Positions 1 to 64,000 of a stretch of DNA of 64,000 bases are shown piece by piece. The notes below the pieces were generated by a model. The model saw only the letters and a list, made by a program, of their open reading frames with translations. It did no database searches and was not told the DNA's origin. Position numbers and translations under genes: made by a program. The stretch is from Candidatus Sulfotelmatobacter sp. (GTDB lineage Bacteria; Acidobacteriota; Terriglobia; Terriglobales; Acidobacteriaceae): assembly GCA_036500765.1 (NCBI GenBank), contig DASYBM010000004.1:930001-994000 (forward strand). Reading direction: 5' to 3'. The first letter of the stretch is position 1. Each line of letters begins with the position of its first letter.

Positions 1-946
1 CCCGCCGCCGGCGTCGTTGCAGAGTTGGAATGGATCGTTCACCTACAGCGGTAAGAACTACACCTACAATATGGTCGGCGCGGCGCCTTCCACGAACGCG
101 AGTGCCACTGTCACGACTTACATTATCCCGGTCAAGATCGTGATCACATCGCGCACTGGATCGAAGACTACCTTCGATCCTCAGCACGTGCTCTCGAACG
201 GAAACACGGTGGTCACCAACACCGTAGATTCGCCGATCTTCGATTCCACCACAACCTACACCCAAGGTGGGGTGGACGTAGGCACGACCCAGTACATTGA
301 CGCGTTTCAGCGCGCCAACTTCTGGAGCATCGTGCATTCGAATACCAACTCGCACCTGCTGTTAAGTGAGACCGTGCTGGCGGAGCAGACCTTGAGCCCG
401 ACTCGGACTTACGGCACAACGGGGAGCCCGTTTGGCTTCACGGCAGCGGAAGTCGACATCAACTGGTTTGACTCCCAAATTCCGGGCCTGATCAGCAAGC
501 TGGGAATTCAGCCCAACCAGTTTCCCATTTTTCTGCTCTATGACACGTATCTGACGCAGAACGGCTGCTGCATCGGCGGCTACCACAGCTCGGAAGGCAG
601 CGTTAGCAATCCGCAATCCTATGCGGAAGCAACCTATGTGGATCATCCGGGAGCTTTCTCGCAGGATGTGTCGGCCTTGTCGCACGAAGTCGGCGAATGG
701 GCAGACGATCCGCTCACCGTCAACTACAACGGAAACAATACGCCCTGCGGAATTCTGGAAGTAGGCGATCCGGAAGAGGGAGACTCCAATTATGGCGGCT
801 ATCCGTACATGCTGCACGGCTTCACCTACAACTTGCAGGACCTGGTGATGCTGCGCTACTTCGGAGCGCCCGCGACCACATCGGTAAACGATTGGTGGAG
901 CTTCCAGGGAAATTCGTCCTTGTCGGTTTGTTCGAACGGATCGTAA
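1..946 (+). CDS. Secreted-type hypothetical protein, 5' end outside window
   Basis: The frame is open from base 2 to the stop at 946, so the gene begins upstream of the window. The TTG at 17 is only the first possible start codon in view. About 314 residues are visible, rich in Ser, Thr, Asn and aromatic residues, as in exported proteins. Near visible residue 223 is SHEVGEWADDP, a His-Glu pair followed by Glu and Asp-Asp-Pro. This resembles the metal-site neighbourhood of zinc-peptidase-like proteins but lacks the second His of HExxH. A Cys-Cys pair (NGCCIGG) lies near residue 184. A strong terminator follows. I do not recognise the family. A secreted metalloprotease-like fold is possible but unproven. 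Confidence 0.7.
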   Translation, partial: PPPASLQSWNGSFTYSGKNYTYNMVGAAPSTNASATVTTYIIPVKIVITSRTGSKTTFDPQHVLSNGNTVVTNTVDSPIFDSTTTYTQGGVDVGTTQYIDAFQRANFWSIVHSNTNSHLLLSETVLAEQTLSPTRTYGTTGSPFGFTAAEVDINWFDSQIPGLISKLGIQPNQFPIFLLYDTYLTQNGCCIGGYHSSEGSVSNPQSYAEATYVDHPGAFSQDVSALSHEVGEWADDPLTVNYNGNNTPCGILEVGDPEEGDSNYGGYPYMLHGFTYNLQDLVMLRYFGAPATTSVNDWWSFQGNSSLSVCSNGS

Positions 947-973
947 ATAGTTTCTGCACCTTCCCCCCGCAGG

Positions 974-1003
974 GCCCGCTCCGCAAGGGGCGGGCTTTTT
1001 TTG
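974..1003 (+). terminator. Rho-independent terminator
   Basis: A 9-bp stem (GCCCGCTCC with GGGGCGGGC, one G-U pair) closes a GCAA tetraloop and is followed by seven T. It lies 27 bp after the stop of the preceding plus-strand gene. Confidence 0.9.
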
Positions 1004-1030
1004 TCCTCATCGAACAGAATAAGCAGCAGA

Positions 1031-2326
1031 TCAAGCAGTGAAGGGACGCTCTTCAAGCGAGACGGCAGGAGCTTCGTCCGCGAAGGTCGGCGCCAACAAG
1101 GGCCAGCCACGGCGCAGAATGTAATCGAGCCAGGCCCCCGCCATCTGGGATGTGAGAACCGCAGCTAATACCAGAGTCGTGTAGAACTGCGCGCTGACGA
1201 TGCCGGCATCAAACGCCACACTGGCGAGAACGATGCCGGGCCCGCCCCGGGCGTTGGTCGTGATTGCCAGATTGATCAAATCCAGTCCTCGAAAGCCGGC
1301 GAGTCGTCCCGCCAGCGCTACAGAAAGAATCTTCGCCACACAGCTCGCTACAAGGAAGGTAAGCAGCATCCAGAAGGAGAGACCACGGCGCAGATCGAGC
1401 TTCAGTCCAACAATTGCGAAATATATGGGAATGAAAAACGCGAACCCCACTTTTCCAATTGCGTCCAGCGCATCGGCAAAAAGTCTGCGTTTCTTATGGA
1501 CGACGGCGAACCCGGCGAGAAACGCCGCGAACACCAAACTCACATCAAGCGCTCCAGCCAATGCACAATAGGCCAGCAGCACAGCGATGGCATAAGCCAC
1601 GGGCGAATGCCGTGCCACAATATTGAAACGCGATTTGTTAATTCGCTTCACGATGCGCGGGAGAATCGTAAGCCCTAACCCAAAAAAGCCAACGGTTGCG
1701 ATCAAGTGATAGGAGAGCGCTCGCCGATCAAGCGCCGTTTTTTCGGCCAGAGCCGTAGCGATTGCCAGGGCCAGCCATAGGACAATATCTTCCAGAACCG
1801 CGACGCCTAAAACCAGCCGCGCAAAGCGTGTGTGCAATATTCTTAAATCTGCGAAGATCTTGGAGACCACCGGCACTGACGTGACCGCGACTCCGGCGGC
1901 CAAAATGATGATCAACGAAACCCGGTTGCCGTTGGGTCCGGCCAATGCGGGTCGAATCAGCCGCGGCCCCAACGCCAGCCCCAAAGCGAAAGGAATGCCT
2001 GTTCCGACAATGGTCAGCCATCCCACCTCACGGCGTTCGTCGCGCGTAAAAAGATTGCGGGTCTCGGCGCCTGAAAGGAACATAAGAAGCAGGAGCCCGA
2101 GCCAGTACACAAAATTCAGAATGTTCCCTTGATGCTTGATCGCTTCGGTCAGACCAGAGGCGAATGGCAATCGCCCCAGCATGGCGGGCCCTAATACCAC
2201 GCCGGCCAGGATTTCGCCCACCACTCGTGGCTGGCGCAGTTTCATCGCAAAGTAACCCAATACCTGAGCGAAGCCGACCAGGAGGAGAAGCAGAAATAAG
2301 ATTGATGCGAGATCGGAGTTCGACAC
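1031..2326 (-). CDS. CPA2-type cation/proton antiporter (Kef/NhaS-like)
   Basis: This 431-residue protein is almost entirely hydrophobic, with about 12 membrane segments. The N-terminal helix is followed by RQPRVVGEILAGVVLGPAMLG, the signature of the sodium/hydrogen exchanger domain of CPA2 antiporters. VLEDIVLWLALA matches the ion-site helix region, and NARGGPGIVLASVAFD resembles the late conserved helix. There is no C-terminal RCK/TrkA-N domain, so it is the membrane part only. The inferred role is exchange of Na+ or K+ for H+ at the inner membrane. It is transcribed alone, convergent with the first gene. Start chosen at the ATG giving MSNSDLASILF. Confidence 0.85.
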   Translation of the reverse strand: MSNSDLASILFLLLLLVGFAQVLGYFAMKLRQPRVVGEILAGVVLGPAMLGRLPFASGLTEAIKHQGNILNFVYWLGLLLLMFLSGAETRNLFTRDERREVGWLTIVGTGIPFALGLALGPRLIRPALAGPNGNRVSLIIILAAGVAVTSVPVVSKIFADLRILHTRFARLVLGVAVLEDIVLWLALAIATALAEKTALDRRALSYHLIATVGFFGLGLTILPRIVKRINKSRFNIVARHSPVAYAIAVLLAYCALAGALDVSLVFAAFLAGFAVVHKKRRLFADALDAIGKVGFAFFIPIYFAIVGLKLDLRRGLSFWMLLTFLVASCVAKILSVALAGRLAGFRGLDLINLAITTNARGGPGIVLASVAFDAGIVSAQFYTTLVLAAVLTSQMAGAWLDYILRRGWPLLAPTFADEAPAVSLEERPFTA

Positions 2327-2408
2327 GTATTTGCCCGCAGCTTGGATGCCCTTCGGAGCAGAGGGTTTGCCGCCCCGCCCGGTAATGGTTCAGTTGATTT
2401 GTACAACA

Positions 2409-2475
2409 CATTGGTCATCCCGACCGGAGCCGTTCTTCAGGCGAAGGGAGGGATCTCCCGCCCTTCTGACCTGGC
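2409..2475. repeat. Dispersed GTCATCC-type intergenic repeat, member 1
   Basis: The stretch reads GGTCATCCCGACCGGAGCC, then CAGGCGAAGGGAGGGATCTCCCG. It shares the order GTCATCC / GA / CGAAGG / GGATCT with the element at 5366-5476. It lies in the 278-bp gap before the esterase gene. Relatedness of the two copies is by eye only. Confidence 0.5.
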
Positions 2476-2604
2476 GCGTGAGCCAAACTGAACTACTACG
2501 CCAGGCGCCTCTAGGGATTGAGGCAGCTATCGGGTAATATACTTCGGCTGCAATATCGACCTATCGCGGGGGACATCTGGCGCGGTAGCCAGTTTCTGTT
2601 TCAC

Positions 2605-3315
2605 ATGAATCGCGAATTTCACAAGGCATATAGCCAGGAACTGCATAGGGACATGGAGGCGCTGGTCTTCGGCCACGCCGGGATGCCGCTCGTCGTCTTC
2701 CCTACCTCGATGGGCAAGTTCTTCGAGTATGAAGATCGCGGAATGATCGGAACGCTGGCGCCGAAGATCGACCGCGGCGAACTCCAGGTGTTTTGCCCGG
2801 ACGCCGTCGATACCGAGAGTTGGTACAACAAGGGCGTGCATCCGCGGGTGCGGGTGATGCGCCATCTACAATACGAACGCTACATCCTGCATGAGTTCTT
2901 GCCCTTCATCCGGTGGAAGAACCAGGCATGGCAACTGGCTCTAACCGGTTGCAGCTTCGGCGGGTATCACGCGGTCAATTTTGCCTTGAAGCATCCCGAC
3001 GTGGTAACGCATTGCGTGAGCATGAGCGGATCGTTCGACATCCACCAGTTTCTTGATGGCTATTACGACGACGACTGCTACTTCAACAATCCTGCCGATT
3101 TCATTCCAAACATGTCGGATGACTGGTTCTTGAGCCGCTATCGGCAAATGAAGATCGTGCTGGGCTCGGCGGACTGGGATATCTGTCTGGATCAAAATGT
3201 AAAGTTTTCGGCAATGTTGAATAACAAGGCAATTCCTCACTGGCTGGACGTTTGGAACGACAATTCAAAGCACGACTGGCCGCTGTGGCAGAGGATGGCC
3301 GAAAAATACTTTTGA
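2605..3315 (+). CDS. Esterase-D-like alpha/beta hydrolase
   Basis: A 236-residue cytoplasmic protein of the esterase/feruloyl-esterase D family (PF00756 type). The nucleophile elbow GCSFGGYHA puts the catalytic Ser at about residue 117. A His in KHDWPLWQ near the C terminus and an Asp in LGSADWDICLD are the likely other triad members. FALKHPDVVTHCVSMSGSFD after the elbow is typical of the family. The ATG at 2605 (MNREFHKAYS) is preferred, because residues read upstream of it to 2518 do not resemble the family. There is no signal peptide. The substrate cannot be deduced; related proteins hydrolyse short acyl or thioester substrates. It stands alone between dispersed repeats and an exported protein. 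Confidence 0.82.
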   Translation: MNREFHKAYSQELHRDMEALVFGHAGMPLVVFPTSMGKFFEYEDRGMIGTLAPKIDRGELQVFCPDAVDTESWYNKGVHPRVRVMRHLQYERYILHEFLPFIRWKNQAWQLALTGCSFGGYHAVNFALKHPDVVTHCVSMSGSFDIHQFLDGYYDDDCYFNNPADFIPNMSDDWFLSRYRQMKIVLGSADWDICLDQNVKFSAMLNNKAIPHWLDVWNDNSKHDWPLWQRMAEKYF

Positions 3316-3469
3316 CAGGCTTTGCGAAAAACGACCTTTAGCCTTCTATCGCAACTAGAGTCTTTCGGCCCTGTCCTCTTAGTCCACTTTCAATATTTTC
3401 GCACTCGATGCCATCATGGCCCGCGCCTTCGGAGCGCCGAAAGAAGTTAACTAAAAAGGAGATTTACGC

Positions 3470-4147
3470 ATGTCGAAGCTGAAGCGCGTGGGGCTTGTTG
3501 TTTTGTCAGTCTGCCTGGCTGGGCTGTCCACGGCCGTCGGACAGTCTACTTTGCACATTGGCCCGGGAGCTGGCACCAGCTGTGCGACTGGCTGCGGTGG
3601 CGATCCCAACCTTTTATCCGGGGCCTGGAATGTGGATATCTATCAGAATAGCGGGGGCGCTCCCACCGCCGGAGAACCCGTCCTCATCATTCTGGGCGTG
3701 CCCAGCCAATATGATCGTCGCATGCCCGCGATGCCCATTACCGGAGTCACGTCTTATAACCCCTATCCCAACGGCACCGGAGTCGCCGGCACGGCTACAT
3801 TTGCAACCGGCGGAACTTACGGATTGATCAATCCTGTTTCCAACGGCTATTTCGGCATCATGCAGCCTGGGCAGGAAGTTTACTCATTCCTCGGGCTCGC
3901 GGGCGCCAACAAGTCGAATAGCTTCACCAACTGGGCAGGCGAAGACGACGAATACGTGGATTTGACCGTAACCGGATTTGCCATCCACGTGTATGCCGTT
4001 ACCGCCGAACTCGGGCCGAACGGGTTGATCAACTTGTCTCTCGTACAGAAAGTGCCGAAGGGAACCTACATCGTTGCTTACTCCGTGGCCAATGGAAAAA
4101 GCTACGCGGTACCATTCACCGAGTCTGGGCTGAAGGTTAGCTACTAA
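3470..4147 (+). CDS. Exported hypothetical protein
   Basis: A 225-residue protein with a clear signal peptide (MSKLKRVGLVVLSVCLAGLSTAVGQ, predicted cleavage near residue 25). The mature part is rich in Gly, Thr, Asn and Pro and contains a CATGC cysteine pair just after the signal. An AAGGAG ribosome site lies 9-10 bases before the ATG. It is monocistronic, with its own terminator at 4196. No recognised domain. A small beta-sandwich or surface protein is a guess from composition. Confidence 0.8.
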   Translation: MSKLKRVGLVVLSVCLAGLSTAVGQSTLHIGPGAGTSCATGCGGDPNLLSGAWNVDIYQNSGGAPTAGEPVLIILGVPSQYDRRMPAMPITGVTSYNPYPNGTGVAGTATFATGGTYGLINPVSNGYFGIMQPGQEVYSFLGLAGANKSNSFTNWAGEDDEYVDLTVTGFAIHVYAVTAELGPNGLINLSLVQKVPKGTYIVAYSVANGKSYAVPFTESGLKVSY

Positions 4148-4195
4148 ATTCGCGGATTTATCGTGCGAATGAACGATTCGGGCGCAACAATTTCT

Positions 4196-4226
4196 GGCCG
4201 GAGCTTTCACAGCTCCGGCCTTTTCT
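4196..4226 (+). terminator. Rho-independent terminator
   Basis: A perfect 10-bp stem, GGCCGGAGCT with AGCTCCGGCC, has a TTCAC loop and is followed by TTTTCTT. It ends the exported-protein gene. Confidence 0.93.
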
Positions 4227-4298
4227 TGCGAACCAAACTAGGGAGTACGATGAGCGCGATCAGGTATGATATTTCGTCCTAAGGACTAGGAGAATTTC

Positions 4299-5315
4299 GT
4301 GAGCGTTAAGAAGGTTGGCATTCTTTTTGGGATGGAGAATACATTTCCTCCGGCGTTGGTCGAGAAGATCAACTCGATGAATGTTGATGGCGTCGAGGCA
4401 GAGTTCCTGAAGATCGGCGGCATCCGCATGGATGAGCCGAAGAAGTACGCGGTAATCATCGACCGGATTTCGCAGGATATCCAGTTTTATCGCGCGTATC
4501 TGAAGAACGCCGCGCTGCACGGAACGATCGTCGTCAACAATCCGTTCTGGTGGACGGCCGACGACAAGTTCTTCAACTACGCTCTCGCTCACAAGATGGG
4601 CGTGGCGATTCCGCCGACGGTGATTCTGCCCCACAATAAGCATCCCGAAGGAACGACCGACATGTCGATGCGGAATTTAATGTTTCCGCTGAACTGGCAG
4701 GAGTTGTTCGACTACGTCGGCTTCCCGGCGTTTTTGAAGCCTTATTCCGGAGGCGGATGGAAGCATGTCTATCATGTGCACTCGCCGGAAGAATTTTTTC
4801 ATTACTACAACCAGACCGGCGACTTGTGCATGACCCTGCAGCACGGCGTGGTGTTCGAAGAATATTACCGCTGCTACGTGGTGGGGCAAGAGAAAGTGCA
4901 CATCATGAAATACGATCCGCGGGCGCCGTTTCATGAGCGCTACGTGAAGGGGAATCCGCCGCCGTCCTCGCCGGCACTGCATCAGCGCATGGTGAAGGAT
5001 GCGTTGTCGCTCTGCCGGGCTTTGGGATACGACTTGAATACCGTCGAGTTTGCAGTTGAGGGCGGAGTGCCCTATGCAATCGACTTTCTGAATCCAGCGC
5101 CGGACGCTGAGGTCACATCGGTAGGTCAGGAAAATTTCGAATGGATATTGAACGCCGTCGCAGAGATGGCGGTGAAGATGGCGCTAAGCGGCGAGAGTCC
5201 GGTGAAGGAGTTGCGCTGGGCAGAGTTCCTGGCGGGATCGCCGGCGGAGAAACCGCAACGCAAGGCCGAACCGGAGTGGGTCGCGGCACGAAAGAAAGGA
5301 AAAGTGACGAAGTAG
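4299..5315 (+). CDS. ATP-grasp ligase-like protein
   Basis: A 338-residue cytoplasmic protein with an ATP-grasp layout. GFPAFLKPYSGGGWKHV (about residues 141-157) gives the ATP-binding Lys and glycine-rich loop. VVFEEYYRCYVVG supplies the acidic hinge and basic residue, and VEFAVEGGVPYAIDFLNPAPD supplies the Mg2+-binding Glu/Asn pair. The family couples ATP hydrolysis to joining a carboxylate to an amine or thiol. Substrates are unknown. The GTG at 4299 follows an AGGAG site. It precedes a YbdK-like ligase, an M29 peptidase and a second ATP-grasp-like gene, which suggests a shared peptide-like product. A 670-bp gap with a repeat and a broken gene separates it from those partners. Confidence 0.78.
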   Translation: MSVKKVGILFGMENTFPPALVEKINSMNVDGVEAEFLKIGGIRMDEPKKYAVIIDRISQDIQFYRAYLKNAALHGTIVVNNPFWWTADDKFFNYALAHKMGVAIPPTVILPHNKHPEGTTDMSMRNLMFPLNWQELFDYVGFPAFLKPYSGGGWKHVYHVHSPEEFFHYYNQTGDLCMTLQHGVVFEEYYRCYVVGQEKVHIMKYDPRAPFHERYVKGNPPPSSPALHQRMVKDALSLCRALGYDLNTVEFAVEGGVPYAIDFLNPAPDAEVTSVGQENFEWILNAVAEMAVKMALSGESPVKELRWAEFLAGSPAEKPQRKAEPEWVAARKKGKVTK

Positions 5316-5365
5316 TCGCCGCGCTAGGTCAATAAGCCCAATTTCTCCTGTACCTAAATGGCTTG

Positions 5366-5476
5366 TCATCCTGAGGACCGCGTTCTTTGCGGGCCGAAGG
5401 ATCTATGCAGCTTGGCAGCACTCTCGAAGTTGCAGGCAACTGCATGGGTTCCTTTGCTTCGCTGAGGATGACGGAC
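5366..5476. repeat. Dispersed palindromic repeat (GTCATCC / GGATGAC)
   Basis: The element begins GTCATCCTGAGGACCG and ends CGCTGAGGATGACGG, so the outer 8 bases (GTCATCCT/AGGATGAC) are inverted. Inside is CGAAGGATCTATGCAG. Its minus-strand translation gives the peptide VILSEAKEP, a familiar spurious product of interspersed repeats in acidobacterial genomes. It separates the first ATP-grasp gene from the rest of the cluster. Confidence 0.75.
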
Positions 5477-5487
5477 CGTTTTAGATT

Positions 5488-5954
5488 ATGAAAGGCAAAG
5501 CTGCCGCTAAAACCGTAGACGAATATCTGGCTCAACTTCCCGAACCGCCGCGCAGCACGCTGAAACATGTTCGTGCCGTGATTCAGTCGGTGGTGCCGAA
5601 GGAAACGACCGAAGTAATCAGCTACGGGATTCCAATGTTCAAGAACAACGGAATGCTCGTTGGCTACGCGGCATTTAAAAATCATTGCGGCTTATTTCCG
5701 ACCGGTCGGGCGTCATGAACACCTTTGCAAAGGAGTTGAAGGGCTATCGCACTTCGAAGGGGACCATCCGATTCCCATCCGACAAGCCTTTGCCCGACGC
5801 CCTGATTAAGAAGATCGTGAAAGAACGGGTTAAGGAAAACGCGGAGTGGGATTGGGTTTGCCGTGGTTTTTCCGCCCGTTGGTATACTGGAAGAGTTCGC
5901 CGTGAGCCATGGTATTGGCGGCGAACAGCAGTTTCCTCGCTTCGCGAGGAATGA
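5488..5954 (+). pseudogene. Frameshifted DUF1801 (YdhG-like) gene
   Basis: The first frame (from ATG 5488) encodes the N-terminal two thirds of a DUF1801 protein: TVDEYLAQLPEPPRSTLKHVR, then EVISYGIPMFKNNGMLVGYAAFKNHCGLFPTG. It stops at 5718. The remainder continues in the next frame: VMNTFAKELKGYRTSKGTIRF, then PSDKPLPDALIKKIVKERVKEN. The change of frame near 5705-5715 is explained by loss of one base. Family homology ends near 5850, and the frame then runs on to 5954 with unrelated residues. DUF1801 proteins are small cytosolic proteins sometimes called iron chaperones. No slippery heptamer is present, so programmed frameshifting is unlikely. A base-calling error remains possible. Confidence 0.8.
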
Positions 5955-5989
5955 GAATGAGTGGAGAAGAGTGACGGCAAAACAAGCGA

Positions 5990-7126
5990 ATGACCCCGAC
6001 TTTCACCATCGGAATTGAAGAGGAATATCAGACCGTCGACCCGGCGACGGGAGAGCTGCGGTCGCATATTCATGCCGAGCTTTTGCAGAAGGGCAAAATG
6101 CTTCTGCAGGAGCGGGTCAAGGCGGAGATGCACCAATCCGTCATTGAAGTAGGCACGGGGATTTGCCAGAACATCAAAGAGGCCAAGGCGGAAGTAAAGA
6201 TGCTCCGGCGCGACATTGTGCGCCTGGCCAAGGAGAACGGCCTGCGGCTGGCGGCGGTGGCGACGCATCCGTTTTCGGATTGGCGGGTGCAGGAAATTTA
6301 TCCAGACGACCGTTACAAGGGAATTGTCGAAGACTTGCAACTGGTGGCGCGGGCCAATCTGATTTTCGGCCTGCACGTGCATATCGGCATCGATGATCGT
6401 GAGACCGCGATTCACATGATGAATCACGCGCGCTATTTTCTGCCGCACATTCTGGCGCTATCGACTAATTCGCCCTTCTGGCTGGGAATGAACACCGGAC
6501 TGAAATCATATCGGTGCAAAGTATTTGACAAGTTTCCGCGCACTAATATTCCGGATTATTTCCCGAGTTGGGGCGAATACGAGAATTTCATCAAACTCCT
6601 CATTAAGACCAACTGCATCGACAACGCCAAGAAAATCTGGTGGGACCTTCGGCCGCATCCTTTTTTCAATACGCTCGAATTTCGCGTCTGCGACGTACCC
6701 ATGCGGGCGGATGAGACGATCGCACTGGCCGCGCTGATTCAGGCGACTGTAGCGAAACTTCACAAGCTGTTTACAGCGAATCAGGGATTCCGCTTGTACC
6801 GGCGCGCGCTGATCATGGAAAACAAGTGGCGGGCTTCGCGCTATGGCCTCGACGGCAAGATGATCGATTTCGGCAAGCAGATCGAAGTTCCGGCGCGGGA
6901 CTTGATCCACGAGTATCTGCATTTCGTAGACGACGTTGTGGACGAACTGGGCTCGCGCGAAGAATTGAATTACATCCACAAGATTCTGGAGCACGGCAGC
7001 GGGGCCGACCGCCAGTTGCGCGTGTTCGAGCAAACCGGGGATTTGAAGAAAGTTGTCGATTACATCATTGAAGAAACGGAAGCGGGTTTGGAAGACGATC
7101 CGGTTGCCGTTCGAAAAGTAGGTTAA
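5990..7126 (+). CDS. Carboxylate-amine ligase, YbdK/GCS2 family
   Basis: A 378-residue cytosolic enzyme of the glutamate-cysteine ligase 2 (COG2170) family. GIEEEYQTVD at residues 8-17 is the family's N-terminal nucleotide/metal motif. LHVHIGIDD (about 128-136), HALALSTNSPFWLG-like sequence, and EFRVCDVPMRADE follow in the usual order, and length matches the family. These enzymes form an amide between a carboxylate (often glutamate) and an amine at the expense of ATP. YbdK has only weak glutamate-cysteine ligase activity, so the true substrates here are open. The stop codon overlaps the next start (TAATG at 7124-7128), implying translational coupling with the M29 peptidase. Confidence 0.9.
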   Translation: MTPTFTIGIEEEYQTVDPATGELRSHIHAELLQKGKMLLQERVKAEMHQSVIEVGTGICQNIKEAKAEVKMLRRDIVRLAKENGLRLAAVATHPFSDWRVQEIYPDDRYKGIVEDLQLVARANLIFGLHVHIGIDDRETAIHMMNHARYFLPHILALSTNSPFWLGMNTGLKSYRCKVFDKFPRTNIPDYFPSWGEYENFIKLLIKTNCIDNAKKIWWDLRPHPFFNTLEFRVCDVPMRADETIALAALIQATVAKLHKLFTANQGFRLYRRALIMENKWRASRYGLDGKMIDFGKQIEVPARDLIHEYLHFVDDVVDELGSREELNYIHKILEHGSGADRQLRVFEQTGDLKKVVDYIIEETEAGLEDDPVAVRKVG

Positions 7127-8211
7127 TGAGCGCTCACGTGGACCAAGTCAAAACTCCCGCTCCGCCTGTGCAAAATACACAGGCACAACGTCAGGCCAAC
7201 CTTAACATTCCATTCGATCCTGAGTACACGCCGGGGGCTGTCAATGCCGTCAAAGTGTGCTTGCGCGTGCAGCCTGACGAGCAGGTCTGTTTGATCACCG
7301 ACGAGGCGACGATTGAGATCGCAGCCGCCATTGGGCATGAACTGCAAAAACTGGGCGCGCCTTATCACGCCTGGGTGCTGGAAGAGTTGGCGGAGCGTCC
7401 GCTGACTGATTTGCCGCGCGCGATTCTCGATGATCTCGAAACCAGCCAGGTTTCGATTTTTGCGGTGCAGGCACAGACGAACGAGCTGCGGTCACGCATC
7501 CAGATGACCGACGTGGTCAACCGGCGCAAGATTCGCCACGCGCACATGGTAAACATCAATCGCCAAATCATGCTGGAAGGCATGCGCGCGGATTTTCAGA
7601 AAGTCGACCGCTTGAGCGCCAAGGTAGTTGCCATGGTGCGGAAGGCGCGGCAGGTGCGGGCCACGACCGCAGCCGGCACGGATCTGACTGCCGATTTGAA
7701 TCCCAATTACAAGTGGCTGAAGACCAGCGGAATTATCTCGCCGGAAAAGTGGGGCAACTTGCCGGGCGGGGAAATTTTCACGACCCCGGGCGAGGTCAAC
7801 GGAACGTTTGTGATTGATGGCGTAGTGGGCGATTATCTGTGCGCGAAGTTTGGCAATTTGCAGGACAATCCGCTAACCATACGCATGAAGGGTAACCGGC
7901 TCACCGAAGCGCACTCGCAGAATCGCGAACTGGAAAACGACTTCTGGAAATATACTCACACCGACGAGAACAGCGACCGCGTTGGCGAGTTTGCTATCGG
8001 CACGAATATCGACTTAAAAGAAGTGATCGGGCAGATTCTCCAGGACGAGAAGTATCCCGGCGTGCATATTGCGTTTGGCAATCCCTACGGCGCCCACACC
8101 GGTGCGGAGTGGGATTCGACCACGCACATTGATGTTGTCGGGCGGAAATTTAATATCTGGGTTGACGACGAGCAGATTATGCGCGAGGGGAAGTTTCTGG
8201 TGGAAGCGTAG
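7126..8211 (+). CDS. M29-family aminopeptidase
   Basis: A 361-residue thermophilic-aminopeptidase (M29) family enzyme. The C-terminal part has the family's metal ligands: GEFAIGTN (Glu), GVHIAFGNPYGAHTG (His) and THIDVV (His and Asp). The N-terminal half has the usual substrate-binding sequence MVNINRQIMLEGM. M29 enzymes are cytosolic metallopeptidases that release N-terminal residues. It begins on the last base of the ligase stop codon, so the two are co-translated. In this setting it could trim, recycle or give immunity to a ligase-made peptide, which is inference. At 361 residues it is slightly shorter than classic AmpS/PepS (about 410). Confidence 0.87.
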   Translation: MSAHVDQVKTPAPPVQNTQAQRQANLNIPFDPEYTPGAVNAVKVCLRVQPDEQVCLITDEATIEIAAAIGHELQKLGAPYHAWVLEELAERPLTDLPRAILDDLETSQVSIFAVQAQTNELRSRIQMTDVVNRRKIRHAHMVNINRQIMLEGMRADFQKVDRLSAKVVAMVRKARQVRATTAAGTDLTADLNPNYKWLKTSGIISPEKWGNLPGGEIFTTPGEVNGTFVIDGVVGDYLCAKFGNLQDNPLTIRMKGNRLTEAHSQNRELENDFWKYTHTDENSDRVGEFAIGTNIDLKEVIGQILQDEKYPGVHIAFGNPYGAHTGAEWDSTTHIDVVGRKFNIWVDDEQIMREGKFLVEA

Positions 8212-8217
8212 GAAACT

Positions 8218-8787
8218 ATGGTCGTGGAGCCTTATAAGTTCGGCCATCTGAACGCATCGGGGGTTGAGGCTCCGTTCCAGTACGCGAACTGCTGGGCGGT
8301 GGAGAAGACAAGCGGACCACCCCGGCTGGTCATCGCTCCGGCCGCGGCTCAAATCAGGATAATTAGCAAACTGACTGCCGCGATGGAAAGCCCATTCGGT
8401 CTTCTTTTCGTTTTGCTAGTCCCGCGCGGCGGCGGAGAAGCGGGCCGCTATCAGAGTCCCGAGCCGATCAACTCGCACCAGCTTGAAGAGTTCCTGTGGG
8501 AGTTTCAGGACCTTCTTGAAAAGGACGCTCGCCACCATTTCTGGATCATGTCAATCGACAACTCTTCTCTGCTCGTGTATGACAACCACAACGTCATCTA
8601 TGCGTACGGCCCGCTTGAAGCCTTCGAGAGAATCTTGACTTCCGATGGTTTCGCCAAGTGTGACGATGTGCAATTCCCTGTGCCGCACATGCATCGATAC
8701 AATGCTGAATTCGACGAGCAACAAAGACAGCTATTGAAACATTGGGATTGGATAAAGTTCCCGCTCCAAGATTCGGACGACAGGTAA
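8218..8787 (+). CDS. Hypothetical protein in ligase cluster
   Basis: A 189-residue protein starting six bases after the M29 stop, so almost certainly in the same transcript. The sequence is soluble, acidic and aromatic, with no signal peptide. A hydrophobic strand, MESPFGLLFVLLVPRGGG, is followed by QLEEFLWEFQDLLEKDARHHFWIMS and DNSSLLVYDNHNVIYAYG. This alternation of strands and helices suggests a small alpha/beta fold. I do not recognise the family. Position between peptidase and ATP-grasp genes suggests an accessory or substrate-binding role, but nothing in the sequence proves that. Confidence 0.75.
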   Translation: MVVEPYKFGHLNASGVEAPFQYANCWAVEKTSGPPRLVIAPAAAQIRIISKLTAAMESPFGLLFVLLVPRGGGEAGRYQSPEPINSHQLEEFLWEFQDLLEKDARHHFWIMSIDNSSLLVYDNHNVIYAYGPLEAFERILTSDGFAKCDDVQFPVPHMHRYNAEFDEQQRQLLKHWDWIKFPLQDSDDR

Positions 8788-8821
8788 GCTCTCGTGCCCC
8801 ACCGGCCGACAATCAAACAGT

Positions 8822-10042
8822 ATGATTCCTTCTCTGCGCGAGGCGTTCAACACCGGATTCACTCCTGAAAAATATCAAGATTTTTTACGGCGCGTGGACG
8901 AGACTTGCGGGACGCAGGTGCAGTTTCGGCTGTCCGAGACACCTTGCTTCTTTCCGAAGGAACTCATCGACCGCATCGCCACAGATGGCCAGTCGCTGAT
9001 TCGGCAATTGGTCGACAGTCCGGCCTACCGTGCGAAATCGGATGAGGCGGTTCCAGCCGAATTCAAAGTCCCAAATGAAGCGCCGCATCCCATGTTTGTG
9101 CAAGTGGATTTTGGGCTGGTGCGCAATGAGCTCGGCGAGTTGCAGCCGAAACTCGTCGAGTTGCAAGCTTTTCCTTCCCTGTATGCCTATCAGGGGCCGC
9201 TGGCGGAGACCTATATCAATGTGTATGGGCTACGGGAAATGGCGACGTCGGTCCTCGGCCCTCGGTCGTCGGTCAAGTATTTCCTCAGCCGGCTTGATGG
9301 GGATTCGTATCGCGAGCTGCTGAACCGGGCCATCGTCGGCAATCATGATCCTGAGAATGTGATTTTGATGGAGATCGATCCGCTCCATCAGAAGACCGTT
9401 CCGGATTTTCTGCTGACAGAGAAAATGCTGGGCGTGCGCACCGTCGACATTGTCGACATCAAGAAAGAAAGTTCGCGGCTCTATTACGAGCGCGGCGGGA
9501 AGCGTGTGCCGATCGAGCGCATCTATAACCGCGCCATCGTCGATGAACTGGAGCGCAAGCACATCAAGCTCGCGTTTGACTGGCGCGACGATCTCGACGT
9601 CGAGTGGGCGGGACATCCCAATTGGTATTTCCGCATCAGCAAGTTTTCCATTCCCTACTTGAAGCATGAGTCGGTGCCGAAGACCTGGTTCCTGGATCGC
9701 CTCGATGAAATTCCTGTTGATCTGGAAAACTATGCGCTGAAGCCGCTGTATTCTTTTGCGGGGCTGGGAGTAATTATCGCGCCGAAGAAAGAAGATATCG
9801 CCGCGATTCCGGCGGAGAAGCGTCCCCACTACATTTTGCAGGAGCGCATGCATTTCGAGCCGGTGATTGCAACTCCCTTCGGTCCCACGAAGGCCGAAGT
9901 GCGCGTGATGTATGTATGGCTCGAAAAATTGATGCCCGTGCTGACCATCATTCGCATGGGCCGCGGGCTGATGATGGGCGTGGATCACAACAAGAATATG
10001 GAGTGGGTAGGGGCCTCGGCGGGATTTTATTTGGAAGAGTGA
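8822..10042 (+). CDS. ATP-grasp-like protein (second ligase candidate)
   Basis: A 406-residue cytosolic protein. The C-terminal half has ATP-grasp-like elements in order: YALKPLYSFAGLGVII (about residues 304-319, Lys and glycine loop), HYILQERM (hinge), AEVRVMYVW (Glu-x-Arg) and a terminal acidic/Asn segment, VDHNKNMEW. The N-terminal half has KLVELQAFPSLYAYQGPL, recalling the substrate end of glutathionylspermidine-synthase-type ligases. The exact subfamily is not certain. The gap to the preceding gene is 34 bp. Together with the first ATP-grasp and the YbdK-like enzyme it makes three possible ATP-dependent amide-bond formers within 6 kb. Confidence 0.7.
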   Translation: MIPSLREAFNTGFTPEKYQDFLRRVDETCGTQVQFRLSETPCFFPKELIDRIATDGQSLIRQLVDSPAYRAKSDEAVPAEFKVPNEAPHPMFVQVDFGLVRNELGELQPKLVELQAFPSLYAYQGPLAETYINVYGLREMATSVLGPRSSVKYFLSRLDGDSYRELLNRAIVGNHDPENVILMEIDPLHQKTVPDFLLTEKMLGVRTVDIVDIKKESSRLYYERGGKRVPIERIYNRAIVDELERKHIKLAFDWRDDLDVEWAGHPNWYFRISKFSIPYLKHESVPKTWFLDRLDEIPVDLENYALKPLYSFAGLGVIIAPKKEDIAAIPAEKRPHYILQERMHFEPVIATPFGPTKAEVRVMYVWLEKLMPVLTIIRMGRGLMMGVDHNKNMEWVGASAGFYLEE

Positions 10043-10121
10043 ATCAGTGGACGGCAAAGAAGCTCACGTCTCGAAAAAACGCGAAACATAGGGACCCAGC
10101 CTTTGCGATGGGTATTCGCGG

Positions 10122-10757
10122 TCACTTCGCTTCTGCCGTCGCCATCCTGCGGTTGATGAGAATTCCGCCCACCACCAAGGCTAGCGTAATCCCGGCAAAC
10201 AACAGCATCCATCCCCAGTACTGCATGGGATGGCGCAAGGCCCGGACAACGCGGCGGCCGTACACCTCGGCCACCAGAGCGATGGCGGAATAGCGGATCG
10301 CCCTACACACTGTCACGACGATCAGAAATCGTCCTCGCGGATAATCGGAGGCGCCTGCAGCAGCAAAAAACATGGTGGTTGGGGTTGGCAGAGGAATGAT
10401 CGTGGAGGCGACCAGAGTTCCCGTGCCCCACTTCTTAAAAACATTCATGAACTTGGATACTTTGCCTTTTTTGAACTTGCTGTCAAGGTAGGCCGAGCCA
10501 GCCTTGCGCGCGATTTGAAACGTAATGTAAGCGCCGAGGATCGATCCGATCGTGGCGGTCGCCGCGTACTCCCACCACGGATTGCGGTGGCTCGCCGACA
10601 AAACCGCGGTCAGAATATCGGGGGCTCCAAAGGTTGGAATCGGAGAACTGTCGAGAACCGCCACCAAGAACAGCCCCAGCGCTCCCAGGTGCTGTATTTG
10701 CCAGGCAACGCTGCGCGTCGGTGGATGCCTGGGCTTCGGAGCGAAAAAGCTCAACAT
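10122..10757 (-). CDS. VTT/SNARE-associated (DedA/YqaA-like) membrane protein
   Basis: A 211-residue inner-membrane protein. The N-terminal re-entrant region has SSPIPTFGAPDILTAVLSA, and the middle has IIPLPTPTTMFFAAAGASDY followed by RGRFLIVVTVCRAIRY. This is the paired hairpin plus Arg layout of VTT-domain proteins. The C-terminal helix ends with a basic tail. DedA-family proteins are linked to lipid scrambling and proton-motive-force-dependent envelope homeostasis. It is transcribed alone, convergent with the ligase cluster. The likely start is the ATG at 10757. Confidence 0.82.
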   Translation of the reverse strand: MLSFFAPKPRHPPTRSVAWQIQHLGALGLFLVAVLDSSPIPTFGAPDILTAVLSASHRNPWWEYAATATIGSILGAYITFQIARKAGSAYLDSKFKKGKVSKFMNVFKKWGTGTLVASTIIPLPTPTTMFFAAAGASDYPRGRFLIVVTVCRAIRYSAIALVAEVYGRRVVRALRHPMQYWGWMLLFAGITLALVVGGILINRRMATAEAK

Positions 10758-10998
10758 CCTGCCAATATATCAAGATGGGATCTTGTATTCGGAGACGAAT
10801 TCCGCTCCGTTTTTGCAAAATAATGCCGGCGCCACGTCCGGAAAACAGCGATTGGTACGCTTTCATGATATTCGCGCAAACCGCGATTGGTCGAAGGGGC
10901 ATCTGATCATATAGTGACCGGCGCTTTGTAGGCCTCGGAAAATAAGGGAGTTGACCGGATTGGGTCGGGAGCCTAACATTACCGCCGAGCGCCCTCTC

Positions 10999-13398
10999 AT
11001 GATCGGCCAGCAGGTATCCCATTACCGTATCCTCGGCAAGCTTGGGGGCGGGGGTATGGGCGTGGTATATGAGGGCGAGGATCTCAAACTAGGCCGCCAC
11101 GTCGCTCTGAAGTTCATTCCCGAAAATCTGGCCCACGACCCCAAGTCGCTGGAGCGCTTTACTCGCGAGGCGCGCGCCGCCTCGCAACTCAATCATCCCA
11201 ATATTTGCACCATCCACGGTATTGAAGACAACGAGGGGCACCCCTTCATTGTCATGGAAAAGCTCGATGGCGAGAGCCTGAAGCAGCATATCTCCGGGCA
11301 ACCCATGAAGGTGGAGGAAGTGCTCGACGTCGGGGTGCAGGTGGCAGATGCGCTGGTGGCATCGCACACAAAAGGAATCGTGCACCGCGACATCAAGCCG
11401 GCCAATATCTTTCTGACTCCCACTGGGCAGGTGAAGGTGCTCGACTTTGGCTTGGCCAAACTTGTGCACGGCATGGGACCGGAGAGCGACGGCAACAACG
11501 ACAATTCCCTTACGGCCGTGGGCGTCATCCCCGGTACGGCAGTGTATATGTCGCCGGAGCAGGCTCGCAGCGAGACCATCGACGCCCGCAGCGATCTGTT
11601 TTCGTTTGGCGTTGTCCTTTATGAGATGTCGACCGGCAAAAAGCCATTCACCGGCAACAACTCCCTGGTCACGCTTGACGCCGTGCTGCACGCGAAACCG
11701 ACGCCGCCGAAAGATTTAAATCCCAAGGTTCCGGTTGAACTGGAAGGGATCATCGGCAAGGCGATGGAGAAGGATCGCAACCACCGCTACCAGAGCGCGG
11801 CGGATATGCGTTCCGACCTGGCCCTGCTCAAGCGTGAAACCGAGTCGGGCACAGTCAAGAGTGGAACCAATACTGCGATCCTGCGCGCCGCCTCGCGAAC
11901 CTTTGGCCGGAATTCGTCGTGGCAGATATATCTGGTGCTGGGCATGGCGGCTCTGCTGGTCACGGTATTGGCATCGGTAGGGGCGTGGTGGTACAAGCAT
12001 CGAGAAGTGGCGAACGAGGAGCAGCGTAACGCGATCGCCGTACTGCCGCTGCAAAACATGAACGGCGATATCAACATCGACTACCTGCGCTTCGCGCTGG
12101 CCGATGAATTGTCGAATGTATTGACCTATTCGCGCTCGCTGGAAGTGCGGCCGTCCTCGGTTACTCGGAAATATGTGGCTCTCGATCTCGATCCGAAAGT
12201 CGTGGGCAAGGATCTGCGCGTCGGGCGGTTGCTGCAAGGGCACTTCATGAAGCAGGGCGACATGTTGACGGTGACGCTGGAGGCGATCGACGTGCCCACC
12301 GACCGACTGCTCTGGCAGGGCACGGTTACGGCCAAAGCCGACGACATGATTGGGTTACAGGATCAACTGGTCACCCAGGTGCAGCGCGGCTTGTTGCCGA
12401 TTTTAGGTGGTGGCGCTGGCACAAACGAAGCCGCCGCCTCCCGACCGAAGAACCAGCAGGCCTATGACTTCTATTTGCGCAGCGTCGCGGTCCCGCACGA
12501 TCCGGGGCCGAATAAGGAAGCCATCAAGATGTTGGAGTGGGCGGTGGGCATCGACCCCAGCTATGCGCCAGCCTGGGAGGCTCTGGGCCAGAGATATTAT
12601 TGGGACTCTATTTACGGCGGCGGCGGCGAGTCCGTGTTCCAACGATCGAATTCGGCCTACGAACGGGCCTTGTCGCTCGATCCGAATCGGGGGATGGCCG
12701 CCAGCAATCTGATTACCGCTCGGGTGGAGCGGGGCGAACTCGGACGCGCCTACGATGCGGCTACCAACCTGGTGCAGCGGCGCCCACAAAGCGCCGACGC
12801 TCACTTCGCGCTCAGCTATGTGCTGCGTTACGCGGGCCTACTCGATCGCTCGACTCAGGAATGCAACTCGGCGCGAGCTCTCGACCCCGGCAACTATGCC
12901 TTCCGCTCCTGCGCGTGGTCGTTCCTGGAAATGGGCAAGACCGACCGGGCCATGGACTTTGTGCACCTGGATGCGGGTTCGGAATGGGCCGCCTGGGTCA
13001 CTCCCTATGTGCATCTGGCCGAGGGCAACGTACGAGAAGCGCACGCCAGCGCAGGCAGCATGGGCAAGGGCCCAACCTATCACCGCGAACTCATGGAGGC
13101 CTGCACGGCGCAGCAACGTCCGGCGGATCTGGCACGAATTGTGCGTGAGAATGAAGCTTCGGTCATGATGGAGCCCGATGCCGAAGCCTGGTATCACGTG
13201 GGCGCGCTGATGGCGGCGTGCGGGCAGAATGAACCCGCACTGCGTCTGCTGAAGGCCGCCGTGCAGCAGAACTATTGCGCGAACGCCGCTCTGCTCGACG
13301 ATCCCCTGCTGAAGGATCTGCGCAAAGACACTGCCTTCGATGAAGTGCTAACGGCCTCGAGCAAATGCGAGGCAGCTTTGAAGGAAGGGCGTCAGTAG
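10999..13398 (+). CDS. Membrane Ser/Thr protein kinase with C-terminal TPR region
   Basis: About 799 residues. A Hanks-type kinase domain occupies residues 8-280: glycine loop [16 protein letters not shown], Lys38 in [13 protein letters not shown] with catalytic Asp131, DFGLAK at 149, and [10 protein letters not shown]. One membrane helix follows at about 310-332. The outside half begins [13 protein letters not shown], a TolB/COG5616-like segment that often follows acidobacterial kinases, and then several TPRs to about residue 760. The ATG at 10999 ([12 protein letters not shown]) fits the family's usual start. In-frame TTG codons at 10951 and 10960 follow an AAGGGAG site and could add up to 16 residues. 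It probably relays an envelope signal to cytosolic targets. Confidence 0.9.
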
Positions 13399-13431
13399 CC
13401 GTTCTCAGTTCTCAGAAGAACCTAGTAAGCC

Positions 13432-14292
13432 ATGCGGAAAATTACACGGCGGGCAGCCCTGAAGGCTTCGGTTGTCGGAGCGGCCTTCGGGATACCTTCC
13501 GTTGCGATGACTTTTGATGGAGCGATACTACGCAAGGGCCACATTCATCAATCAGTCTGCCGCTGGTGCTATCAGAAAATTCCTCTGGACCAACTGGCGG
13601 AATATGCCGCAAGAATCGGGCTGCGCGGCGTCGACCTGCTGCAGCCTGACGAGTACGAAATTCCGCGCCGCTATGGCTTGCTATGCACCATGGGATACGC
13701 TGGTGGCGGAGAGATCGGCAAAGCTCTCAATCGGGTCGATAATCATGCCACGATTGAGCAGGCATTCCGCACGAATATTCCTCGCGCGGCGAAGGCGGGC
13801 ATGCCCAATGTGATTGCTTTTTCGGGAAATCGTGGCGGAATGTCGGACGAGGAAGGCGCGCGCAACACGATTGCCGGGCTCAATCGAGTCAAAAAAATCG
13901 CCGAAGATCACGGCGTAACCATCTGCATGGAGTTGCTCAACAGCAAGCGCGACCATCCCGATTACATGTGCGACCACACGGCCTGGGGCGTTCGCGTGAT
14001 CGAAGAAGTCAATTCTCCAAACGTGAAACTGCTGTACGACATTTACCACATGCAGATCATGGAAGGTGATCTCATTGAGACAATCCGGCGAAACATCCAG
14101 TGGATTGGCCACTTTCACACCGGCGGCGTTCCGGGCCGCCACGAACTTGATCGCACACAGGAAGTTCAGTGGGACGCAGTGATGCGAGCCATCGTGGGCA
14201 CTGATTACGGTGGGTATGTGGCGCATGAATTTGTTCCGTCCGGAGACCCGCTGGCTTCGCTGGGTAAAGCAGCCGATTTGTGCGACGTGTAG
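13432..14292 (+). CDS. Tat-exported TIM-barrel isomerase-like protein
   Basis: A 286-residue protein beginning MRKITRRAALKASVVGAAFG, a twin-arginine signal. The body matches the xylose-isomerase-like TIM barrel (hydroxypyruvate isomerase family). It has TICMELLNSKRDHPDYMCD (metal Glu), NVKLLYDIYHMQIMEGDL (Asp/His), GHFHTGGVPGRHELD, and a terminal YVAHEFVPSGDP with a Glu ligand. The family isomerises small sugars or keto-acids using a divalent metal. Export by Tat of such an enzyme is common in acidobacterial and planctomycete genomes. It follows the kinase by 34 bp. Substrate not deducible. Confidence 0.85.
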   Translation: MRKITRRAALKASVVGAAFGIPSVAMTFDGAILRKGHIHQSVCRWCYQKIPLDQLAEYAARIGLRGVDLLQPDEYEIPRRYGLLCTMGYAGGGEIGKALNRVDNHATIEQAFRTNIPRAAKAGMPNVIAFSGNRGGMSDEEGARNTIAGLNRVKKIAEDHGVTICMELLNSKRDHPDYMCDHTAWGVRVIEEVNSPNVKLLYDIYHMQIMEGDLIETIRRNIQWIGHFHTGGVPGRHELDRTQEVQWDAVMRAIVGTDYGGYVAHEFVPSGDPLASLGKAADLCDV

Positions 14293-14325
14293 TCGGCTTC
14301 CGGCTTCCGGTCTTAATGAAAGAAT

Positions 14326-17271
14326 TTGCCTCAAACCGGGGTTAGGCCGCATCCTTGTAGCGTGAGACATTCCGGATCCCCTAGCCTGCTGCGGCCGGAT
14401 CGGCGCCGCGCTTCCTTCCGAATTTTTTCCAGCGTCATTCCGGCTATCGTTCATCGCCTGCGAATCTTTGGCGTTAGTCTTGTCTGTTTCCTCGCGATCC
14501 TTTCTCTTGGCGCGAGGGCGCAAGCGCCAGTCGCCGACAAATCCAGCGCACAGCCGTCCTCGAGCAATGTTCAGGCCCCCCTCAACGTCGATGCCGATCC
14601 CCCCGGCTTGTTGTACCAAGGCATCCCCGAGGACATTCCGCAGGATCAAGGACTGCCCGGTTTACGGCTCGAACTGTTGCGCCTCGGAACGACGGCGCGA
14701 CTGATGCAGGTGGTCGCGCATCCCGACGACGAAGATGGCGGTATGTTGACTCTGGAGGCGCGCGGGCACGGCGTCAGCACGCTGCTGATGACCCTGAATC
14801 GCGGTGAGGGCGGCCAGAACAAAATCGGCAGCAATTTGTCGGACGTGCTCGGCGTGCTGCGGACCCTGGAATTGCTGGCGTCCGATCAAAGCTATGGCAT
14901 CCAGGATCGGTTTTCCCGCGTCGCGGATTTTGGTTACTCAAAGAGCGCCGAAGAGACTTTTCAAAAGTGGGGTGGGCACGATATCGCGCTGGCGGATATG
15001 GTGCGGGTGGTTCGAACCTTTCGCCCGGATGTGCTGGTGGCGCGCTTCTCCGGCACGGAGCGCGATGGCCACGGCCACCATCAGGCGTCGAGCATTTTGA
15101 CGCAGGAAGCGTTCCATGCTGCGGCCGATCCTAAGCGCTTTCCCGAACAGGTCGCCGAGGGCTTGCTTCCCTGGCAGGCGAAGAAGTTATATATCGGCAA
15201 CGTCTGCGGTTTCGGGGCGATGAGCTGTCCGGACAAAGACTGGACTCTGAAGTTGAACACCGGTGAGCGCAACTTGGCGCTCGGCATGTCCTATGCGCAG
15301 TTCGCGATGCAAGGCTTGCGGCACCAGAAGTCGCAAGGCGCCGCCAACTGGACCTTGGACGACGGCGATCGGTTTACATTTTACCGCCTGGTGGCTTCGG
15401 TTGTGCCTTCCACTCTGGATAAAGATGGACACGAGAAAAGTTTCTTTGATGGCATTGATACAACGTTTCCCGCTCTCGTGTCTTCTTCAGTTTCAGGAGA
15501 GAAGCAGCCTTCGGAACTCCGTCAACAGTTAACCGAGATTGCCAAGTTGGTGGCGCAGGCGGCCGAGCTCGCAAAAGGAAATGACGCCAGAGCCGCGACA
15601 GCCCCGTTGATGAAGATCGTGACCGGGCTGAATCGCGTCAGCAATGAGATTCGCGACGCCGGCATGACACCGAAGACAAAGCTCGATTTATTGACTCGCA
15701 TTGCGGAGAAGCAGCAACAGGCAGAGACCGCACTGAATCTGGCACTGGGCGTGAGCCTTACTGCAAATGTTTCAGCGGACGCAGCGGCAAATGCTCACAC
15801 GCCCAAAGAAACAGATGCGCTAACTGCGGTTTCGCCGGACCAGGAATTTTTCGTAGCCGTGACCTTTCACAACGGATCGCAGCAGTCGCTGTTAATCGAT
15901 CACATCAAGCTGGAAGTTCCCACCGGATGGAACACCATCAGCGGGAAAACCCGGCCCGAGACGGTCAAGCCGGGAGACGATTTGCACGCGAATTTCCGGC
16001 TGCGCGTCCCGAAAGATACGCCTTTCACGCGGCCCTATTGGCATCGCGACAATCCGGATGTAGAAGCCATAAATCGCGTCGACAATGAGAAGTACGCGAC
16101 GCTTCCCTTCCCCCCTCCGGCTCTGCGGGCACGCGTGGAGTATACGACCGGAACAAGCGGAACCCAGACACGAAACGGGATCAACGCAGTCGTGGTCACT
16201 CCGTTTGTCGATGATGCCGGAAAGCAGCGCACACGGCCGCTGGCAATTGTGCCCGCATTTTCGGTGATGCTGGAACCGGGAACGCAGGTGATTCCCACGC
16301 ATAACGGATCAACGACGATGGTCGCCGTGGGTGTGACCGGTAATCTGATGCGCCCGACGCATGGGGTGCTGCGGCTAGAATTGCCCGAGGGCTGGCGCTC
16401 AGAGCCAGCCCAGTTCGCCATTGAAATAAAAAAACGGGGGGAGAAACAGGACTTCCAGTTCAAGGTCTTCACCACCGCTTTGCAGGAAGGGCGTACCACG
16501 ATCCACGCCGTGTTGGAATCCGACGGCGAAAAGTACGCCGAGGGATACACGCTGGTCACACGCGAAGATCTCGGCGGCTTCTATTACTACCAGCCCGCCC
16601 GGCAGCGCGTGAGCATTGTCGACGTACAGGCGCCGCATGAATTGAAGGTGGGATACATCATGGGCGCGGGCGACGACATTCCGACGGTGCTGAAGCAGGT
16701 CGGAATGGATGTCACGCTGATTCCGGCCGAGAAGATCGCGACCGAAGATTTGAATAAATATGGAACAATCGTGCTCGGGATTCGCGCCTACGACACGCAG
16801 AAAGACGTAGTCGCAAATAATAAAAAGCTCCTCGACTTCGTCTCCGCCGGCGGCACGCTGGTCGTGCAATATAACGCGAGCTGGCAAGATTTTAATGCCG
16901 GCAAATTCACTCCTTACCCCGCCGACCTAAGCCGGGCGCGGGTTTCGGTCGAGGAGGCTCCCGTGGAAATTCTGGCGCCACAAGATTCGGTCTTCCACTA
17001 TCCCAACACGATAACCGCCCACGATTTCGACGGATGGGTACAGGAGCGCGGCTTGTACTTCATGAGTAGTTGGGACGATCATTACACCCCGCTGCTGTCG
17101 TGCCACGATCCCAAAGAAGAACCCCAAAAAGGCGGCCTGCTGCGGGCCCAGTACGGTAAAGGCACTTATATTTACACAGGCTACGCCTTCTTCCGTCAAT
17201 TGCCGGCGGGCGTGCCCGGAGCGGTGCGGCTTTACGTGAATCTGTTGAGTGCGGGGCACGAAAAGAAGTGA
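14326..17271 (+). CDS. Large exported PIG-L (LmbE-like) deacetylase with ThuA/GATase-like C terminus
   Basis: About 981 residues, roughly four times a plain PIG-L enzyme. A hydrophobic export segment lies at residues 46-66 (IFGVSLVCFLAILSLGARAQA). The PIG-L domain follows, with the zinc motif AHPDDEDGG at about 131 and the second metal site DGHGHHQAS near 246. The middle (about 500-760) looks like beta-sandwich domains. The end, from VGYIMGAGDDIPTVLKQVG to GTLVVQYNASW, resembles a class-I-glutaminase/ThuA-like Rossmann domain. PIG-L enzymes remove N-acetyl groups from sugars, so a role in extracytoplasmic glycan processing is inferred. The start is uncertain: TTG 14326 and GTG 14362 both leave a long n-region. 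Confidence 0.83.
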   Translation: MPQTGVRPHPCSVRHSGSPSLLRPDRRRASFRIFSSVIPAIVHRLRIFGVSLVCFLAILSLGARAQAPVADKSSAQPSSSNVQAPLNVDADPPGLLYQGIPEDIPQDQGLPGLRLELLRLGTTARLMQVVAHPDDEDGGMLTLEARGHGVSTLLMTLNRGEGGQNKIGSNLSDVLGVLRTLELLASDQSYGIQDRFSRVADFGYSKSAEETFQKWGGHDIALADMVRVVRTFRPDVLVARFSGTERDGHGHHQASSILTQEAFHAAADPKRFPEQVAEGLLPWQAKKLYIGNVCGFGAMSCPDKDWTLKLNTGERNLALGMSYAQFAMQGLRHQKSQGAANWTLDDGDRFTFYRLVASVVPSTLDKDGHEKSFFDGIDTTFPALVSSSVSGEKQPSELRQQLTEIAKLVAQAAELAKGNDARAATAPLMKIVTGLNRVSNEIRDAGMTPKTKLDLLTRIAEKQQQAETALNLALGVSLTANVSADAAANAHTPKETDALTAVSPDQEFFVAVTFHNGSQQSLLIDHIKLEVPTGWNTISGKTRPETVKPGDDLHANFRLRVPKDTPFTRPYWHRDNPDVEAINRVDNEKYATLPFPPPALRARVEYTTGTSGTQTRNGINAVVVTPFVDDAGKQRTRPLAIVPAFSVMLEPGTQVIPTHNGSTTMVAVGVTGNLMRPTHGVLRLELPEGWRSEPAQFAIEIKKRGEKQDFQFKVFTTALQEGRTTIHAVLESDGEKYAEGYTLVTREDLGGFYYYQPARQRVSIVDVQAPHELKVGYIMGAGDDIPTVLKQVGMDVTLIPAEKIATEDLNKYGTIVLGIRAYDTQKDVVANNKKLLDFVSAGGTLVVQYNASWQDFNAGKFTPYPADLSRARVSVEEAPVEILAPQDSVFHYPNTITAHDFDGWVQERGLYFMSSWDDHYTPLLSCHDPKEEPQKGGLLRAQYGKGTYIYTGYAFFRQLPAGVPGAVRLYVNLLSAGHEKK

Positions 17272-17389
17272 TCAGTGATCACTGGTCAGTTTGCGGCGGT
17301 CCACGCAGGCAGTTCAGTACAGGTCGACGAAAACTATTCACCGCAACTCCTGATGACGGGTCACTGACTGACCACTAGCCACTCACTCA

Positions 17390-18862
17390 ATGCAATCTCC
17401 CAAAGATCCCGAGTCGAGTTCTCCCACCCTCATCCGCGGGATGGGTCTCGGCAGTGCAACTGCGCTGAACATGATCGATATGATCGGCGTGGGACCGTTT
17501 ATTACCATGCCGCTGGTCGTGGCCGCCATGGGCGGACCGCAGGCGTTGCTGGGATGGATTGTTGGAGCTCTGCTGGCGGTTTGCGATGGACTAGTTTCGG
17601 CGGAATTAGGCGCAGCGCTGCCAGCCTCTGGCGGAACGTACCGCTATCTGCGCGAGATGTATGGACCGCAGAAATGGGGACGCTTGATTTCATTCCTGTT
17701 CATCTGGCAGGTGTCGTTCTCCGCGCCATTATCTATCGCCACCGGATGCCTCGGCCTGGCGGGATACGCCGCCTATTACTGGCCGGAACTAGACACGGTC
17801 TATGCCCATCACGACGCGGCGCTGGACATTCCGGGAGCCGGGGCGCTGCAGGTAAGTTGGATCGTCACGCCGGGAACCGCTGTTGCCATATTGATTTGCC
17901 TCTTTACTGTGCTTCTGCTTTACCGTCGCATCACCGCGATTGGACGGCTTTCGAACATCTTATGGTTCGGCGTGATGGGGACAATAGGCTGGATCATCTT
18001 CGCCGGCCTCACGCACTTCAACGCCGCGCAGGCCTTCGATTTTCCCCCGGGCGCGTTCACGCTTTCTCATAAATTCTGGACCGGGCTCGGCGGAGCCATG
18101 CTCATCGCCACCTACGATTATTGGGGCTATTACAACGTGAGCTTCCTGGGCGACGAGATCAAAGACCCGGCCAATAATATTCCGCGCGCGCTCCTGCTTT
18201 CCATTCTTCTGGTCGCGTGTCTATATCTAATGATGAATGTCTGCATCCTGGCCGTCGTGCCTTGGCGCGAGATGCTGGCAGCGGGACAAAACAATAGCGG
18301 CCTGTATGTGGTGTCGCTATTCATGCAAAGAATTTATGGCCCGTGGGCGGCGCGGCTAGTGACTGGATTGGTGATGACCACAGCATTCGCCTCCGTATTT
18401 TCGCTGATGCTGGGGTACTCGCGGGTGCCTTATGCGGCGGCCAAGGACGGCAACTATTTCAAGGCTTTTGCCAAAGTGCATCCCGTGTATCGCTTCCCCC
18501 ATGTTTCGCTTTTGGCGTTGGGGGTGGTGGCGGCGGCATTCTGTTTTTTGCGCTTAAAAGATGCGATCGCTGCACTCGTAGTAATTCGATTGATCCTGCA
18601 ATTTCTAGTGCAGGCCGTGGGGCTGATCGTGTTGCGAATTCGCCGCCCGGAAATGCCTCGGCCCTTCCGTATGTGGTTTTATCCCTTACCGGCATTGCTG
18701 GCGATTTCGGGATTTCTTTTTATTTTGTTCAGGCGGGAAAACTGGCAAAAGGAAATGCGCTATGCCGCGGCGATTCTGCTGACCGGCGTGATCATCTACT
18801 TGATTCGCGCCTGGAAGGAATCGCAGTGGCCGTTTGCCAAAGACCTGCAAACAAATTCTTAA
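17390..18862 (+). CDS. APC-family amino acid permease
   Basis: A 490-residue integral membrane protein with about 12 helices. The first helix region, GSATALNMIDMIGVGPFITMPLV, contains the unwound-helix glycine motif of APC transporters. It is followed by ASGGTYRYLREMYGPQKWG, characteristic of amino-acid permeases. Later GGAMLIATYDYWGYYNVSFLGDEIKDP matches the helix 6/7 region with the conserved Glu. It probably imports an amino acid or exchanges amino acids or amines. A 119-bp gap with degenerate GATCAGTGATCA-type repeats precedes it, and the start codon is ATG. Confidence 0.87.
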   Translation: MQSPKDPESSSPTLIRGMGLGSATALNMIDMIGVGPFITMPLVVAAMGGPQALLGWIVGALLAVCDGLVSAELGAALPASGGTYRYLREMYGPQKWGRLISFLFIWQVSFSAPLSIATGCLGLAGYAAYYWPELDTVYAHHDAALDIPGAGALQVSWIVTPGTAVAILICLFTVLLLYRRITAIGRLSNILWFGVMGTIGWIIFAGLTHFNAAQAFDFPPGAFTLSHKFWTGLGGAMLIATYDYWGYYNVSFLGDEIKDPANNIPRALLLSILLVACLYLMMNVCILAVVPWREMLAAGQNNSGLYVVSLFMQRIYGPWAARLVTGLVMTTAFASVFSLMLGYSRVPYAAAKDGNYFKAFAKVHPVYRFPHVSLLALGVVAAAFCFLRLKDAIAALVVIRLILQFLVQAVGLIVLRIRRPEMPRPFRMWFYPLPALLAISGFLFILFRRENWQKEMRYAAAILLTGVIIYLIRAWKESQWPFAKDLQTNS

Positions 18863-18903
18863 CCACAGAGGACACGGGGAACGCCGAGGCGGCCCGACAA
18901 TAA

Positions 18904-20175
18904 ATGGCAGATCAGATTTCAGTTCCGATAGTCGGGCCGGCAAATCTTCGGCGCACCGACCCGGCGTGGGCGCCGCTGGGCGAGCCGTTATTTCGCTCGC
19001 TATGGATTGCAGCGGTCATTTCCTATACCGGAACTTGGATGCAAAACGTCGGCGCAGGCTGGCTGATGACGCAGCTCACCACTTCGCCGCTCATGGTGAG
19101 CCTGGTGCAAGCAGCGGCTGCGGTGCCAGTGTTCCTGGTGGTGTTGCCCGCTGGTGCGCTGGCCGACATGGTGGATCGGCGGCGGCTCTTGCTCTTCACA
19201 CAGAGCTGGATGGTCGTGGCCTCGGCGGCCCTGGGCGTATTGACGCTGCTGCACGCGGTGAATCCGTGGGTGCTGCTGATTTTTACGTTTCTGCTGGGCC
19301 TGGGCGCGGTAATGAATGATCCGGCGTGGCAGGCGATTACGCCCGACGTGGTTTCTCCCGCACGACATGCTTCAGCAGTTGCGCTAAACTCAGCCGGATT
19401 CAACGTGGCGCGGGCAGTGGGTCCGGCACTGGGCGGTCTGATCGTGGCATCGGCAGGATCAGGGTCGTCGTTTCTATTGAACGCCGCGTCATTCTTTGGC
19501 GTCATTGTCTTCTTGCGCAAGTGGCGACAGCCGCCGCATGATCCCCTGCCCAGGCAAAATCTCTACGATGCGATTGCCGAGGGCTTTCGCTACGTTCGCG
19601 GCGCGCCCGAGGTTCGCTCGGTATTGATTCGCACCGGCGCGTTCAGCGTGGGGGCAACATCCTTGCTGGCGCTGCTTCCGCTGATTTGCCAGCCTCACGG
19701 CGCGCAGGGCTACGGCTTCCTGTTAACCTGCTTCGGTCTGGGAGCCCTTGCAGGCGCCGCTCTGCTGCCTCGGCTGCGCCTGCGTTATTCGGTCGACTGG
19801 CTGGTTGCGGGCGCGACCGTCATTTTCGCCGTCATGACGTTCCTGGCCGGACAAACTCATATCTTCGAACGGCTCTGTCTGATATTGTTTACCGCGGGCG
19901 CGGCATGGATCGGCATTCTGGCCTGCTTCAACGTGGTTGCGCAGACTATGTGTCCGTCCTGGATGCGGGCGCGGGCGCTCTCCATGTACTTGCTGGTATT
20001 GCAGGGCGGCATGGCCCTGGGCAGCGCCGTCTGGGGAGAACTAGCGGCGCGCCAGGGCGTGCCGGCGGCGCTGGCATGGTCGGCGCTGGCGATGGTGGTG
20101 GGCCTGGCCAGCATCCGGCGGCATCGGCTAACCGCGGCAGAGATGAAAATGGCTCCAGCGGTCGTAAGAGACTAA
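18904..20175 (+). CDS. MFS transporter, EntS-like (MFS_3) exporter
   Basis: A 423-residue, 12-helix major-facilitator protein. The N terminus LWIAAVISYTGTWMQNVGAGWLM is the hallmark of the MFS_3 (enterobactin exporter-like) group, and ALADMVDRRRLLLFTQ is the loop 2-3 motif. RAVGPALGGLIVASAGSGSSF and a C-terminal MALGSAVWGELAARQG match the same group. Likely function is proton-driven export of a small molecule, ligand unknown. It lies 41 bp after the APC permease and may be co-transcribed with it. Confidence 0.87.
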   Translation: MADQISVPIVGPANLRRTDPAWAPLGEPLFRSLWIAAVISYTGTWMQNVGAGWLMTQLTTSPLMVSLVQAAAAVPVFLVVLPAGALADMVDRRRLLLFTQSWMVVASAALGVLTLLHAVNPWVLLIFTFLLGLGAVMNDPAWQAITPDVVSPARHASAVALNSAGFNVARAVGPALGGLIVASAGSGSSFLLNAASFFGVIVFLRKWRQPPHDPLPRQNLYDAIAEGFRYVRGAPEVRSVLIRTGAFSVGATSLLALLPLICQPHGAQGYGFLLTCFGLGALAGAALLPRLRLRYSVDWLVAGATVIFAVMTFLAGQTHIFERLCLILFTAGAAWIGILACFNVVAQTMCPSWMRARALSMYLLVLQGGMALGSAVWGELAARQGVPAALAWSALAMVVGLASIRRHRLTAAEMKMAPAVVRD

Positions 20176-20218
20176 GTCGTCGATTTCAAGATTTCAAAAC
20201 TAATAACCCAGGAGAACC

Positions 20219-20785
20219 ATGAGAAATAGATTGGGATTCGCGGTTTGTGGTTTGCTTTTGACGACCATGGCGGCAGCAGCACAAATGCCGAAACCCAAAG
20301 ACGACCACCGCACGGTGACTCAAATATTGGATAACTCTGTCCTCAACATGGAACACGAATTTGTACCGGCCGCCGAGGCCATGCCGGAAGACAAATACAA
20401 CTTCGCTCCCACCAATGGCGAGTTCAAGGGCGTGCGCACCTTTGCCGAACAGGTCAAGCACGTCGCGGCTGTCAATTACATGCTGGGAGCCGCGCTTCTC
20501 GAGCAGAAACCCCCTGTCGAGCTTGGCGGCGAGTCTGGACCAAACTCTATCGCCAGCAAAGCAGAGATTCTTAAGTTCCTGAAAGAGTCCTTCGAGTACG
20601 TCCACAAGGCAATTGCTACCATCAACGAAAAGAATCTTGCTGGAACCGTGAAGAGCCCGTTCGGCGAAGGAGCGGTGTCGCGCTTAGGGGTGGCAACCAT
20701 TGTGGTCGCGCACGGCTTCAACGGCTACGGCCAGATGGTTGAGTATCTCCGGATGAATGGAATCGTGCCGCCAGCCAGCCGGTAA
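20219..20785 (+). CDS. Exported DinB-family protein
   Basis: 188 residues with a signal peptide (MRNRLGFAVCGLLLTTMAAAA). The rest is an all-helical DinB-like four-helix bundle: VTQILDNSVLNMEHEF, EDKYNFAPTNGEFKGVRTFAEQVKHVAAVNYM and TIVVAHGFNGYGQMVEYLRMNGIVPP. The last segment carries the typical HxxxHxGQ-like region, here HGFNGYGQM, with the second metal His lost. DinB-type proteins bind metals or thiols. Exported versions are abundant in Acidobacteriota and have unknown roles. A strong AGGAG site precedes the ATG. Confidence 0.84.
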   Translation: MRNRLGFAVCGLLLTTMAAAAQMPKPKDDHRTVTQILDNSVLNMEHEFVPAAEAMPEDKYNFAPTNGEFKGVRTFAEQVKHVAAVNYMLGAALLEQKPPVELGGESGPNSIASKAEILKFLKESFEYVHKAIATINEKNLAGTVKSPFGEGAVSRLGVATIVVAHGFNGYGQMVEYLRMNGIVPPASR

Positions 20786-20813
20786 TCCAGCTCGGAAACG
20801 CCTGGGGGATGGC

Positions 20814-21026
20814 TTATGCGCGACGCCGGCGCGGAGCTGTCTTGAGCGCCATTCTTCCAGTTTGGTTCAGACCGCTACAGTGCTCCTCGAAGCTGATGCC
20901 GGGATCCTTCAAGAACCGTTCCGGATAAGTATTCAGAGCTTGCACGAAACTTTGAATCTCGCGGCGAACCTGTGCGTTGCCGGACAGCGAGTCTCCCGCC
21001 CTGTCTTCACTCTTTCTGGACTTCAT
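20814..21026 (-). CDS. Small hypothetical protein
   Basis: A 70-residue basic protein starting MKSRKSEDRAG. Its central QVRREIQSFVQALNTYPERF and DPGISFEEHCSGL form a coherent amphipathic helix followed by a short acidic segment. This reads as real protein, and I recall similar short ORFs in related genomes, but I cannot name a family. The frame is open further upstream, so the start is provisional. It faces the DinB gene convergently with a 28-bp gap. Confidence 0.5.
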   Translation of the reverse strand: MKSRKSEDRAGDSLSGNAQVRREIQSFVQALNTYPERFLKDPGISFEEHCSGLNQTGRMALKTAPRRRRA

Positions 21027-21221
21027 CTTCAACGCACCCTTGTTCAACGCGCCAATGCACGGAATCGAACTCCCGCACAGGGGACGACGGGCCTCGGACC
21101 ATGTTGTCGATGGTAGAAACACCGGGAACACAGATTAGTTTCTGGGGGAAACTTGAAGTTACCTGGAACCGCCATGCCGGTAAATGGCACCTTCAGGCTA
21201 CCGTTTTAAAAAGAAGACAGA

Positions 21222-22178
21222 TCAGGACTGTGCGAACGCAGCACGCGCCCCGCGCCCAGAGATCGAAGTGGGAATCAATTCGGCGGAGACTCGATTGCGC
21301 ACGAGATGATCGGCAACAAGCCTGCGCGCTTTCGCCAGGGACGCGCGCGGATCAAGAAAGATCAAAACCGAAGGGCCTGCGCCGCTCAGCACTGCTCCGA
21401 GAATTCCGTCCTTTCCTCTTAACTCCAGCAGGCAGGGCAGCAAAGGACACAGAGCAGCGCGGTAAGGTTGATGGATACGGTCTTCAAGAGCAGAAGCGAG
21501 CAGATCGGGACGCCCTTGCGTGAAGGCCGCAAGCAGGAGCATGGAATTCTGCACATTTGTGACGGCATCGGCTCGCGAGTATTGTGCGGGCAGAACGCGG
21601 CGCGCCTCTTCGGTCGACAGCGCCTGCTCCGGCACCGCCAGCAGCAGTGGCCACTTCCCTTTCGGGCGGATGCACGCGACCTGCGCTTCGGCTTCTCCCG
21701 ACATACGAGCGACCGTGAGGCCACCCATCCAGCACGCCGAGGCATTGTCTGGATGGTGCTCCCGACGCGACGCTTCGCCGACAATCTGCGCGTCAGTCCA
21801 GCGTAGGCGGCCGAAGTGTACCGCCATCGCAATGCCTGCCAACCGGGCCGCCGCCGAGGAACCGCAGCCCTTGCCGATCGGAATGTCATTCTCAATTCGC
21901 ACAGACAGCGGCGGAATGGTCTTTCCCGCACCCCTCAGTACTTCGCGGGAGGTATTCAGAATGAGATGTTCCTGAAGTTGTCCGCAAATTTCGCGATCCC
22001 GGCCATCGGCGACGACAGAAAATTCGTCCGCGGGGCGCGCGTCGATCTTGATGTAAAAGTCCATCGCGAGCGCAGCGGCGTCGAATGCCGGCCCAAGATT
22101 GGCGGACGTAGCCGGCAGCACAAGGCGGAGACGATCCCTCTTCAAACTAATTTTTCTGCCAGGCATGTTCAGGTTCAA
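21222..22178 (-). CDS. thrB: Homoserine kinase
   Basis: A 318-residue GHMP kinase. PATSANLGPAFDAAALAMD (about 22-40) is the homoserine-kinase N-terminal motif, PIGKGCGSSAAARLAG (100-115) is the phosphate-binding loop, and GAVLSGAGPSVLIFLDP is motif 3. The enzyme phosphorylates L-homoserine with ATP to give O-phosphohomoserine, the substrate of threonine synthase encoded just upstream in the same direction. It is the last gene of the minus-strand aspartate-family operon. The 95-bp gap from thrC is filled by a twin-hairpin repeat. Confidence 0.93.
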   Translation of the reverse strand: MNLNMPGRKISLKRDRLRLVLPATSANLGPAFDAAALAMDFYIKIDARPADEFSVVADGRDREICGQLQEHLILNTSREVLRGAGKTIPPLSVRIENDIPIGKGCGSSAAARLAGIAMAVHFGRLRWTDAQIVGEASRREHHPDNASACWMGGLTVARMSGEAEAQVACIRPKGKWPLLLAVPEQALSTEEARRVLPAQYSRADAVTNVQNSMLLLAAFTQGRPDLLASALEDRIHQPYRAALCPLLPCLLELRGKDGILGAVLSGAGPSVLIFLDPRASLAKARRLVADHLVRNRVSAELIPTSISGRGARAAFAQS

Positions 22179-22203
22179 TGTGTTAAAAGCACTGGCGCCC
22201 TAC

Positions 22204-22255
22204 TTGTAGCGCCGGCGTCTCGCCGGCTGTCGCGGGGGCGTCCCGCCCGCGCAGT
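22204..22255. repeat. Twin-hairpin REP-like element
   Basis: Two adjacent hairpins: GCCGGCG-TCT-CGCCGGC (22211-22227, perfect 7-bp stem) and CGCGGG...CCCGCG (22231-22251). They sit between thrC and thrB. The layout is that of a REP/dispersed palindrome and is not followed by a T-run. Confidence 0.7.
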
Positions 22256-22273
22256 CGGGCGCCATCATAAATT

Positions 22274-23644
22274 TCAAGATTTTTCAGCCTGCTCCAGCGC
22301 ACGCATCACCGCGTCCAGCGTGGCATCCAAAACGACAGGCGGACGACGAAGTTCGCTCATCGCAGAATTAGCGCTTTCGCCGGAACTTCCCTTGAACAAC
22401 TCCCCGCGATGAAATTCAATCGTGTAATCGGGATCCTTCAAGAGATTCCCCGTCAGAATAAGCACCACAGTTTCGTCCTTCTTCACAAACCCCTGCTTGA
22501 TCAAATTCTTCAATCCGGCGAGCGTGACTGCCGACGCCGGTTCGCACCCAATCCCTTCGGCGCCGATTTCTGCCTTGGCCTGTGCAATCTCGATTTCACT
22601 TACCTCTTCGCAGGCACCGCCAGCGGCTTCGAGAGCGTGAACCGCCTTCTTCCATGATGCGGGATTTCCAATGCGAATGGCGGTGGCGCGGGTCTCGGCC
22701 TGCACGCCGACTAGTCGCTTTCCCGCAGCTTCGCGCATCGTCCGCACCAGCGCGTTGGCGCCCTCGGCTTGAATAATGGACAACTTCGGCAAGCGAGGAA
22801 TCAATCCCAAGTCGCGCATCTCTACAAGCGCCTTGCCGATTGCTGAGCTATTCCCCAGGTTACCGCCGGGTACGATGATGTGTTCGGGCACTTGCCACCC
22901 GAGCTGTTCGAGCAATTCGAGGGCAAGTGTCTTCTGCCCCTCCAGACGAAAAGGATTGATTGAATTCAACTGGTAGACGGGCGCGCGCAGCACGAGTTCC
23001 TGCAACAGGCGCAGGCAGCCGTCGAAATCCGTGCGCAACTGGCAAGTGACGGCTCCGTAATCGAGCGCCTGAGAGAGTTTGCTCCAGGATATTTTTCCTT
23101 CCGGCACCAGAACCAGACTGCGCATTCCTCCCCGAGCAGCGTAAGCGGCCAAGGATGCCGACGTGTTGCCGGTGGACGCGCAGGCCACCCAGCGAAATCC
23201 CGCCATCCGCGCGAAGGTAGCGGCAACCGTCATCCCCGTGTCCTTAAAAGAGCCGGTAGGATTCAGTCCCTGATGCTTCGCCAACAGGCGCGGTACGCCT
23301 GTGATACGGGAGCACCGTGGAAGTTCGTACAGGGGCGTATTGCCCTCGCGCAGTGTGATCGCTTGCTCGTCGCTCTCCAGTGCGGGCAGCAGTTCGCGAA
23401 AGCGCCACACGCCGCTCTGATCGATCGTAGCCTGCGAGGGTCGGCGCTGGCGCCATATAGCTTTAAGATTATCCGCCGCCAACCCTGCATCTTTCCACTC
23501 TGGATACGTGATTTCCAGCAGATCGCCGCATTGAGCACAACGGAAATTCTGTGCAGCCTTATCACTCAACTTGCCGCAGGCGATGCATCGGAAGCGAAAA
23601 GCCGACTGCCGCACGCCCGGAGCAGAAGTGGAAGGTACAGGCAT
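22274..23644 (-). CDS. thrC: Threonine synthase
   Basis: A 456-residue PLP enzyme converting O-phosphohomoserine to threonine. It starts with a zinc ribbon (Cys20, Cys23, Cys36, Cys39: CIACGK and CAQCGD) found in one threonine-synthase group. LREGNTPLYELPR follows, then NPTGSFKDTGMTVA with the PLP Lys at 134, STGNTSASLAAYAARGG (phosphate loop), and VPGGNLGNSSAIGKAL. It lies nine bases after the cupin gene and upstream of thrB, so the pathway's last two steps share a transcript. Confidence 0.94.
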   Translation of the reverse strand: MPVPSTSAPGVRQSAFRFRCIACGKLSDKAAQNFRCAQCGDLLEITYPEWKDAGLAADNLKAIWRQRRPSQATIDQSGVWRFRELLPALESDEQAITLREGNTPLYELPRCSRITGVPRLLAKHQGLNPTGSFKDTGMTVAATFARMAGFRWVACASTGNTSASLAAYAARGGMRSLVLVPEGKISWSKLSQALDYGAVTCQLRTDFDGCLRLLQELVLRAPVYQLNSINPFRLEGQKTLALELLEQLGWQVPEHIIVPGGNLGNSSAIGKALVEMRDLGLIPRLPKLSIIQAEGANALVRTMREAAGKRLVGVQAETRATAIRIGNPASWKKAVHALEAAGGACEEVSEIEIAQAKAEIGAEGIGCEPASAVTLAGLKNLIKQGFVKKDETVVLILTGNLLKDPDYTIEFHRGELFKGSSGESANSAMSELRRPPVVLDATLDAVMRALEQAEKS

Positions 23645-23653
23645 GGGCCGGAC

Positions 23654-24154
23654 TTATTTCGGCTCCCGCAGATACTGGTCCGTCTTGTTGATCCAATCCG
23701 CACGCGGCGGATTGAACACATCGAGGTCGACCGTGTCTTCCATCGCCTCGGCCTTGTGCGGCATGTGGGCTGGAATGCAGAGCACCTCGCCGGCATGCAC
23801 CACGATCTCTTTACCGTCGATCCAGAACTTAAGTGCGCCGTCGAGGATGTAGGTGAGTTGCTCGTTGTGGTGGCTGTGCTCGGGCACGATGCATCCTTTC
23901 TTCAATAGAACGCGCGCCACCATAATTTCCTGCCCCACCACAAATTGCCGTTGCAGCAGCGGGTTCAGCTCTTCGAGTGGAATGGTGTGCCACGGGATGT
24001 ATTGCAGTTCCGCGGTAACGGCTCCATGCTTGGCGAAAACGCGCTCGGCGCGGGTGCGATTTTTCGTCTTCGACGCTGCTTTGGATTTCGTCGTCGTTGA
24101 TTTTAACTTGGATTTCGATTGCGATTTCAATTTGGATTTCGATTTCTTGGCCAT
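23654..24154 (-). CDS. Cupin protein with Lys/Ser-repeat N terminus
   Basis: 166 residues. The N-terminal 30 or so are a low-complexity basic repeat (MAKKSKSKLKSQSKSKLKS and on). The body is a single cupin: VPEHSHHNEQLTYILDGALKF gives the His-His-Glu metal site, and IPAHMPHKAEAMEDT gives the second cupin motif with its His. The ATG at 24154 is preferred over an in-frame GTG at 24169. It sits inside the aspartate-family operon, 9 bp before thrC and 32 bp after the aminotransferase. Its role there is unknown; small cupins can bind metabolites or act as isomerases or dioxygenases. Confidence 0.85.
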   Translation of the reverse strand: MAKKSKSKLKSQSKSKLKSTTTKSKAASKTKNRTRAERVFAKHGAVTAELQYIPWHTIPLEELNPLLQRQFVVGQEIMVARVLLKKGCIVPEHSHHNEQLTYILDGALKFWIDGKEIVVHAGEVLCIPAHMPHKAEAMEDTVDLDVFNPPRADWINKTDQYLREPK

Positions 24155-24186
24155 GCGAATTGTACCCACTGACTCGATTTACCCCG

Positions 24187-25395
24187 TCACTTTTCCGAAT
24201 AAACCGCTCCCGGCGCGGTAACAGTTCTCTGCCATACCGTCGAAACCTTCACGATGCGCTCAACTGCTTCGTGCAGCACCGCCATCGACGAAGCGAAGGA
24301 AAAACGGATGAACTCTTTGCCCGCCGCTCCAAAAGCCGCGCCGGGAATGGCTGCGACGCCGGCTTCTTCCAGTAGAATCCGGCACAGATCTTCCGCGCTC
24401 ATGCCAGTACCCGCGATCTCGACCCAGGCATAGAAAGCGCCCTCTGGAGCCAGGCAGCGAAACCCCGGCACACGATTCAACTCGCGCACAAACTGTTGGC
24501 GGCGCCGCGTGAACTCGCCCACCATGTGCTCGGTGTTGCCCTCACGGTCGCGCAGCGCGTCAATCGCGGCATATTGCGTAAACTCGGCCACGCAAGTATA
24601 CGTGTTCACCGCCAACATCAACAACGCAGGCACCACCTCGGCCGGCGCCACCGTATAGCCCAAACGCCAACCCGTCATCGCAAAGCTCTTGGAGAACCCG
24701 TCAATGATCAGAGTGCGCTCGAGCATGCCCGGATAGCGCAGCATCGAGAGGTATTCGCCGTCGTAAATAATGCGCGCATAAATTTCATCGGACAGCACCC
24801 ACAGGTCATGCTTGACCGCGAGTTCGGCCAAGCCCCTTTGCACTGCATCGGTATACACCGTGCCCGTCGGATTGCCCGGCGAATTCGTGATCAGCATGCG
24901 CGTACGCGGCGTGATTTTCGATGCGACTTCCGCCAGGTCTGGCTGAAAACGATTGCGCGGGGATAGCGAAAATGGCACCGAAACCGCGCCCAGCCCCAGC
25001 GCGATCGAGGAATATCCAGGAAATCCGGGATCGGGATAAAGCACTTCGTCCCCCGGCTCAAGCAGCGCCATCATGGCGAAGAAGAGCGCGATCTTGCATC
25101 CCGGCGCGATCACGATCTTTTCCTGCGACACTGAAATGTTGCGCGTGCGCCCAAGGTACTGAGCAATTTCCTCGCGCAGCGCGGCGATACCAGCCACGGC
25201 GCAATAGCGGTCTTTGCCCTCCGCCAGCGCCTTCGCCGCCGACTCAATCACCGACTTGCCCGGATGAAAATCGGGCTCGCCTAATTCGAGATGGATAATG
25301 GAACGGCCCTGGGCCTCGAGTTCTTTGGCACGCGCGAATACTGAGAGCGCGCCCTCTCCACTCATAACCGACATTCTTGAAGCAATGGATCGCAT
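24187..25395 (-). CDS. Class I/II PLP aminotransferase (aspartate-type)
   Basis: 402 residues. ELGEPDFHPGKSVI and RYCAVAGIAALREEIA are the substrate-binding start, NSPGNPTGTV (171-180) and SDEIYARIIYDG carry the PLP-contact Asn and Asp/Tyr, and DGFSKSFAMTGWRLGY holds the PLP Lys at 236. The sequence type is AspC/tyrosine aminotransferase-like and probably uses aspartate or an aromatic amino acid with 2-oxoglutarate. The ATG at 25395 is chosen because residues read further upstream overlap the SDR gene and are unlike the family. It is the second gene of the operon, 46 bp after the SDR. Confidence 0.9.
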   Translation of the reverse strand: MRSIASRMSVMSGEGALSVFARAKELEAQGRSIIHLELGEPDFHPGKSVIESAAKALAEGKDRYCAVAGIAALREEIAQYLGRTRNISVSQEKIVIAPGCKIALFFAMMALLEPGDEVLYPDPGFPGYSSIALGLGAVSVPFSLSPRNRFQPDLAEVASKITPRTRMLITNSPGNPTGTVYTDAVQRGLAELAVKHDLWVLSDEIYARIIYDGEYLSMLRYPGMLERTLIIDGFSKSFAMTGWRLGYTVAPAEVVPALLMLAVNTYTCVAEFTQYAAIDALRDREGNTEHMVGEFTRRRQQFVRELNRVPGFRCLAPEGAFYAWVEIAGTGMSAEDLCRILLEEAGVAAIPGAAFGAAGKEFIRFSFASSMAVLHEAVERIVKVSTVWQRTVTAPGAVYSEK

Positions 25396-25441
25396 CGATT
25401 TCCGTTCTGTATTCTGAGCGTCGCCGTGAAAGCGACGGTCT

Positions 25442-26230
25442 TCAAAGTCCTTTATACGCTCCGCCGTCGACCAAAACAGTCTGGCCCGTAACATAGGACG
25501 CGCGCTCTGAGGCCAGCCATACCACCGTCGCAGCGAATTCGCGGGGATCGCCCACACGCTTTAATGCAGCATCGGCAGCCCATGCGTCCATAATTTCCTT
25601 CTCGCTTTTTCCTGACGCGGACGACCGCGCCTTCGCCAATTCTTTCAGACGATCGGTCGCGGTAAAGCCAGGTGCAACATTGTTGACCAGAATTCCGTCC
25701 TTACCAAATTCGTTGGCCAGGCTCTTCACCAATCCCACCACCGCCGCGCGGACCGCATTCGAAAGCACCAGGTCGGCCACCGGCTGTTTGGTCGTGATTG
25801 ACGTGATTGTGATGATGCGTCCCCATTGCCGGCGTTGCATATGAGGAATGACTTCGCGCGCAAAGTAAATCGTGCTCAGAAAATTCAACTCGATGGCACG
25901 CTGCCAATCCTCGCGCGTTGTGGCGAGAAATCCCTTGGCTGGAGGCCCTCCAGCGTTCGTGACGCAGATGTCGAGGCTGCCGAATTGCTGTACCACTTCT
26001 TCGACGAACTGCTTGACCGCCGTGGGATCGGCTACATCGAACGTCTCCGCAAACACAGTCGCGTTGCGCTGCTTGCGAATCTTTTCCGCAGCCGCGTGCA
26101 GCGTCTTCTGGGTGCGCGCGCACATGGCAATCCGGCAACCTTCAGCCGCAAAAGCCTCGGCCGTGGCCAGTCCGAGTCCCTGACTGGACGCCGCCACCAG
26201 CGCCACGCGATCTTTCAGACCGAGATCCAT
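25442..26230 (-). CDS. Atypical short-chain dehydrogenase/reductase
   Basis: A 262-residue Rossmann protein. The N terminus has an SDR-like nucleotide segment, VALVAASSQGLGLATAEAFA, and VTNAGGPPAKG replaces the usual NNAG. At the catalytic site the family's YxxxK is absent: the aligned segment is LVLSNAVRAAVVGLVKSLA, with Ser where Tyr is expected and Arg where Lys is expected. ITSIT supplies the Ser position. The C terminus, ASYVTGQTVLVDGGAYKGL, is normal. SDRs with SNxxR here form a recognised-looking subgroup whose chemistry I cannot state. It is the first gene of the aspartate-family operon. Confidence 0.87.
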   Translation of the reverse strand: MDLGLKDRVALVAASSQGLGLATAEAFAAEGCRIAMCARTQKTLHAAAEKIRKQRNATVFAETFDVADPTAVKQFVEEVVQQFGSLDICVTNAGGPPAKGFLATTREDWQRAIELNFLSTIYFAREVIPHMQRRQWGRIITITSITTKQPVADLVLSNAVRAAVVGLVKSLANEFGKDGILVNNVAPGFTATDRLKELAKARSSASGKSEKEIMDAWAADAALKRVGDPREFAATVVWLASERASYVTGQTVLVDGGAYKGL

Positions 26231-26472
26231 GCGCCGAGAATTATAAATGGTGATTGGACGCGGCTCTTTTGATCACGCGATGTCGAGGGCCGAGTTCCGC
26301 TCATGTGCAGGGCCAGGCACAACTCATGTGGGGACGGCCGCCTTCGGCCGTCCAAGCCTGAGCGAAGCTCGGCGCCAGATGCATATACGCTCGTTTGCGC
26401 CGGAATTCCTTTACTCACTCTTACACTTGCCCGCTCCGACCCGCCCCATTACTCTGAAAGTATGAGGTTCCC

Positions 26473-27672
26473 ATGAAACCGCCCAAGCGTCGTCCTGAAA
26501 CCGCCGCCGTGCATGGCGCAGCGGATCTGGAAAAGAAAAACGGTCCGGTCGCCACACCCATCTATCAGACGTCTACGTTCGAGGTCGCCGACAACGACGA
26601 GCAGCAGCGCGTTACCGCAACCGACCGCTACTACACCCGCTGGGGCAATCCCACGAACACGGTGGCCGAGCAGTCCCTGGCGGCCATCGAAGGCGTGGAG
26701 GCCGCGCGCACCTTCGCCTCCGGCATGGGTGCCATCACCACCACGATTCTTGCTTTGCTGAAGGCGGGAGATCACATCGTCGCGCAGCGTGACATCTATG
26801 GCGGCGTAACGAAGTTCTTCTCGCAGTGGCTGCCGCGCTTGGGCATTGAGACCACATTCGTCGACACCAACGATTTCGAACAGCACGCGCGCGCGATTCG
26901 GCCGAACACGCGCATGCTCTATTTGGAATCTCCGACCAATCCTTCCCTGCGCGTCGTCGACGTGAAGAAAGCAGCCGCTCTCGCGAAACAACATAATCTA
27001 GTCAGCATGATCGACAGCACCTTCGGTACGCCCATCAACCAGCACCCGGCGGAATATGGCATCGACCTCGTGATGCATTCCGGCACGAAATATCTGAGCG
27101 GCCACGCCGACCTGACCTGCGGCGTGGTGGCGGGCAGCCGAGAGTTGATGGAAACAATTCACGAGACGCGCACGACGCTCGGCAACTGCATGGACCCGCA
27201 CGCCTCTTGGATGCTGATCCGCGGGCTCAAGACGCTGGCCGTGCGCGTGGCCCGGCAGAATGAGAACGCTTTGCGCGTGGCAGAGTTCCTGGGTCAACAT
27301 GAAAAAGTCCGGCGCGTGCATTATCCATTTCTGAAGAGCCATCCCCAGTACGCCACGGCGCGCGAACAGATGAGCGGTGGCGGCGGCATGGTCACCTTCG
27401 AAGTGGAAGGCACTGCCGAAGACGCGCGCCGCGTCAGCGAGTCGATGCACCTGTTCACCCTGGCCACCAGCCTCGGCAGCGTTGAGTCGCTGGTATCGAT
27501 CCCAGTGCTGACCTCGCACGCCATGATCTCCGCCGAGCAGCGGGAAAAGATGGGCGTCACCCAGCAGATGGTGCGCCTGTCGGTGGGAATCGAAAACGCA
27601 GACGATCTGATCGCCGACCTGGAGCAGGCACTGGAAGCGCTGGGAGCGCGACAAACGGTCGGCGTGGAATAA
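26473..27672 (+). CDS. Cys/Met-metabolism PLP enzyme (cystathionine gamma-synthase / gamma-lyase type)
   Basis: 399 residues. RYYTRWGNPTNTVAEQSLAA is the active-site entry motif, YLESPTNPSLRVVD the substrate loop, DSTFGTPINQHPAEYG the PLP-contact Asp, and VMHSGTKYLSGHADLTCG contains the PLP Lys at 206. The family includes MetB, MetC, MetY and methionine gamma-lyase. The sequence alone does not separate these. A GAGGT site precedes the ATG. Divergence from the threonine operon fits use of an activated homoserine, but that is inference. The C terminus, LSVGIENADDLIADLEQAL, is canonical. Confidence 0.88.
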   Translation: MKPPKRRPETAAVHGAADLEKKNGPVATPIYQTSTFEVADNDEQQRVTATDRYYTRWGNPTNTVAEQSLAAIEGVEAARTFASGMGAITTTILALLKAGDHIVAQRDIYGGVTKFFSQWLPRLGIETTFVDTNDFEQHARAIRPNTRMLYLESPTNPSLRVVDVKKAAALAKQHNLVSMIDSTFGTPINQHPAEYGIDLVMHSGTKYLSGHADLTCGVVAGSRELMETIHETRTTLGNCMDPHASWMLIRGLKTLAVRVARQNENALRVAEFLGQHEKVRRVHYPFLKSHPQYATAREQMSGGGGMVTFEVEGTAEDARRVSESMHLFTLATSLGSVESLVSIPVLTSHAMISAEQREKMGVTQQMVRLSVGIENADDLIADLEQALEALGARQTVGVE

Positions 27673-27791
27673 GGATCTAATTACTCATGTGGCGACGGTG
27701 TTCATGTGGCGACGGCCGCCTCGGCCCTCCCGCAAAGGCGAAGCCGTGCGGCCCTCGAATCAAACCCACGTTCGTAAACGAAATTAGCAAT

Positions 27792-27820
27792 AAAAGCCCG
27801 ACCCTTTCGAGGGTCGGGGC
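27792..27820 (-). terminator. Terminator of the TonB-receptor gene
   Basis: On the minus strand, CCCGACCCT and AGGGTCGGG form a 9-bp stem with a four-base loop (complement of TTCG), followed by CTTTTATTG. It lies about 20 bp after the receptor's stop codon. Confidence 0.85.
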
Positions 27821-27841
27821 CTGCCTGAAATATCTCGCGCT

Positions 27842-30800
27842 TTAGAAAATAAACTTCAAACTGAACTGCAGGATGCGCGCCAGGTGCGCGCTGCTGATCT
27901 CGCCGAAACCTCCTGAACCCAGGCAGCTTCCGCCGGCAGAGTTGTTGGGTCCAGTTCCGCATGTCATGGCTTGAGTAACGCCACCAGACGTCGCTGCAGT
28001 GGAGAGTGCAAACTGGGTATGGTTGAACACGTTGAAAGCTTCCGCCCGGAATTCAAGCGCTGTGCTTTCTTTGATTGCAAAGTGCTTAAAGATACCCATG
28101 TCAAAATTCAGGCGGGAAGGGTTGCGAATATCATTTCGACCGGCATCTCCGAAGGTGAGTCCCGTGGGCAGAGCGAATGCACCCGGGTTGATGGCGTACT
28201 TGGAATAGCTCGGCGAGGAATTGCCCGCTGGAATGCCTGAGTTTGGATTGCCGATCAGATCCGGGAACGATCCGGTACCAGCAGCGTTGGCGACACCGGC
28301 ATTGTCGCCGTACGTCGTCCCATTCGTAACCGTTAAGGGCGTCCCGGTCGAAAAAGACTCTATTCCAGACCACTCCCAGCCGCCAAGCAGCGAATGGGAG
28401 AGGCCGGATTTCTTGAAGAGCGGCACATCATAGACCCAGCCCGCATTCAAGATATGGCGCTCGTCGAAGTTCGAACTGGCCCGGGTGAAGTTAGGGTTAT
28501 ACGAATTGACAAACGTGAGGTCATAACGATCCGAGGAGTCGTCGATAGAGTGACTGTAAGTGTAAGCCGCAGTCAGGTTCAAAGATCCAACGCTCTTCCG
28601 AGCTGAAGCCTGGAAAGCGTGATAGGTGGAATTCGCCCCATTCTCAAGGCGAGTAATGGTATGCACACCCGAGTAGGGACGATAATAGTCGGGGGTGTTG
28701 CCGCAGGCCACGGCGAGGTTAGTGGCCCATCCGCCAGTCTGGCTCGTGGTGTAGGTTGTGCCTGCGCCAGGAGTCGCCGTAACAACTGCCGTCGTCGGGT
28801 CGATGTAAATACCCGGCGATGCAGGGTCATTAGTGGTAGTACAGTCGGCCGCCGTGATTGGCTGGCCAGCGTGATACGGGTTTAGTGATGCCGCAACCGG
28901 ATACAACTGATTCAGGTCGCGCTGCAAGCCGAGATGGGTCCCCTTGCTGCCTACATAAGATAGAGTAACCACACTGTGACCGGCGAATTCGCGCTGCACA
29001 TCGAGGTGCCACTGCTGCATATATGGCCAGATCGCTTTGTTGGGAATTGAGTAGAAGCTCAAGGGAGGTATGGGAGCCAGGCCTCCGGTCGAGGCTCCAA
29101 TGTTGTTGTAACCCGAAATGTTGCTCTGGGTCGCGCTCTGCAACAACGGTGAAGTCTGGCCTTCCATTCCTTCCGTGTCGGCTTCGTTGCCGTTGGCGTG
29201 TTCATAGAAGATGCCATAGCCGCCGCGGATGGCCGTCTTGCCGTCGCCGAACAAATCATAAGCAAAGCCGATGCGCGGCGCAGGGTTGAAGAGGTGACCC
29301 TGCAAACAGCCCGCATTGGAGTTCCCGCCGACTACCGCGCCAGCGATTCCGTCAAAGGTGTACGTTCCACCGGGGCCACCGCACTGCACCAGACCGAGCA
29401 GTGGGTTGCCGCCTGTAATCGTATCCGGCGTGCACGTTGTCGAACCTGGTGGACAGAGGGTCGGAGCATTAGCGATGCCGGCTTGGTAAACCGCAGGATC
29501 CCAGTTGTAAGCGTGGTGGTAGCGGTCTCGGTAGGTTCCAAACAGGCTCAGCCGCAATCCCAGGTTCAACGTAAGCCGACTCGTTGCGTGCCAGTCATCC
29601 TGGAAATACGGTTCAACGATTTTGTACCGATTGTAGAACTTCAACTGGTTACTGCCTTGCACGAAGCTGGAAATGTTGCCCATCAAGAGATCAGCAAAGG
29701 GGTTTCCAGTTCCCAGGGGTTGGCCACTGGGCAGCGTGACGCTCGCGGAAGCCTTATCAAAGGTAAGGGAGCCATTCACTTGCACGCTGCTGAGTTCGTT
29801 CTTCTGGGCGGCGACGAAGTAAGCACCAAACGTCAGGTTGTGCCGTCCGATGATTTTTGTGATGTTGTCGCGGTAGGTGTATGTGGGATTGGCGTTGTAG
29901 GGTCCCTCCGGCCAGATTCCCTCCGGATCCTGGCCAAACCCACCTCCATACACGTTCACGCCCGCGCCGACATTAATAGCCGGCAGCTTTCCTCCAGCGC
30001 CGTTGTTGTAGATATAACCCATCGAGAAGCCGGATGGAAGCGCGTAGTAGCCCTGCGACTTGAAAGAAATGTGGTCGGTGGTATAGCTGGCCACAAACTC
30101 GTTCAATAGGGTTGGAGAAAGGTTACTGGTCAAGCGCGCCACAAGGCTGATTCCCGGGCCGGTGAAGAAGGTTTGCGAAGTCGGGAAGCTCGCAGTGTCC
30201 CAAATCGATCCAGGTTCGAGCGTGGTCCACGAATCGTGGATATAGCGAAAAGTAACGCGATTCTTGTCGTTAATGTTATGGTCGATACGAAACAGTTCTT
30301 CGCGCCAGTTCGTCGGCAGAGTAGTATTCGTGTTGTATTGGGAAGCTCCCGGAGTGTTAATGGTACCCACCGGAATCAGTGGGAGAAGGGCTTGCGCGGT
30401 TGCAGTGACAGGCACTTGGTTACCCGGAAATGGCAGCCCAGTGGCCGGGTTAATGGGACAGTCCGCCATTGGATTCCCAGTAGTTGGATCTATAGTCGGG
30501 TTAGGGCAAACATCCGAGAAATCACCGGTGCGCTCCGCACTGTACGGAACGGGGGTATTAAACGTCGCAGGTAGCCGATCCTTCCGCCACTCTTCCGACC
30601 AGAAGAAGAATGTCTTTTCTTTGTTCTGGTTGTAGACTTTCGGTATGTACACCGGTCCACCGATCGTGAAACCGAAATCGTTCTTCTTGTAGGGCGGTGC
30701 GGCGCCGGTACCGCCAGCCAACGTGCTGTTGAAATAGTTGTTCGCGTTGAAGAAATCGTTGCGGACGAACTCGTAGGCATCGCCATGGAACGCCCTCGTC

Positions 30801-31546
30801 CCGCCCTTGGTTTCCACTTCGACCGTCCCGGAGCCGTTGCGGCCATATTGGGCGCCGTAGTTGGAAGTCAGCACCTTGAATTCAGCAATGGCGTCGACGC
30901 TGGGATAAACGTTCAACGTGCCATTGCTGCCATTGTCCATGTTGTCGCCGCCGTCAAGCTCCCAGTTGTTGTATTCGGTGCGCCCCCCATTCATAGAAAA
31001 GGCCACGCTGCCGTTGATCCCCACCTGGGGCTCATCCATACCCGTCTGATTACTTACGCCCGGAACGAGCGAAACCAGTGTCGTAAAGTTTCGGCCGTTC
31101 AGTTCGAGTTGCGTGATTTCTTTTCCCGTGACTGTACCAGCAAGTTCGGACGATTGCGTCTCCACCTGGGCCACATTGCTGCCTTCTACGACAACCTCCG
31201 TCGAGGCCGCGCCAACTTCGAGAGCAACATCCACGCGGGCCTTCTGGGCCACGTCCAGCTTCACTCGCTTGGCTTCGAACTTCTTGAAGCCCGTCGCGGT
31301 CACGATGATGTCGTAAGTCCCTTCAGGGAGGGCCGACTCGTTATAGTCCCCTGTGGAGTTGGTCGCCATCTGGCGGGTGATGCCGCGTTCGGGACTGGTG
31401 ACTACAACCGTCGCCCCGGCAACCGCGGCTCCCGAGGGATCCTTCACCGTACCCGTGATTGATCCGGTTTGAGCCAACGCGGCTCCGCAAAATGTCACGA
31501 CCGACAGGGCGATCCCCAACAGCACTCGATGAGATTTCATCATCAC
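27842..31546 (-). CDS. Oar-like TonB-dependent receptor with carboxypeptidase-regulatory domain
   Basis: A 1234-residue outer-membrane protein. The signal peptide (residues 1-25, ending ALAQ) is followed by a CarboxypepD_reg/Ig-like plug extension (GSITGTVKDPSGAAVAGATV to about 115). A TonB plug comes next (ITQLELNGRNFTTLVSLVPG, NGGRTEYNNWELDGGDNMDNG), then a long beta-barrel ending in LQFSLKFIF with the terminal Phe expected for BAM insertion. Such Oar/SusC-like receptors import oligosaccharides or other large ligands. No SusD partner is nearby. A LacI regulator sits 360 bp upstream on the same strand, which suggests a sugar ligand under its control. Confidence 0.93.
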   Translation of the reverse strand: MMMKSHRVLLGIALSVVTFCGAALAQTGSITGTVKDPSGAAVAGATVVVTSPERGITRQMATNSTGDYNESALPEGTYDIIVTATGFKKFEAKRVKLDVAQKARVDVALEVGAASTEVVVEGSNVAQVETQSSELAGTVTGKEITQLELNGRNFTTLVSLVPGVSNQTGMDEPQVGINGSVAFSMNGGRTEYNNWELDGGDNMDNGSNGTLNVYPSVDAIAEFKVLTSNYGAQYGRNGSGTVEVETKGGTRAFHGDAYEFVRNDFFNANNYFNSTLAGGTGAAPPYKKNDFGFTIGGPVYIPKVYNQNKEKTFFFWSEEWRKDRLPATFNTPVPYSAERTGDFSDVCPNPTIDPTTGNPMADCPINPATGLPFPGNQVPVTATAQALLPLIPVGTINTPGASQYNTNTTLPTNWREELFRIDHNINDKNRVTFRYIHDSWTTLEPGSIWDTASFPTSQTFFTGPGISLVARLTSNLSPTLLNEFVASYTTDHISFKSQGYYALPSGFSMGYIYNNGAGGKLPAINVGAGVNVYGGGFGQDPEGIWPEGPYNANPTYTYRDNITKIIGRHNLTFGAYFVAAQKNELSSVQVNGSLTFDKASASVTLPSGQPLGTGNPFADLLMGNISSFVQGSNQLKFYNRYKIVEPYFQDDWHATSRLTLNLGLRLSLFGTYRDRYHHAYNWDPAVYQAGIANAPTLCPPGSTTCTPDTITGGNPLLGLVQCGGPGGTYTFDGIAGAVVGGNSNAGCLQGHLFNPAPRIGFAYDLFGDGKTAIRGGYGIFYEHANGNEADTEGMEGQTSPLLQSATQSNISGYNNIGASTGGLAPIPPLSFYSIPNKAIWPYMQQWHLDVQREFAGHSVVTLSYVGSKGTHLGLQRDLNQLYPVAASLNPYHAGQPITAADCTTTNDPASPGIYIDPTTAVVTATPGAGTTYTTSQTGGWATNLAVACGNTPDYYRPYSGVHTITRLENGANSTYHAFQASARKSVGSLNLTAAYTYSHSIDDSSDRYDLTFVNSYNPNFTRASSNFDERHILNAGWVYDVPLFKKSGLSHSLLGGWEWSGIESFSTGTPLTVTNGTTYGDNAGVANAAGTGSFPDLIGNPNSGIPAGNSSPSYSKYAINPGAFALPTGLTFGDAGRNDIRNPSRLNFDMGIFKHFAIKESTALEFRAEAFNVFNHTQFALSTAATSGGVTQAMTCGTGPNNSAGGSCLGSGGFGEISSAHLARILQFSLKFIF

Positions 31547-31907
31547 GCTCTCCCATTGGCGCGGGCGTTGCCCGGCGCGTTCACTTGAGCTTCTCCGCGT
31601 TTCGTTCCGAGCCTCGCGGCTCGGTCTTCAATTTTTGGCGTCGGACACAACTACCCGGTGGATTGAGACCCAGGGCAGGTGTATTAAAACGTATGAATAG
31701 TGCGTTTGTGAAGCCTCGACTGTCAAGAAAAAAGCGAGTGGAGCCCACGATTGTGGAGCCCCGGATGCCCTCGTCTCTGGCTTCGCGGGAACGCGCGCAA
31801 TCGTGGCTGAAGCGCAACGAAAGCAGATTTCCGGCGGCTGCGCTCACCGAAAACGTTTACGCACGCAGCGAAACGCACTGCGCGTCGGAGGTGGCCTCAC
31901 CCTCGGT
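31547..31907. other. Intergenic region between LacI gene and TonB receptor
   Basis: This 361-bp gap has no convincing gene. It should hold the receptor promoter and carries an AAACGTTT-centred near-palindrome at 31849-31860. No clear -35/-10 pair was found. Confidence 0.5.
31849..31860. promoter_or_regulatory. Candidate LacI-family operator
   Basis: GAAAACGTTTAC contains the perfect 8-bp palindrome AAACGTTT centred on CG, the form preferred by LacI/GalR/CcpA-type regulators. It lies just past the end of the LacI-family gene and about 300 bp upstream of the TonB receptor start. Confidence 0.35.
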
Positions 31908-32960
31908 TTACAGCACGCTGCGCGTCGACTCCCGCGCCACCAATTCTGGCGCCACCTTCCGATGCGTCGCATTAGTCTCCCGCTTTTCCAGTACTCCATT
32001 GATGCCATCGACCACAATCCCCACGGCCGAGGCTCCCATCGCTTCCATGGGCTGGCGGACGGTAGTGAGCGACGGCGTGTAAATCGCCGAAGTGGCTACA
32101 TCGTCGAAGCCGATCACCGAGCACTGCTCGGGCACGCGTATCCCCGCCCGGTTCAAAGCCCGGATCGCCCCGAACGCGCTCATATCATCGAACGCCAGCA
32201 GCGCCGTGAAAGGAAAAGCCCGCTTCTGCCGGATCAGATCTTCCGTCAACTTGTAGCCCGATTCAAAGCTCGACATGGGATCGCGCGATTCTGGCAGCTC
32301 CACGATCAGGCGAGGATCGAGTTCCAGGCCGCATTCTTTGGCAAATTTGCCGATGCCCCGCCACCGCGGAGAGCTGTCGGTCAAAGCCTTCGGTCCCCGA
32401 ATGAACGCGATCTTGCGATGGCCGAGAGAATGTAAATGCTCGATGGCCATGTAGCCGCCGACTTCGTTGTCGACGATGACCGAACTGATCGAATCGGTCT
32501 TCAATTCGCAGCCAATCATCGCCGTCGGGATGCTGCTCTTCTCCAGATCGCCCAGCAGATTAATATCGAGAAACAGCCAGTTTGCCAGTACGATCAGGGC
32601 CTCCACGCGGCGGTCGAGCAGCATCTCCAGATAGCGCTCAAAGCGGCTGCGCTCGTTGTGCACGTCGGTGAGAATCGGCAGATACGACGACTGATACAGA
32701 GTATTTTCAATGCCGCGCAGCACCAGCGTGCAATAGGGGTCGGTCATGTCGAAGACCATCACGCCCACGGTGTGGCTGCGCTTGCTGCGCAGGGAACGGG
32801 CAAACTGATTGGGACGATACCCAAGCTTCTGGGCGGCCTTCTCGATGCGCTTCTTCGTCGCTGGAGGGATGTATCGCGCCAATGGCGCATTGTTCAGGAC
32901 GATCGACACGGTGGTCGACGAAAACCCGCTCTCCTTCGCTACGTCGCGAATCGTCACCAT
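31908..32960 (-). CDS. LacI-family transcriptional regulator
   Basis: 350 residues. The N-terminal helix-turn-helix and hinge are clear: VTIRDVAKESGFSSTTVSIVL, then NPFARSLRSKRSHTVGVM-like hinge at about 45-60. A periplasmic-binding-protein-like effector domain follows, with DEVGGYMAIEHLHSLGHRKIAF in the middle and IGFDDVATSAIYTPSLTTVRQP at the end, both standard for the family. Members repress sugar-use genes and release DNA on binding a sugar. The obvious target is the downstream TonB receptor on the same strand. No sugar-catabolic operon is present in the window. Confidence 0.93.
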   Translation of the reverse strand: MVTIRDVAKESGFSSTTVSIVLNNAPLARYIPPATKKRIEKAAQKLGYRPNQFARSLRSKRSHTVGVMVFDMTDPYCTLVLRGIENTLYQSSYLPILTDVHNERSRFERYLEMLLDRRVEALIVLANWLFLDINLLGDLEKSSIPTAMIGCELKTDSISSVIVDNEVGGYMAIEHLHSLGHRKIAFIRGPKALTDSSPRWRGIGKFAKECGLELDPRLIVELPESRDPMSSFESGYKLTEDLIRQKRAFPFTALLAFDDMSAFGAIRALNRAGIRVPEQCSVIGFDDVATSAIYTPSLTTVRQPMEAMGASAVGIVVDGINGVLEKRETNATHRKVAPELVARESTRSVL

Positions 32961-33027
32961 TCACAGCCTTTTCGCCGGAACCGCCAACCACCAGCTCCGA
33001 AGAGACTTTCGATTTCAGAAAATTCCA

Positions 33028-33083
33028 GGGTCGAGAACAAAGGTTCGAGAATTAAGGTTCGAGAATTAAGGTCCGAACAATCG
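33028..33083. repeat. Four 14-bp tandem units
   Basis: GGTTCGAGAATTAA occurs twice exactly (33042-33055 and 33056-33069). It is flanked by diverged units GGGTCGAGAACAAA before and GGTCCGAACAATCG after. The array lies in the divergent gap between the LacI and TPR genes. Confidence 0.75.
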
Positions 33084-33185
33084 GATTCGAAAAAATCCGC
33101 CGCTTCCGTTCGCGTCGCCGCTTGTATTAAACGCGTACACTGGCGGACACTACAGCAGAGAGTGATAGCAGTGTCAAGCGCAGGA

Positions 33186-34430
33186 ATGGCAATCCGAGCT
33201 TTGTTTTTGTTGTGTGCGGCAATGGCGCTGGCCTTTCCGCCCCGCCAATCTTCTTCGGCGCCGCCCTCCGTCCCCCCGTCTCGGCCCGCCGGAAACGCGC
33301 GCGGCAGCACTTCGCCAACCACCGCTACGGAGTCCACCCTCGACCCCGCGAAGCTCTTTCAGTTCGGGCAGGACGCCCTCACTCACGGACGATTGGACGA
33401 AGCCGAACGCGATTTCCGGGCCGTGCTCCAGATCGATCCGCAATCCGGCGGAGCCTATGCCAATCTTGGCGTCGTCCACATGCGCCGCAAACAATGGACG
33501 CGCGCTTTGCAGATGCTGCGCAAGGCCGAGCACCTGATGCCGCAGGTGTCAGGCATTCGCCTCAACATCGGCCTTGCCTATTTCCGTCAAAACGAATTCC
33601 TCGAAGCCATCCCTTCCTTTGAGTCCGTGGTTCGCGATCAGCCGGACGCGCTCCAGCCGCGTTATCTGCTGGGACTGTGTTATTTTTTTGCGGAGCGCTG
33701 GTCTGACGCTGCCTCCACGCTCGAACCCCTGTGGCCGCAGGAATTCGAGAAAATGCCTTATCTCTACGTGCTGTCGAACGCCGCCCATCGCGCCGGCCAG
33801 AAGGATCTGGACGACCGCGCCACGGCGCAACTCGTCAAGCTCGGCGCCGGCTCGCCGGAATATCGCCTCTTCGTCGGCAAGTACTATCTGAACGTAGGGC
33901 AGTACGATTCGGCTCTGGGAGAATTCCAGGCAGCAGCCGCGGCGAATCCCACGCTTCTCTTCGTGCACTTCAACCTCGGACTCGCCTACCTGAAGAAGCA
34001 GGACTATCCACGGGCGCGCGATGAGTTCGTCAAAGACGCCGCCATCGAGCCCGACCTCGCTCTCGACTACGAGGAACTCGGCGAGGTCTACTGGCTGCTG
34101 CAAGACGACGAGAATGCCGCCAGGAGCTACCGCGCCGCGCTACGCCGCGATCCCCGGCTGGTGAATTCGCACCTCGGGTTGGCGCGCCTCGCTGAGCGTA
34201 ACCAGAAGTACGCCGCCGCTTTGACCGAGATCGACGCCGCTGCCAAAATCGATCCTGCCCGCACCGATGTTCACTACATCCGGGGTCGAGTGCTGCTGCA
34301 CTTGGGACGCAAAGAGGAAGCCAAAAAAGAATTGGCTTTGGCCGCCAGTAAAAGCAGCGAATCCCCTAGCGAACCCCAGAAGCAGGCGGGAACGGTACCT
34401 TCTCCGGAGCTATTGCAAGAGCCGCAGTGA
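33186..34430 (+). CDS. Exported TPR protein
   Basis: About 414 residues. The N terminus MAIRALFLLCAAMALAFPP is a signal peptide, followed by a Ser/Pro/Thr-rich linker to about residue 48. The rest is around eight TPRs, for example FQFGQDALTHGRLDEAERDF, AYANLGVVHMRRKQWTRALQ and VHYIRGRVLLHLGRKEEAKK. The open frame extends far upstream, antisense to the LacI gene, but that part is not protein-like. In-frame GTG codons at 33162 and 33171 are alternative starts. TPR proteins are protein-binding scaffolds, and a periplasmic assembly or secretion role is inferred. Confidence 0.85.
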   Translation: MAIRALFLLCAAMALAFPPRQSSSAPPSVPPSRPAGNARGSTSPTTATESTLDPAKLFQFGQDALTHGRLDEAERDFRAVLQIDPQSGGAYANLGVVHMRRKQWTRALQMLRKAEHLMPQVSGIRLNIGLAYFRQNEFLEAIPSFESVVRDQPDALQPRYLLGLCYFFAERWSDAASTLEPLWPQEFEKMPYLYVLSNAAHRAGQKDLDDRATAQLVKLGAGSPEYRLFVGKYYLNVGQYDSALGEFQAAAAANPTLLFVHFNLGLAYLKKQDYPRARDEFVKDAAIEPDLALDYEELGEVYWLLQDDENAARSYRAALRRDPRLVNSHLGLARLAERNQKYAAALTEIDAAAKIDPARTDVHYIRGRVLLHLGRKEEAKKELALAASKSSESPSEPQKQAGTVPSPELLQEPQ

Positions 34431-34511
34431 TAAAATCGCGTTAGAAGCAACGCTGGGCCTCGTCTCCGCAACACACGACTGCAAGCGTCATTCCGCCAGG
34501 AGGTACCAATC

Positions 34512-36104
34512 ATGAATCGCACCCTGAAGATCATTGCCATTGTCCTCGGCGTACTGATTATTATCGCCATCGCAATTCCCTTCCTCATCGACGCCAACAC
34601 CTTCCGCCCGACCCTCGAGTCAGACCTTACGAATGCAATGGGACGGCAAGTCAAGGTAGGAAATCTGTCCCTGTCGCTCTTTACCGGCAGCGTCGCTGCC
34701 GACGACATTTCTATCGCGGACGACCCGGCCTTCAGCAAATCTCCTTTCGTGCAGGCGAAATCGCTCAAGGTCGGCGTAGAACTGATGCCGCTAATCTTCT
34801 CCAAAACGCTGAACGTGACCGAACTTACTCTGAAACAGCCCGAGATCAGCCTGGTGAAATCGGAGGACGGCTCCAAATGGAATTTCTCCAGTCTGGGAGG
34901 AAACAATGCTTCCGCGCCGAAACCGGCGCCAGCAACTTCGTCTCAATCTTCGCCCCAAGCCGGGGCCAATCCCAATCTGTCGGTGGCCAAGCTGAACGTC
35001 GATAATGGTCGCCTCACCGTGACCCGAGCAGGATCGAGCGCCCCCGCCCGCATCTACGACAAAGTTACTATTCAGGTAACTAACTTCTCATTTACCTCTT
35101 CGTTCCCCTTCAAACTGTCGGCCGAACTTCCCGACAATGGCAGCCTGAAACTCGAGGGCAAAGCCGGACCGATCGACTCCAACAATGCCGCGATGACTCC
35201 CCTCGACGCCAAGGTTACGGTGCGAAAGATGAACCTGGCCGCATCGGGATTTATCGATCCCGCAGCGGGCATCTCCGGCGTCGCGGATTTCGACGGTACC
35301 ATCTCCTCCGACGGCCACACTGCCAAGACCGAGGGCAAGCTGACGGCCAGCAATTTGCAGGTAGTCAAGAAGGGATCGCCTGCCGGCAAGCCCGTCGAGG
35401 TCTCCTACACCGTGAACCACGACCTCGCCAAAGAGACCGGCACCATACCGCAGTGTGACGTTGCTATGGGCAAGGCGGTGGCGCACGTCAACGGCACCTA
35501 CGACGCGCACGGCCAGGTGACTTCGATCGAGATGAAATTGAACGGACCGAATATGCCCGTCGACGATCTCGAGGCCATGCTCCCGGCTCTCGGCGTCATA
35601 TTACCTCCTAAGGCAACACTCAAAGGAGGCACACTCAACACCAACATGACGATCAACGGTCCCGTTGACAAGTTGGTTATCCTCGGCACGGTGAAAATGC
35701 AAAATACCACGCTGGCCAACTTCGACCTGGGCTCGAAGCTGTCCTCCGTTTCCCAGTTGAGCGGCAAGAGCACAGGCAACGACACCACCATCCAAAACTT
35801 CAGCAGCGACGTCCGCATGGCTCCCGACGGCACCAAGGCCGATAACATCAATCTCACCGTGCCTGCCCTCGGAGTGGTCACGGGCGCGGGCACCGTGAGT
35901 CCGTCCAATGAACTCGCCTTCAAGATGAACGCCGCGGTCGCGGGACTGGGCGTTCCCTTCATGGTCACTGGCACCACCTCCGACCCCAAATTCGCCCCCG
36001 ACATGAAAGGCATGGCCAGCGGCCTGTTGAAAGGTCTGGGGGGCAAAGGCAATCAGAATCCTGTGAACGGTCTCAGTGGACTGTTCAAGAAGAAACCGCA
36101 GTAG
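34512..36104 (+). CDS. AsmA-family envelope protein
   Basis: 530 residues. The N-terminal membrane helix (IIAIVLGVLIIIAIAIPFLI) is followed by DANTFRPTLESDLTNAMGRQ, VKVGNLSLSLFTGSVAADDI, IADDPAFSKSPFVQAKSLKV and EGSKWNFSSLGG-like sequence, which is the AsmA N-terminal beta-rich domain. A Ser/Ala/Pro linker at about 135-155 precedes a second AsmA-like region ending VKMQNTTLANFDLGSKLSS. AsmA-like proteins bridge inner and outer membrane and are linked to lipid transport. AGGAGG lies six bases before the ATG. Confidence 0.9.
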   Translation: MNRTLKIIAIVLGVLIIIAIAIPFLIDANTFRPTLESDLTNAMGRQVKVGNLSLSLFTGSVAADDISIADDPAFSKSPFVQAKSLKVGVELMPLIFSKTLNVTELTLKQPEISLVKSEDGSKWNFSSLGGNNASAPKPAPATSSQSSPQAGANPNLSVAKLNVDNGRLTVTRAGSSAPARIYDKVTIQVTNFSFTSSFPFKLSAELPDNGSLKLEGKAGPIDSNNAAMTPLDAKVTVRKMNLAASGFIDPAAGISGVADFDGTISSDGHTAKTEGKLTASNLQVVKKGSPAGKPVEVSYTVNHDLAKETGTIPQCDVAMGKAVAHVNGTYDAHGQVTSIEMKLNGPNMPVDDLEAMLPALGVILPPKATLKGGTLNTNMTINGPVDKLVILGTVKMQNTTLANFDLGSKLSSVSQLSGKSTGNDTTIQNFSSDVRMAPDGTKADNINLTVPALGVVTGAGTVSPSNELAFKMNAAVAGLGVPFMVTGTTSDPKFAPDMKGMASGLLKGLGGKGNQNPVNGLSGLFKKKPQ

Positions 36105-36515
36105 GATTGTGGACGGGCGGCGCTTACAGGTTGCCGTGAGCGCCGCCCTCTGCTCTGGCACCAGGTCGAGCCGTACGCCCGCCGGTCTTAAACTTGTCCT
36201 GAAAGGTTACCTTCGGAATCCTTCTTTCGTGAAATCTTTGGCATTTTTCGCTGCGACCGGGAAGAATCGATTTTTCCCCCAATCGCCCTGCAATCCGGGC
36301 AGAACTGCAATCCGGGCAGAACCTGGATTGCTATCTCCCCTTGATTGACAAGGGCTGTTGACCACTCCATACTCGCGGCTAAGCTGCATAAAGTTGCAAC
36401 CTTGCTGACTCAGGGACCCAAGGCTCGAGATTTTGAGTTGGATCTCCCTCAGAGCGAGTCTATTTTCGCAAAGCGGTGTTCGCTGTTTCAGGGTTTCATC
36501 CTCAGGAGGATCTTC
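36105..36515. other. Intergenic region upstream of SBBP gene
   Basis: This 411-bp gap has no credible gene. It contains a 16-base direct repeat, GCAATCCGGGCAGAAC, at 36290-36305 and 36307-36322. The second copy can pair with GGATTGC at 36325-36331 to make a hairpin. A promoter was not identified. Confidence 0.5.
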
Positions 36516-39419
36516 GTGTCTAAGCCACTAGCCGCAACCAAGTTCACGCGCACTGGGTTTACGAGAAATGGGTTTACGAGAAATAGGTTTACGAAAACTG
36601 GATTCATGCGCGCTCTCTGCATCGTTGCCTTAGCCGCAATGGCGGTCGTCGCACTAGGCGTCGGCATGCACCCGTACCGCGCAACCGCAGCCGTCAAGCC
36701 GATCTCCGTGGCCAAGCCGCCTGCATCCGCACCAGGCACCGGTCAGAACAGCCGCGTCCGCGCCACCCTCGCCGCCCTTCCCCTGGCCTTCGAAGCCAAC
36801 CAGGGACAGACGGATCCCCAAGTCAAATACATGGCCCGGGGCAACGGCTACACCGTATTCCTCACGGGCAATGACACAGTGTTCGCGCTGCATTCTTCGT
36901 CACCGACAATAGCCTCGCGCGTCGCCGACAAATACGCGTTCGGCAGAACGCCACGAAAGAAAGCAACAACGGAAAAATCCGCCGCGATTCGCATGCACCT
37001 GGTCGGCGGCAACACACACTCCAAAATCGCCGCTGGCCGCGAACTTCCCGGCCGCACCAACTACTACATCGGCAACGATTCCAGCCAGTGGCAGACCGGT
37101 GTGAAGCAGTACGCGGCCGTATCCTACCGTGACGTTTACCCCGGCGTCGACATGGCCTTCCACGGCCAGCAACGCCAGTTGGAATTCGATTTCATCGTGG
37201 CCCCGAACGCTAGCGCTGCGCCCATTAATCTTGCCTTCAGCGGAGCACGCAAGTTAGTCACCGACGCCTCCGGCAACCTTGTCCTCGCCTCCTCCGCCGG
37301 CAATGTTGTGCTGCGCAAGCCGATCGCCTATCAGGAAAAAAATGGCCAGCGTGAACTCGTAAATGTTGATTTCCAGATGAATGGAAACAATGTCGGCCTC
37401 GCTCTCGGCTCCTACGATCACAGCCGGGAACTGATAATCGACCCGTCGCTCAGCTACGCCACCTATCTCGGTGGCACCGCTGAGGACGACGCTTACGGCA
37501 TCGCCATCGACGGCAGCGGAAACGCCTACGTGACCGGTCAAACCGAGTCCACTAACTTCCCGACAGCCGGCGGCGTGGCTCCTAACACAAACTCCGGCAG
37601 CTTCGACGCATTCGTAACGAAGATCTCGGCGGACGGCTCCTCTCTCGTCTACTCGACTTACGTTGGGGGAACCGGCGCAGACAGCGGCAATGCGATCGCC
37701 GTAGACGCGTCGGGCGACGCCTTCGTCGCCGGCGGCACCGGCTCCACAGACTTCCCGCATACCGGCGGCTTTCAGACTACTTTGGGAGGCGCGCTCGACG
37801 CGTTTGTGTTCGAACTGAATCCCGGCGGAACAGCCCTGACCTATAGCACGTATCTCGGAGGCTCCGGCGATGACTACGCTTCCGGAATTGCGCTCGACAG
37901 TAGCGGGAATGCATACATTGTCGGCACCACACTCTCGACTGATTTCCCGGTGGATAATCCAATTCAAGCCACGATCAACGGGGCTTCCAACGGCTTCGTT
38001 ACCAAGATAAATACTTCCGGGAACGCGAAAGTGTATTCCACGTACCTTGGCGGAGGCACTGGCGATTTCGCGGCCGCAGTTGCAGTAGACTCCTCTGGCA
38101 ACGCGTACGTCACCGGCGCAACTCAAAATTCAACTTTCCCCACAACGACCGGGGCGTTCCAGACCACCTGCGGTACCGCCGCGAATTGCAACGGCGGTCT
38201 GGATGACGCCTTCGTGACTGTCATCAATGCAGCCGGCAGTGGATTCGTCTATTCGACTTTCCTTGGGGGTTCGGGAGTAGACGAGGGACTGTCAATTGCT
38301 GTGGACTCCGCGGACGACGCCTATGTGACCGGACTGACGCGGTCAAGCACAACCTTCCCGTTGAAATCGGCACTGCAGGCCACCTTCGGCAGCGGTGCTA
38401 CCCAAAACGCCTTCGTCACTGAAATAAATCCATCCGGAAACGCCCTGGTGTACTCGACCTTCCTTGGCGGGAACGTGTCGGATGCCGGTGCGGGCATTGC
38501 TCTTGACGGAAATAAAAACGCATACGTCACAGGCCAAACCAGCTCGTCCAATTTCCCGACTGTCAGCGCTACCCAGGCGACTCTTGGCGGCGGGAGCGAC
38601 GCGTTTGTGAGTGAGATCGCGGCGTCAGGCACTCAGCTCGTTTTCTCCACGTACCTCGGTGGAGCACTCGATGAAAACACCAACCTAGGCAGCATCGTCA
38701 GCGTGGCAGGCTCCATCGCAGTTGATAGCGCCGGCGCCAACATCTACGTTGCTGGCAATACCGCTTCGACAAATTTCCCAACTCAAGTGCCCGAACAAGC
38801 CGCTAACGGCGGCGGGACCGACGCCTTCGTGGCAAAGTACGCGACGGGAGCCGCGGGCCCCAGTTTCACCGTGACGGATGGCGCGTTGTCGCCAACATCG
38901 GGGAGCGCCGGGGCTTCATTCACCGCAACTATTACGGTGGGCTCGGTCAACGGTTTCAATTCAGCTGTTGCACTGACCTGCACCGGAGCCCCGGTCGTTT
39001 CCAAGGGGCCGACCTGCGCCTTCAGCAACCCTGGCGCTTCAGTTACTCCGCCGGCCAACGGCACCGTGACCTCCACGTTAACTGTTTCCACAACCGCGGC
39101 GGCGGCGATGCTTGGCGGCCCTTCCAATAGACCGTCCTCTGGCGTGATGTATGCCCTGTTTCTCCCCGTGTTCGGAATCGCGCTGCTAGGCGTCGGAATC
39201 GGATCCGGTGGCTCTCGCCGCAGAAAATTGTTCAGCTTCCTCATGCTCGGCCTGGTACTCGCGGGGCTATTGGCGATGCCCGCCTGCAGTAGCGGGAGCA
39301 GCAACGGTGGCGGCGCCACCTCCGGTACGCCCGCTGGCACATATACCTTCACCGTCACAGGTACGTCTGGGGGCGTTGCCGTGACCGGATCGCCGGCGTT
39401 GACCCTCACCATCAACTAG
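36516..39419 (+). CDS. SBBP-repeat surface protein with split Ig-like C terminus
   Basis: 967 residues from a GTG placed six bases after AGGAGG. The start has a tandem five-residue repeat (TRTGF/TRNGF/TRNRF/TKTGF) and then a signal helix MRALCIVALAAMAVVALGVG. Residues about 80-360 form the common N-terminal region of SBBP proteins (LPLAFEANQGQTDPQVKYMA, GVDMAFHGQQRQLEFDF). Seven SBBP beta-propeller repeats follow (YSTYLGG...GNAYVTG...TNFPT). An Ig-like domain ends the protein but is interrupted by two hydrophobic helices (about 877-897 and 904-923) joined by a GGSRRRK loop and ending MPACSS. Probably surface-exposed or secreted, function unknown. Confidence 0.88.
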   Translation: MSKPLAATKFTRTGFTRNGFTRNRFTKTGFMRALCIVALAAMAVVALGVGMHPYRATAAVKPISVAKPPASAPGTGQNSRVRATLAALPLAFEANQGQTDPQVKYMARGNGYTVFLTGNDTVFALHSSSPTIASRVADKYAFGRTPRKKATTEKSAAIRMHLVGGNTHSKIAAGRELPGRTNYYIGNDSSQWQTGVKQYAAVSYRDVYPGVDMAFHGQQRQLEFDFIVAPNASAAPINLAFSGARKLVTDASGNLVLASSAGNVVLRKPIAYQEKNGQRELVNVDFQMNGNNVGLALGSYDHSRELIIDPSLSYATYLGGTAEDDAYGIAIDGSGNAYVTGQTESTNFPTAGGVAPNTNSGSFDAFVTKISADGSSLVYSTYVGGTGADSGNAIAVDASGDAFVAGGTGSTDFPHTGGFQTTLGGALDAFVFELNPGGTALTYSTYLGGSGDDYASGIALDSSGNAYIVGTTLSTDFPVDNPIQATINGASNGFVTKINTSGNAKVYSTYLGGGTGDFAAAVAVDSSGNAYVTGATQNSTFPTTTGAFQTTCGTAANCNGGLDDAFVTVINAAGSGFVYSTFLGGSGVDEGLSIAVDSADDAYVTGLTRSSTTFPLKSALQATFGSGATQNAFVTEINPSGNALVYSTFLGGNVSDAGAGIALDGNKNAYVTGQTSSSNFPTVSATQATLGGGSDAFVSEIAASGTQLVFSTYLGGALDENTNLGSIVSVAGSIAVDSAGANIYVAGNTASTNFPTQVPEQAANGGGTDAFVAKYATGAAGPSFTVTDGALSPTSGSAGASFTATITVGSVNGFNSAVALTCTGAPVVSKGPTCAFSNPGASVTPPANGTVTSTLTVSTTAAAAMLGGPSNRPSSGVMYALFLPVFGIALLGVGIGSGGSRRRKLFSFLMLGLVLAGLLAMPACSSGSSNGGGATSGTPAGTYTFTVTGTSGGVAVTGSPALTLTIN
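36546..36605. repeat. 15-bp coding tandem repeat at protein N terminus
   Basis: Four units related to TTTACGAGAAATGGG encode TRTGF-TRNGF-TRNRF-TKTGF directly before the signal helix of the SBBP protein. The middle two units are nearly identical. Confidence 0.8.
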
Positions 39420-39436
39420 CCTCGAGCCAAACTCCG

Positions 39437-39470
39437 ACGGCCGCTTTCCAACGGGAAGGCGGCCGTTGTC
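39437..39470 (+). terminator. Probable terminator after SBBP gene
   Basis: ACGGCCGCTTTCC pairs with GGAAGGCGGCCGT (13 bp with one G-U pair, AACG loop). It is followed by the modest T-rich tract TGTCTTTG, 18 bp after the stop codon. Confidence 0.75.
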
Positions 39471-39767
39471 TTTGTGGCTGAACTCTTGATGGCGTAACTC
39501 TGCCCAGCCTCGCCGCCGCGTGGTGGTAGTATGGATGATTCCTGAGCTTGACCCGGGTTTATCATACATCCCCGAATCGCATAGCCCGAGGGAAATGTCT
39601 GCGGTAAAATGGGGCGCGGATTCCTGCTTCATCGGGCCAGATGCAAATCAGCAGCCCGCACAAGGCGACAGTTCGCCGGCAGGCCGGGCAGCCTTTGGGC
39701 TATGGCGGGAATCGAAGCAAGAGGATCGAAGCTGCTGTACAGTAATCTCTGAACCAAAACTCTGCTC
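39471..39767. other. Intergenic region
   Basis: Between the terminator and the next gene there is no convincing coding frame, RNA gene or repeat. A promoter for the Ig-like gene is expected here but none stands out. Confidence 0.4.
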
Positions 39768-40853
39768 ATGTTGAAATCCGAGTCGTCGCGGTCGTGGCTG
39801 CCGTCCAATTCGTCGATATCCAACCGAATTCTCCGGATGATGCAGCCCGCCGGAATTGCCGCAATGTGCCTGCTGGCGACTTTACTGGCGTTGCCATTGA
39901 GCGCATCAGCCCAGAACGTCACCCTACAGGCCATCCCGTTCAATCCCCTCGCTGTCGCCCCGGGAGGCACGTCGGCCTCGACCATCACAGTCGGAGCCAT
40001 CAACGGCTTCAGCGGCACCGTCGATCTCGCCTGCGCGGTGACGTCGACGGCGACGACAATCGTCGATCCTCCGGTCTGCACGGTCAGTCCGTCGACCGTG
40101 ACGCCCAATGCCAGTGCCTCGGCCACCATCACCACCGTCGGTGACACCAGCACCGTCGGTTACAGCATCACCATTACCGCAACGCCGTCCTCGGGCGCCG
40201 CGCCCACGCCGATCACACTCAGCCTGACCGTGCTGGCAGTTACGCCCACGTTCACCGTCACCGTGGAGAAAGCGGTATCGCCCAGCAGCGTGACCGCGGG
40301 TAACGGAGGCGTCGGCGCCGTCACCATCAATCCCATCAACGGATACACCAGTACGGGGGGCATAACGCTCTCATGCGCATCGATCACTCCGCTGGTGACG
40401 ATCCCGCCGGTGTGTTCGTTCAATCCGGCGATCGTTGGGGTCAATGGAGAGTTCTCGTCGACCCTCACGATCACCACGTTCGGCCCGATCATTACAGGCG
40501 CGAACTCGCCGCCTGGCATTTCGCCGCGAAGCTTTTACGCCCTGTGGATGCCCTTGCCTATGCTGGCCTTCGTAGGGCTGGGCGCTGCGCTGGGCGGAAC
40601 TCGATCGAAAAGCGGCAACAAAAAAGTCTGTGCTCTGCTGGGTCTTTTCCTGATCGGCGCCGCACTTTTCCTGATGCCTGCCTGTGGCAATACTTCTCCT
40701 TCGACCACTACGCCAAACGGCGTGACTCCCAACAACACTTACACGTTTACGCTCATGGGCGTCGATAGCAATGGAGTGATCTCCAGCAACACCGGCTCGA
40801 CGACCGGAGCGAATCCCACGGTTTCACTGACGGTAAGCGCGCCGACACCCTGA
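39768..40853 (+). CDS. Exported Ig-like protein with internal hydrophobic hairpin
   Basis: 361 residues. The signal helix is around residues 27-48 (GIAAMCLLATLLALPLSASA). Two Ig-like beta domains follow, of the acidobacterial type FNPLAVAPGGTSASTITVGA and FTVTVEKAVSPSSVTAGNGG. The second is interrupted after STLTITTFGP by two hydrophobic helices (about 256-275 and 285-304) linked by TRSKSGNKK. The second helix ends LMPAC (Cys306), followed by a Ser/Thr/Pro linker and the missing final strands (NTYTFTLMG, TVSLTVSAP). The arrangement copies the C terminus of the upstream SBBP protein. Start at ATG 39768; MMQPAG 23 codons later is an alternative. Confidence 0.82.
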   Translation: MLKSESSRSWLPSNSSISNRILRMMQPAGIAAMCLLATLLALPLSASAQNVTLQAIPFNPLAVAPGGTSASTITVGAINGFSGTVDLACAVTSTATTIVDPPVCTVSPSTVTPNASASATITTVGDTSTVGYSITITATPSSGAAPTPITLSLTVLAVTPTFTVTVEKAVSPSSVTAGNGGVGAVTINPINGYTSTGGITLSCASITPLVTIPPVCSFNPAIVGVNGEFSSTLTITTFGPIITGANSPPGISPRSFYALWMPLPMLAFVGLGAALGGTRSKSGNKKVCALLGLFLIGAALFLMPACGNTSPSTTTPNGVTPNNTYTFTLMGVDSNGVISSNTGSTTGANPTVSLTVSAPTP

Positions 40854-40856
40854 GTC

Positions 40857-41636
40857 ATGGACGGCCTCCGATACCGCACGCCGCGAAAGTTTCTGCAAAC
40901 TTTGCTGCCCGCGCTGTCCATGATGCCGTTACTGATCCCCGCTCTGTTTGTGCCCGGCATTTCGGCGTCTAGGCCGCCCGCAAAAAATAATCAGCCAAGA
41001 CCTTCCGCAGTTCGCTGGGACGAGCAGAATCCCGGCTGCACTTTTTCCCATACCGACGACGGCCACTTTCATTACGGCCTCTGGTACGAAGATGTCGGCA
41101 TCACCGTGACCATCGACTCGCAGGAACTCGAGAAAGTTCACCGCCGCCATGAGCCTTTTTTCGGCGCACTCCTCGACATTCGCTACCGGGGGAAGGGGTC
41201 GCTCGACCTCGATGTGGCGGCCATTTCTCTCGAATTCGTAAAACATTTCAAAGTGGTTCAGACGGCTCTCGATCCCGACAATTTCACAGCGAAAGTGCAG
41301 AATGATGCCGACGCGCTGGATCATGAAACCGCACGCGAAGTGGAAAGGCATCCGGAAAAGAAAGAGGCGAAGGAAGCCTACGTACGCGCCTTCCTGAAAG
41401 ATTCCGCCGAACTTCAGGAGTTTGTCGGCAAGAACAGCCTGCGCCCCACAAGCCTGGGGCCCGGCAATCCGGAGGTCGGCGGATGGGTGCTGTTCAGCAC
41501 CAGCAGCAAGTGGATCAGTGGATGGAAGAAACAGGAAGAGTTCATCCTGCGCCTGCCGCTGGCAGGAAAAGTCTTCGAGTTCCCCTTCAAACTTCCACCT
41601 CAGCCGGGAGAAGTTCTGCTGCGGAAACGGGAATGA
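40857..41636 (+). CDS. Exported hypothetical protein
   Basis: 259 residues starting three bases after the preceding stop, so probably co-transcribed. A hydrophobic export segment (TLLPALSMMPLLIPALFVPG) ends near residue 37. The mature part has WDEQNPGCTFSHTDDGHFHYGLWYEDVGITVTID and a helical, charged middle (AREVERHPEKKEAKEAYVRAF). It ends in beta-rich KVFEFPFKLPPQPGEVLLRKRE. I do not recognise a family. The HTDDGHFHYG His cluster could bind metal, but this is speculative. Confidence 0.75.
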   Translation: MDGLRYRTPRKFLQTLLPALSMMPLLIPALFVPGISASRPPAKNNQPRPSAVRWDEQNPGCTFSHTDDGHFHYGLWYEDVGITVTIDSQELEKVHRRHEPFFGALLDIRYRGKGSLDLDVAAISLEFVKHFKVVQTALDPDNFTAKVQNDADALDHETAREVERHPEKKEAKEAYVRAFLKDSAELQEFVGKNSLRPTSLGPGNPEVGGWVLFSTSSKWISGWKKQEEFILRLPLAGKVFEFPFKLPPQPGEVLLRKRE

Positions 41637-41685
41637 CTCGGCTTCCTGAATCTTGCGTTCCGGAAGCCGAGAGCCGAAGCCAATC

Positions 41686-42096
41686 TTACGAAGCCGCTTG
41701 CCGCCCCTGCCGCTCGATTTCAGCCGCGTGATGCATGAGCACGTCGCGCAGCGATACTAATCCCTTCAACTCTTCGCCGTCGACGATCGGCAGATGGCGA
41801 AATCCGAACTCCCGCATGATGAACAGGCATTCCTCAATGGTCTCATCGGCGGGAACCGAGCGCGGATTGGCGGTCATGACTTCCGAAACCGCGGTGGTGC
41901 CCGGCGTGCGGCCCACGGCCACCACGCGGTTCATGATGTCGCGCTCCGACAGGATGCCCGTCAATCCACCGTTGCGCAGCACCGCCACGGCGCCGATATT
42001 GTGCTCCATCATGAAGCGCGCCGCCTCCGACACAGTGCGATTGGCTTCCACGGAATAAACTTTGCGGTCTTTTACGAGCTCGCGGAGAGTCGTCAT
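41686..42096 (-). CDS. CBS-domain-pair protein
   Basis: 136 residues made of two CBS domains. VYSVEANRTVSEAARFMMEH and IGAVAVLRNGGLTGILSERD form the first, and NPRSVPADETIEECLFIMRE with FRHLPIVDGEELKGLVSLRD form the second. Stand-alone CBS pairs bind adenine nucleotides and regulate partner proteins. ILSERDIMNRV matches the family's ligand loop. No partner gene is adjacent. The start ATG at 42096 agrees with the family length. Confidence 0.92.
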   Translation of the reverse strand: MTTLRELVKDRKVYSVEANRTVSEAARFMMEHNIGAVAVLRNGGLTGILSERDIMNRVVAVGRTPGTTAVSEVMTANPRSVPADETIEECLFIMREFGFRHLPIVDGEELKGLVSLRDVLMHHAAEIERQGRQAAS

Positions 42097-42196
42097 ACAG
42101 CGCTCCTTCAGTGCGAACCGGAACGAATTTGCCGGCAGCCACGGCCAGCCCCAGCGGTGGGCAATACTCTATCACAGGCGAAGGGCGCCAGCGGGT

Positions 42197-42240
42197 GCCC
42201 CATTTCTCGCGCGTACGTGCGCCAGAAATGGGGGCTTTTT
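42197..42240 (+). terminator. Terminator-like dispersed hairpin
   Basis: GCCCCATTTCT and AGAAATGGGGGC form an 11-bp stem with inner GCGC/GCGC pairing, followed by five T. It resembles the hairpin at 57094. No plus-strand gene ends immediately before it, so it may be a mobile terminator-like repeat. Confidence 0.65.
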
Positions 42241-42263
42241 CGCTGTCGGGGAAGCAGACCGAT

Positions 42264-42848
42264 CTAGAATCGGAATTGCGGACCGAGGGAGACTCTCAGA
42301 TTATTGTGAGCGCCGTTATTGAAGTAGATATCGTCGCCCACTTCGGCGCGCACCCCAAACGGTCCCGCAAACGCCTCAAGTCCACCGCCGGGGTAAACGG
42401 CGAAAAACGTCGAGCCATTGGTTAACCCAACGGTGTTGACAAAGCCTGTGGGGGCATTCTGATTGTTGACGCTGAAGTTGTCGAAGCCGACCTTGCCGGT
42501 CAGGAAAACACGAAACGGCCCCGATCCCGTCTGAAATTTCGGCCCGAAAAATCCGTGCAACGTGCGAAAGCTGGTATTCACGAATTGCGTCGTGACCCCG
42601 TTCGTGAACGTGCTGGTGTAGTTGCGTTTGAAGTCGTACGCCATCTCCGCTTCTATTTGCACGCTGCTGTTTACCGCAAAAGCGCCGCGCCCGCCCACGC
42701 CCACAAAGTTCTGGTTCTGCGAGGCATCGTTAATACGAAAATAATCCACAAACGCACCGACCTCGACATGGTCGGAGTGATCTTGTGCCATCAGCATGGG
42801 CACGCTCAGAAATAATGACGTCAATAAAAGACCGAAACTACGTTTCAT
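42264..42848 (-). CDS. Outer-membrane beta-barrel protein (OmpA/porin-like)
   Basis: 194 residues. The signal peptide MKRSFGLLLTSLFLSVPMLMA is followed by alternating strands (VEVGAFVDYFRIN, QIEAEMAYDFKRNY, FRVFLTGKVGFDNFSVN). It ends in SLGPQFRF, with the C-terminal Phe of BAM substrates. About eight strands fit a small barrel of the OmpW/OmpX-like type. A CAGGAGTG site lies before the ATG at 42848. An open frame continues further upstream, but the ribosome site and signal peptide fix the start. Confidence 0.85.
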   Translation of the reverse strand: MKRSFGLLLTSLFLSVPMLMAQDHSDHVEVGAFVDYFRINDASQNQNFVGVGGRGAFAVNSSVQIEAEMAYDFKRNYTSTFTNGVTTQFVNTSFRTLHGFFGPKFQTGSGPFRVFLTGKVGFDNFSVNNQNAPTGFVNTVGLTNGSTFFAVYPGGGLEAFAGPFGVRAEVGDDIYFNNGAHNNLRVSLGPQFRF

Positions 42849-43039
42849 GTTGCACTCCTGATTGGTTTCAAAGGTTTGCGCGATCTCCCACTGCGCGAGC
42901 AATGTCGAGCGGAGACGCATTGGCAGGCATCGATATGGATGCGAAAGCGGGTGGGCAGGGTTGGAAGCAATACGCTGAAACAGGCCGATTGGCGCGGTTT
43001 TTGTACGGTACCGCTCAAAAACATAACGGCGCGGACCGG

Positions 43040-43453
43040 CTACGCCAGCGCTTTGGCTTCCGTGCGCGCCTCTTTGAGAATGTCGGCGGGAACTTCTTTC
43101 AACGTCGCTCCAAACTCGAACATCGGCGTTTCCGTGCCCCGTCCCCAGCGCGCGACCTCCCAGTGAGCCCGGACGAACCTTACCTCCGGATGCGCGGTCA
43201 GATCGAGCAGCAGCGGAGATTCTCCGCAATAAAATTTCTGCGGGAACGCAGCGATCGACATCGCGCCCCAAGCCGCGCCATCGGCCGAACCGAAAATGCT
43301 CAGGTCGAGCGACTCCTGTTCGATGATCTTCGTAATCGCAAGCGTGACCAGAAAAACTCGACTCGCGGCAGAACTCACATCGACGGTGGGGCCGTCGCCC
43401 TTGGCGCTCACTACCGTATGCGCAGCAACCAGCACGGCATCAATCGTTGTCAT
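43040..43453 (-). CDS. Conserved-looking hypothetical protein
   Basis: 137 residues, soluble, no signal peptide. Runs such as LDLSIFGSADGAAW, IAAFPQKFYCGESPLLLDL and VRFVRAHWEVARWGRG alternate strands as in a small beta-sandwich. I remember similar short proteins from related genomes but know no name or function. It lies 28 bp after the VOC gene on the same strand and may be its operon partner. Confidence 0.75.
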   Translation of the reverse strand: MTTIDAVLVAAHTVVSAKGDGPTVDVSSAASRVFLVTLAITKIIEQESLDLSIFGSADGAAWGAMSIAAFPQKFYCGESPLLLDLTAHPEVRFVRAHWEVARWGRGTETPMFEFGATLKEVPADILKEARTEAKALA

Positions 43454-43481
43454 AGCGAGAGGATTCTAACAAATCCTGATT

Positions 43482-44396
43482 CTAATCCGCGGGATGCGGC
43501 CCGCTGAAATCGTTGCAGCAAGGCTTCTGCACATTCTTGAATTCCATTAATTCGACCCGCGACAGGTCGGGATCGAACACGTCCAACTGCCACTTGCCGT
43601 CCTTGCCGATCTCGGCCTGCTCATCGCGGTGCGCCTTCCAGCCGTTCGACTCCATGATGGCTTGGGCCTTCTTCATGTCGGCCACTCCGAGCGAAATGTG
43701 ATTCATCTCTCCAGTTTGTTCCAAGTCCATGTGCTCGGGCTGGTTCAGCATGTATTCCAGCCAGTCGGTACCGTCGGGAACCTGCATGGCGACCCAGTCG
43801 TCGGAAGTGTCCGGCTTATCGTGTCCGTGCCAGTACAGGCGGAAACCGAGAATGTCGCGGTAGAAACGATCTTCAGCGTCGGGGTGGTAGACAACGAAGC
43901 CGGCATGGATCATGTGGTGCGAAGCCGCCGAGGACCCGGCAGACGCGGATTCGCCCTTGCCCTCTTGTTTGGTTCGTTCCACGAACTCGATGCGATGTCC
44001 CTCCGGATCGTTCACCACGAAGAAGAGGCTGCGATCGTTTCGCACCTGAATCTCTGGAACTCTCACTCCCTGTGCCGTCAGATACCGGCGCAGCGCAACG
44101 ATGTTGTCGGTGGAGAAGGCAACATGATCCATCCGGTCGGTCGCCTTGGGATCGGGCGCCGGACTGTAGCCCACCCACTGCGTGCCGACTAAGTAGCGCA
44201 CCGATTCACCGCTTTCGATAGGATCGGCGGAGGCCAAGCCGAGTACGCCAGCGAAGAGCTTTTTCACGCCATTGGGATTCGTCGTGTAGAACGAGACGTG
44301 ATCGATGCCAAGAATGCGCGGGCGTTGTGGCGCAGCTTGAGCAAAAGCACAGATCGGCACCAGAGCGGAGACCAGCAGAAGCGTAAGTTTATTCAT
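43482..44396 (-). CDS. Exported two-domain VOC protein, copy 1
   Basis: 304 residues with a signal peptide (MNKLTLLLVSALVPICAFA). Two vicinal-oxygen-chelate (glyoxalase-fold) modules follow. The first has GIDHVSFYTTNPNGVKKLFA, MDHVAFSTDNI and GHRIEFVERT. The second has HAGFVVYHPDAEDRFYRDIL, MNHISLGVADMKKA and RVELMEFKNV. His and Glu residues at the expected metal positions (DHV, IEFVE, HAG, ELMEF) are kept. Length and order match the paralogue at 44710. Enzymes of this fold do isomerisation, ring cleavage or dehydrochlorination. An exported version has unknown substrate. Confidence 0.86.
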   Translation of the reverse strand: MNKLTLLLVSALVPICAFAQAAPQRPRILGIDHVSFYTTNPNGVKKLFAGVLGLASADPIESGESVRYLVGTQWVGYSPAPDPKATDRMDHVAFSTDNIVALRRYLTAQGVRVPEIQVRNDRSLFFVVNDPEGHRIEFVERTKQEGKGESASAGSSAASHHMIHAGFVVYHPDAEDRFYRDILGFRLYWHGHDKPDTSDDWVAMQVPDGTDWLEYMLNQPEHMDLEQTGEMNHISLGVADMKKAQAIMESNGWKAHRDEQAEIGKDGKWQLDVFDPDLSRVELMEFKNVQKPCCNDFSGPHPAD

Positions 44397-44709
44397 GGCG
44401 CCCTCGATTCTAGAACAAGCGGCCCACAGAGGCTAAAGGCTAAAGCCAGTTTCCCGTAAGTCGTTGAGTCTTCGTGCAAGTGATTGAAAAAACGTAGAAC
44501 GGCCCTGGGACGCTCGCAGACGAGCGATAAGGCGAAGGAGGGAGCTGACCCTGCCAGGCCGACGAATCGTCGACGCCAGGGCCGTTTCCGGCTCCGGAAA
44601 TGGCCTTCTAGCGAAGGCTCGGCTGCGAATCCAGCGCATTCGATCCGCGCTGGCTTTCTGTACGTACAATTACGAATCTGTTTTTGTACGTATAAAATGC
44701 GTTTACACG
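44397..44709. other. Intergenic region between the VOC paralogues
   Basis: This 313-bp gap has no gene. It holds GGCTAAAGGCTAAAGCC near the start, and two operator-like palindromes, TGTACGTACA (44659-44668) and TGTACGTATA (44685-44694). Confidence 0.5.
44659..44694. promoter_or_regulatory. Paired TGTACGTA palindromes
   Basis: A perfect 10-bp palindrome, TGTACGTACA, and a near copy, TGTACGTATA, are centred 26 bp apart in an AT-rich stretch that also contains TATAAAAT. The layout suits a dimeric repressor near the promoter for VOC copy 1. Confidence 0.35.
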
Positions 44710-45669
44710 CTATTCCGTTGGGTGCGTTCCCGTGAACTCCGAGCAGCACGGCTTCTGCACCGGCTTGAATTCCATCAGTTCCACCCGTACCTGGTCGGGG
44801 TCGTACAGGTTGAGCTGCCACTTGCCATCTCGGCCCAACTGAGCTTTCTCGTCTCCGTGAGGCTTCCAGTCGCGCGCTTCCAGAGTGGCCTGCGCTTTTT
44901 TGATGTCGGCAACGCCCAGCGAAACATGGTTCATCACTCCGGTGAGTTGCCGGTTGGGGTGCGCGGGCTGATTCACCATGTACTCGATCCAATCGGTGCC
45001 GTCGGGAACCTGGAGCGACATCCACTCAATCACATCGTCTTTCATGCCGCCGTGCCAATAAGGACGGAAGCCGAGAATGTCGCGATAGAAATGGTCTTCA
45101 GCCTCACGGTGATAGACCAGAAAGCCCGCGTGAATGATGTGGCGCGACACGGCAGAGCCGATTTGCAACGTGGCCTCAGCCTGAGCGCGCTCCACAAATT
45201 CGACCCTGTGGCCTTCAGGATCGCTGATCACGAAAAACAGACTGTGGTCGCTGCGTCCCTGAATCTCCGGAACCGTGATTCCCTGCGCGATCAGATACGT
45301 TCGCAGCGCCGCGATATTATTGGTCCGCCAAGCCACGTGGTCCATGCGGTCGGGGGATCTCAAGTCGAGCGCCGGGCTAAATCCCACCCACTGCTTTCCA
45401 ACCATATATCGCAGTACGCCGCCAGGCTCGATCGGCTCCGCCGAGGCCAGACCGAGCTGATCGCCGTAGAGCTTCTTCACGCCCTCGGGATTCGTGGTGT
45501 AGAAGGCGACGTGATCGATGCCGAGAATGCGCGGCCGCTGGGCAGGAGTCTGACCAAAGGCGCCGAACTGAAACACGGAGTTGGCAAGAATTACAATGGC
45601 AAAATTCAGTCCTAGCTTTCTCAACCCTAGCTTTGTTAACCCTAGTTTTTTCAACCCCAGTTTTTTCAT
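44710..45669 (-). CDS. Exported two-domain VOC protein, copy 2
   Basis: 319 residues, paralogous to the neighbour over its whole length (RPRILGIDHVAFYTTNPEGV, MDHVAWRTNNIAALRTYLIA, HAGFLVYHREAEDHFYRDIL, RVELMEFKPVQKPCC). The N terminus is unusual: MKKLGLKKLGLTKLGLRKLGL is a tandem five-residue KLGL repeat directly before the signal helix NFAIVILANSVFQFGAFG. Both VOC modules keep metal-site His and Glu. Tandem duplication with copy 1 is clear. It follows the MarR gene by 47 bp on the same strand and may belong to its regulon. Confidence 0.86.
   Translation of the reverse strand: MKKLGLKKLGLTKLGLRKLGLNFAIVILANSVFQFGAFGQTPAQRPRILGIDHVAFYTTNPEGVKKLYGDQLGLASAEPIEPGGVLRYMVGKQWVGFSPALDLRSPDRMDHVAWRTNNIAALRTYLIAQGITVPEIQGRSDHSLFFVISDPEGHRVEFVERAQAEATLQIGSAVSRHIIHAGFLVYHREAEDHFYRDILGFRPYWHGGMKDDVIEWMSLQVPDGTDWIEYMVNQPAHPNRQLTGVMNHVSLGVADIKKAQATLEARDWKPHGDEKAQLGRDGKWQLNLYDPDQVRVELMEFKPVQKPCCSEFTGTHPTE
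45606..45669. repeat. 15-bp coding tandem repeat at signal peptide
   Basis: Four to five units of about AAACTGGGGTTGAAA (minus strand) encode KLGLK-KLGLT-KLGLR-KLGLN at the very start of VOC copy 2, extending its basic n-region. Confidence 0.8.
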
Positions 45670-45716
45670 GGCGTCACCGATTCTAGTCCAAGTCTGAAAG
45701 TTCAAGGAGTTCAAGA

Positions 45717-46220
45717 TCAACTTTCTCCACCTCGATTTTTCGAGTGTTTCAGTTTTGCAGTCTCATTCCGCAGCACGGCGGTCGTGTCGGTGAAGAATCT
45801 TGCGATTGCAACTAATTCGGGCCCACTGTAACGCCTTGTCACTTCCGCCATCGCCTGGCCGAGTGAGTGAAACACAGGTACAATCCTCTCCTTCAGTCCT
45901 TTCACCGGGAGCGGTTGGACGATCACGCTGCGCCGGTCGGTGGGATGAGCCTGACGGCGAACATAGCCGGCCCGCTCCAGTCGATCGACGATGCCGGTGA
46001 TCGCTCCCGTGGTGAATCCCGACAACTCGGCCAAGCGGGTGGCGGTCGAGGCGCCGTGCCGCTCCAGCAGCCCGAGGCACTTCCATTCCGCCGCGTTCAT
46101 TCCCAGATGGGCGGCCACGGCTTCGTGAAAAAACACGACCGCATCGCTGAGTTCGCGGCCCATTAAATCCTGCGAGGGTGCGGAACGAACTGGAATCGGC
46201 GACGATTTTTTCCTTGCCAT
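45717..46220 (-). CDS. MarR-family transcriptional regulator
   Basis: 167 residues. The winged helix is at about 48-105: WKCLGLLERHGASTATRLAE, LSGFTTGAITGIVDRLERAG and YVRRQAHPTDRRSVIVQPLP (DxR wing motif). The flanking helices form the usual dimer. MarR proteins bind short palindromes and are released by small phenolic or oxidant ligands. A perfect palindrome, TCTTACATGTAAGA, lies four bases upstream of its start, in the gap shared with a divergent membrane-protein gene, so both are probable targets. Confidence 0.92.
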   Translation of the reverse strand: MARKKSSPIPVRSAPSQDLMGRELSDAVVFFHEAVAAHLGMNAAEWKCLGLLERHGASTATRLAELSGFTTGAITGIVDRLERAGYVRRQAHPTDRRSVIVQPLPVKGLKERIVPVFHSLGQAMAEVTRRYSGPELVAIARFFTDTTAVLRNETAKLKHSKNRGGES

Positions 46221-46223
46221 ATC

Positions 46224-46237
46224 TCTTACATGTAAGA
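46224..46237. promoter_or_regulatory. Candidate MarR operator
   Basis: TCTTACATGTAAGA is a perfect 14-bp palindrome in the 56-bp divergent region between marR-like and membrane-protein genes. Length, symmetry and position are typical of an autoregulatory MarR site. Confidence 0.75.
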
Positions 46238-46276
46238 TACTTTGTTCTAAGCTTATTTTAGCAGAAGGACACGATC

Positions 46277-47350
46277 ATGCCAGCCGCGGAAATTATCCCG
46301 ACCTCAAGCGTTTCACCGGAGCCAGTCTCGCGCTGGCAGCGCGTCGGTCCAATTGTCGCGTTGCTGCTGCTCGCCCCGATTATTTCAGAAGTCCTCTACG
46401 GAGCGACCCGCCTCAGCGTGATTTTCATATTGGTCCCGGAGATTCTGACTTGGGGATGCGGCGCCTTGCTGATCCGCGAATGCGTGCGGCGCTGGAACAA
46501 GGGTTGGCCCAGCATGCTGGCAATGGGTCTGGCGCTGGCGGTCGCCGAGGAATGGGTGATTCAGCAGACTTCGATCGCGCCTCTGGTCGGGCTGGCGCAA
46601 CGCGAGTATGGGCGGGTCTGGGGCGTGAACTGGGTCTATTTTCTGTGGGCTCTCGGCTACGAAAGCGTTTGGGTGGTTTTGGTGCCCGTGCAGCTCACCG
46701 AACTGCTCTTCCCCGGCCGGCGCGGGCTGGCGTGGTTGCGCACACGAGGCTTTGTCATCGCCTGCGTCATCTTCGTGTTGGGCGCTTTGATGGCGTGGTA
46801 CGGATGGACGCAGAGGGCGCGCGTGATGATCTTTCACATGCCGCCATATCATCCGCCTACGAGTTACATCGTGGCAGCGGTTGGAGTCATTTTCCTGTTG
46901 ATCCTCTCGGCTTACGCATTGCCCGGTCAATCGGCGGTTGCTCCGCTAAGCTCGCGCACGGCTCCGCCGCCTGCGACAGTTGGATGGACGGCGACTGCGC
47001 TCGGATCACCCTGGGCTGCTTTTGTGGTCGTGGGCTTCGGTGCCCTGCCAGCAGTCCCCTTCGGGCTTTCGTTTGCACTGGGGCTGGCATGGTGCATCCT
47101 CACTCTGTTTCTGATTCGGCGATGGACTTCCGGCACCGGTTGGGATGATCCGCATCGCTTTGCGGTGGTGTTTGGGGGAGTGCTCGGCTGCATGGTTGGA
47201 GGATTTGTCGTATTCAAAGTAGCAGGAGCCTTGCGCATCGACTGGATCGGGAAAGTGGTCCTCAACGTAGCCGCCGTTCTGTGGCTCGTGGCAGTCGGCC
47301 GCGGCATTCAACGGCGCAGCAATAACTCAGTTCGTTTACCTGCTGACTGA
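46277..47350 (+). CDS. Polytopic membrane protein, divergent from MarR
   Basis: 357 residues with about nine hydrophobic helices, including PIVALLLLAPIISEVLYGAT, GFVIACVIFVLGALMAWYGW and SYIVAAVGVIFLLILSAYAL. Charged pair AVAEEWVIQ lies within the third helix. There is no recognised transporter signature. GGACACG upstream of the ATG is a weak ribosome site. Sharing a 56-bp promoter region and a palindrome with a MarR gene suggests induction by that regulator's ligand. It could be an efflux or envelope-stress protein, but nothing in the sequence shows transport. The 3' end overlaps the convergent hydrolase fragment by 15 bp. Confidence 0.78.
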   Translation: MPAAEIIPTSSVSPEPVSRWQRVGPIVALLLLAPIISEVLYGATRLSVIFILVPEILTWGCGALLIRECVRRWNKGWPSMLAMGLALAVAEEWVIQQTSIAPLVGLAQREYGRVWGVNWVYFLWALGYESVWVVLVPVQLTELLFPGRRGLAWLRTRGFVIACVIFVLGALMAWYGWTQRARVMIFHMPPYHPPTSYIVAAVGVIFLLILSAYALPGQSAVAPLSSRTAPPPATVGWTATALGSPWAAFVVVGFGALPAVPFGLSFALGLAWCILTLFLIRRWTSGTGWDDPHRFAVVFGGVLGCMVGGFVVFKVAGALRIDWIGKVVLNVAAVLWLVAVGRGIQRRSNNSVRLPAD

Positions 47351-47611
47351 ATCCAGGAACTGGCGCAGAACCTTGCCGACGGCTTCGGGCTGCTCCCAGG
47401 GCGAGTAGTGCCCGGCTTTTGAAATGACACGGAGCTGGCTGCCGGAAATATGTTGGCGCATGAGTTCGGCTTCGTTGACTCCGGTCATTGCGTCTTCGTC
47501 GCCGGTAATCAGCAACGTGGGAACGTTGATCGTCTTTAAGATTTCGACCGAGTCGGGGCGGGAGGCCATGCCGCGCTGCACTTGGGCGATATCTTCCGGA
47601 GAATTATTCAA
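47336..47611 (-). pseudogene. 3' fragment of alpha/beta-hydrolase gene
   Basis: About 90 residues matching only the C-terminal third of the complete hydrolase at 48472: SPEDIAQVQRGMASRPDSVE and NVPTLLITGDEDAMTGVNEA are nearly identical to the full copy. Roughly nine in ten bases agree over some 225 bp. The homology begins about 8 bp before the stop codon of the adjacent HEPN-partner gene. The only start is a TTG within that gene's stop region. The fragment lacks the nucleophile Ser and cannot be active. Confidence 0.85.
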
Positions 47612-47991
47612 CGCACGCCGTAAAGATATGCGTCTTCGATATACATGCCTCCTACCTGGGAACCGCCTAACCGCGCGCCCTCGACAGATGCGGTCTTCCC
47701 GAATACAGACCGGAGAGCTTCGTAGAGAGGATTTCTAGGGCTAATCAATTGAACTCTCAAAAGTCGGGCGGAGTCGCCCTGATTCAGGCGGACTATCTCA
47801 GCCAGTTTTCGGTAGGAGTCGCGTGGGCCCAGTTCGTCAACGACCGGGCTGGCGATCACGAGATGCCACTCGCCGTCTAATAGCCAAAACATGCCTGCGA
47901 TCGGAAACCGCTGACTGACCCGCAACTCATGCCAGAGATTTTTGCCAAACTCAACATCCGCGTCAGTTAGACCCATAGCGATATAAGGCAT
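47608..47991 (-). CDS. HEPN-associated hypothetical protein
   Basis: A 127-residue soluble protein. The ATG at 47991 shares a base with the HEPN stop codon (TAATG) and follows GGAGGTGG, so the pair is translationally coupled. Sequence runs MPYIAMGLTDADVEFGKNLWHE, then GMFWLLDGEWHLVIASPVVDELGPRDSYRKL and RLLRVQLISPRNPLYEALRS, an alpha/beta pattern. I recall similar proteins next to HEPN genes but know no function. It is not an MNT nucleotidyltransferase, the usual HEPN partner. Candidate antitoxin or effector cofactor by position. Confidence 0.75.
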   Translation of the reverse strand: MPYIAMGLTDADVEFGKNLWHELRVSQRFPIAGMFWLLDGEWHLVIASPVVDELGPRDSYRKLAEIVRLNQGDSARLLRVQLISPRNPLYEALRSVFGKTASVEGARLGGSQVGGMYIEDAYLYGVR

Positions 47992-48422
47992 TACCACCTC
48001 CGTCTGATCCATTCCATCACGCCCGAACCCGGTTCGGTAGCCGCCGCGTAGAGGGACATGGCATCCTGCTGATCAACTACCTCATAGCGGTTCTCGTCGT
48101 TCCATTGCCAAACCGTGTTCCAATTGCTGCCAAGTTTGAGGTCAGCGCTCATTTCCGTGCCCAACTCAAACCACAATCCGGCATCAAGTTTTGCCAACTC
48201 TTCAAGTTTATGGGTATATGCCCTGTTGATAAAGCTTTTGTCGGGGAAGTCATATTGTTGCACTGCACGCGCCAAACACGCCTTTAGCGCGCACTCCACA
48301 CCCAGGCCGGTCAAGTAATAGGCGCCGGTCCAGTGCCTGGACTGAAGCAGCACGCTAGCTTCTTCGAGCCTGCTATCAGCCAGCTCTTGCAGCTTTTCAC
48401 GGTTCAATCGCGCGATGGGCAC
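47991..48422 (-). CDS. HEPN-domain protein
   Basis: 143 residues, all helical. LNREKLQELADSRLEEASVL, WTGAYYLTGLGVECALKACL and THKLEELAKLDAGLW are the three defining HEPN helices. HEPN proteins include RNase toxins with an Rx4-6H motif; here the only nearby pair is RAYTH (three residues between), so catalysis is uncertain. The GTG at 48422 follows GGAGGATGA. It heads a two-gene unit placed between a whole hydrolase gene and a copy of its 3' end, which suggests arrival by recombination. Confidence 0.85.
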   Translation of the reverse strand: MPIARLNREKLQELADSRLEEASVLLQSRHWTGAYYLTGLGVECALKACLARAVQQYDFPDKSFINRAYTHKLEELAKLDAGLWFELGTEMSADLKLGSNWNTVWQWNDENRYEVVDQQDAMSLYAAATEPGSGVMEWIRRRW

Positions 48423-48471
48423 TCATCCTCCGAAAGGATCTTTGCTCTTGGGCCCATAGGAATTGTAGCCG

Positions 48472-49287
48472 CTACACGCCAACGATTCCATCCACGAATG
48501 AGCGCAGAAGCTTGCCGACGGCTTCGGGCTGCTCCCAGGGCGAGTAGTGTCCTGCTTTTGAAATGACACGGAGCTGGCTGCCTGAGATATGTTGGCGCAT
48601 GAGTTCGGCTTCTTTGACGCCGGTCATTGCGTCTTCGTCGCCGGTGATCAGCAGCGTGGGAACGTTGATCGTCTTTAAAGTTTCGACCGAGTCCGCGCGG
48701 GCGGCCATGCCGCGCTGCACTTGCGCCACATCTTCCGGGGACATTTGACGCATCATCCCCAGCGCGCCATCGACCAGGTCGGGACGCATTTCGCGCGTAG
48801 TTTTCGCCAATACTTTCGGAATCATGCTTTCGAAGAACGGTTCGGTGCCGCGTTCGATCACGTCATTCGCGGCGTTCAGGCGGCTGCCGCGGGCTTCGGG
48901 GCCATCGGCCGGGGCTTTCGTGTTGCACAATCCCAGCGCGGCTATGCGGCCACGATATTTTCGCCAGAACTCGAACAGCGCATAGCCGCCGATGGAGACG
49001 CCGACGAGCGGGGCGCGACCGATGTTGGCGTCGTCCATCACGGCAGCCATGTCGCCGGCATGCTTCTCCATGGTCGCCGGGCCTTCTCCGAGTTGGGATT
49101 CGCCATGTCCGCGCAGATCAGGCAGTACGACGCGATAGCGCGTGGCCAGCGCCTCGGCGACGGGCAGCCAAAATTCGTGATTCACAGGAAAAGGATGCAG
49201 CAGAATGACTGACATGCCTTCGCCGAGGATCCAGTAGGCGATTTCGGCGTCGGAGCTTTTGACGTGGTGGGAGGGGAGGGGGGCCAT
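48472..49287 (-). CDS. Alpha/beta hydrolase (complete copy)
   Basis: 271 residues. VILLHPFPVNHEFWLPVAEA is the oxyanion-hole region, PDLRGHGESQ a family marker, LVGVSIGGYALFEF the nucleophile elbow (Ser in GxSxG), PTLLITGDEDAMTG holds the catalytic Asp, and KAGHYSPWEQP the catalytic His. It resembles haloalkane-dehalogenase/3-oxoadipate-lactonase relatives, with a soluble cytosolic form and unknown substrate. The last third is duplicated as a fragment at 47336. The HEPN unit begins 50 bp after its stop. Confidence 0.9.
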   Translation of the reverse strand: MAPLPSHHVKSSDAEIAYWILGEGMSVILLHPFPVNHEFWLPVAEALATRYRVVLPDLRGHGESQLGEGPATMEKHAGDMAAVMDDANIGRAPLVGVSIGGYALFEFWRKYRGRIAALGLCNTKAPADGPEARGSRLNAANDVIERGTEPFFESMIPKVLAKTTREMRPDLVDGALGMMRQMSPEDVAQVQRGMAARADSVETLKTINVPTLLITGDEDAMTGVKEAELMRQHISGSQLRVISKAGHYSPWEQPEAVGKLLRSFVDGIVGV

Positions 49288-49510
49288 GCTCGGATTAGAT
49301 CATAAGCGGCGTCAAGCGTCGGGCGTCAGTCTCGGCTTTCGGAATTCGGCTCGTGGAATCTATTGAACGGCGATTCGCGAGTGAGAGCCGTCGAGCTTCG
49401 CTCGACCGGACAGCCCCTTCGACGTCGCACAGGGCAAGCTGCGGCTGTCTCCACACAAGTCGGTTAGGCTGAGGTCTGACGGCCTGGGTCGAAGGTCCGA
49501 CGACCGACGA

Positions 49511-49828
49511 CTACTGAGTTGCCACCGACTGTCCACTCACACCATGAGCCGGCAGCAGGTAGGGCTCTTCTGGCAGAACAATCCACGCGATGAAGTACGG
49601 GATAAAACCGACGCAGGTCATGATCGCCGTGATCAGCCACACCACGCGCACCAGACTCACATCGATGTCGAAATATTCTGCGAAGCCGAGGCAGACGCCG
49701 GCGATTTTTCGCCCCAGGCGCGGACGCACCAGCTTGGTTCGAGCCAGCGAAGCGCCGACGCGAAGGCCGCAATAGGCGCAAACATTGGCGTCATCCTGTA
49801 TGACTTTTCCGCAGTAGTTGCAATACAT
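49511..49828 (-). CDS. PspC-domain protein with zinc ribbon
   Basis: 105 residues. The N terminus has Cys3, Cys6, Cys17 and Cys20 (MYCNYCGKVI, VCAYCGLRV), a small zinc ribbon. RPRLGRKIAGVCLGFAEYFD, IDVSLVRVVWLITAIMTCVG and IPYFIAWIVLPEEP form the PspC domain with one or two membrane segments. PspC proteins take part in phage-shock-type envelope stress responses. Fusion to a zinc ribbon is common in this phylum. It stands alone, without pspA nearby. Confidence 0.9.
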   Translation of the reverse strand: MYCNYCGKVIQDDANVCAYCGLRVGASLARTKLVRPRLGRKIAGVCLGFAEYFDIDVSLVRVVWLITAIMTCVGFIPYFIAWIVLPEEPYLLPAHGVSGQSVATQ

Positions 49829-49885
49829 GGTTCGACCCCATATTGGATGATACGCGGTTGTTAGAGAAAAGTTCCGTGTGGTTCT

Positions 49886-49905
49886 ATGTGGGGACAGCCG
49901 CCTAC
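49886..49905. repeat. Short dispersed motif ATGTGGGGACRGCCGCC
   Basis: ATGTGGGGACAGCCGCC here recurs with small changes near 26326 (ATGTGGGGACGGCCGCC) and near 27703 (ATGTGGCGACGGCCGCC). All three are intergenic. Confidence 0.6.
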
Positions 49906-51143
49906 TCGCGGTAGGCTTCCTTGATGTAGCGGCGGGCCTGGTCGGCGGGGCCGGTGTTGGCGTTGCCGGCGAGGACGGTTTGATACTTCTTCATGGCCAG
50001 ATCGCGCTTTTGCAGCAGATCGTACATTTCTCCGGCGGCCAGGTTGGCCTTTTGCAGGACGTCGGGATCCGGGTTGGGGGCTTCATTCACTAACTCGTAG
50101 GCCTCGGCCGCGCCGGACAGATCCTTTTTGCTGCGCAGCAATTCTCCCAGGCCCCAGGCAGCCAACTCGAAGTGCAGGTTGCCATATTTCCCGTCCCGGC
50201 CGTTCTGCCACACTTTGCGATAGGTGGCTTCGGATTCGGTCAGACGGCCGGCATCCCGCTGCAAATTCGCGACCTCTGTCAGGAACAGATGATTTCTGGG
50301 ATACTTCGCCGATAGTTCGTTCATATAGCCGAGGGCCTCGTCGTAGAGGTGCTCGCGGCGCAGAAACAGGGTCAGGACGACTTTGGCGTCGACGGCATTC
50401 TCGCCGTCGCTTTTGGCGACCGCGCGCAGATAGTCGAGCCCTTTCTCCGTCGACCCGCTCAACCCGGCCAGGGCGGCGCCCACTTTCACGCTCCAAGGCA
50501 GGCGTCCGATTACGTAGTTGTGCGTGCCTACGACCATTTTTGCGTCGATATAGTTGGGATCGAGTTCGAGCACATGTTCGTGATCGTGGCGGGCTCCAAC
50601 CGCATTGCGCAACGCCGAAAACCAGGCTCGCTCGACCAGTCCGGTGTAGACGGCAAACTGGGCCCGGGTGACGCCGCGGCAGTAGAGGGCATTCACATCT
50701 TTGGAATTTTTCTTGAGCTCATCTTCTTCCAGGGCTTCGGCCCGCCGGACTAACTCTTTGATCCTGTCTTTCACCTTCGTGTCGGTGGGCCGTGGAGTGC
50801 GGCCAATAAAGCTGTCATTGGCGTAGTCTCCGGTGTTCATGGCTCCGGTGTCGTAGAGGTCGTGCATCAGGACCGAGGTTAACAACCGGTTGAGGGCAAA
50901 GGGATCGTTGGGACGCTTCTCGACGATTTTCTCGAACTCCTGGGTCGCGCGGTCGTACTCCATGTTGTAGAAGTGCTCGAATGCGGCGTCGGTCTGGGGA
51001 TCGTGAGGAGCGCCGTGGGCCATAGCGATGGCAGGATCCGACTGGCCAAGCACAGGAATGGTGGACACGAGGAGGAACAGCAAAGGCAAACGGACCAGCA
51101 TCAATTTCTGCGCGGGCTTCGAGAGATTGGATCGCTCAGTCAC
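49902..51143 (-). CDS. Exported TPR protein
   Basis: 413 residues. The signal helix is at about 15-34 (MLVRLPLLFLLVSTIPVLGQ). TPR-like repeats run through the rest: AFEHFYNMEYDRATQEFEKI, DEALGYMNELSAKYPRNHLF, LTESEATYRKVWQNGRDGKY and LQKRDLAMKKYQTVLAGNAN. The middle includes a helix pair with ELDPNYIDAKMVVGTHNYVI. Function not deducible; acidobacterial proteins of this sort are probably periplasmic scaffolds. Its end is near a dispersed ATGTGGGGACAGCCGCC motif at 49886. Confidence 0.8.
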   Translation of the reverse strand: MTERSNLSKPAQKLMLVRLPLLFLLVSTIPVLGQSDPAIAMAHGAPHDPQTDAAFEHFYNMEYDRATQEFEKIVEKRPNDPFALNRLLTSVLMHDLYDTGAMNTGDYANDSFIGRTPRPTDTKVKDRIKELVRRAEALEEDELKKNSKDVNALYCRGVTRAQFAVYTGLVERAWFSALRNAVGARHDHEHVLELDPNYIDAKMVVGTHNYVIGRLPWSVKVGAALAGLSGSTEKGLDYLRAVAKSDGENAVDAKVVLTLFLRREHLYDEALGYMNELSAKYPRNHLFLTEVANLQRDAGRLTESEATYRKVWQNGRDGKYGNLHFELAAWGLGELLRSKKDLSGAAEAYELVNEAPNPDPDVLQKANLAAGEMYDLLQKRDLAMKKYQTVLAGNANTGPADQARRYIKEAYRE

Positions 51144-51546
51144 GGAGATCGCTTTGCATAGTTTAAACGATATCGCCTTCGCCCGATGGGCAGTCTCGCT
51201 CTGAGTGTTTCATTTGGGTGGCCGGAACCCAAGCCGGAACCATGAACGTAATGTATGTACCGTCTGCGCCAACTGTCTTCGGCGACGAGCGCTCCTATAA
51301 TCCGGGTAGCGCTCAAAGGCTACGGAACCACATTTTGGTCGAAGGTTTCGTGGCCTGTGGCGAGGCAAGGTCTTTCGTAACTGATACATCTTTACTCGCT
51401 GGCGCGCGTAATTATTGCCGGTGAAGTCCTGGCCGCAGGGACTGAAGAAATTCGCAAGTGTTTGTCTGCGGAGCACTTAGAGCAAGGAGCGGCTTTGGTG
51501 GTTGGAATGCCACAAGGCTGTTAAAGCCCCCTAAGTAGGACATGTT
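51144..51546. other. Intergenic region, divergent promoters expected
   Basis: A 403-bp gap between divergent genes. I see no coding frame, tRNA or riboswitch signature in it. Short hairpins such as GGTGAAGTCCTGGCCGCAGGGACT occur near 51420, but none is compelling. Confidence 0.4.
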
Positions 51547-52128
51547 ATGGCGGAAGTAGTTCAAGAAACCCATCAAGAGTTTTGGCGCCCACCCACGCCG
51601 GCAGCGGCGGAGAGTATCGTCGTCCGCGAAGCTGTCTCGGTCTCTGCCATGGCAGAGGCGTGCCCGCGGTGTGGCAGTGAGTTCCTGTTGGGCTCCCGCT
51701 TTTGCCACAGCTGCGGCGGGCGCCGGCGCGAAGCCGTGAGCCCCGAAGCGCGCGCCGATGCGGCCGTAATTGCGAGTCTATGGGAGCAGGGAGTAGCGCG
51801 CATGAATTCGGCGGTCACGGGTTTCTCCTGGACAAGGGTTGGGACGAAGGTGGGCGAGTTCGGGCGCCAGATCACCGTTCCGAGCTGGCTCCGCTACCTG
51901 CACTTCCACGAAATCAAACGCTGGGTCGGGCTCTCGACCGGATCTTTGATCGCCTTTACTATCGGGCTTGCCTGCGTCGCCGGGGCCTTGTTGGTGGGAT
52001 TGCTGACCGCCAAGACTTATGTGGATTGGCAGGCCATCCAGCTCTACCGGGTGGAATGGCTGCTGGCGGCGACTGCCGCGTTCGTGGCGGGAATCCTCCT
52101 GAAGAAACCGTCCGATAACGGCGAGTAG
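51547..52128 (+). CDS. Zinc-ribbon membrane protein
   Basis: 193 residues. A zinc ribbon at about 40-60 (ACPRCGSEFLLGSRFCHSCG) is followed by a helical linker and two membrane segments: LSTGSLIAFTIGLACVAGAL near 130-150 and WLLAATAAFVAGILLKKP at the C terminus. No enzyme motif is present. Such proteins may sense or organise at the membrane, but function is unknown. The start at 51547 is an ATG close to a TAGGACA sequence. Confidence 0.78.
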   Translation: MAEVVQETHQEFWRPPTPAAAESIVVREAVSVSAMAEACPRCGSEFLLGSRFCHSCGGRRREAVSPEARADAAVIASLWEQGVARMNSAVTGFSWTRVGTKVGEFGRQITVPSWLRYLHFHEIKRWVGLSTGSLIAFTIGLACVAGALLVGLLTAKTYVDWQAIQLYRVEWLLAATAAFVAGILLKKPSDNGE

Positions 52129-52159
52129 ATCGCTATACGGAGCCGGGGGCTAAAGCCCA

Positions 52160-52197
52160 GGACTATCCGTTCGCTCTACGCGGCGCTGAAGCGCCGC
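52160..52197. repeat. Palindromic dispersed repeat
   Basis: GCGGCGCTGAAGCGCCGC (52180-52197) is a 7-bp stem with a short loop. It is preceded by GGGGGCTAAAGCCC at 52145. Both are hairpins of the GGGCTAAAGCCC class common in this kind of genome. Confidence 0.6.
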
Positions 52198-52198
52198 T

Positions 52199-52300
52199 CT
52201 TCCACCCGTTGCTTCTTCCCTTCCACCCGTTGCTTCTTCCCTTCCACTGTTGCTTCTTCCCTTCCACCGTTGCTTCTTCTCTTCCACCCGTTACTTCTTT
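52199..52300. repeat. Five 20-21-bp tandem repeats
   Basis: Units of CTTCCACCCGTTGCTTCTTCC run at 52199, 52220, 52241, 52261 and 52281, with lengths 21, 21, 20, 20 and 20. They fill the convergent gap between the zinc-ribbon gene and thiD. The changes are single-base losses and substitutions. Confidence 0.85.
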
Positions 52301-52313
52301 AAGTACTCCCGAT

Positions 52314-53234
52314 TTAGTGCTCCTGACTTCCTGAAGATTCACTGCCTCCTGAAGTGGCGGCGCGGCGCTGCTGGCCCATACGGTAAAGATGATGTACTGG
52401 TCCGGTGCCCCGGCCCAAAGGATGTCCGTTGGAGATTGCCGCCGACACATACGTTTTGGCGAGAAGAGTTGCTTCCGCCAAGCCCCGGTCAAGTGCCAGG
52501 TGGCAGGCCATGGCGGTCGAAAATGCGCATCCGGTCCCGTGGGTTGAGTTAGAACGCTGTTTTTCGGCTTTGAACACTTCCTGCTCAATCCCACGCTCAG
52601 TCGTGAAGCTGAGAAGATCCAGGGCTTTGTCGAGATGCCCTCCGGTGATAACGACGGCGGGCGCGCCCATTTGGTGCAGTATCCCCGCGGCCGCTTTCAT
52701 GGCGTCCACGTCCTTGACTGGAATACCGGTCAGGACGGCGGCCTCATCGACATTCGGAGTCACCACATCGGCTACGGGAATAAGCTGTTCGATCAACCGC
52801 CGGGTTCCAGCCGCATCCAGCAGTTCGGCCCCGGACGACGCCTTGAGGATGGGATCGAGCACGATATTCGGCAGGCGAGTTTTTCCCGCTCGATTGCCCG
52901 AGCGGGCCGCGGGTGGACTTGCGAGTTGGCCAGCGAATCGACCAGAAAGGAAATCGGCGACCGCCGTAACTACCTTTCCAGACCCCAGCATACCAACATG
53001 AATGGCGCCAATCTCGATGTCGGCTGCCAGTTCTTCAAGGGTATCCGTCACAAGCCCCGGATCTAAGGCCTCGATCCGGCGAACCCCCGCAGTGGATTGA
53101 ACAGTCAGCGCTGTGATGCAGGCAATGCCATAGCAGCCATGGCTGGCGATGGTCTTAATGTCGGCGGTTACTCCAGCCCCGGAAGAGGGGTCGAAGCCCG
53201 CAATGGTAAGTACAACAGGTGGTGTTTCGGCCAT
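52314..53234 (-). CDS. thiD: Hydroxymethylpyrimidine/phosphomethylpyrimidine kinase
   Basis: 306 residues of the ribokinase-like ThiD family. TIAGFDPSSGAGVTADIKTI is the HMP-binding start. GAIHVGMLGSGKVV, VLDPILKASSGAELLDAAG and PAVVITGGHLDKA follow, and STHGTGCAFSTAMACHLALD is the catalytic GTGC anion hole. It phosphorylates HMP and HMP-P for thiamine biosynthesis. An insert at about 100-115 (SPPAARSGNRAGK) makes it longer than the usual 265 residues. Its leader can fold with a 10-bp stem ending 9 bp before the ATG, but it does not match a TPP riboswitch. Confidence 0.93.
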   Translation of the reverse strand: MAETPPVVLTIAGFDPSSGAGVTADIKTIASHGCYGIACITALTVQSTAGVRRIEALDPGLVTDTLEELAADIEIGAIHVGMLGSGKVVTAVADFLSGRFAGQLASPPAARSGNRAGKTRLPNIVLDPILKASSGAELLDAAGTRRLIEQLIPVADVVTPNVDEAAVLTGIPVKDVDAMKAAAGILHQMGAPAVVITGGHLDKALDLLSFTTERGIEQEVFKAEKQRSNSTHGTGCAFSTAMACHLALDRGLAEATLLAKTYVSAAISNGHPLGRGTGPVHHLYRMGQQRRAATSGGSESSGSQEH

Positions 53235-53243
53235 GATCTTTCG

Positions 53244-53306
53244 TTCCGGGGCGAATCCAGCATGTCCGGTTCAGAGCCAGCATCTCACATCGGGCACGCC
53301 CCGGAA
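53244..53306 (-). promoter_or_regulatory. Structured leader upstream of thiD
   Basis: TTCCGGGGCG (53244-53253) and CGCCCCGGAA (53297-53306) form a perfect 10-bp stem around a 43-base loop. In the thiD transcript the stem ends nine bases before the ATG and would cover the ribosome-binding region. The loop has ATGCTGG twice. It lacks the CTGAGA and CCTGAT...AAT signature of TPP riboswitches. Confidence 0.45.
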
Positions 53307-53480
53307 GTTACTTTTGGGGCAAGCGTTTAGAAAAATTTCCAGCCCCGGTTTTTGCAGGCACGTTGCCAAGTACCTGATTCTATGTACTTTGCCAAGAATT
53401 AAACTGTAAATCATTGATTCCAACGAACTTGTAAATTCTACTCTGGCGTTCCGATCGGGCGATTTACCATTTAGTACATG

Positions 53481-53540
53481 CGTAACCTTCCTGAAACAAA
53501 GGGCGTTGTCCGTATATACCTATATTAGCAATAGGTTACG
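53481..53540. repeat. Inverted repeat CGTAACCT / AGGTTACG
   Basis: CGTAACCT (53481-53488) and AGGTTACG (53533-53540) are exact reverse complements, 44 bases apart, and enclose an AT-rich stretch. Located about 140 bp upstream of rlpA. Confidence 0.6.
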
Positions 53541-53586
53541 TAAGACATCCATAACTAGGAGGTCATCTGCACGACCCCAAATCGCC

Positions 53587-53615
53587 TTGACACGAGTTTG
53601 GCAGGCCGATAGCAT
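53587..53615 (+). promoter_or_regulatory. Sigma-70-type promoter for rlpA
   Basis: TTGACA, 17 bases, then TAGCAT (four of six matches to TATAAT). The start codon of rlpA lies 63 bp further on. Confidence 0.6.
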
Positions 53616-53677
53616 CTACGAACTGCAGCAAGCACGACCTATAGGCCAAGCACTTTTGAGTATGCGAGGAGAACTGA

Positions 53678-54187
53678 ATGCGAAGATTGATAGCTCGTGG
53701 ACTGGCGATTGCTTGTCTGATCGTCGGCCTAGGGGCGGCTCAGGGACCGAACATCTCGGAGGCGAAGGCAGCCCCGTTTAGTTCAAGCCAAAAGCAACCC
53801 GTAATCCGCCCACAGGCAGCTAAAGCGAAACCTTACCAAGTTGGGACCGCGTCCTGGTATGGCCAGATTTTCGAGGGAAAACCAACCGCCAGCGGCGAGC
53901 CGTACGAGATGCACGATATGACGGCTGCCCACCTGACGCTTCCCATGGGAAGCTATGTGCGGGTCACGAACCTGCGCAATGGCCGAGCCGTAGTGGTCCG
54001 GGTGAATGACCGTGGACCGATCGTTCCGGGCCGGATTATCGACCTATCCTATGGCGCCGCACAAGCGCTGCAATTCCGGCAGCGTGGACTGCAACGCGTA
54101 CGTCTGGATCTGGTGAATCCGCCGCAGCAAAAGGCGGCGTACCAGACTGTCGCCTATAACCATCCCCCGGTAGAAAAACTCCCGTAA
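53678..54187 (+). CDS. rlpA: RlpA-like double-psi beta-barrel septal/cell-wall protein
   Basis: 169 residues. The signal segment ARGLAIACLIVGLGAAQG leads to a linker and then the RlpA-like domain: GTASWYGQIFEGKPTASGEP, MDMTAAHLTLPMGSYVRVTN-like sequence, and VVRVNDRGPIVPGRIIDLSY with the catalytic-type NDRGP. RlpA is a lytic transglycosylase acting on denuded glycan at the septum. There is no SPOR domain here. GAGGAG lies before the ATG. Confidence 0.9.
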   Translation: MRRLIARGLAIACLIVGLGAAQGPNISEAKAAPFSSSQKQPVIRPQAAKAKPYQVGTASWYGQIFEGKPTASGEPYEMHDMTAAHLTLPMGSYVRVTNLRNGRAVVVRVNDRGPIVPGRIIDLSYGAAQALQFRQRGLQRVRLDLVNPPQQKAAYQTVAYNHPPVEKLP

Positions 54188-54206
54188 AGCGCATAGACTG
54201 GCGGGG

Positions 54207-55010
54207 ATGCCGACATCCCTAACCAGCATTCCAGACGGCGGCTCCGGCTACCGCGGCGAAGATTTGCGCCACGGGAATTTAAGGAGCGATATTGGCGACG
54301 ATGATCCGCGCCGGCGGCTCATCGTCGCTTTGGATGTGTCTTCCGCCGCCGCCGCACAGAAGGTTGTGACGGCGGTGGGAGACTCCGCATTAACCTTCAA
54401 GGTGGGCATGCAGCTCTATACCGCCGAAGGTCCGCAAATAGTGCGGGACTTGCTGGCGTCCGGGCGGCGCGTGTTTCTCGACCTGAAATATCACGACATT
54501 CCAAACACTGTGGGCGCGGCGGTAAGCGAAGCGGCGAAGCTCGGGGTAAGCATGCTGACCGTGCACGCCACTGGAAGCGGCAAGATGTTGCGGGCGGCGG
54601 TGGAAGCGGCCAAGGGCGGCACCGATTTGATGGTGCTGGCGGTGACTGTGCTTACCAGCATGGATGAAAGCGACTTGGAAACCATTGGCATGCAAGGGAC
54701 AGTGCAAGAAAGCGTTGTGCGTCTGGCTTCGATTGCGCTGGCAAACGGCTGCCGAGGGGTAGTCGCGTCGGCGCGCGAGGCGTCAACGCTACGTGCGGAG
54801 TTGGGGCACAAGTTCGCTATTGTGACTCCGGGAGTGCGTCCGGCAGGCGGCAGCGTGCAGGATCAGGTCCGCGTCGTCACCCCAGCCGAGGCCATCGCAG
54901 CCGGAGCCACGCACATCGTGGTCGGGCGTCCGATCACGGAAGCGGCGGACCCGGCGGCGGCGGCGCGGGCGATTCTGGGGGAGATTGGCGCGGGATCGCG
55001 TGCCCTATAG
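54207..55010 (+). CDS. pyrF: Orotidine 5'-phosphate decarboxylase
   Basis: 267 residues. LIVALDVSS begins the barrel, RRVFLDLKYHDIPNTVGAAV carries the catalytic Asp92-Lys94-His96-Asp97, and ATHIVVGRPITEAADP is the phosphate-binding end. It decarboxylates OMP to UMP in pyrimidine synthesis. The N terminus is about 35 residues longer than in usual type I enzymes. AAGGAG near 54280 sits inside this extension, but no good in-frame ATG, GTG or TTG follows it, so ATG 54207 is kept. It starts 20 bp after rlpA. Confidence 0.93.
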   Translation: MPTSLTSIPDGGSGYRGEDLRHGNLRSDIGDDDPRRRLIVALDVSSAAAAQKVVTAVGDSALTFKVGMQLYTAEGPQIVRDLLASGRRVFLDLKYHDIPNTVGAAVSEAAKLGVSMLTVHATGSGKMLRAAVEAAKGGTDLMVLAVTVLTSMDESDLETIGMQGTVQESVVRLASIALANGCRGVVASAREASTLRAELGHKFAIVTPGVRPAGGSVQDQVRVVTPAEAIAAGATHIVVGRPITEAADPAAAARAILGEIGAGSRAL

Positions 55011-55017
55011 ACTCTGC

Positions 55018-55224
55018 ATGGAGAAGTCGATAGAGGACGCGATTAGGATCATTCGCGACATCACTGTTCCCAAGAATGACGATAGCGACTGGGCACGAGC
55101 ACTACGGGGTGCACGCGACATCGCATTGATCAACTTGAGCGCGGATGAACTCAATGCCGACGCATTAGACGCCCTTGACTATCAGGCGGATCCATATGAA
55201 GACGAACAGGACCAAGTTCCCTGA
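55018..55224 (+). CDS. Small acidic hypothetical protein
   Basis: 68 residues from ATG 55018, seven bases after the pyrF stop. IEDAIRIIRDITVPKNDDSD and ALINLSADELNADALDALDY are helical and acidic, ending in a very acidic tail. No family recognised. It probably rides on the pyrF transcript. Confidence 0.6.
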   Translation: MEKSIEDAIRIIRDITVPKNDDSDWARALRGARDIALINLSADELNADALDALDYQADPYEDEQDQVP

Positions 55225-55238
55225 ATACAAAGGGAAAA

Positions 55239-55274
55239 GCCGGAGGCGGCAACCGTAGGCTGCCGCGCTCCGGC
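55239..55274. terminator. Strong hairpin after pyrF unit
   Basis: Outer GCCGGAG/CTCCGGC and inner GCGGCA/TGCCGC make a 13-bp stem without a T-run. It lies in the convergent gap and could end transcription from both sides. Confidence 0.55.
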
Positions 55275-55312
55275 ATCTGCAACGCGATCCTGCAACTTCT
55301 CCTGAGACCGCC

Positions 55313-55501
55313 TTACAGCTTCTCGAAAAACTCGCAGGCTGAGCAGGAGATGTAAACTCCGCCGGGGACGCCGCGTTCGCGGTCTTTTACGCGCTTGACG
55401 ATGCGCGTGGTCTTGCCGCATTTCGGGCAATCGGTGCTCTTGGTGGTGTCCATGATCTTCTTGCGGTCGGCGGTCTTCGCGATTTTGGCGCCTACGGCCA
55501 T
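55313..55501 (-). CDS. Small zinc-ribbon protein
   Basis: 62 residues. TDCPKCGKTTRIVKRVKDRE and YISCSACEFFEKL give a CxxC...CxxC zinc ribbon. The basic N terminus, MAVGAKIAKTADRKKIMD, lacks a signal peptide. Too small to assign; nucleic-acid binding or a metal-handling role is possible. A GGAGAC site precedes the ATG. Confidence 0.78.
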   Translation of the reverse strand: MAVGAKIAKTADRKKIMDTTKSTDCPKCGKTTRIVKRVKDRERGVPGGVYISCSACEFFEKL

Positions 55502-55724
55502 ATGAGGTCTCCTGATCTTTATCGGTCAATATCTGTTCAATTTTTGCGCAGCGCAATCCGCTTTGTTCGGCCGCGGATGATGTGGATGGGAGCGTGTAAA
55601 AACCCAGGACTGCGGGGATCCACTCTGGAAGACTTTAAAGCTGCGTCTCGATTTTCTTCCGTCGTTGTTGATTTTACAGTAAGGTTGTGCCGATTGTCTT
55701 GCCCGCTATTGTCTTGCCCGGATT

Positions 55725-55981
55725 ATGACGCGCGCGCTTGGTCCGGTTCTGAAGACGATTCTGTTCACGATCGTTGTGCCGGGGCAATGCTCGGTCTGGT
55801 CCCGTGGCTGCTGCCGGGGGGCTTTCGCCGGCCCGCGCCGGGAGCGCTGACGTGGCTCGGGATTGTAGTTTGTTTTGGGAAGGGCGATTTACTTCCGCTG
55901 CGCCTGGGAATTTGCGGTTCGCGGACTCGGCACCCCGCGCCCATCGTCTCCACGAAATTTCTCGTGACAACCGCCTTGGAG
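55725..55981 (+). pseudogene. Decayed isoprenylcysteine carboxyl methyltransferase-like gene
   Basis: Reading across three frames recovers one membrane-protein sequence: MTRALGPVLKTILFTIVVPG, then AMLGLVPWLLPGGFRRPAPG and ALTWLGIV, then LGRAIYFRCAWEFAVRGLGT, then APIVSTKFLVTTAL. The pieces run in order and resemble ICMT/PEMT-family methyltransferases. Shifts fall near 55784 (one G lost from a run), near 55872 and near 55936. The family's usual RNPMY active-site region is missing after 55981, so the gene is also truncated. This lies between the zinc-ribbon gene and murQ. Confidence 0.75.
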
Positions 55982-56147
55982 AAGTCTGCGCTAAATTGTG
56001 CCGTCGAGAAACGCTTTCAACTTTGCGCGCCCCCAATGGATGTGCTCGCGCCGGTGATGCGCCGCTCCAGTTCGGCCGCCAGTTGATGCACTAAAATGAA
56101 CTGCTCTTTACCAATCTCGAAAGTAGGCATCTCGAAAGGCCGACGAC

Positions 56148-57080
56148 TTGACCCGCACCCGCAAGACGAAATCAGATCTCCGCCGGTTGCCCACCGAACA
56201 GATTCTTCCCGCCGCGAAAGATCTCGATCGCATGTCCTCGCTCGAAATCGTTCGCCTCATGAACGCTCAAGATGCAACCGTCGCCACGGCTGTCCAGCGG
56301 GCTCTTCCGCAGATTGCTCGCGCCATTGACGCCGTCGTCGCTGGACTTCGCCATGGCGGACGGCTGATCTACGTTGGCGCCGGCACCAGTGGCCGCATTG
56401 GCGCGCTCGACGCCTCCGAGATCCCACCAACTTTCAATACCGATCCCCGCACCGTCCAATTCATCATGGCCGGAGGCCCCAAAGCTCTCGGCTCTTCCAC
56501 CGAAGCCAGCGAAGATGACACCGCTCTCGCCATCGCAGAAATGAAGAAGCGCAAACCTGGCAAGCGCGATGTCGTCGTCGGCATCGCCAGCAGCGGACGA
56601 ACTCCGTTCACCATCGCTGCCGCCGAATACGCCCGCCGCCGCGGCGCGCGCACGATCGCACTCACCTGCAACCGCGATTCCCCGCTCGAACGAGCTGCCG
56701 ATTTCGCCATCGTCACTGAAGTCGGCGCAGAAGTCCTCGCCGGATCTTCTCGAATGAAGGCCGGCACCGCTCACAAAATGGTTCTAAATATGATCTCCAC
56801 CGGAGCTATGACGCGGCTCGGCTATGTCTACGGCAACCTCATGGTCAACGTCTGGACCAAGAACGAAAAGCTGATCCAGCGCGCGATTCGCATTGTCGAA
56901 CAAGCCACCGGAGCCGATCACGAGGCCGCGAGCCAGGCTCTCAAGGCCAGCGGCAATCGCACGCCGGTCGCAGTAGTAATGCTGGCGGCAGGCGTCAATA
57001 AAACCAAAGCCGGCGCCGCATTAAAGAAAACAAAAGGGCACGTCCGCCAAGCGATTGCGTCCGCAAGAAGTGAGAAATGA
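56148..57080 (+). CDS. murQ: N-acetylmuramic acid 6-phosphate etherase
   Basis: 310 residues. LPTEQILPAAKDLDRMSSLE matches the MurQ N terminus, RLIYVGAGTSGRIGALDASE (72-91) the SIS sugar-phosphate loop, and VVGIASSGRTPFTIAAAEYA the second loop. The late conserved part is AGSSRMKAGTAHKMVLNMIS. It cleaves the lactyl ether of MurNAc-6-phosphate to GlcNAc-6-phosphate and lactate in peptidoglycan recycling. The TTG at 56148 is taken as the start; a TTG at 56187 is possible. Together with murA downstream it links recycling and synthesis of wall precursors. Confidence 0.93.
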   Translation: MTRTRKTKSDLRRLPTEQILPAAKDLDRMSSLEIVRLMNAQDATVATAVQRALPQIARAIDAVVAGLRHGGRLIYVGAGTSGRIGALDASEIPPTFNTDPRTVQFIMAGGPKALGSSTEASEDDTALAIAEMKKRKPGKRDVVVGIASSGRTPFTIAAAEYARRRGARTIALTCNRDSPLERAADFAIVTEVGAEVLAGSSRMKAGTAHKMVLNMISTGAMTRLGYVYGNLMVNVWTKNEKLIQRAIRIVEQATGADHEAASQALKASGNRTPVAVVMLAAGVNKTKAGAALKKTKGHVRQAIASARSEK

Positions 57081-57093
57081 AATGCAGTCGGGT

Positions 57094-57131
57094 TCCCCAC
57101 TTTCGCTGTCTTTGCGAGAAGTGGGGATTTT
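57094..57131 (+). terminator. Terminator-like dispersed hairpin after murQ
   Basis: TCCCCACTTTCGC pairs with GCGAGAAGTGGGGA with one bulged base, then TTTTG. Sequence and layout resemble the hairpin at 42197. Confidence 0.7.
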
Positions 57132-57281
57132 GAATTTCCTCAGTGCGTTCTCTGTGCCCTCTGCGGTTGAGCTCGTACTCTTTCGGACCAAAAGTCCGCA
57201 CCCTCCCGATTACCCGTCTCGCGTAGGTTCCCCGCTAAAATAAGATTTACTCAGGACTTATCGTCTAGTTAGGAATCAGTC

Positions 57282-58577
57282 ATGGACAAGTTCGTAATCC
57301 GCGGCGGAGAGCCGCTGCTCGGCACGGTGCGCGTCAGCGGCGCGAAGAATGCCGCGCTGCCCTGCATGGCCGCCGCCCTGCTCACCGATCAGCCGGTCAT
57401 CTTAGAAAATATTCCGCAGGTGCGCGACATCCAGACCACGCGCAATCTGCTTGCCGCCATGGGCGCCGAGGTCGAACTCGGCTACGGACGCGCCCAGCAC
57501 CGCACGACAATCCACTGCGCCAATCTCTCCAGTCCCGAAGCCTCGTACGAATTGGTCAAGACCATGCGCTCCTCGACGCTGGTGCTCGGCCCGCTGGTGG
57601 CCCGCTGCGGGCGCGCTCATGTTTCTCTGCCCGGCGGCTGCGCCATTGGATCGAGGCCCATCGATCTACACATCAAAGGCCTCGAGAGTCTCGGCGCGAA
57701 GATTACGCAGGAACACGGCTACGTCACCGCCAGCGCCGACCGCCTCAAAGGCGCGGAAATTGTTTTCGACAAGATCACGGTCACCGGCACCGAAGACCTG
57801 CTCATGGCCGCGACTCTCGCCGACGGTGAAACGATTCTTCAAAACTGCGCTCGCGAGCCCGAAGTCGCCGACCTCGCCGACCTGCTGAATAAAATGGGAG
57901 CGAAGATCGAAGGCGCGGGCACCGCGACCATCCGCGTGAAAGGCGTCAGCAAGCTCAACGGCGCGAAGCACCGCATTATTCCCGATCGCATCGAAGCCGG
58001 AACCTTCATCATCGCGGGCGCCATGACCGGAGGCGATCTCAACATCGCCGGCTGCGATCCCGCGCATCTTGACGCGCTGCTCAGCAAACTGCACGAAGTC
58101 GGCGTCAAAACAAAATCCTCCGCCGACTCCGTTCGCGTGATGGGAGACAATCCTTTCATCGCCGCCGACTTATCGACGGAAGAGCATCCCGGCTTCCCGA
58201 CGGACTGTCAGGCGCAATTCATGGCGCTGGCCACGCAGGCCGAAGGCACCAGCATCATCACGGAAAATATTTTCGAGAACCGTTTCATGCACGCGCAGGA
58301 ACTGGTGCGCATGGGCGCCAACATCAAGATCGAAGGTCGCCGCGCCGTCGTCCGGGGGAAGACTCCGCTCAGCGCCGCCGCCGTGCTGGCCAGCGATCTG
58401 CGCGCCTCCGCTTCGCTTGTCCTCGCCGCCCTGGTCGCCGATGGAGAAACCATCATCGACCGTGTCTACCACATCGACCGCGGCTACGAGCACATCGAAG
58501 AAAAGTTGAAGGGAGTCGGAGCGCAAATCCGCCGCATCGGAGAGATGTTTCCCAAGAAAGCAGCGGCGGTAAAGTAA
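57282..58577 (+). CDS. murA: UDP-N-acetylglucosamine 1-carboxyvinyltransferase
   Basis: 431 residues. [20 protein letters not shown] has the conserved Lys22-Asn, and [20 protein letters not shown] carries catalytic Cys120, so the enzyme should be fosfomycin-sensitive. The late part includes [20 protein letters not shown] and [19 protein letters not shown]. It adds the enolpyruvyl group of PEP to UDP-GlcNAc, the first committed step of peptidoglycan synthesis. It follows murQ by 201 bp with a hairpin between, so it probably has its own promoter. Confidence 0.96.
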
Positions 58578-58604
58578 TTCCGCCCCGCCGCGTGCGTGCC
58601 CGCC

Positions 58605-60635
58605 CTACTGTAGCAGCCCGTAAACCAGCACGCTGTTGTTGGCTGGCACATACACCCGGCCGTTGGCAACTGTGGGATTCACGCGGATGATCCCCCGGCT
58701 TGAGACCTGGTCCCGAGCCACATTCTGGTTGGTGTCGTAGTACTCCTGGGTAAGATCGCTGGGGTTATAGGCCCACAGCGTGGCCGTACTTGTGGCGGTG
58801 GTTTCCCACTGCAACAGCCACACAATGCCGTTTTGCGTCCCGTTCGCCGAGATGATCGGAGCCGGGGCACGCATCTGGACCACGCCGGTGGAAGTTGCCG
58901 TGGTGGGCAGCATACCGTTGTTCAATGTAAACATCTTGGGGTAGTCGTTCTCTCCAAAAATGTATACGTTGCCCTGAAAGTAGCTCGGGATGTTGAACAT
59001 GCCATTCGTCTGGGTGCGGCCAGTGGATGCCTTAATGGCGCCCACGATGTACTGCACGAGATTATTTCCCGCGGTTTGGTATCCACCGAGGCCGTCCCGA
59101 TTGAGTACATAGATCGTTCCTTCCTTGCCGCCACCGATCATCAGGTGCGGATAATTTCCCGGCTGGTCGGGCAACAGCAAAACCCCGGCCGAGGAAACGT
59201 CCCAGTCAGTCCCATTGAGAGTCGCGTAATTATCTGGGGCGTAGAAATCGGCGAGTCCCAGGATGCCATTGTTCGGGGTCAGCTTCAGCACCGACGAGCC
59301 GAAGTCATCTGTAGAATCGAACGTTCCGTTTCCGGTCTGCAAAAAAATATTGCCGCTCGTATCCGCCGCAAGCCCGCCGCCCATTTGCCATACGCCTCCT
59401 TCTTTGCCGTCCGGAGTGGTGCAGAAGACGTACTTCTGTTGCAGGGTTTGAGAATCGTAACCGAGAACCCAGCCGTGATACGGTTGCGTGTCCTGGTCGC
59501 CTGCCGTAGCCACATAGACCACACTGTTGACGTCCTGGGCGGATTGGGAAAGCAGCAACCCAGGACGTGAGTTCTCGCGCAGGCCATCGAACGCCAGCAC
59601 CCCGCCCGAACTGCCCTCGCCTGTCCCGGGAACCGACGCCTGGATGACAACTGGGCCGCCGAATTTCTCCTGTCCGGTGGTGATGTCCAGGGCATGCAAT
59701 CGGTGGACATAACTTCCGCTGCACGCCGTCGTTTGTCCCTCCAGAGTTCGCGCTTCCACATAGATCGTATTGGTAGTGGGATCAATGACCGGAGTCGGCG
59801 TGATGCCGATAATCGACGAACTGATCCCGACACACGATCCAGGTACGGGCACTACATTGGGAGGATCGATGAAGCTTACCCTCCATAGCGCGCCAGTGGG
59901 CACTTTTCCGTCGGCATCAAAGGCGTATACGCTGTCATTGGCAGTGCCGAGATAGACTACGTTGTGGTATCCGGCACTGCCGTTCATCGGATGCGGAAGG
60001 TATACGTTGGCCACATAAAGCGGTTGGCCCTGGACTTGTGCGTCGATCGGAAGAGAAAAGAGCTTTCCAAAAGTGTTGACGTTTACGTTTTGCGGAGTGA
60101 GCACCGTTTCCTGCAAGTTCTGGCCGGTACGCGAGTTGTCATTCTTGTTGGTGTACATTCCCGCATAACTCACCAGGTATGCGGTGGCTGTGCCCGATGT
60201 GATTTTATCTGCCACGCTGATCGCACTGACCGTATGGGCGCCGATCGCAAAGGTTGCCGGTGGACTATAGAGGCCGGTCGTACTAATGGTGCCGACCGTT
60301 GCGTTGCCGCCCAAGTGGCCATCGACGAACCATCTCACGCTCGTGTTGGTTGTGCCCGTGACCGTGGCGGTGAATTGCTGGGTGACCTTCGAAGTCACCG
60401 GCGCTGACAAGGGATGTACCGCAACCGTAATGGTAGAAGGATACTGAGGGCTCGGTTCAAGCTGCCTTGAGCTGCCTTCGGCGGATTTTCCGCCAGGCAG
60501 GCCGGCGTATGAGACGGGTTGGAGGGCAGCATTCTTGCTAAAGGCGCCTTGCGCACGCTGCGGGGTAGCAATCCCTGCCAAAACAAGACCGGCGGTAACG
60601 AACAGGGCCCAGCAACCGAGGGTGGTGAGTTTCAT
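58605..60635 (-). CDS. Exported PQQ-repeat-like beta-propeller protein
   Basis: 676 residues. The signal segment WALFVTAGLVLAGIATPQRA is followed by a linker and an Ig-like/bacterial big domain (about 65-150: VAVHPLSAPVTSKVTQQFTA, TNTSVRWFVDGHLGGNATVG). Then come propeller blades resembling PQQ/WD repeats: YHNVVYLGTANDSVYAFDAD, NTIYVEARTLEGQTTACSGS, HRLHALDITTGQEKFGG, and a terminal NGRVYVPANNSVLVYGLLQ. No PQQ-binding Trp-docking motif is evident, so it is probably a structural or binding protein. It is convergent with murA. Confidence 0.83.
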   Translation of the reverse strand: MKLTTLGCWALFVTAGLVLAGIATPQRAQGAFSKNAALQPVSYAGLPGGKSAEGSSRQLEPSPQYPSTITVAVHPLSAPVTSKVTQQFTATVTGTTNTSVRWFVDGHLGGNATVGTISTTGLYSPPATFAIGAHTVSAISVADKITSGTATAYLVSYAGMYTNKNDNSRTGQNLQETVLTPQNVNVNTFGKLFSLPIDAQVQGQPLYVANVYLPHPMNGSAGYHNVVYLGTANDSVYAFDADGKVPTGALWRVSFIDPPNVVPVPGSCVGISSSIIGITPTPVIDPTTNTIYVEARTLEGQTTACSGSYVHRLHALDITTGQEKFGGPVVIQASVPGTGEGSSGGVLAFDGLRENSRPGLLLSQSAQDVNSVVYVATAGDQDTQPYHGWVLGYDSQTLQQKYVFCTTPDGKEGGVWQMGGGLAADTSGNIFLQTGNGTFDSTDDFGSSVLKLTPNNGILGLADFYAPDNYATLNGTDWDVSSAGVLLLPDQPGNYPHLMIGGGKEGTIYVLNRDGLGGYQTAGNNLVQYIVGAIKASTGRTQTNGMFNIPSYFQGNVYIFGENDYPKMFTLNNGMLPTTATSTGVVQMRAPAPIISANGTQNGIVWLLQWETTATSTATLWAYNPSDLTQEYYDTNQNVARDQVSSRGIIRVNPTVANGRVYVPANNSVLVYGLLQ

Positions 60636-60835
60636 CGGACAGATCCACGTTTCATTTGAAATGCCTCATTCGAAGAACGCCGGAAACTATACAGTCCCCT
60701 CTTCTGTTTTGGATAGTGTGAAAATATCTGCCTATGCGCCTGACAACTTGAAAGCTATCGCCGCGTCAATCCTTTGATCAGCTTCCGATATTGCGGATAG
60801 CCTGGGCAGTTCCGGCCGTTTCCCGATCTCAAAAC

Positions 60836-60864
60836 AAAAAGCACGCGCCGGTAAAGACGCGTGC
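60836..60864 (-). terminator. Terminator of ferredoxin gene
   Basis: On the minus strand GCACGCG and CGCGTGC form a 7-bp stem with a ten-base loop, followed by TTTTTGTTTTG. It lies about 63 bp after the ferredoxin stop. Confidence 0.8.
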
Positions 60865-60926
60865 CTCTCATGCGAAGAGAAACAAAACCTGCGAGCCGGA
60901 AGATCCGCGAACAGCGAAGATATTGT

Positions 60927-61187
60927 CTACCGCCCGAAGTACTTGGCGTTGCGCTCGGTGAAGGCGTTCCACTTTTCCGGCAGGTCATCGAGGGCGAAGA
61001 TGGCCGAGACCGGACACACCGGAACGCAGGCGCCGCAATCAATACATTCCACCGGATCGATATACAACAACTCTTCGGTCGCGTACGCGGGCTCATCTTT
61101 CTTGGGATGAATGCAGTCCACCGGACACGCATCCACGCATGCAGTGTCTTTGGTGCCGATGCATGGCTCAGCAATCACGTAGGTCAT
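60927..61187 (-). CDS. 2x[4Fe-4S] / 7Fe-type ferredoxin
   Basis: 86 residues. Cys9, Cys17, Cys21 and Cys25 come from EPCIGTKDTACVDACPVDC, and Cys48, Cys51, Cys54 and Cys58 from ECIDCGACVPVCP. The spacing and the C-terminal extension (LPEKWNAFTERNAKYFGR) match the Azotobacter/Thermus-type dicluster ferredoxin. It is a cytosolic low-potential electron carrier. AGGAGAC lies before the ATG. No partner oxidoreductase is adjacent. Confidence 0.93.
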   Translation of the reverse strand: MTYVIAEPCIGTKDTACVDACPVDCIHPKKDEPAYATEELLYIDPVECIDCGACVPVCPVSAIFALDDLPEKWNAFTERNAKYFGR

Positions 61188-61241
61188 AAAAGTATCAGTC
61201 TCCTAGGAGTATGGTTCCTATTTTACTACCGCGGCGGATCG

Positions 61242-61352
61242 GTGACCGCACATTCTAACAAGAATGGAGGCGGCTGGTACAGGGCGGGCTCGGGCGGGCA
61301 TTTCTGGTACCAAGACGATGGCCGCGGCCTGATCCGGGCCACACGAAAGTAA
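61242..61352 (+). CDS. Possible 36-residue small protein
   Basis: A GTG at 61242 opens a short frame encoding NKNGGGWYRAGSGGHFWYQD and DDGRGLIRATRK. The aromatic/Gly composition is protein-like, but the ribosome site is weak and no family is known. It overlaps the promoter side of the divergent ferredoxin gene. Low-confidence call. Confidence 0.25.
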   Translation: MTAHSNKNGGGWYRAGSGGHFWYQDDGRGLIRATRK

Positions 61353-61425
61353 TTTGGCGGTCCGAGATGTGAATGAGTTAATACTCAGAGATGTGCAGTG
61401 CGACCTCCACGACGAAGGCGCCTCC

Positions 61426-62352
61426 ATGGAAATGCGAAAGATTCTGGTTTCCCTGATCACCGAAGACAACGATTACCAGCTTGAACAAGCGGCGTCGGCG
61501 CAAGCGGCCGCTCTCAGACTTGGGGCAAACGTTGAGATCATTTATTCCGGCAACGACGCCGTGCAGCAGACCCAGCAGATTCTTACCTTTATCCAAGACC
61601 CCGCCAAACGCCCCGTTGCCATTCTGACGGAACCGGTAGGTACGGGGATGCCACAGATCGCAAAGGCCGCGGTGGGAGCGGGCATCGCGTGGGGCATCAT
61701 TAACACTGACGTCGACTACATCTCGCAACTGCGGCAACAAAGTTCGGTTCCGGTTTTCTGCGTCCTGTCGGATCATGAAGCCATTGGGAAGATTCAAGGC
61801 CAGCAGATTGCCGCATTCCTGGGTGAGCAGGGATGCGTCCTTCATATCGAAGGCCCTGCGGTACGCGATGTGGCGAAAGTCCGCACTAAAGGGATGCTCT
61901 CGACCAAGCCGCCGGGGATTGCGGTTAAGACCCTCAAGGGCGACTGGACTCAGAACAGCGGATACCATGCCATTAAATCGTGGCTGTCGCTGAGTACGTC
62001 GCGGCAGCTGAATGTGGGACTGATCGCATGCCAAAACGATGACATGGCGCTCGGAGCACGCCGCGCGTTTGAGGATCTGGGGAATATGAGCGAGCGCGAT
62101 GCGTGGCTTCGGCTGCCCATTACGGGATGTGACGGTGTACCCCGTTCCGGCCAGGAGTGGGTTCGCCAAGGTCGCCTAGCGGCCACGGTGATTTGCCCGC
62201 CGCTGATCGGGGACGCCATGCAATTGCTGGCCACGGCCTTCACGGCCGGCGTGCAGCCTCCGGGACGCACAGTCATAGCTCCGATTTCCTTTCCTGCCCT
62301 GAAGGAGCTACAGAAACCACGCAGCGCTGGTGCGGCCGGGGGCAGGGGCTAA
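61426..62352 (+). CDS. Periplasmic-binding-protein-like sugar-binding protein without signal peptide
   Basis: 308 residues with the type I periplasmic-binding fold: ILVSLITEDNDYQLEQAASA, QILTFIQDPAKRPVAILTEP, VFCVLSDHEAIGKIQGQQIA, QLNVGLIACQNDDMALGARR and ITGCDGVPRSGQEWVRQGRL. These are RbsB/LacI-effector-like landmarks. The ATG at 61426 follows GAAGG with seven bases of spacing. There is no signal peptide, lipobox or helix-turn-helix, so the protein should be cytosolic. No ABC-transporter genes adjoin. It may be a regulatory subunit or a sensor partner encoded elsewhere. Confidence 0.8.
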   Translation: MEMRKILVSLITEDNDYQLEQAASAQAAALRLGANVEIIYSGNDAVQQTQQILTFIQDPAKRPVAILTEPVGTGMPQIAKAAVGAGIAWGIINTDVDYISQLRQQSSVPVFCVLSDHEAIGKIQGQQIAAFLGEQGCVLHIEGPAVRDVAKVRTKGMLSTKPPGIAVKTLKGDWTQNSGYHAIKSWLSLSTSRQLNVGLIACQNDDMALGARRAFEDLGNMSERDAWLRLPITGCDGVPRSGQEWVRQGRLAATVICPPLIGDAMQLLATAFTAGVQPPGRTVIAPISFPALKELQKPRSAGAAGGRG

Positions 62353-62359
62353 CGGGAAG

Positions 62360-62432
62360 TGGGCGGTGATCAGTCATCAGTGATCAGTCATCAGTAATCG
62401 GTCATTAGTAATCAGCGATCAATTCAGTGGTC
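62360..62432. repeat. Degenerate ATCAGTGATCAGTC repeats
   Basis: About five imperfect copies of GATCAGTCATCAGT run from 62366 to about 62432. A related but shorter run, GATCAGTGATCACTGGTCAGT, lies at 17270-17292. Confidence 0.7.
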
Positions 62433-62490
62433 AGGGGAAGCTGCATCTTTTCATCGACCATCCCTGTAGTCGCAAAGATCAAAAGAAAAA

Positions 62491-62520
62491 GGCTGGCAGC
62501 GGTTTGCTGCCAGCCTTTTT
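62491..62520. terminator. Bidirectional terminator
   Basis: GGCTGGCAGC and GCTGCCAGCC form a perfect 10-bp stem with a five-base loop, A-rich before and TTTTT after. It serves the converging genes ending at 62352 and 62539. Confidence 0.93.
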
Positions 62521-62538
62521 CGTTTCGACTCGGATTTC

Positions 62539-63225
62539 TTAGCGATGTCCGCCGCCATGCCCACCGCCGCCATGGAAGCCACCGCCACCGTGGAAGCCAC
62601 CGCCACCGTGGAAGCCACCGCCGCCGCGCGCTCCGCCACCGTGGAAGCTGCCGCCGCCGCGGACTGCGCCGCCATGAAAACCGCCAACGGAACCGCGACC
62701 ATAGCCGCCGCGGGCAAAGCCGCGTCCGCCTACAAAGCCGCGTCCATAGAAGCCACGACCGCCTACAAAACCGCGACCGTAGTATCCACGGCCCCAGTAG
62801 CCATGTCCCCAACCCCAGCCCCAGCCGTACCAGGGACCGGCGCCGATAAAGACTCCGTTCACGAACCAGCGCGGACCGTAGAATCCGTAGGGCGCGCAAG
62901 CGTACGGATAATAAGAATAATACCCGTATGAGCATACGGGAGGCGCCGCATACGCCTGATCGTAACCCTGATCATATTGCTGATCGTTCTGCTGATCGTT
63001 TTGCTGATCGTTGTATTGTCGATTCGGGTATTGCTGATTCGGGTAAGGTTGATTGGGCTGGTTGTTGTAGCCCTGGTTGCCCTGATCGGAGTAGGTCTGG
63101 TTCTGATTATAAGTCTGGTTCTGATTCTGATCGTCGTAAGCCGGACCGTTGTCCGACTGTGCCTGCGAATAAGTCAGCGGCAGCATCAGCACGACCAGCA
63201 TCGCTAAATATTTTATGTAACGCAT
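62539..63225 (-). CDS. Exported Gly/Tyr/Asn/Gln-rich protein, copy 1
   Basis: 228 residues. The signal peptide (MRYIKYLAMLVVLMLPLTYSQAQ) leads to an Asn/Gln/Tyr-rich stretch (YNDQQNDQQNDQQYDQGYDQ) and then to a core with ACAPYGFYGPRWFVNGVFIG and GAGPWYGWGWGWGHGYWG. The C-terminal half is Gly/His/Arg repeats (RGFVGG, FHGGGG). The core is conserved in the paralogue at 63580, while the flanks differ. Low-complexity exported proteins of this type are probably surface or matrix components; function is unknown. Confidence 0.82.
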   Translation of the reverse strand: MRYIKYLAMLVVLMLPLTYSQAQSDNGPAYDDQNQNQTYNQNQTYSDQGNQGYNNQPNQPYPNQQYPNRQYNDQQNDQQNDQQYDQGYDQAYAAPPVCSYGYYSYYPYACAPYGFYGPRWFVNGVFIGAGPWYGWGWGWGHGYWGRGYYGRGFVGGRGFYGRGFVGGRGFARGGYGRGSVGGFHGGAVRGGGSFHGGGARGGGGFHGGGGFHGGGGFHGGGGHGGGHR

Positions 63226-63579
63226 ATGAACCCCCTTGGCTCCAGATTCGCGCAGTCCTATCGAAACTGGAAACCTTCAAAGACCGTGGTCTTGGTGGTC
63301 GCCTTTTGACCATCCCGTCGGGCCACTGGCTTCTAGTTATTTGAACGCGGCAGGCGAAGAAAAGTTGCAAGATTGGAGTGGCTCATTTCAACCATCCCGC
63401 CCAAATTCAACCACTTACAAGCCGCTATGCCTGCGGGAGGGACATCCTTGAGTCGATCCTGCTGCCTCCAGGCTCTGGGAAAAGAATGAGCCTGGTCTTA
63501 AACGGCAAGAGCACAGCGAGATCGTTCCGCTGTGCTCCTATATCAGGCTAGTGGTTGGGACGCGATTGAGCGCAGGCCA
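63226..63579. other. Intergenic region between Gly-rich paralogues
   Basis: This 354-bp gap has no gene. It contains a hairpin, GAGCACAGCG (63510-63519) with CGCTGTGCTC (63529-63538), which may end the minus-strand gene that stops at 63580, although it has no T-run. Confidence 0.5.
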
Positions 63580-64000
63580 TTACCGGCGTCCGCCGCCGTG
63601 GAAACCGCCGCGCGCTACTGCCCCGCCGCGGAATCCGCCGACTGGGCCATGGCCGACCGGACCATGGCCGACCGGACCATGGGCCACGAAACCACGACCC
63701 GCCCACGCGCGTCCCCATCCGGCATGACCGTACCACGGGCGACCATACCAGCCGTTCGCTCGCCCCCAACCGCCTAACCACGCCGGCCCATGAAACCACG
63801 GTCCGGCCCCGACGAACACACCTCCCACAAACCAGTCAGGACTGTAGTAGCCATAGGGTGCGCAAGCGTAGGGGGCGTATCCATAGTATCCATACGCACA
63901 GACCGGAGCACCCGCAGCAATGCCAACTCCCACCGGGCCAACGCCAATCCCGACTCGAACCTGTGCTTGCGAATACGCCAGCGGAACCATCAGCACCGCC
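63580..64000 (-). CDS. Exported Gly/Tyr-rich protein, copy 2, cut by window edge
   Basis: The open frame reaches the window end, so the start is missing. The visible part begins at the end of a signal peptide (MLMVPLAYSQAQ, aligned with copy 1). The core CAYGYYGYAPYACAPYGYYS, DWFVGGVFVGAGPWFHG is clearly paralogous to copy 1. A tandem VGHGPVGHGPVGG stretch and a Gly/His-rich tail follow. The two genes lie in tandem on the minus strand. Confidence 0.8.
   Translation of the reverse strand, partial: AVLMVPLAYSQAQVRVGIGVGPVGVGIAAGAPVCAYGYYGYAPYACAPYGYYSPDWFVGGVFVGAGPWFHGPAWLGGWGRANGWYGRPWYGHAGWGRAWAGRGFVAHGPVGHGPVGHGPVGGFRGGAVARGGFHGGGRR

Follow-up and report, generated by a model that had tools for sequence, protein, structure and literature searches.

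A conserved group of three predicted amide ligases, a peptidase and an esterase in Acidobacteriota, with possible glutathione-like logic

In the Escherichia coli enzyme Gss, the amidase half reverses the work of the synthetase half. YbdK of the same species reportedly has gamma-glutamyl:cysteine ligase activity, going by the title of a paper by Lehmann from 2004, and Iyer et al. are said to have surveyed amidoligase gene neighbourhoods in 2009. The literature search reported here covered open-licence papers and did not extend to that survey. No description of the present gene set was found, in agreement with the initial annotation, according to which no characterised system is known to have it; this is no proof that none exists. 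GhExE is the metal/ATP signature of the GCS2 family according to PMC2588565, and RimK glutamylates ribosomal protein S6, as stated in PMC8939145. For Cp1B, a fold relative of the last ligase of the locus, R-x-D...E-x-N is reported as the acyl-phosphate motif (PMC12568646).

The window (the whole stretch of DNA analysed, 64,000 nucleotides) contains the five open reading frames reported initially, all on the plus strand, with a 1-base overlap between GCS2 and M29 followed by spacings of 6 and 34 bases. The genes of the locus are:

2605..3315, plus strand: esterase gene (longest ORF from 2518), 236 residues from the ATG at 2605; alpha/beta hydrolase, PF00756
3470..4147, plus strand: exported-looking protein of 225 residues, between the esterase and grasp1; judged to be outside the system
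4299..5315, plus strand: grasp1, first ATP-grasp ligase, RimK/LysX fold, 338 residues
5990..7126, plus strand: GCS2, YbdK-type carboxylate-amine ligase (predicted), 378 residues
7126..8211, plus strand: M29-type metallo-aminopeptidase, 361 residues; its start overlaps the GCS2 stop (TAATG)
8218..8787, plus strand: p189, orphan of 189 residues inside the cluster; judged a non-member
8822..10042, plus strand: p406, second ATP-grasp ligase, glutathione synthetase / glutathionylspermidine synthetase fold, 406 residues

The esterase gene had been overlooked as a regular member of the cluster. A strong terminator-like hairpin at 4196-4220 suggests that it is not co-transcribed with grasp1 in the window's genome.

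The three ligases belong to three folds or types, namely GCS2, RimK-fold ATP-grasp and glutathione synthetase-fold ATP-grasp, and the expected active-site residues are largely conserved. The GCS2 protein matches PF04107 with 213 bits (cut-off 21) and NCBIfam NF010039 with 553 bits (cut-off 371), and aligns to E. coli YbdK (1r8g) over residues 3-347 with an E value of 3.6e-50. Residues 8-12 read G-I-E-E-E, which agrees with the GhExE signature as given in PMC2588565. The gene is thus a YbdK-type family member and a predicted ligase, and it is the sole GCS2 gene of the genome at E <= 0.001.

Grasp1 has the RimK / ATP-grasp fold, with RimK being the closest in fold and with PsnB and MdnC among the fold neighbours. 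By sequence it is sub-threshold, scoring 24.1 bits against the rimK_fam cut-off of 143.4. Given that its nearest neighbour in fold is a protein-modifying ligase, grasp1 might add residues at a protein C-terminus, with the other enzymes extending or removing the tag; PMC2588565 names GCS2 as the family from which the Pup ligase probably arose, which would fit such a role. However, the cluster has no conserved gene for a small tag, the fold relatives of p406 act on small peptides, and the score of grasp1 (24 vs 143 bits) lies far under the RimK family cut-off, so that we regard protein modification as improbable.

The ATP-grasp assignment of the 406-residue protein was borne out by its overall fold, which is that of glutathionylspermidine synthetase and eukaryotic-type glutathione synthetase. 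Sequence comparison with PDB, single or by profile, gave no real match, the alignment with YgiC/YjfC/Gss by hhalign was weak (9.7% and 20% probability), and there was no match of the window's protein to PF03738 (GSP_synth), with one relative at E 0.034, under the cut-off. The R-x-D ... E-x-N motif, matched by eye, is visible in YgiC, YjfC and Gss and is not found in p406: D96 and E113 are invariant, the Arg is absent, and an invariant Gln115 stands instead of the Asn (E-x-Q). Neither grasp1 nor p406 has a Pfam or NCBIfam family above the cut-off, and annotation therefore passes them by.

The M29 protein matches PF02073 with 55.6 bits (cut-off 27) in its C-terminal half only (profile positions 193-378 of 406) and AmpS (1zjc) with an E value of 4.2e-6. 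Residues E216, E288, H314, H334 and D336 are invariant in 10 sequences. E216 and E288 align to Glu of AmpS and H314 to the His of CHLAIG, while H334/D336 lie outside the AmpS alignment; we take the metal ligand positions of AmpS to be E, E, H and H-x-D. A NicX-type dioxygenase was considered as another identity and rejected, since NicX has other residues in place of the two Glu shared by all the M29 relatives, which makes the M29 site peptidase-like. The esterase matches PF00756 with 37.5 bits (cut-off 22), and its presumed catalytic triad S146, D221 and H252 (numbering from 2518) is invariant in 21 sequences. Several of these sequences begin at residue 30 in the same numbering.

In some genomes the place of M29 is held by a class-I GATase (PF00117), and the two were never found together in 130 partly overlapping loci; the GATase-type protein of L055 has no Pfam match and was grouped with the others by BLAST clustering only. 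PF00117 is also the superfamily of the gamma-glutamyl-GABA hydrolase PuuD, and this exchange is consistent with an amine scavenging or detoxification route resembling the Puu pathway for putrescine. The ligase would tag an amine with glutamate, the GATase-like or M29 hydrolase would later free the glutamate, and the remaining ligases and the esterase would broaden the range of compounds. Eight loci (L044, L059, L148, L152, L163, L166, L229 and L230) have an aldo/keto reductase gene that follows M29 on its strand within 0.9 kb; the three proteins tested match PF00248 with 255 to 281 bits. Such an enzyme fits the carbonyl-handling step of this route, and amidohydrolases lie upstream of some p406 genes, as in L211 and L213, where a PF07969 amidohydrolase directly precedes a stand-alone p406. 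The reductase, however, is uncommon: 196 loci gave 12 matches, two of which reach only some 30% identity. It is also missing from the window's cluster, and an amine route needs fewer than three ligases. Recurring neighbour families were named in part, so that a transporter or an oxidase may have escaped. Overall, we consider amine handling rather unlikely.

Many soil Acidobacteriota have these genes as a conserved cluster, which turns up again, in part in variant form, in a second phylum. The order esterase–grasp1–GCS2–M29–p406 on one strand was found in 43 of 80 loci fetched with grasp1, these being the best-scoring of 556 and many lying on short contigs, and the esterase was present in 64 of these best 80. 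The proposal of a conserved unit, made up of a peptidase and three ligases that form amide bonds with ATP, is supported. Within the ordered loci, 34 of 43 have overlapping GCS2 and M29 genes (start codons chosen by the analyst), and in 14 of 43 none of the four gaps exceeds 120 bp. The three locus sets used for gene order overlap, with at least L095 identical to G084 and L165 to G023. In the second phylum, where gene order was scored in 20 of 84 grasp1 loci, grasp1 was the only cluster gene in 8 of the 20 fetched. In a further set, scored for 11 of 13 loci (L229 and L230 left out), grasp1 is separate from the other cluster genes in L218-L220 and accompanied by the esterase alone in L225-L227. 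Another circularly permuted ATP-grasp adjoins grasp1 in L221-L223 and in L203, whose genomes lack p406.

The five conserved genes co-occur strongly, even where they are not neighbours. Among 247 Acidobacteriota genomes, a close GCS2 (E <= 2.2e-138) was found in 54, all of which have a close grasp1, linked within 8 kb in 34 and not in 20; at the looser GCS2 threshold of E <= 1e-60, read by the analyst from the lists, 80 genomes were counted, 55 with a close grasp1. Grasp1 accompanies p406 in 28 of 30 p406 genomes of this sample and in 70 of 73 in the second phylum (also n = 247). It is present in 66 of 247 and 84 of 247 genomes, respectively, and stands without p406 in 38 of the 66 and 14 of the 84. 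One best match was kept per genome, and the close-match thresholds (grasp1 E <= 1e-60, M29 E <= 1e-80, p406 E <= 1e-20, GCS2 as above) were placed at gaps in the match lists after inspection. The co-occurrence p-values take related genomes as independent and ignore shared ancestry. That p406 lies apart from grasp1 in several Acidobacteriota and in 28 of the 70 second-phylum genomes (G317 being counted as linked by a p406 fragment on grasp1's contig, with a better piece on another contig) would suit unrelated housekeeping genes that are neighbours by chance. Such an explanation has almost no probability in view of the order conserved in Acidobacteriota and, with variants, in the second phylum, and of the co-occurrence of unlinked genes.

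ATP-grasp and peptidase genes are also typical of RiPP clusters, and PsnB and MdnC resemble grasp1 in fold; a graspetide-like system would use the ATP-grasps to cross-link a short ribosomal precursor peptide. Small ORFs of 18-90 residues, sought between the genes and up to 900 bases from the cluster, were conserved in no more than 8 of the 43 loci, the largest group being 8 loci of close relatives, a search that divergent precursors would escape. In the 14 compact loci there is hardly space for such an ORF between the cluster genes, and M29 and GCS2 are, to our knowledge, no partners of graspetides. We therefore consider this origin very improbable.

The order recurs across Acidobacteriota without the 189-residue gene, whose proposed membership did not hold: p189 has no match at that place in any of the same best 80 of 556 loci. 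It was found in 2 of 247 genomes, its own and one other; the relative in the latter belongs to an unrelated array of attC-like cassettes. It gave no match in PDB, Pfam, NCBIfam, PHROGs, PADLOC or viral contigs (the viral search covering close relatives only). The 225-residue protein has no Pfam match, and tblastn against 196 loci matched the window's own locus only. A defence system was rejected, as no PADLOC match was obtained for six proteins, and so was plasmid-borne spread, since tblastn searches of 72,556 plasmids with grasp1 and p406 gave no match.

The reading of the locus as a small peptide or amide pathway is partly supported: the ligases and the peptidase are conserved and the esterase is added, while p189 falls away. 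We give about even chances to a small assembly line, independent of the ribosome and glutathione-like in its logic, the product of which is probably a glutathione-like small molecule. GCS2 would couple the side chain of glutamate to an amino acid or amine, giving a gamma-amide. Grasp1, the RimK-like ligase, may attach a further amino acid, and p406 might cap the product at its C-terminal carboxylate, using a polyamine, glycine or a different small amino acid. M29, or elsewhere the GATase-like protein, would open or trim the product in the manner of the Gss amidase half, and the esterase may take an ester or thioester group off a precursor or adduct. The aldo/keto reductase beside M29 in one family of loci is left unexplained by this scheme. 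The genome encodes the bacillithiol protein BshA (560 bits) and has no match to gshB (TIGR01380) at E <= 0.001, hence the locus does not represent the standard glutathione pathway. A more specific version, possible but doubtful, is that the product is an undescribed low-molecular-weight gamma-glutamyl pseudo-peptide, a counterpart of glutathione or glutathionylspermidine and possibly a polyamine conjugate, common inside the cells of soil Acidobacteriota and a large part of Bacteroidota, and that p406 founds a ligase family of its own whose metal site reads E-x-Q.

Between roughly a quarter and a third of the genomes sampled in two phyla carry grasp1. If the glutathione-like reading is true, abundant soil bacteria would commonly contain the compound as a metabolite, and we know of no earlier search for it. 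The compact set also offers three stand-alone amide ligases as candidate biocatalysts to test. The membership of the esterase, the exchange of peptidase and GATase and the glutathione synthetase-type fold of the last ligase are added here.

The glutathione pathway (gamma-glutamylcysteine ligase and glutathione synthetase) likewise combines a GCS2-family and a glutathione synthetase-fold ligase, which here lie in one cluster; the window differs in that its GCS2 is of the YbdK kind and that an M29 peptidase and, as third ligase, one of RimK fold are present besides. E. coli YbdK belongs to the GCS2 family, as does the window's protein, which scores 250 bits with PRK13516 (YbdK), under the cut-off, NF010039 being another equivalog. 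The RimK, LysX and ArgX ligases share their fold with grasp1, whose score lies under the RimK family cut-off and beside which no LysW or S6 gene came to notice. The E. coli peptide-spermidine ligases YgiC and YjfC and the synthetase half of Gss have a near undetectable sequence likeness to p406; they carry E-x-N and R-x-D, whereas p406 has E-x-Q and no R-x-D and, unlike them, is partnered by M29, GATase or amidohydrolase. Cp1B of E-64 biosynthesis is fungal, and its partner is an amide bond synthetase, not a GCS2 or RimK-like ligase. Amidoligase neighbourhoods with peptidases, as described in PMC2588565, share with the present locus the conserved theme of a GCS2-like ligase with an unrelated hydrolase, although the GCS2-sized family that occurs there with a GATase-like peptidase is a different family from that of the window.

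The initial annotation had proposed a candidate peptide-like pathway of three ATP-dependent ligase-like genes around an M29 aminopeptidase. Its five named open reading frames are present at the claimed positions on the plus strand, with the claimed spacings between them. Together with an upstream esterase, they are arranged as follows:

2605–3315, plus strand, esterase
4299–5315, plus strand, first ATP-grasp ligase (grasp1, 338 aa)
5990–7126, plus strand, GCS2 ligase
7126–8211, plus strand, M29 aminopeptidase
8218–8787, plus strand, 189-residue orphan (p189)
8822–10042, plus strand, second ATP-grasp ligase (p406, 406 aa)

All three ligases are supported by the fold or family of each protein. 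The GCS2 assignment is secure (PF04107, 213 bits; NF010039, 553 bits against a cut-off of 371), and E. coli YbdK is close to it (E = 3.6e-50). By sequence, grasp1 gave only a sub-threshold match (rimK_fam, 24 bits against a cut-off of 143), and neither p189 nor p406 had an above-threshold match in family and sequence searches. The M29 gene exceeds the Pfam cut-off, but the match covers its C-terminal half only. A profile search with M29 recovered AmpS (E = 4.2e-6) and the dioxygenase NicX (E = 0.001). Residues E216, E288, H314, H334 and D336 are invariant in 10 relatives; two Glu and one His align with AmpS residues, putatively as metal ligands, and the H-x-D pair lies further along. NicX lacks the two invariant Glu, and these putative metal residues favour a metallopeptidase.

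GTDB contigs were scanned with grasp1, and the best 80 of 556 loci were kept. These contain GCS2 (75), M29 (67), the esterase (64) and p406 (55), and the one-strand order esterase–grasp1–GCS2–M29–p406 is found in 43 of the 80. Most of the remaining 37 lack at least one gene, in some cases at a contig end, and p406 is reversed in one. The 43 loci with the full order include 34 whose GCS2 and M29 genes overlap and 14 whose four gaps are all no longer than 120 bp. Named loci from outside Acidobacteriota come from a 'Chlorobi' (L143) and an 'Ignavibacteria' (L161) assembly. The p189 gene, which the initial annotation placed between M29 and the second ATP-grasp, is in none of the 80 loci.

Besides its own genome, p189 has one relative among 247 genomes (G220, 41% identical). 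This relative is encoded in acidobacterial locus L206 (G220:C4:1-18000), where a 122-base repeat with ends GCCTAAC and GTTAGGC occurs in 23 copies between small genes, more than 20 in number and all called on the same strand. The row resembles an integron cassette array, and one of its cassettes encodes the relative. In the window, the GC content and GC3 of p189 are like those of its neighbours. The gene is probably a recent arrival, outside the pathway.

Between the esterase and grasp1, positions 3470–4147 encode a 225-residue protein with a signal-peptide-like start, which has no Pfam match and occurs in no other of 196 loci. It is followed by a strong terminator-like hairpin (4196–4220), which separates the esterase from grasp1 and makes co-transcription of the five genes from esterase to p406 (p189 not counted) doubtful in this genome. 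The gap before GCS2 holds a DUF1801 gene remnant (5685–5954; PF08818, 28.0 bits against a cut-off of 27.2, positions 47–85 of 85 only), and similar fragments lie in the grasp1–GCS2 gap of L093, L094, L102 and L104.

Matches to p406 were found in 31 of 247 sampled Acidobacteriota genomes, 30 of them at E ≤ 1e-20. With cut-offs for close matches chosen once the match lists had been seen, and with shared ancestry ignored in all counts, grasp1 is close in 66 of these 247 genomes, p406 in 30 and both in 28; of 19 genomes with a close M29, 18 have grasp1 and 17 have p406. All 54 genomes with a close GCS2 contain grasp1; GCS2 lies within 8 kb downstream of it in 34 and does not in 20. In the phylum of L161, presumably Bacteroidota, 84 of 247 genomes have grasp1, 73 have p406 and 70 have both (42 linked, 28 unlinked). 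A chance neighbourhood is excluded by the conserved order and this co-occurrence, and because the genes co-occur even when unlinked, a common pathway is a better explanation than neighbourhood alone. Counting against a strict unit, L218–L220 have no partner near grasp1, with a close GCS2 elsewhere in the same genomes, the esterase is the sole cluster partner of grasp1 in L225–L227, and 8 of 20 loci fetched from the second phylum have grasp1 only. In 10 loci p406 is followed by a PilZ-domain protein (PF07238) and in 9 by a LuxR-type regulator (PF00196), the family names being taken from L034 (10790–11971); by eye, similar-looking genes lie downstream of grasp1 in L225–L227, which lack p406.

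Several slots are variable. In some genomes a class-I GATase-like protein takes the place of M29, between GCS2 (or grasp1) and p406; of four tested, three matched PF00117 (34 to 41 bits) and the one from L055 matched no Pfam family. M29 and the GATase never occur together in 130 partly overlapping loci. In eight loci of relatives (L044, L059, L148, L152, L163, L166, L229 and L230), M29 is followed on its own strand, at a distance of no more than 0.9 kb, by an aldo/keto reductase gene (PF00248; three were tested and scored 255 to 281 bits); the window has none there. In some loci it lies between M29 and p406, and in L226 (G147), whose genome lacks M29, it comes after grasp1. Amine scavenging through gamma-glutamylation would account for the GATase and the reductase, but would not explain why there are three ligases. 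Another circularly permuted ATP-grasp adjoins grasp1 in acidobacterial L221–L223 and in one second-phylum locus, L203 (PF14403, 32.9 bits in L222 against a cut-off of 32; below it in L203), and these genomes are not among the p406 carriers. What recurs, then, is a set of RimK-like ligase, GCS2 ligase and permuted ATP-grasp, plus an exchangeable hydrolase and an esterase.

At sites away from grasp1, p406 can directly follow a PF07969 amidohydrolase, with overlapping called frames and the other cluster genes elsewhere (L211:5392-8020, L213:5457-8110). At another such site a single 867-residue open frame (L208:5137-7740, G376) joins a sodium:solute symporter (SSF, PF00474) to a p406-type ligase; it is either a natural fusion, which would hint at solute uptake for ligation, or an assembly artefact.

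GCS2 enzymes link an amine to the side-chain carboxylate of glutamate, RimK-like enzymes extend a carboxyl end with amino acids, and glutathione synthetase and Gss-type enzymes add glycine or spermidine onto the end of gamma-Glu-Cys(-Gly). E. coli YgiC and YjfC, to which p406 was likened, are peptide-spermidine ligases by RefSeq name. Most likely the cluster assembles a small gamma-glutamyl pseudo-peptide, perhaps a thiol or a polyamine conjugate, in two or three steps, and the hydrolase would then open it again. Protein tagging by the RimK-like enzyme is possible, but no tag gene is conserved, and a RiPP would need a precursor, for which no widely conserved candidate is visible in the 43 loci with the full order.

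No gshB match was found in the genome of the window, which contains a bacillithiol BshA and a single GCS2 copy; the cluster is therefore distinct from the standard glutathione pathway. No description of this gene set was found in the literature searched. Conserved amidoligase–peptidase neighbourhoods are a known kind of system, reportedly surveyed by Iyer et al. in 2009. In the neighbourhood described in PMC2588565, the GCS2-sized ligase belongs to a family other than that of the window GCS2 and adjoins a GATase-like peptidase.
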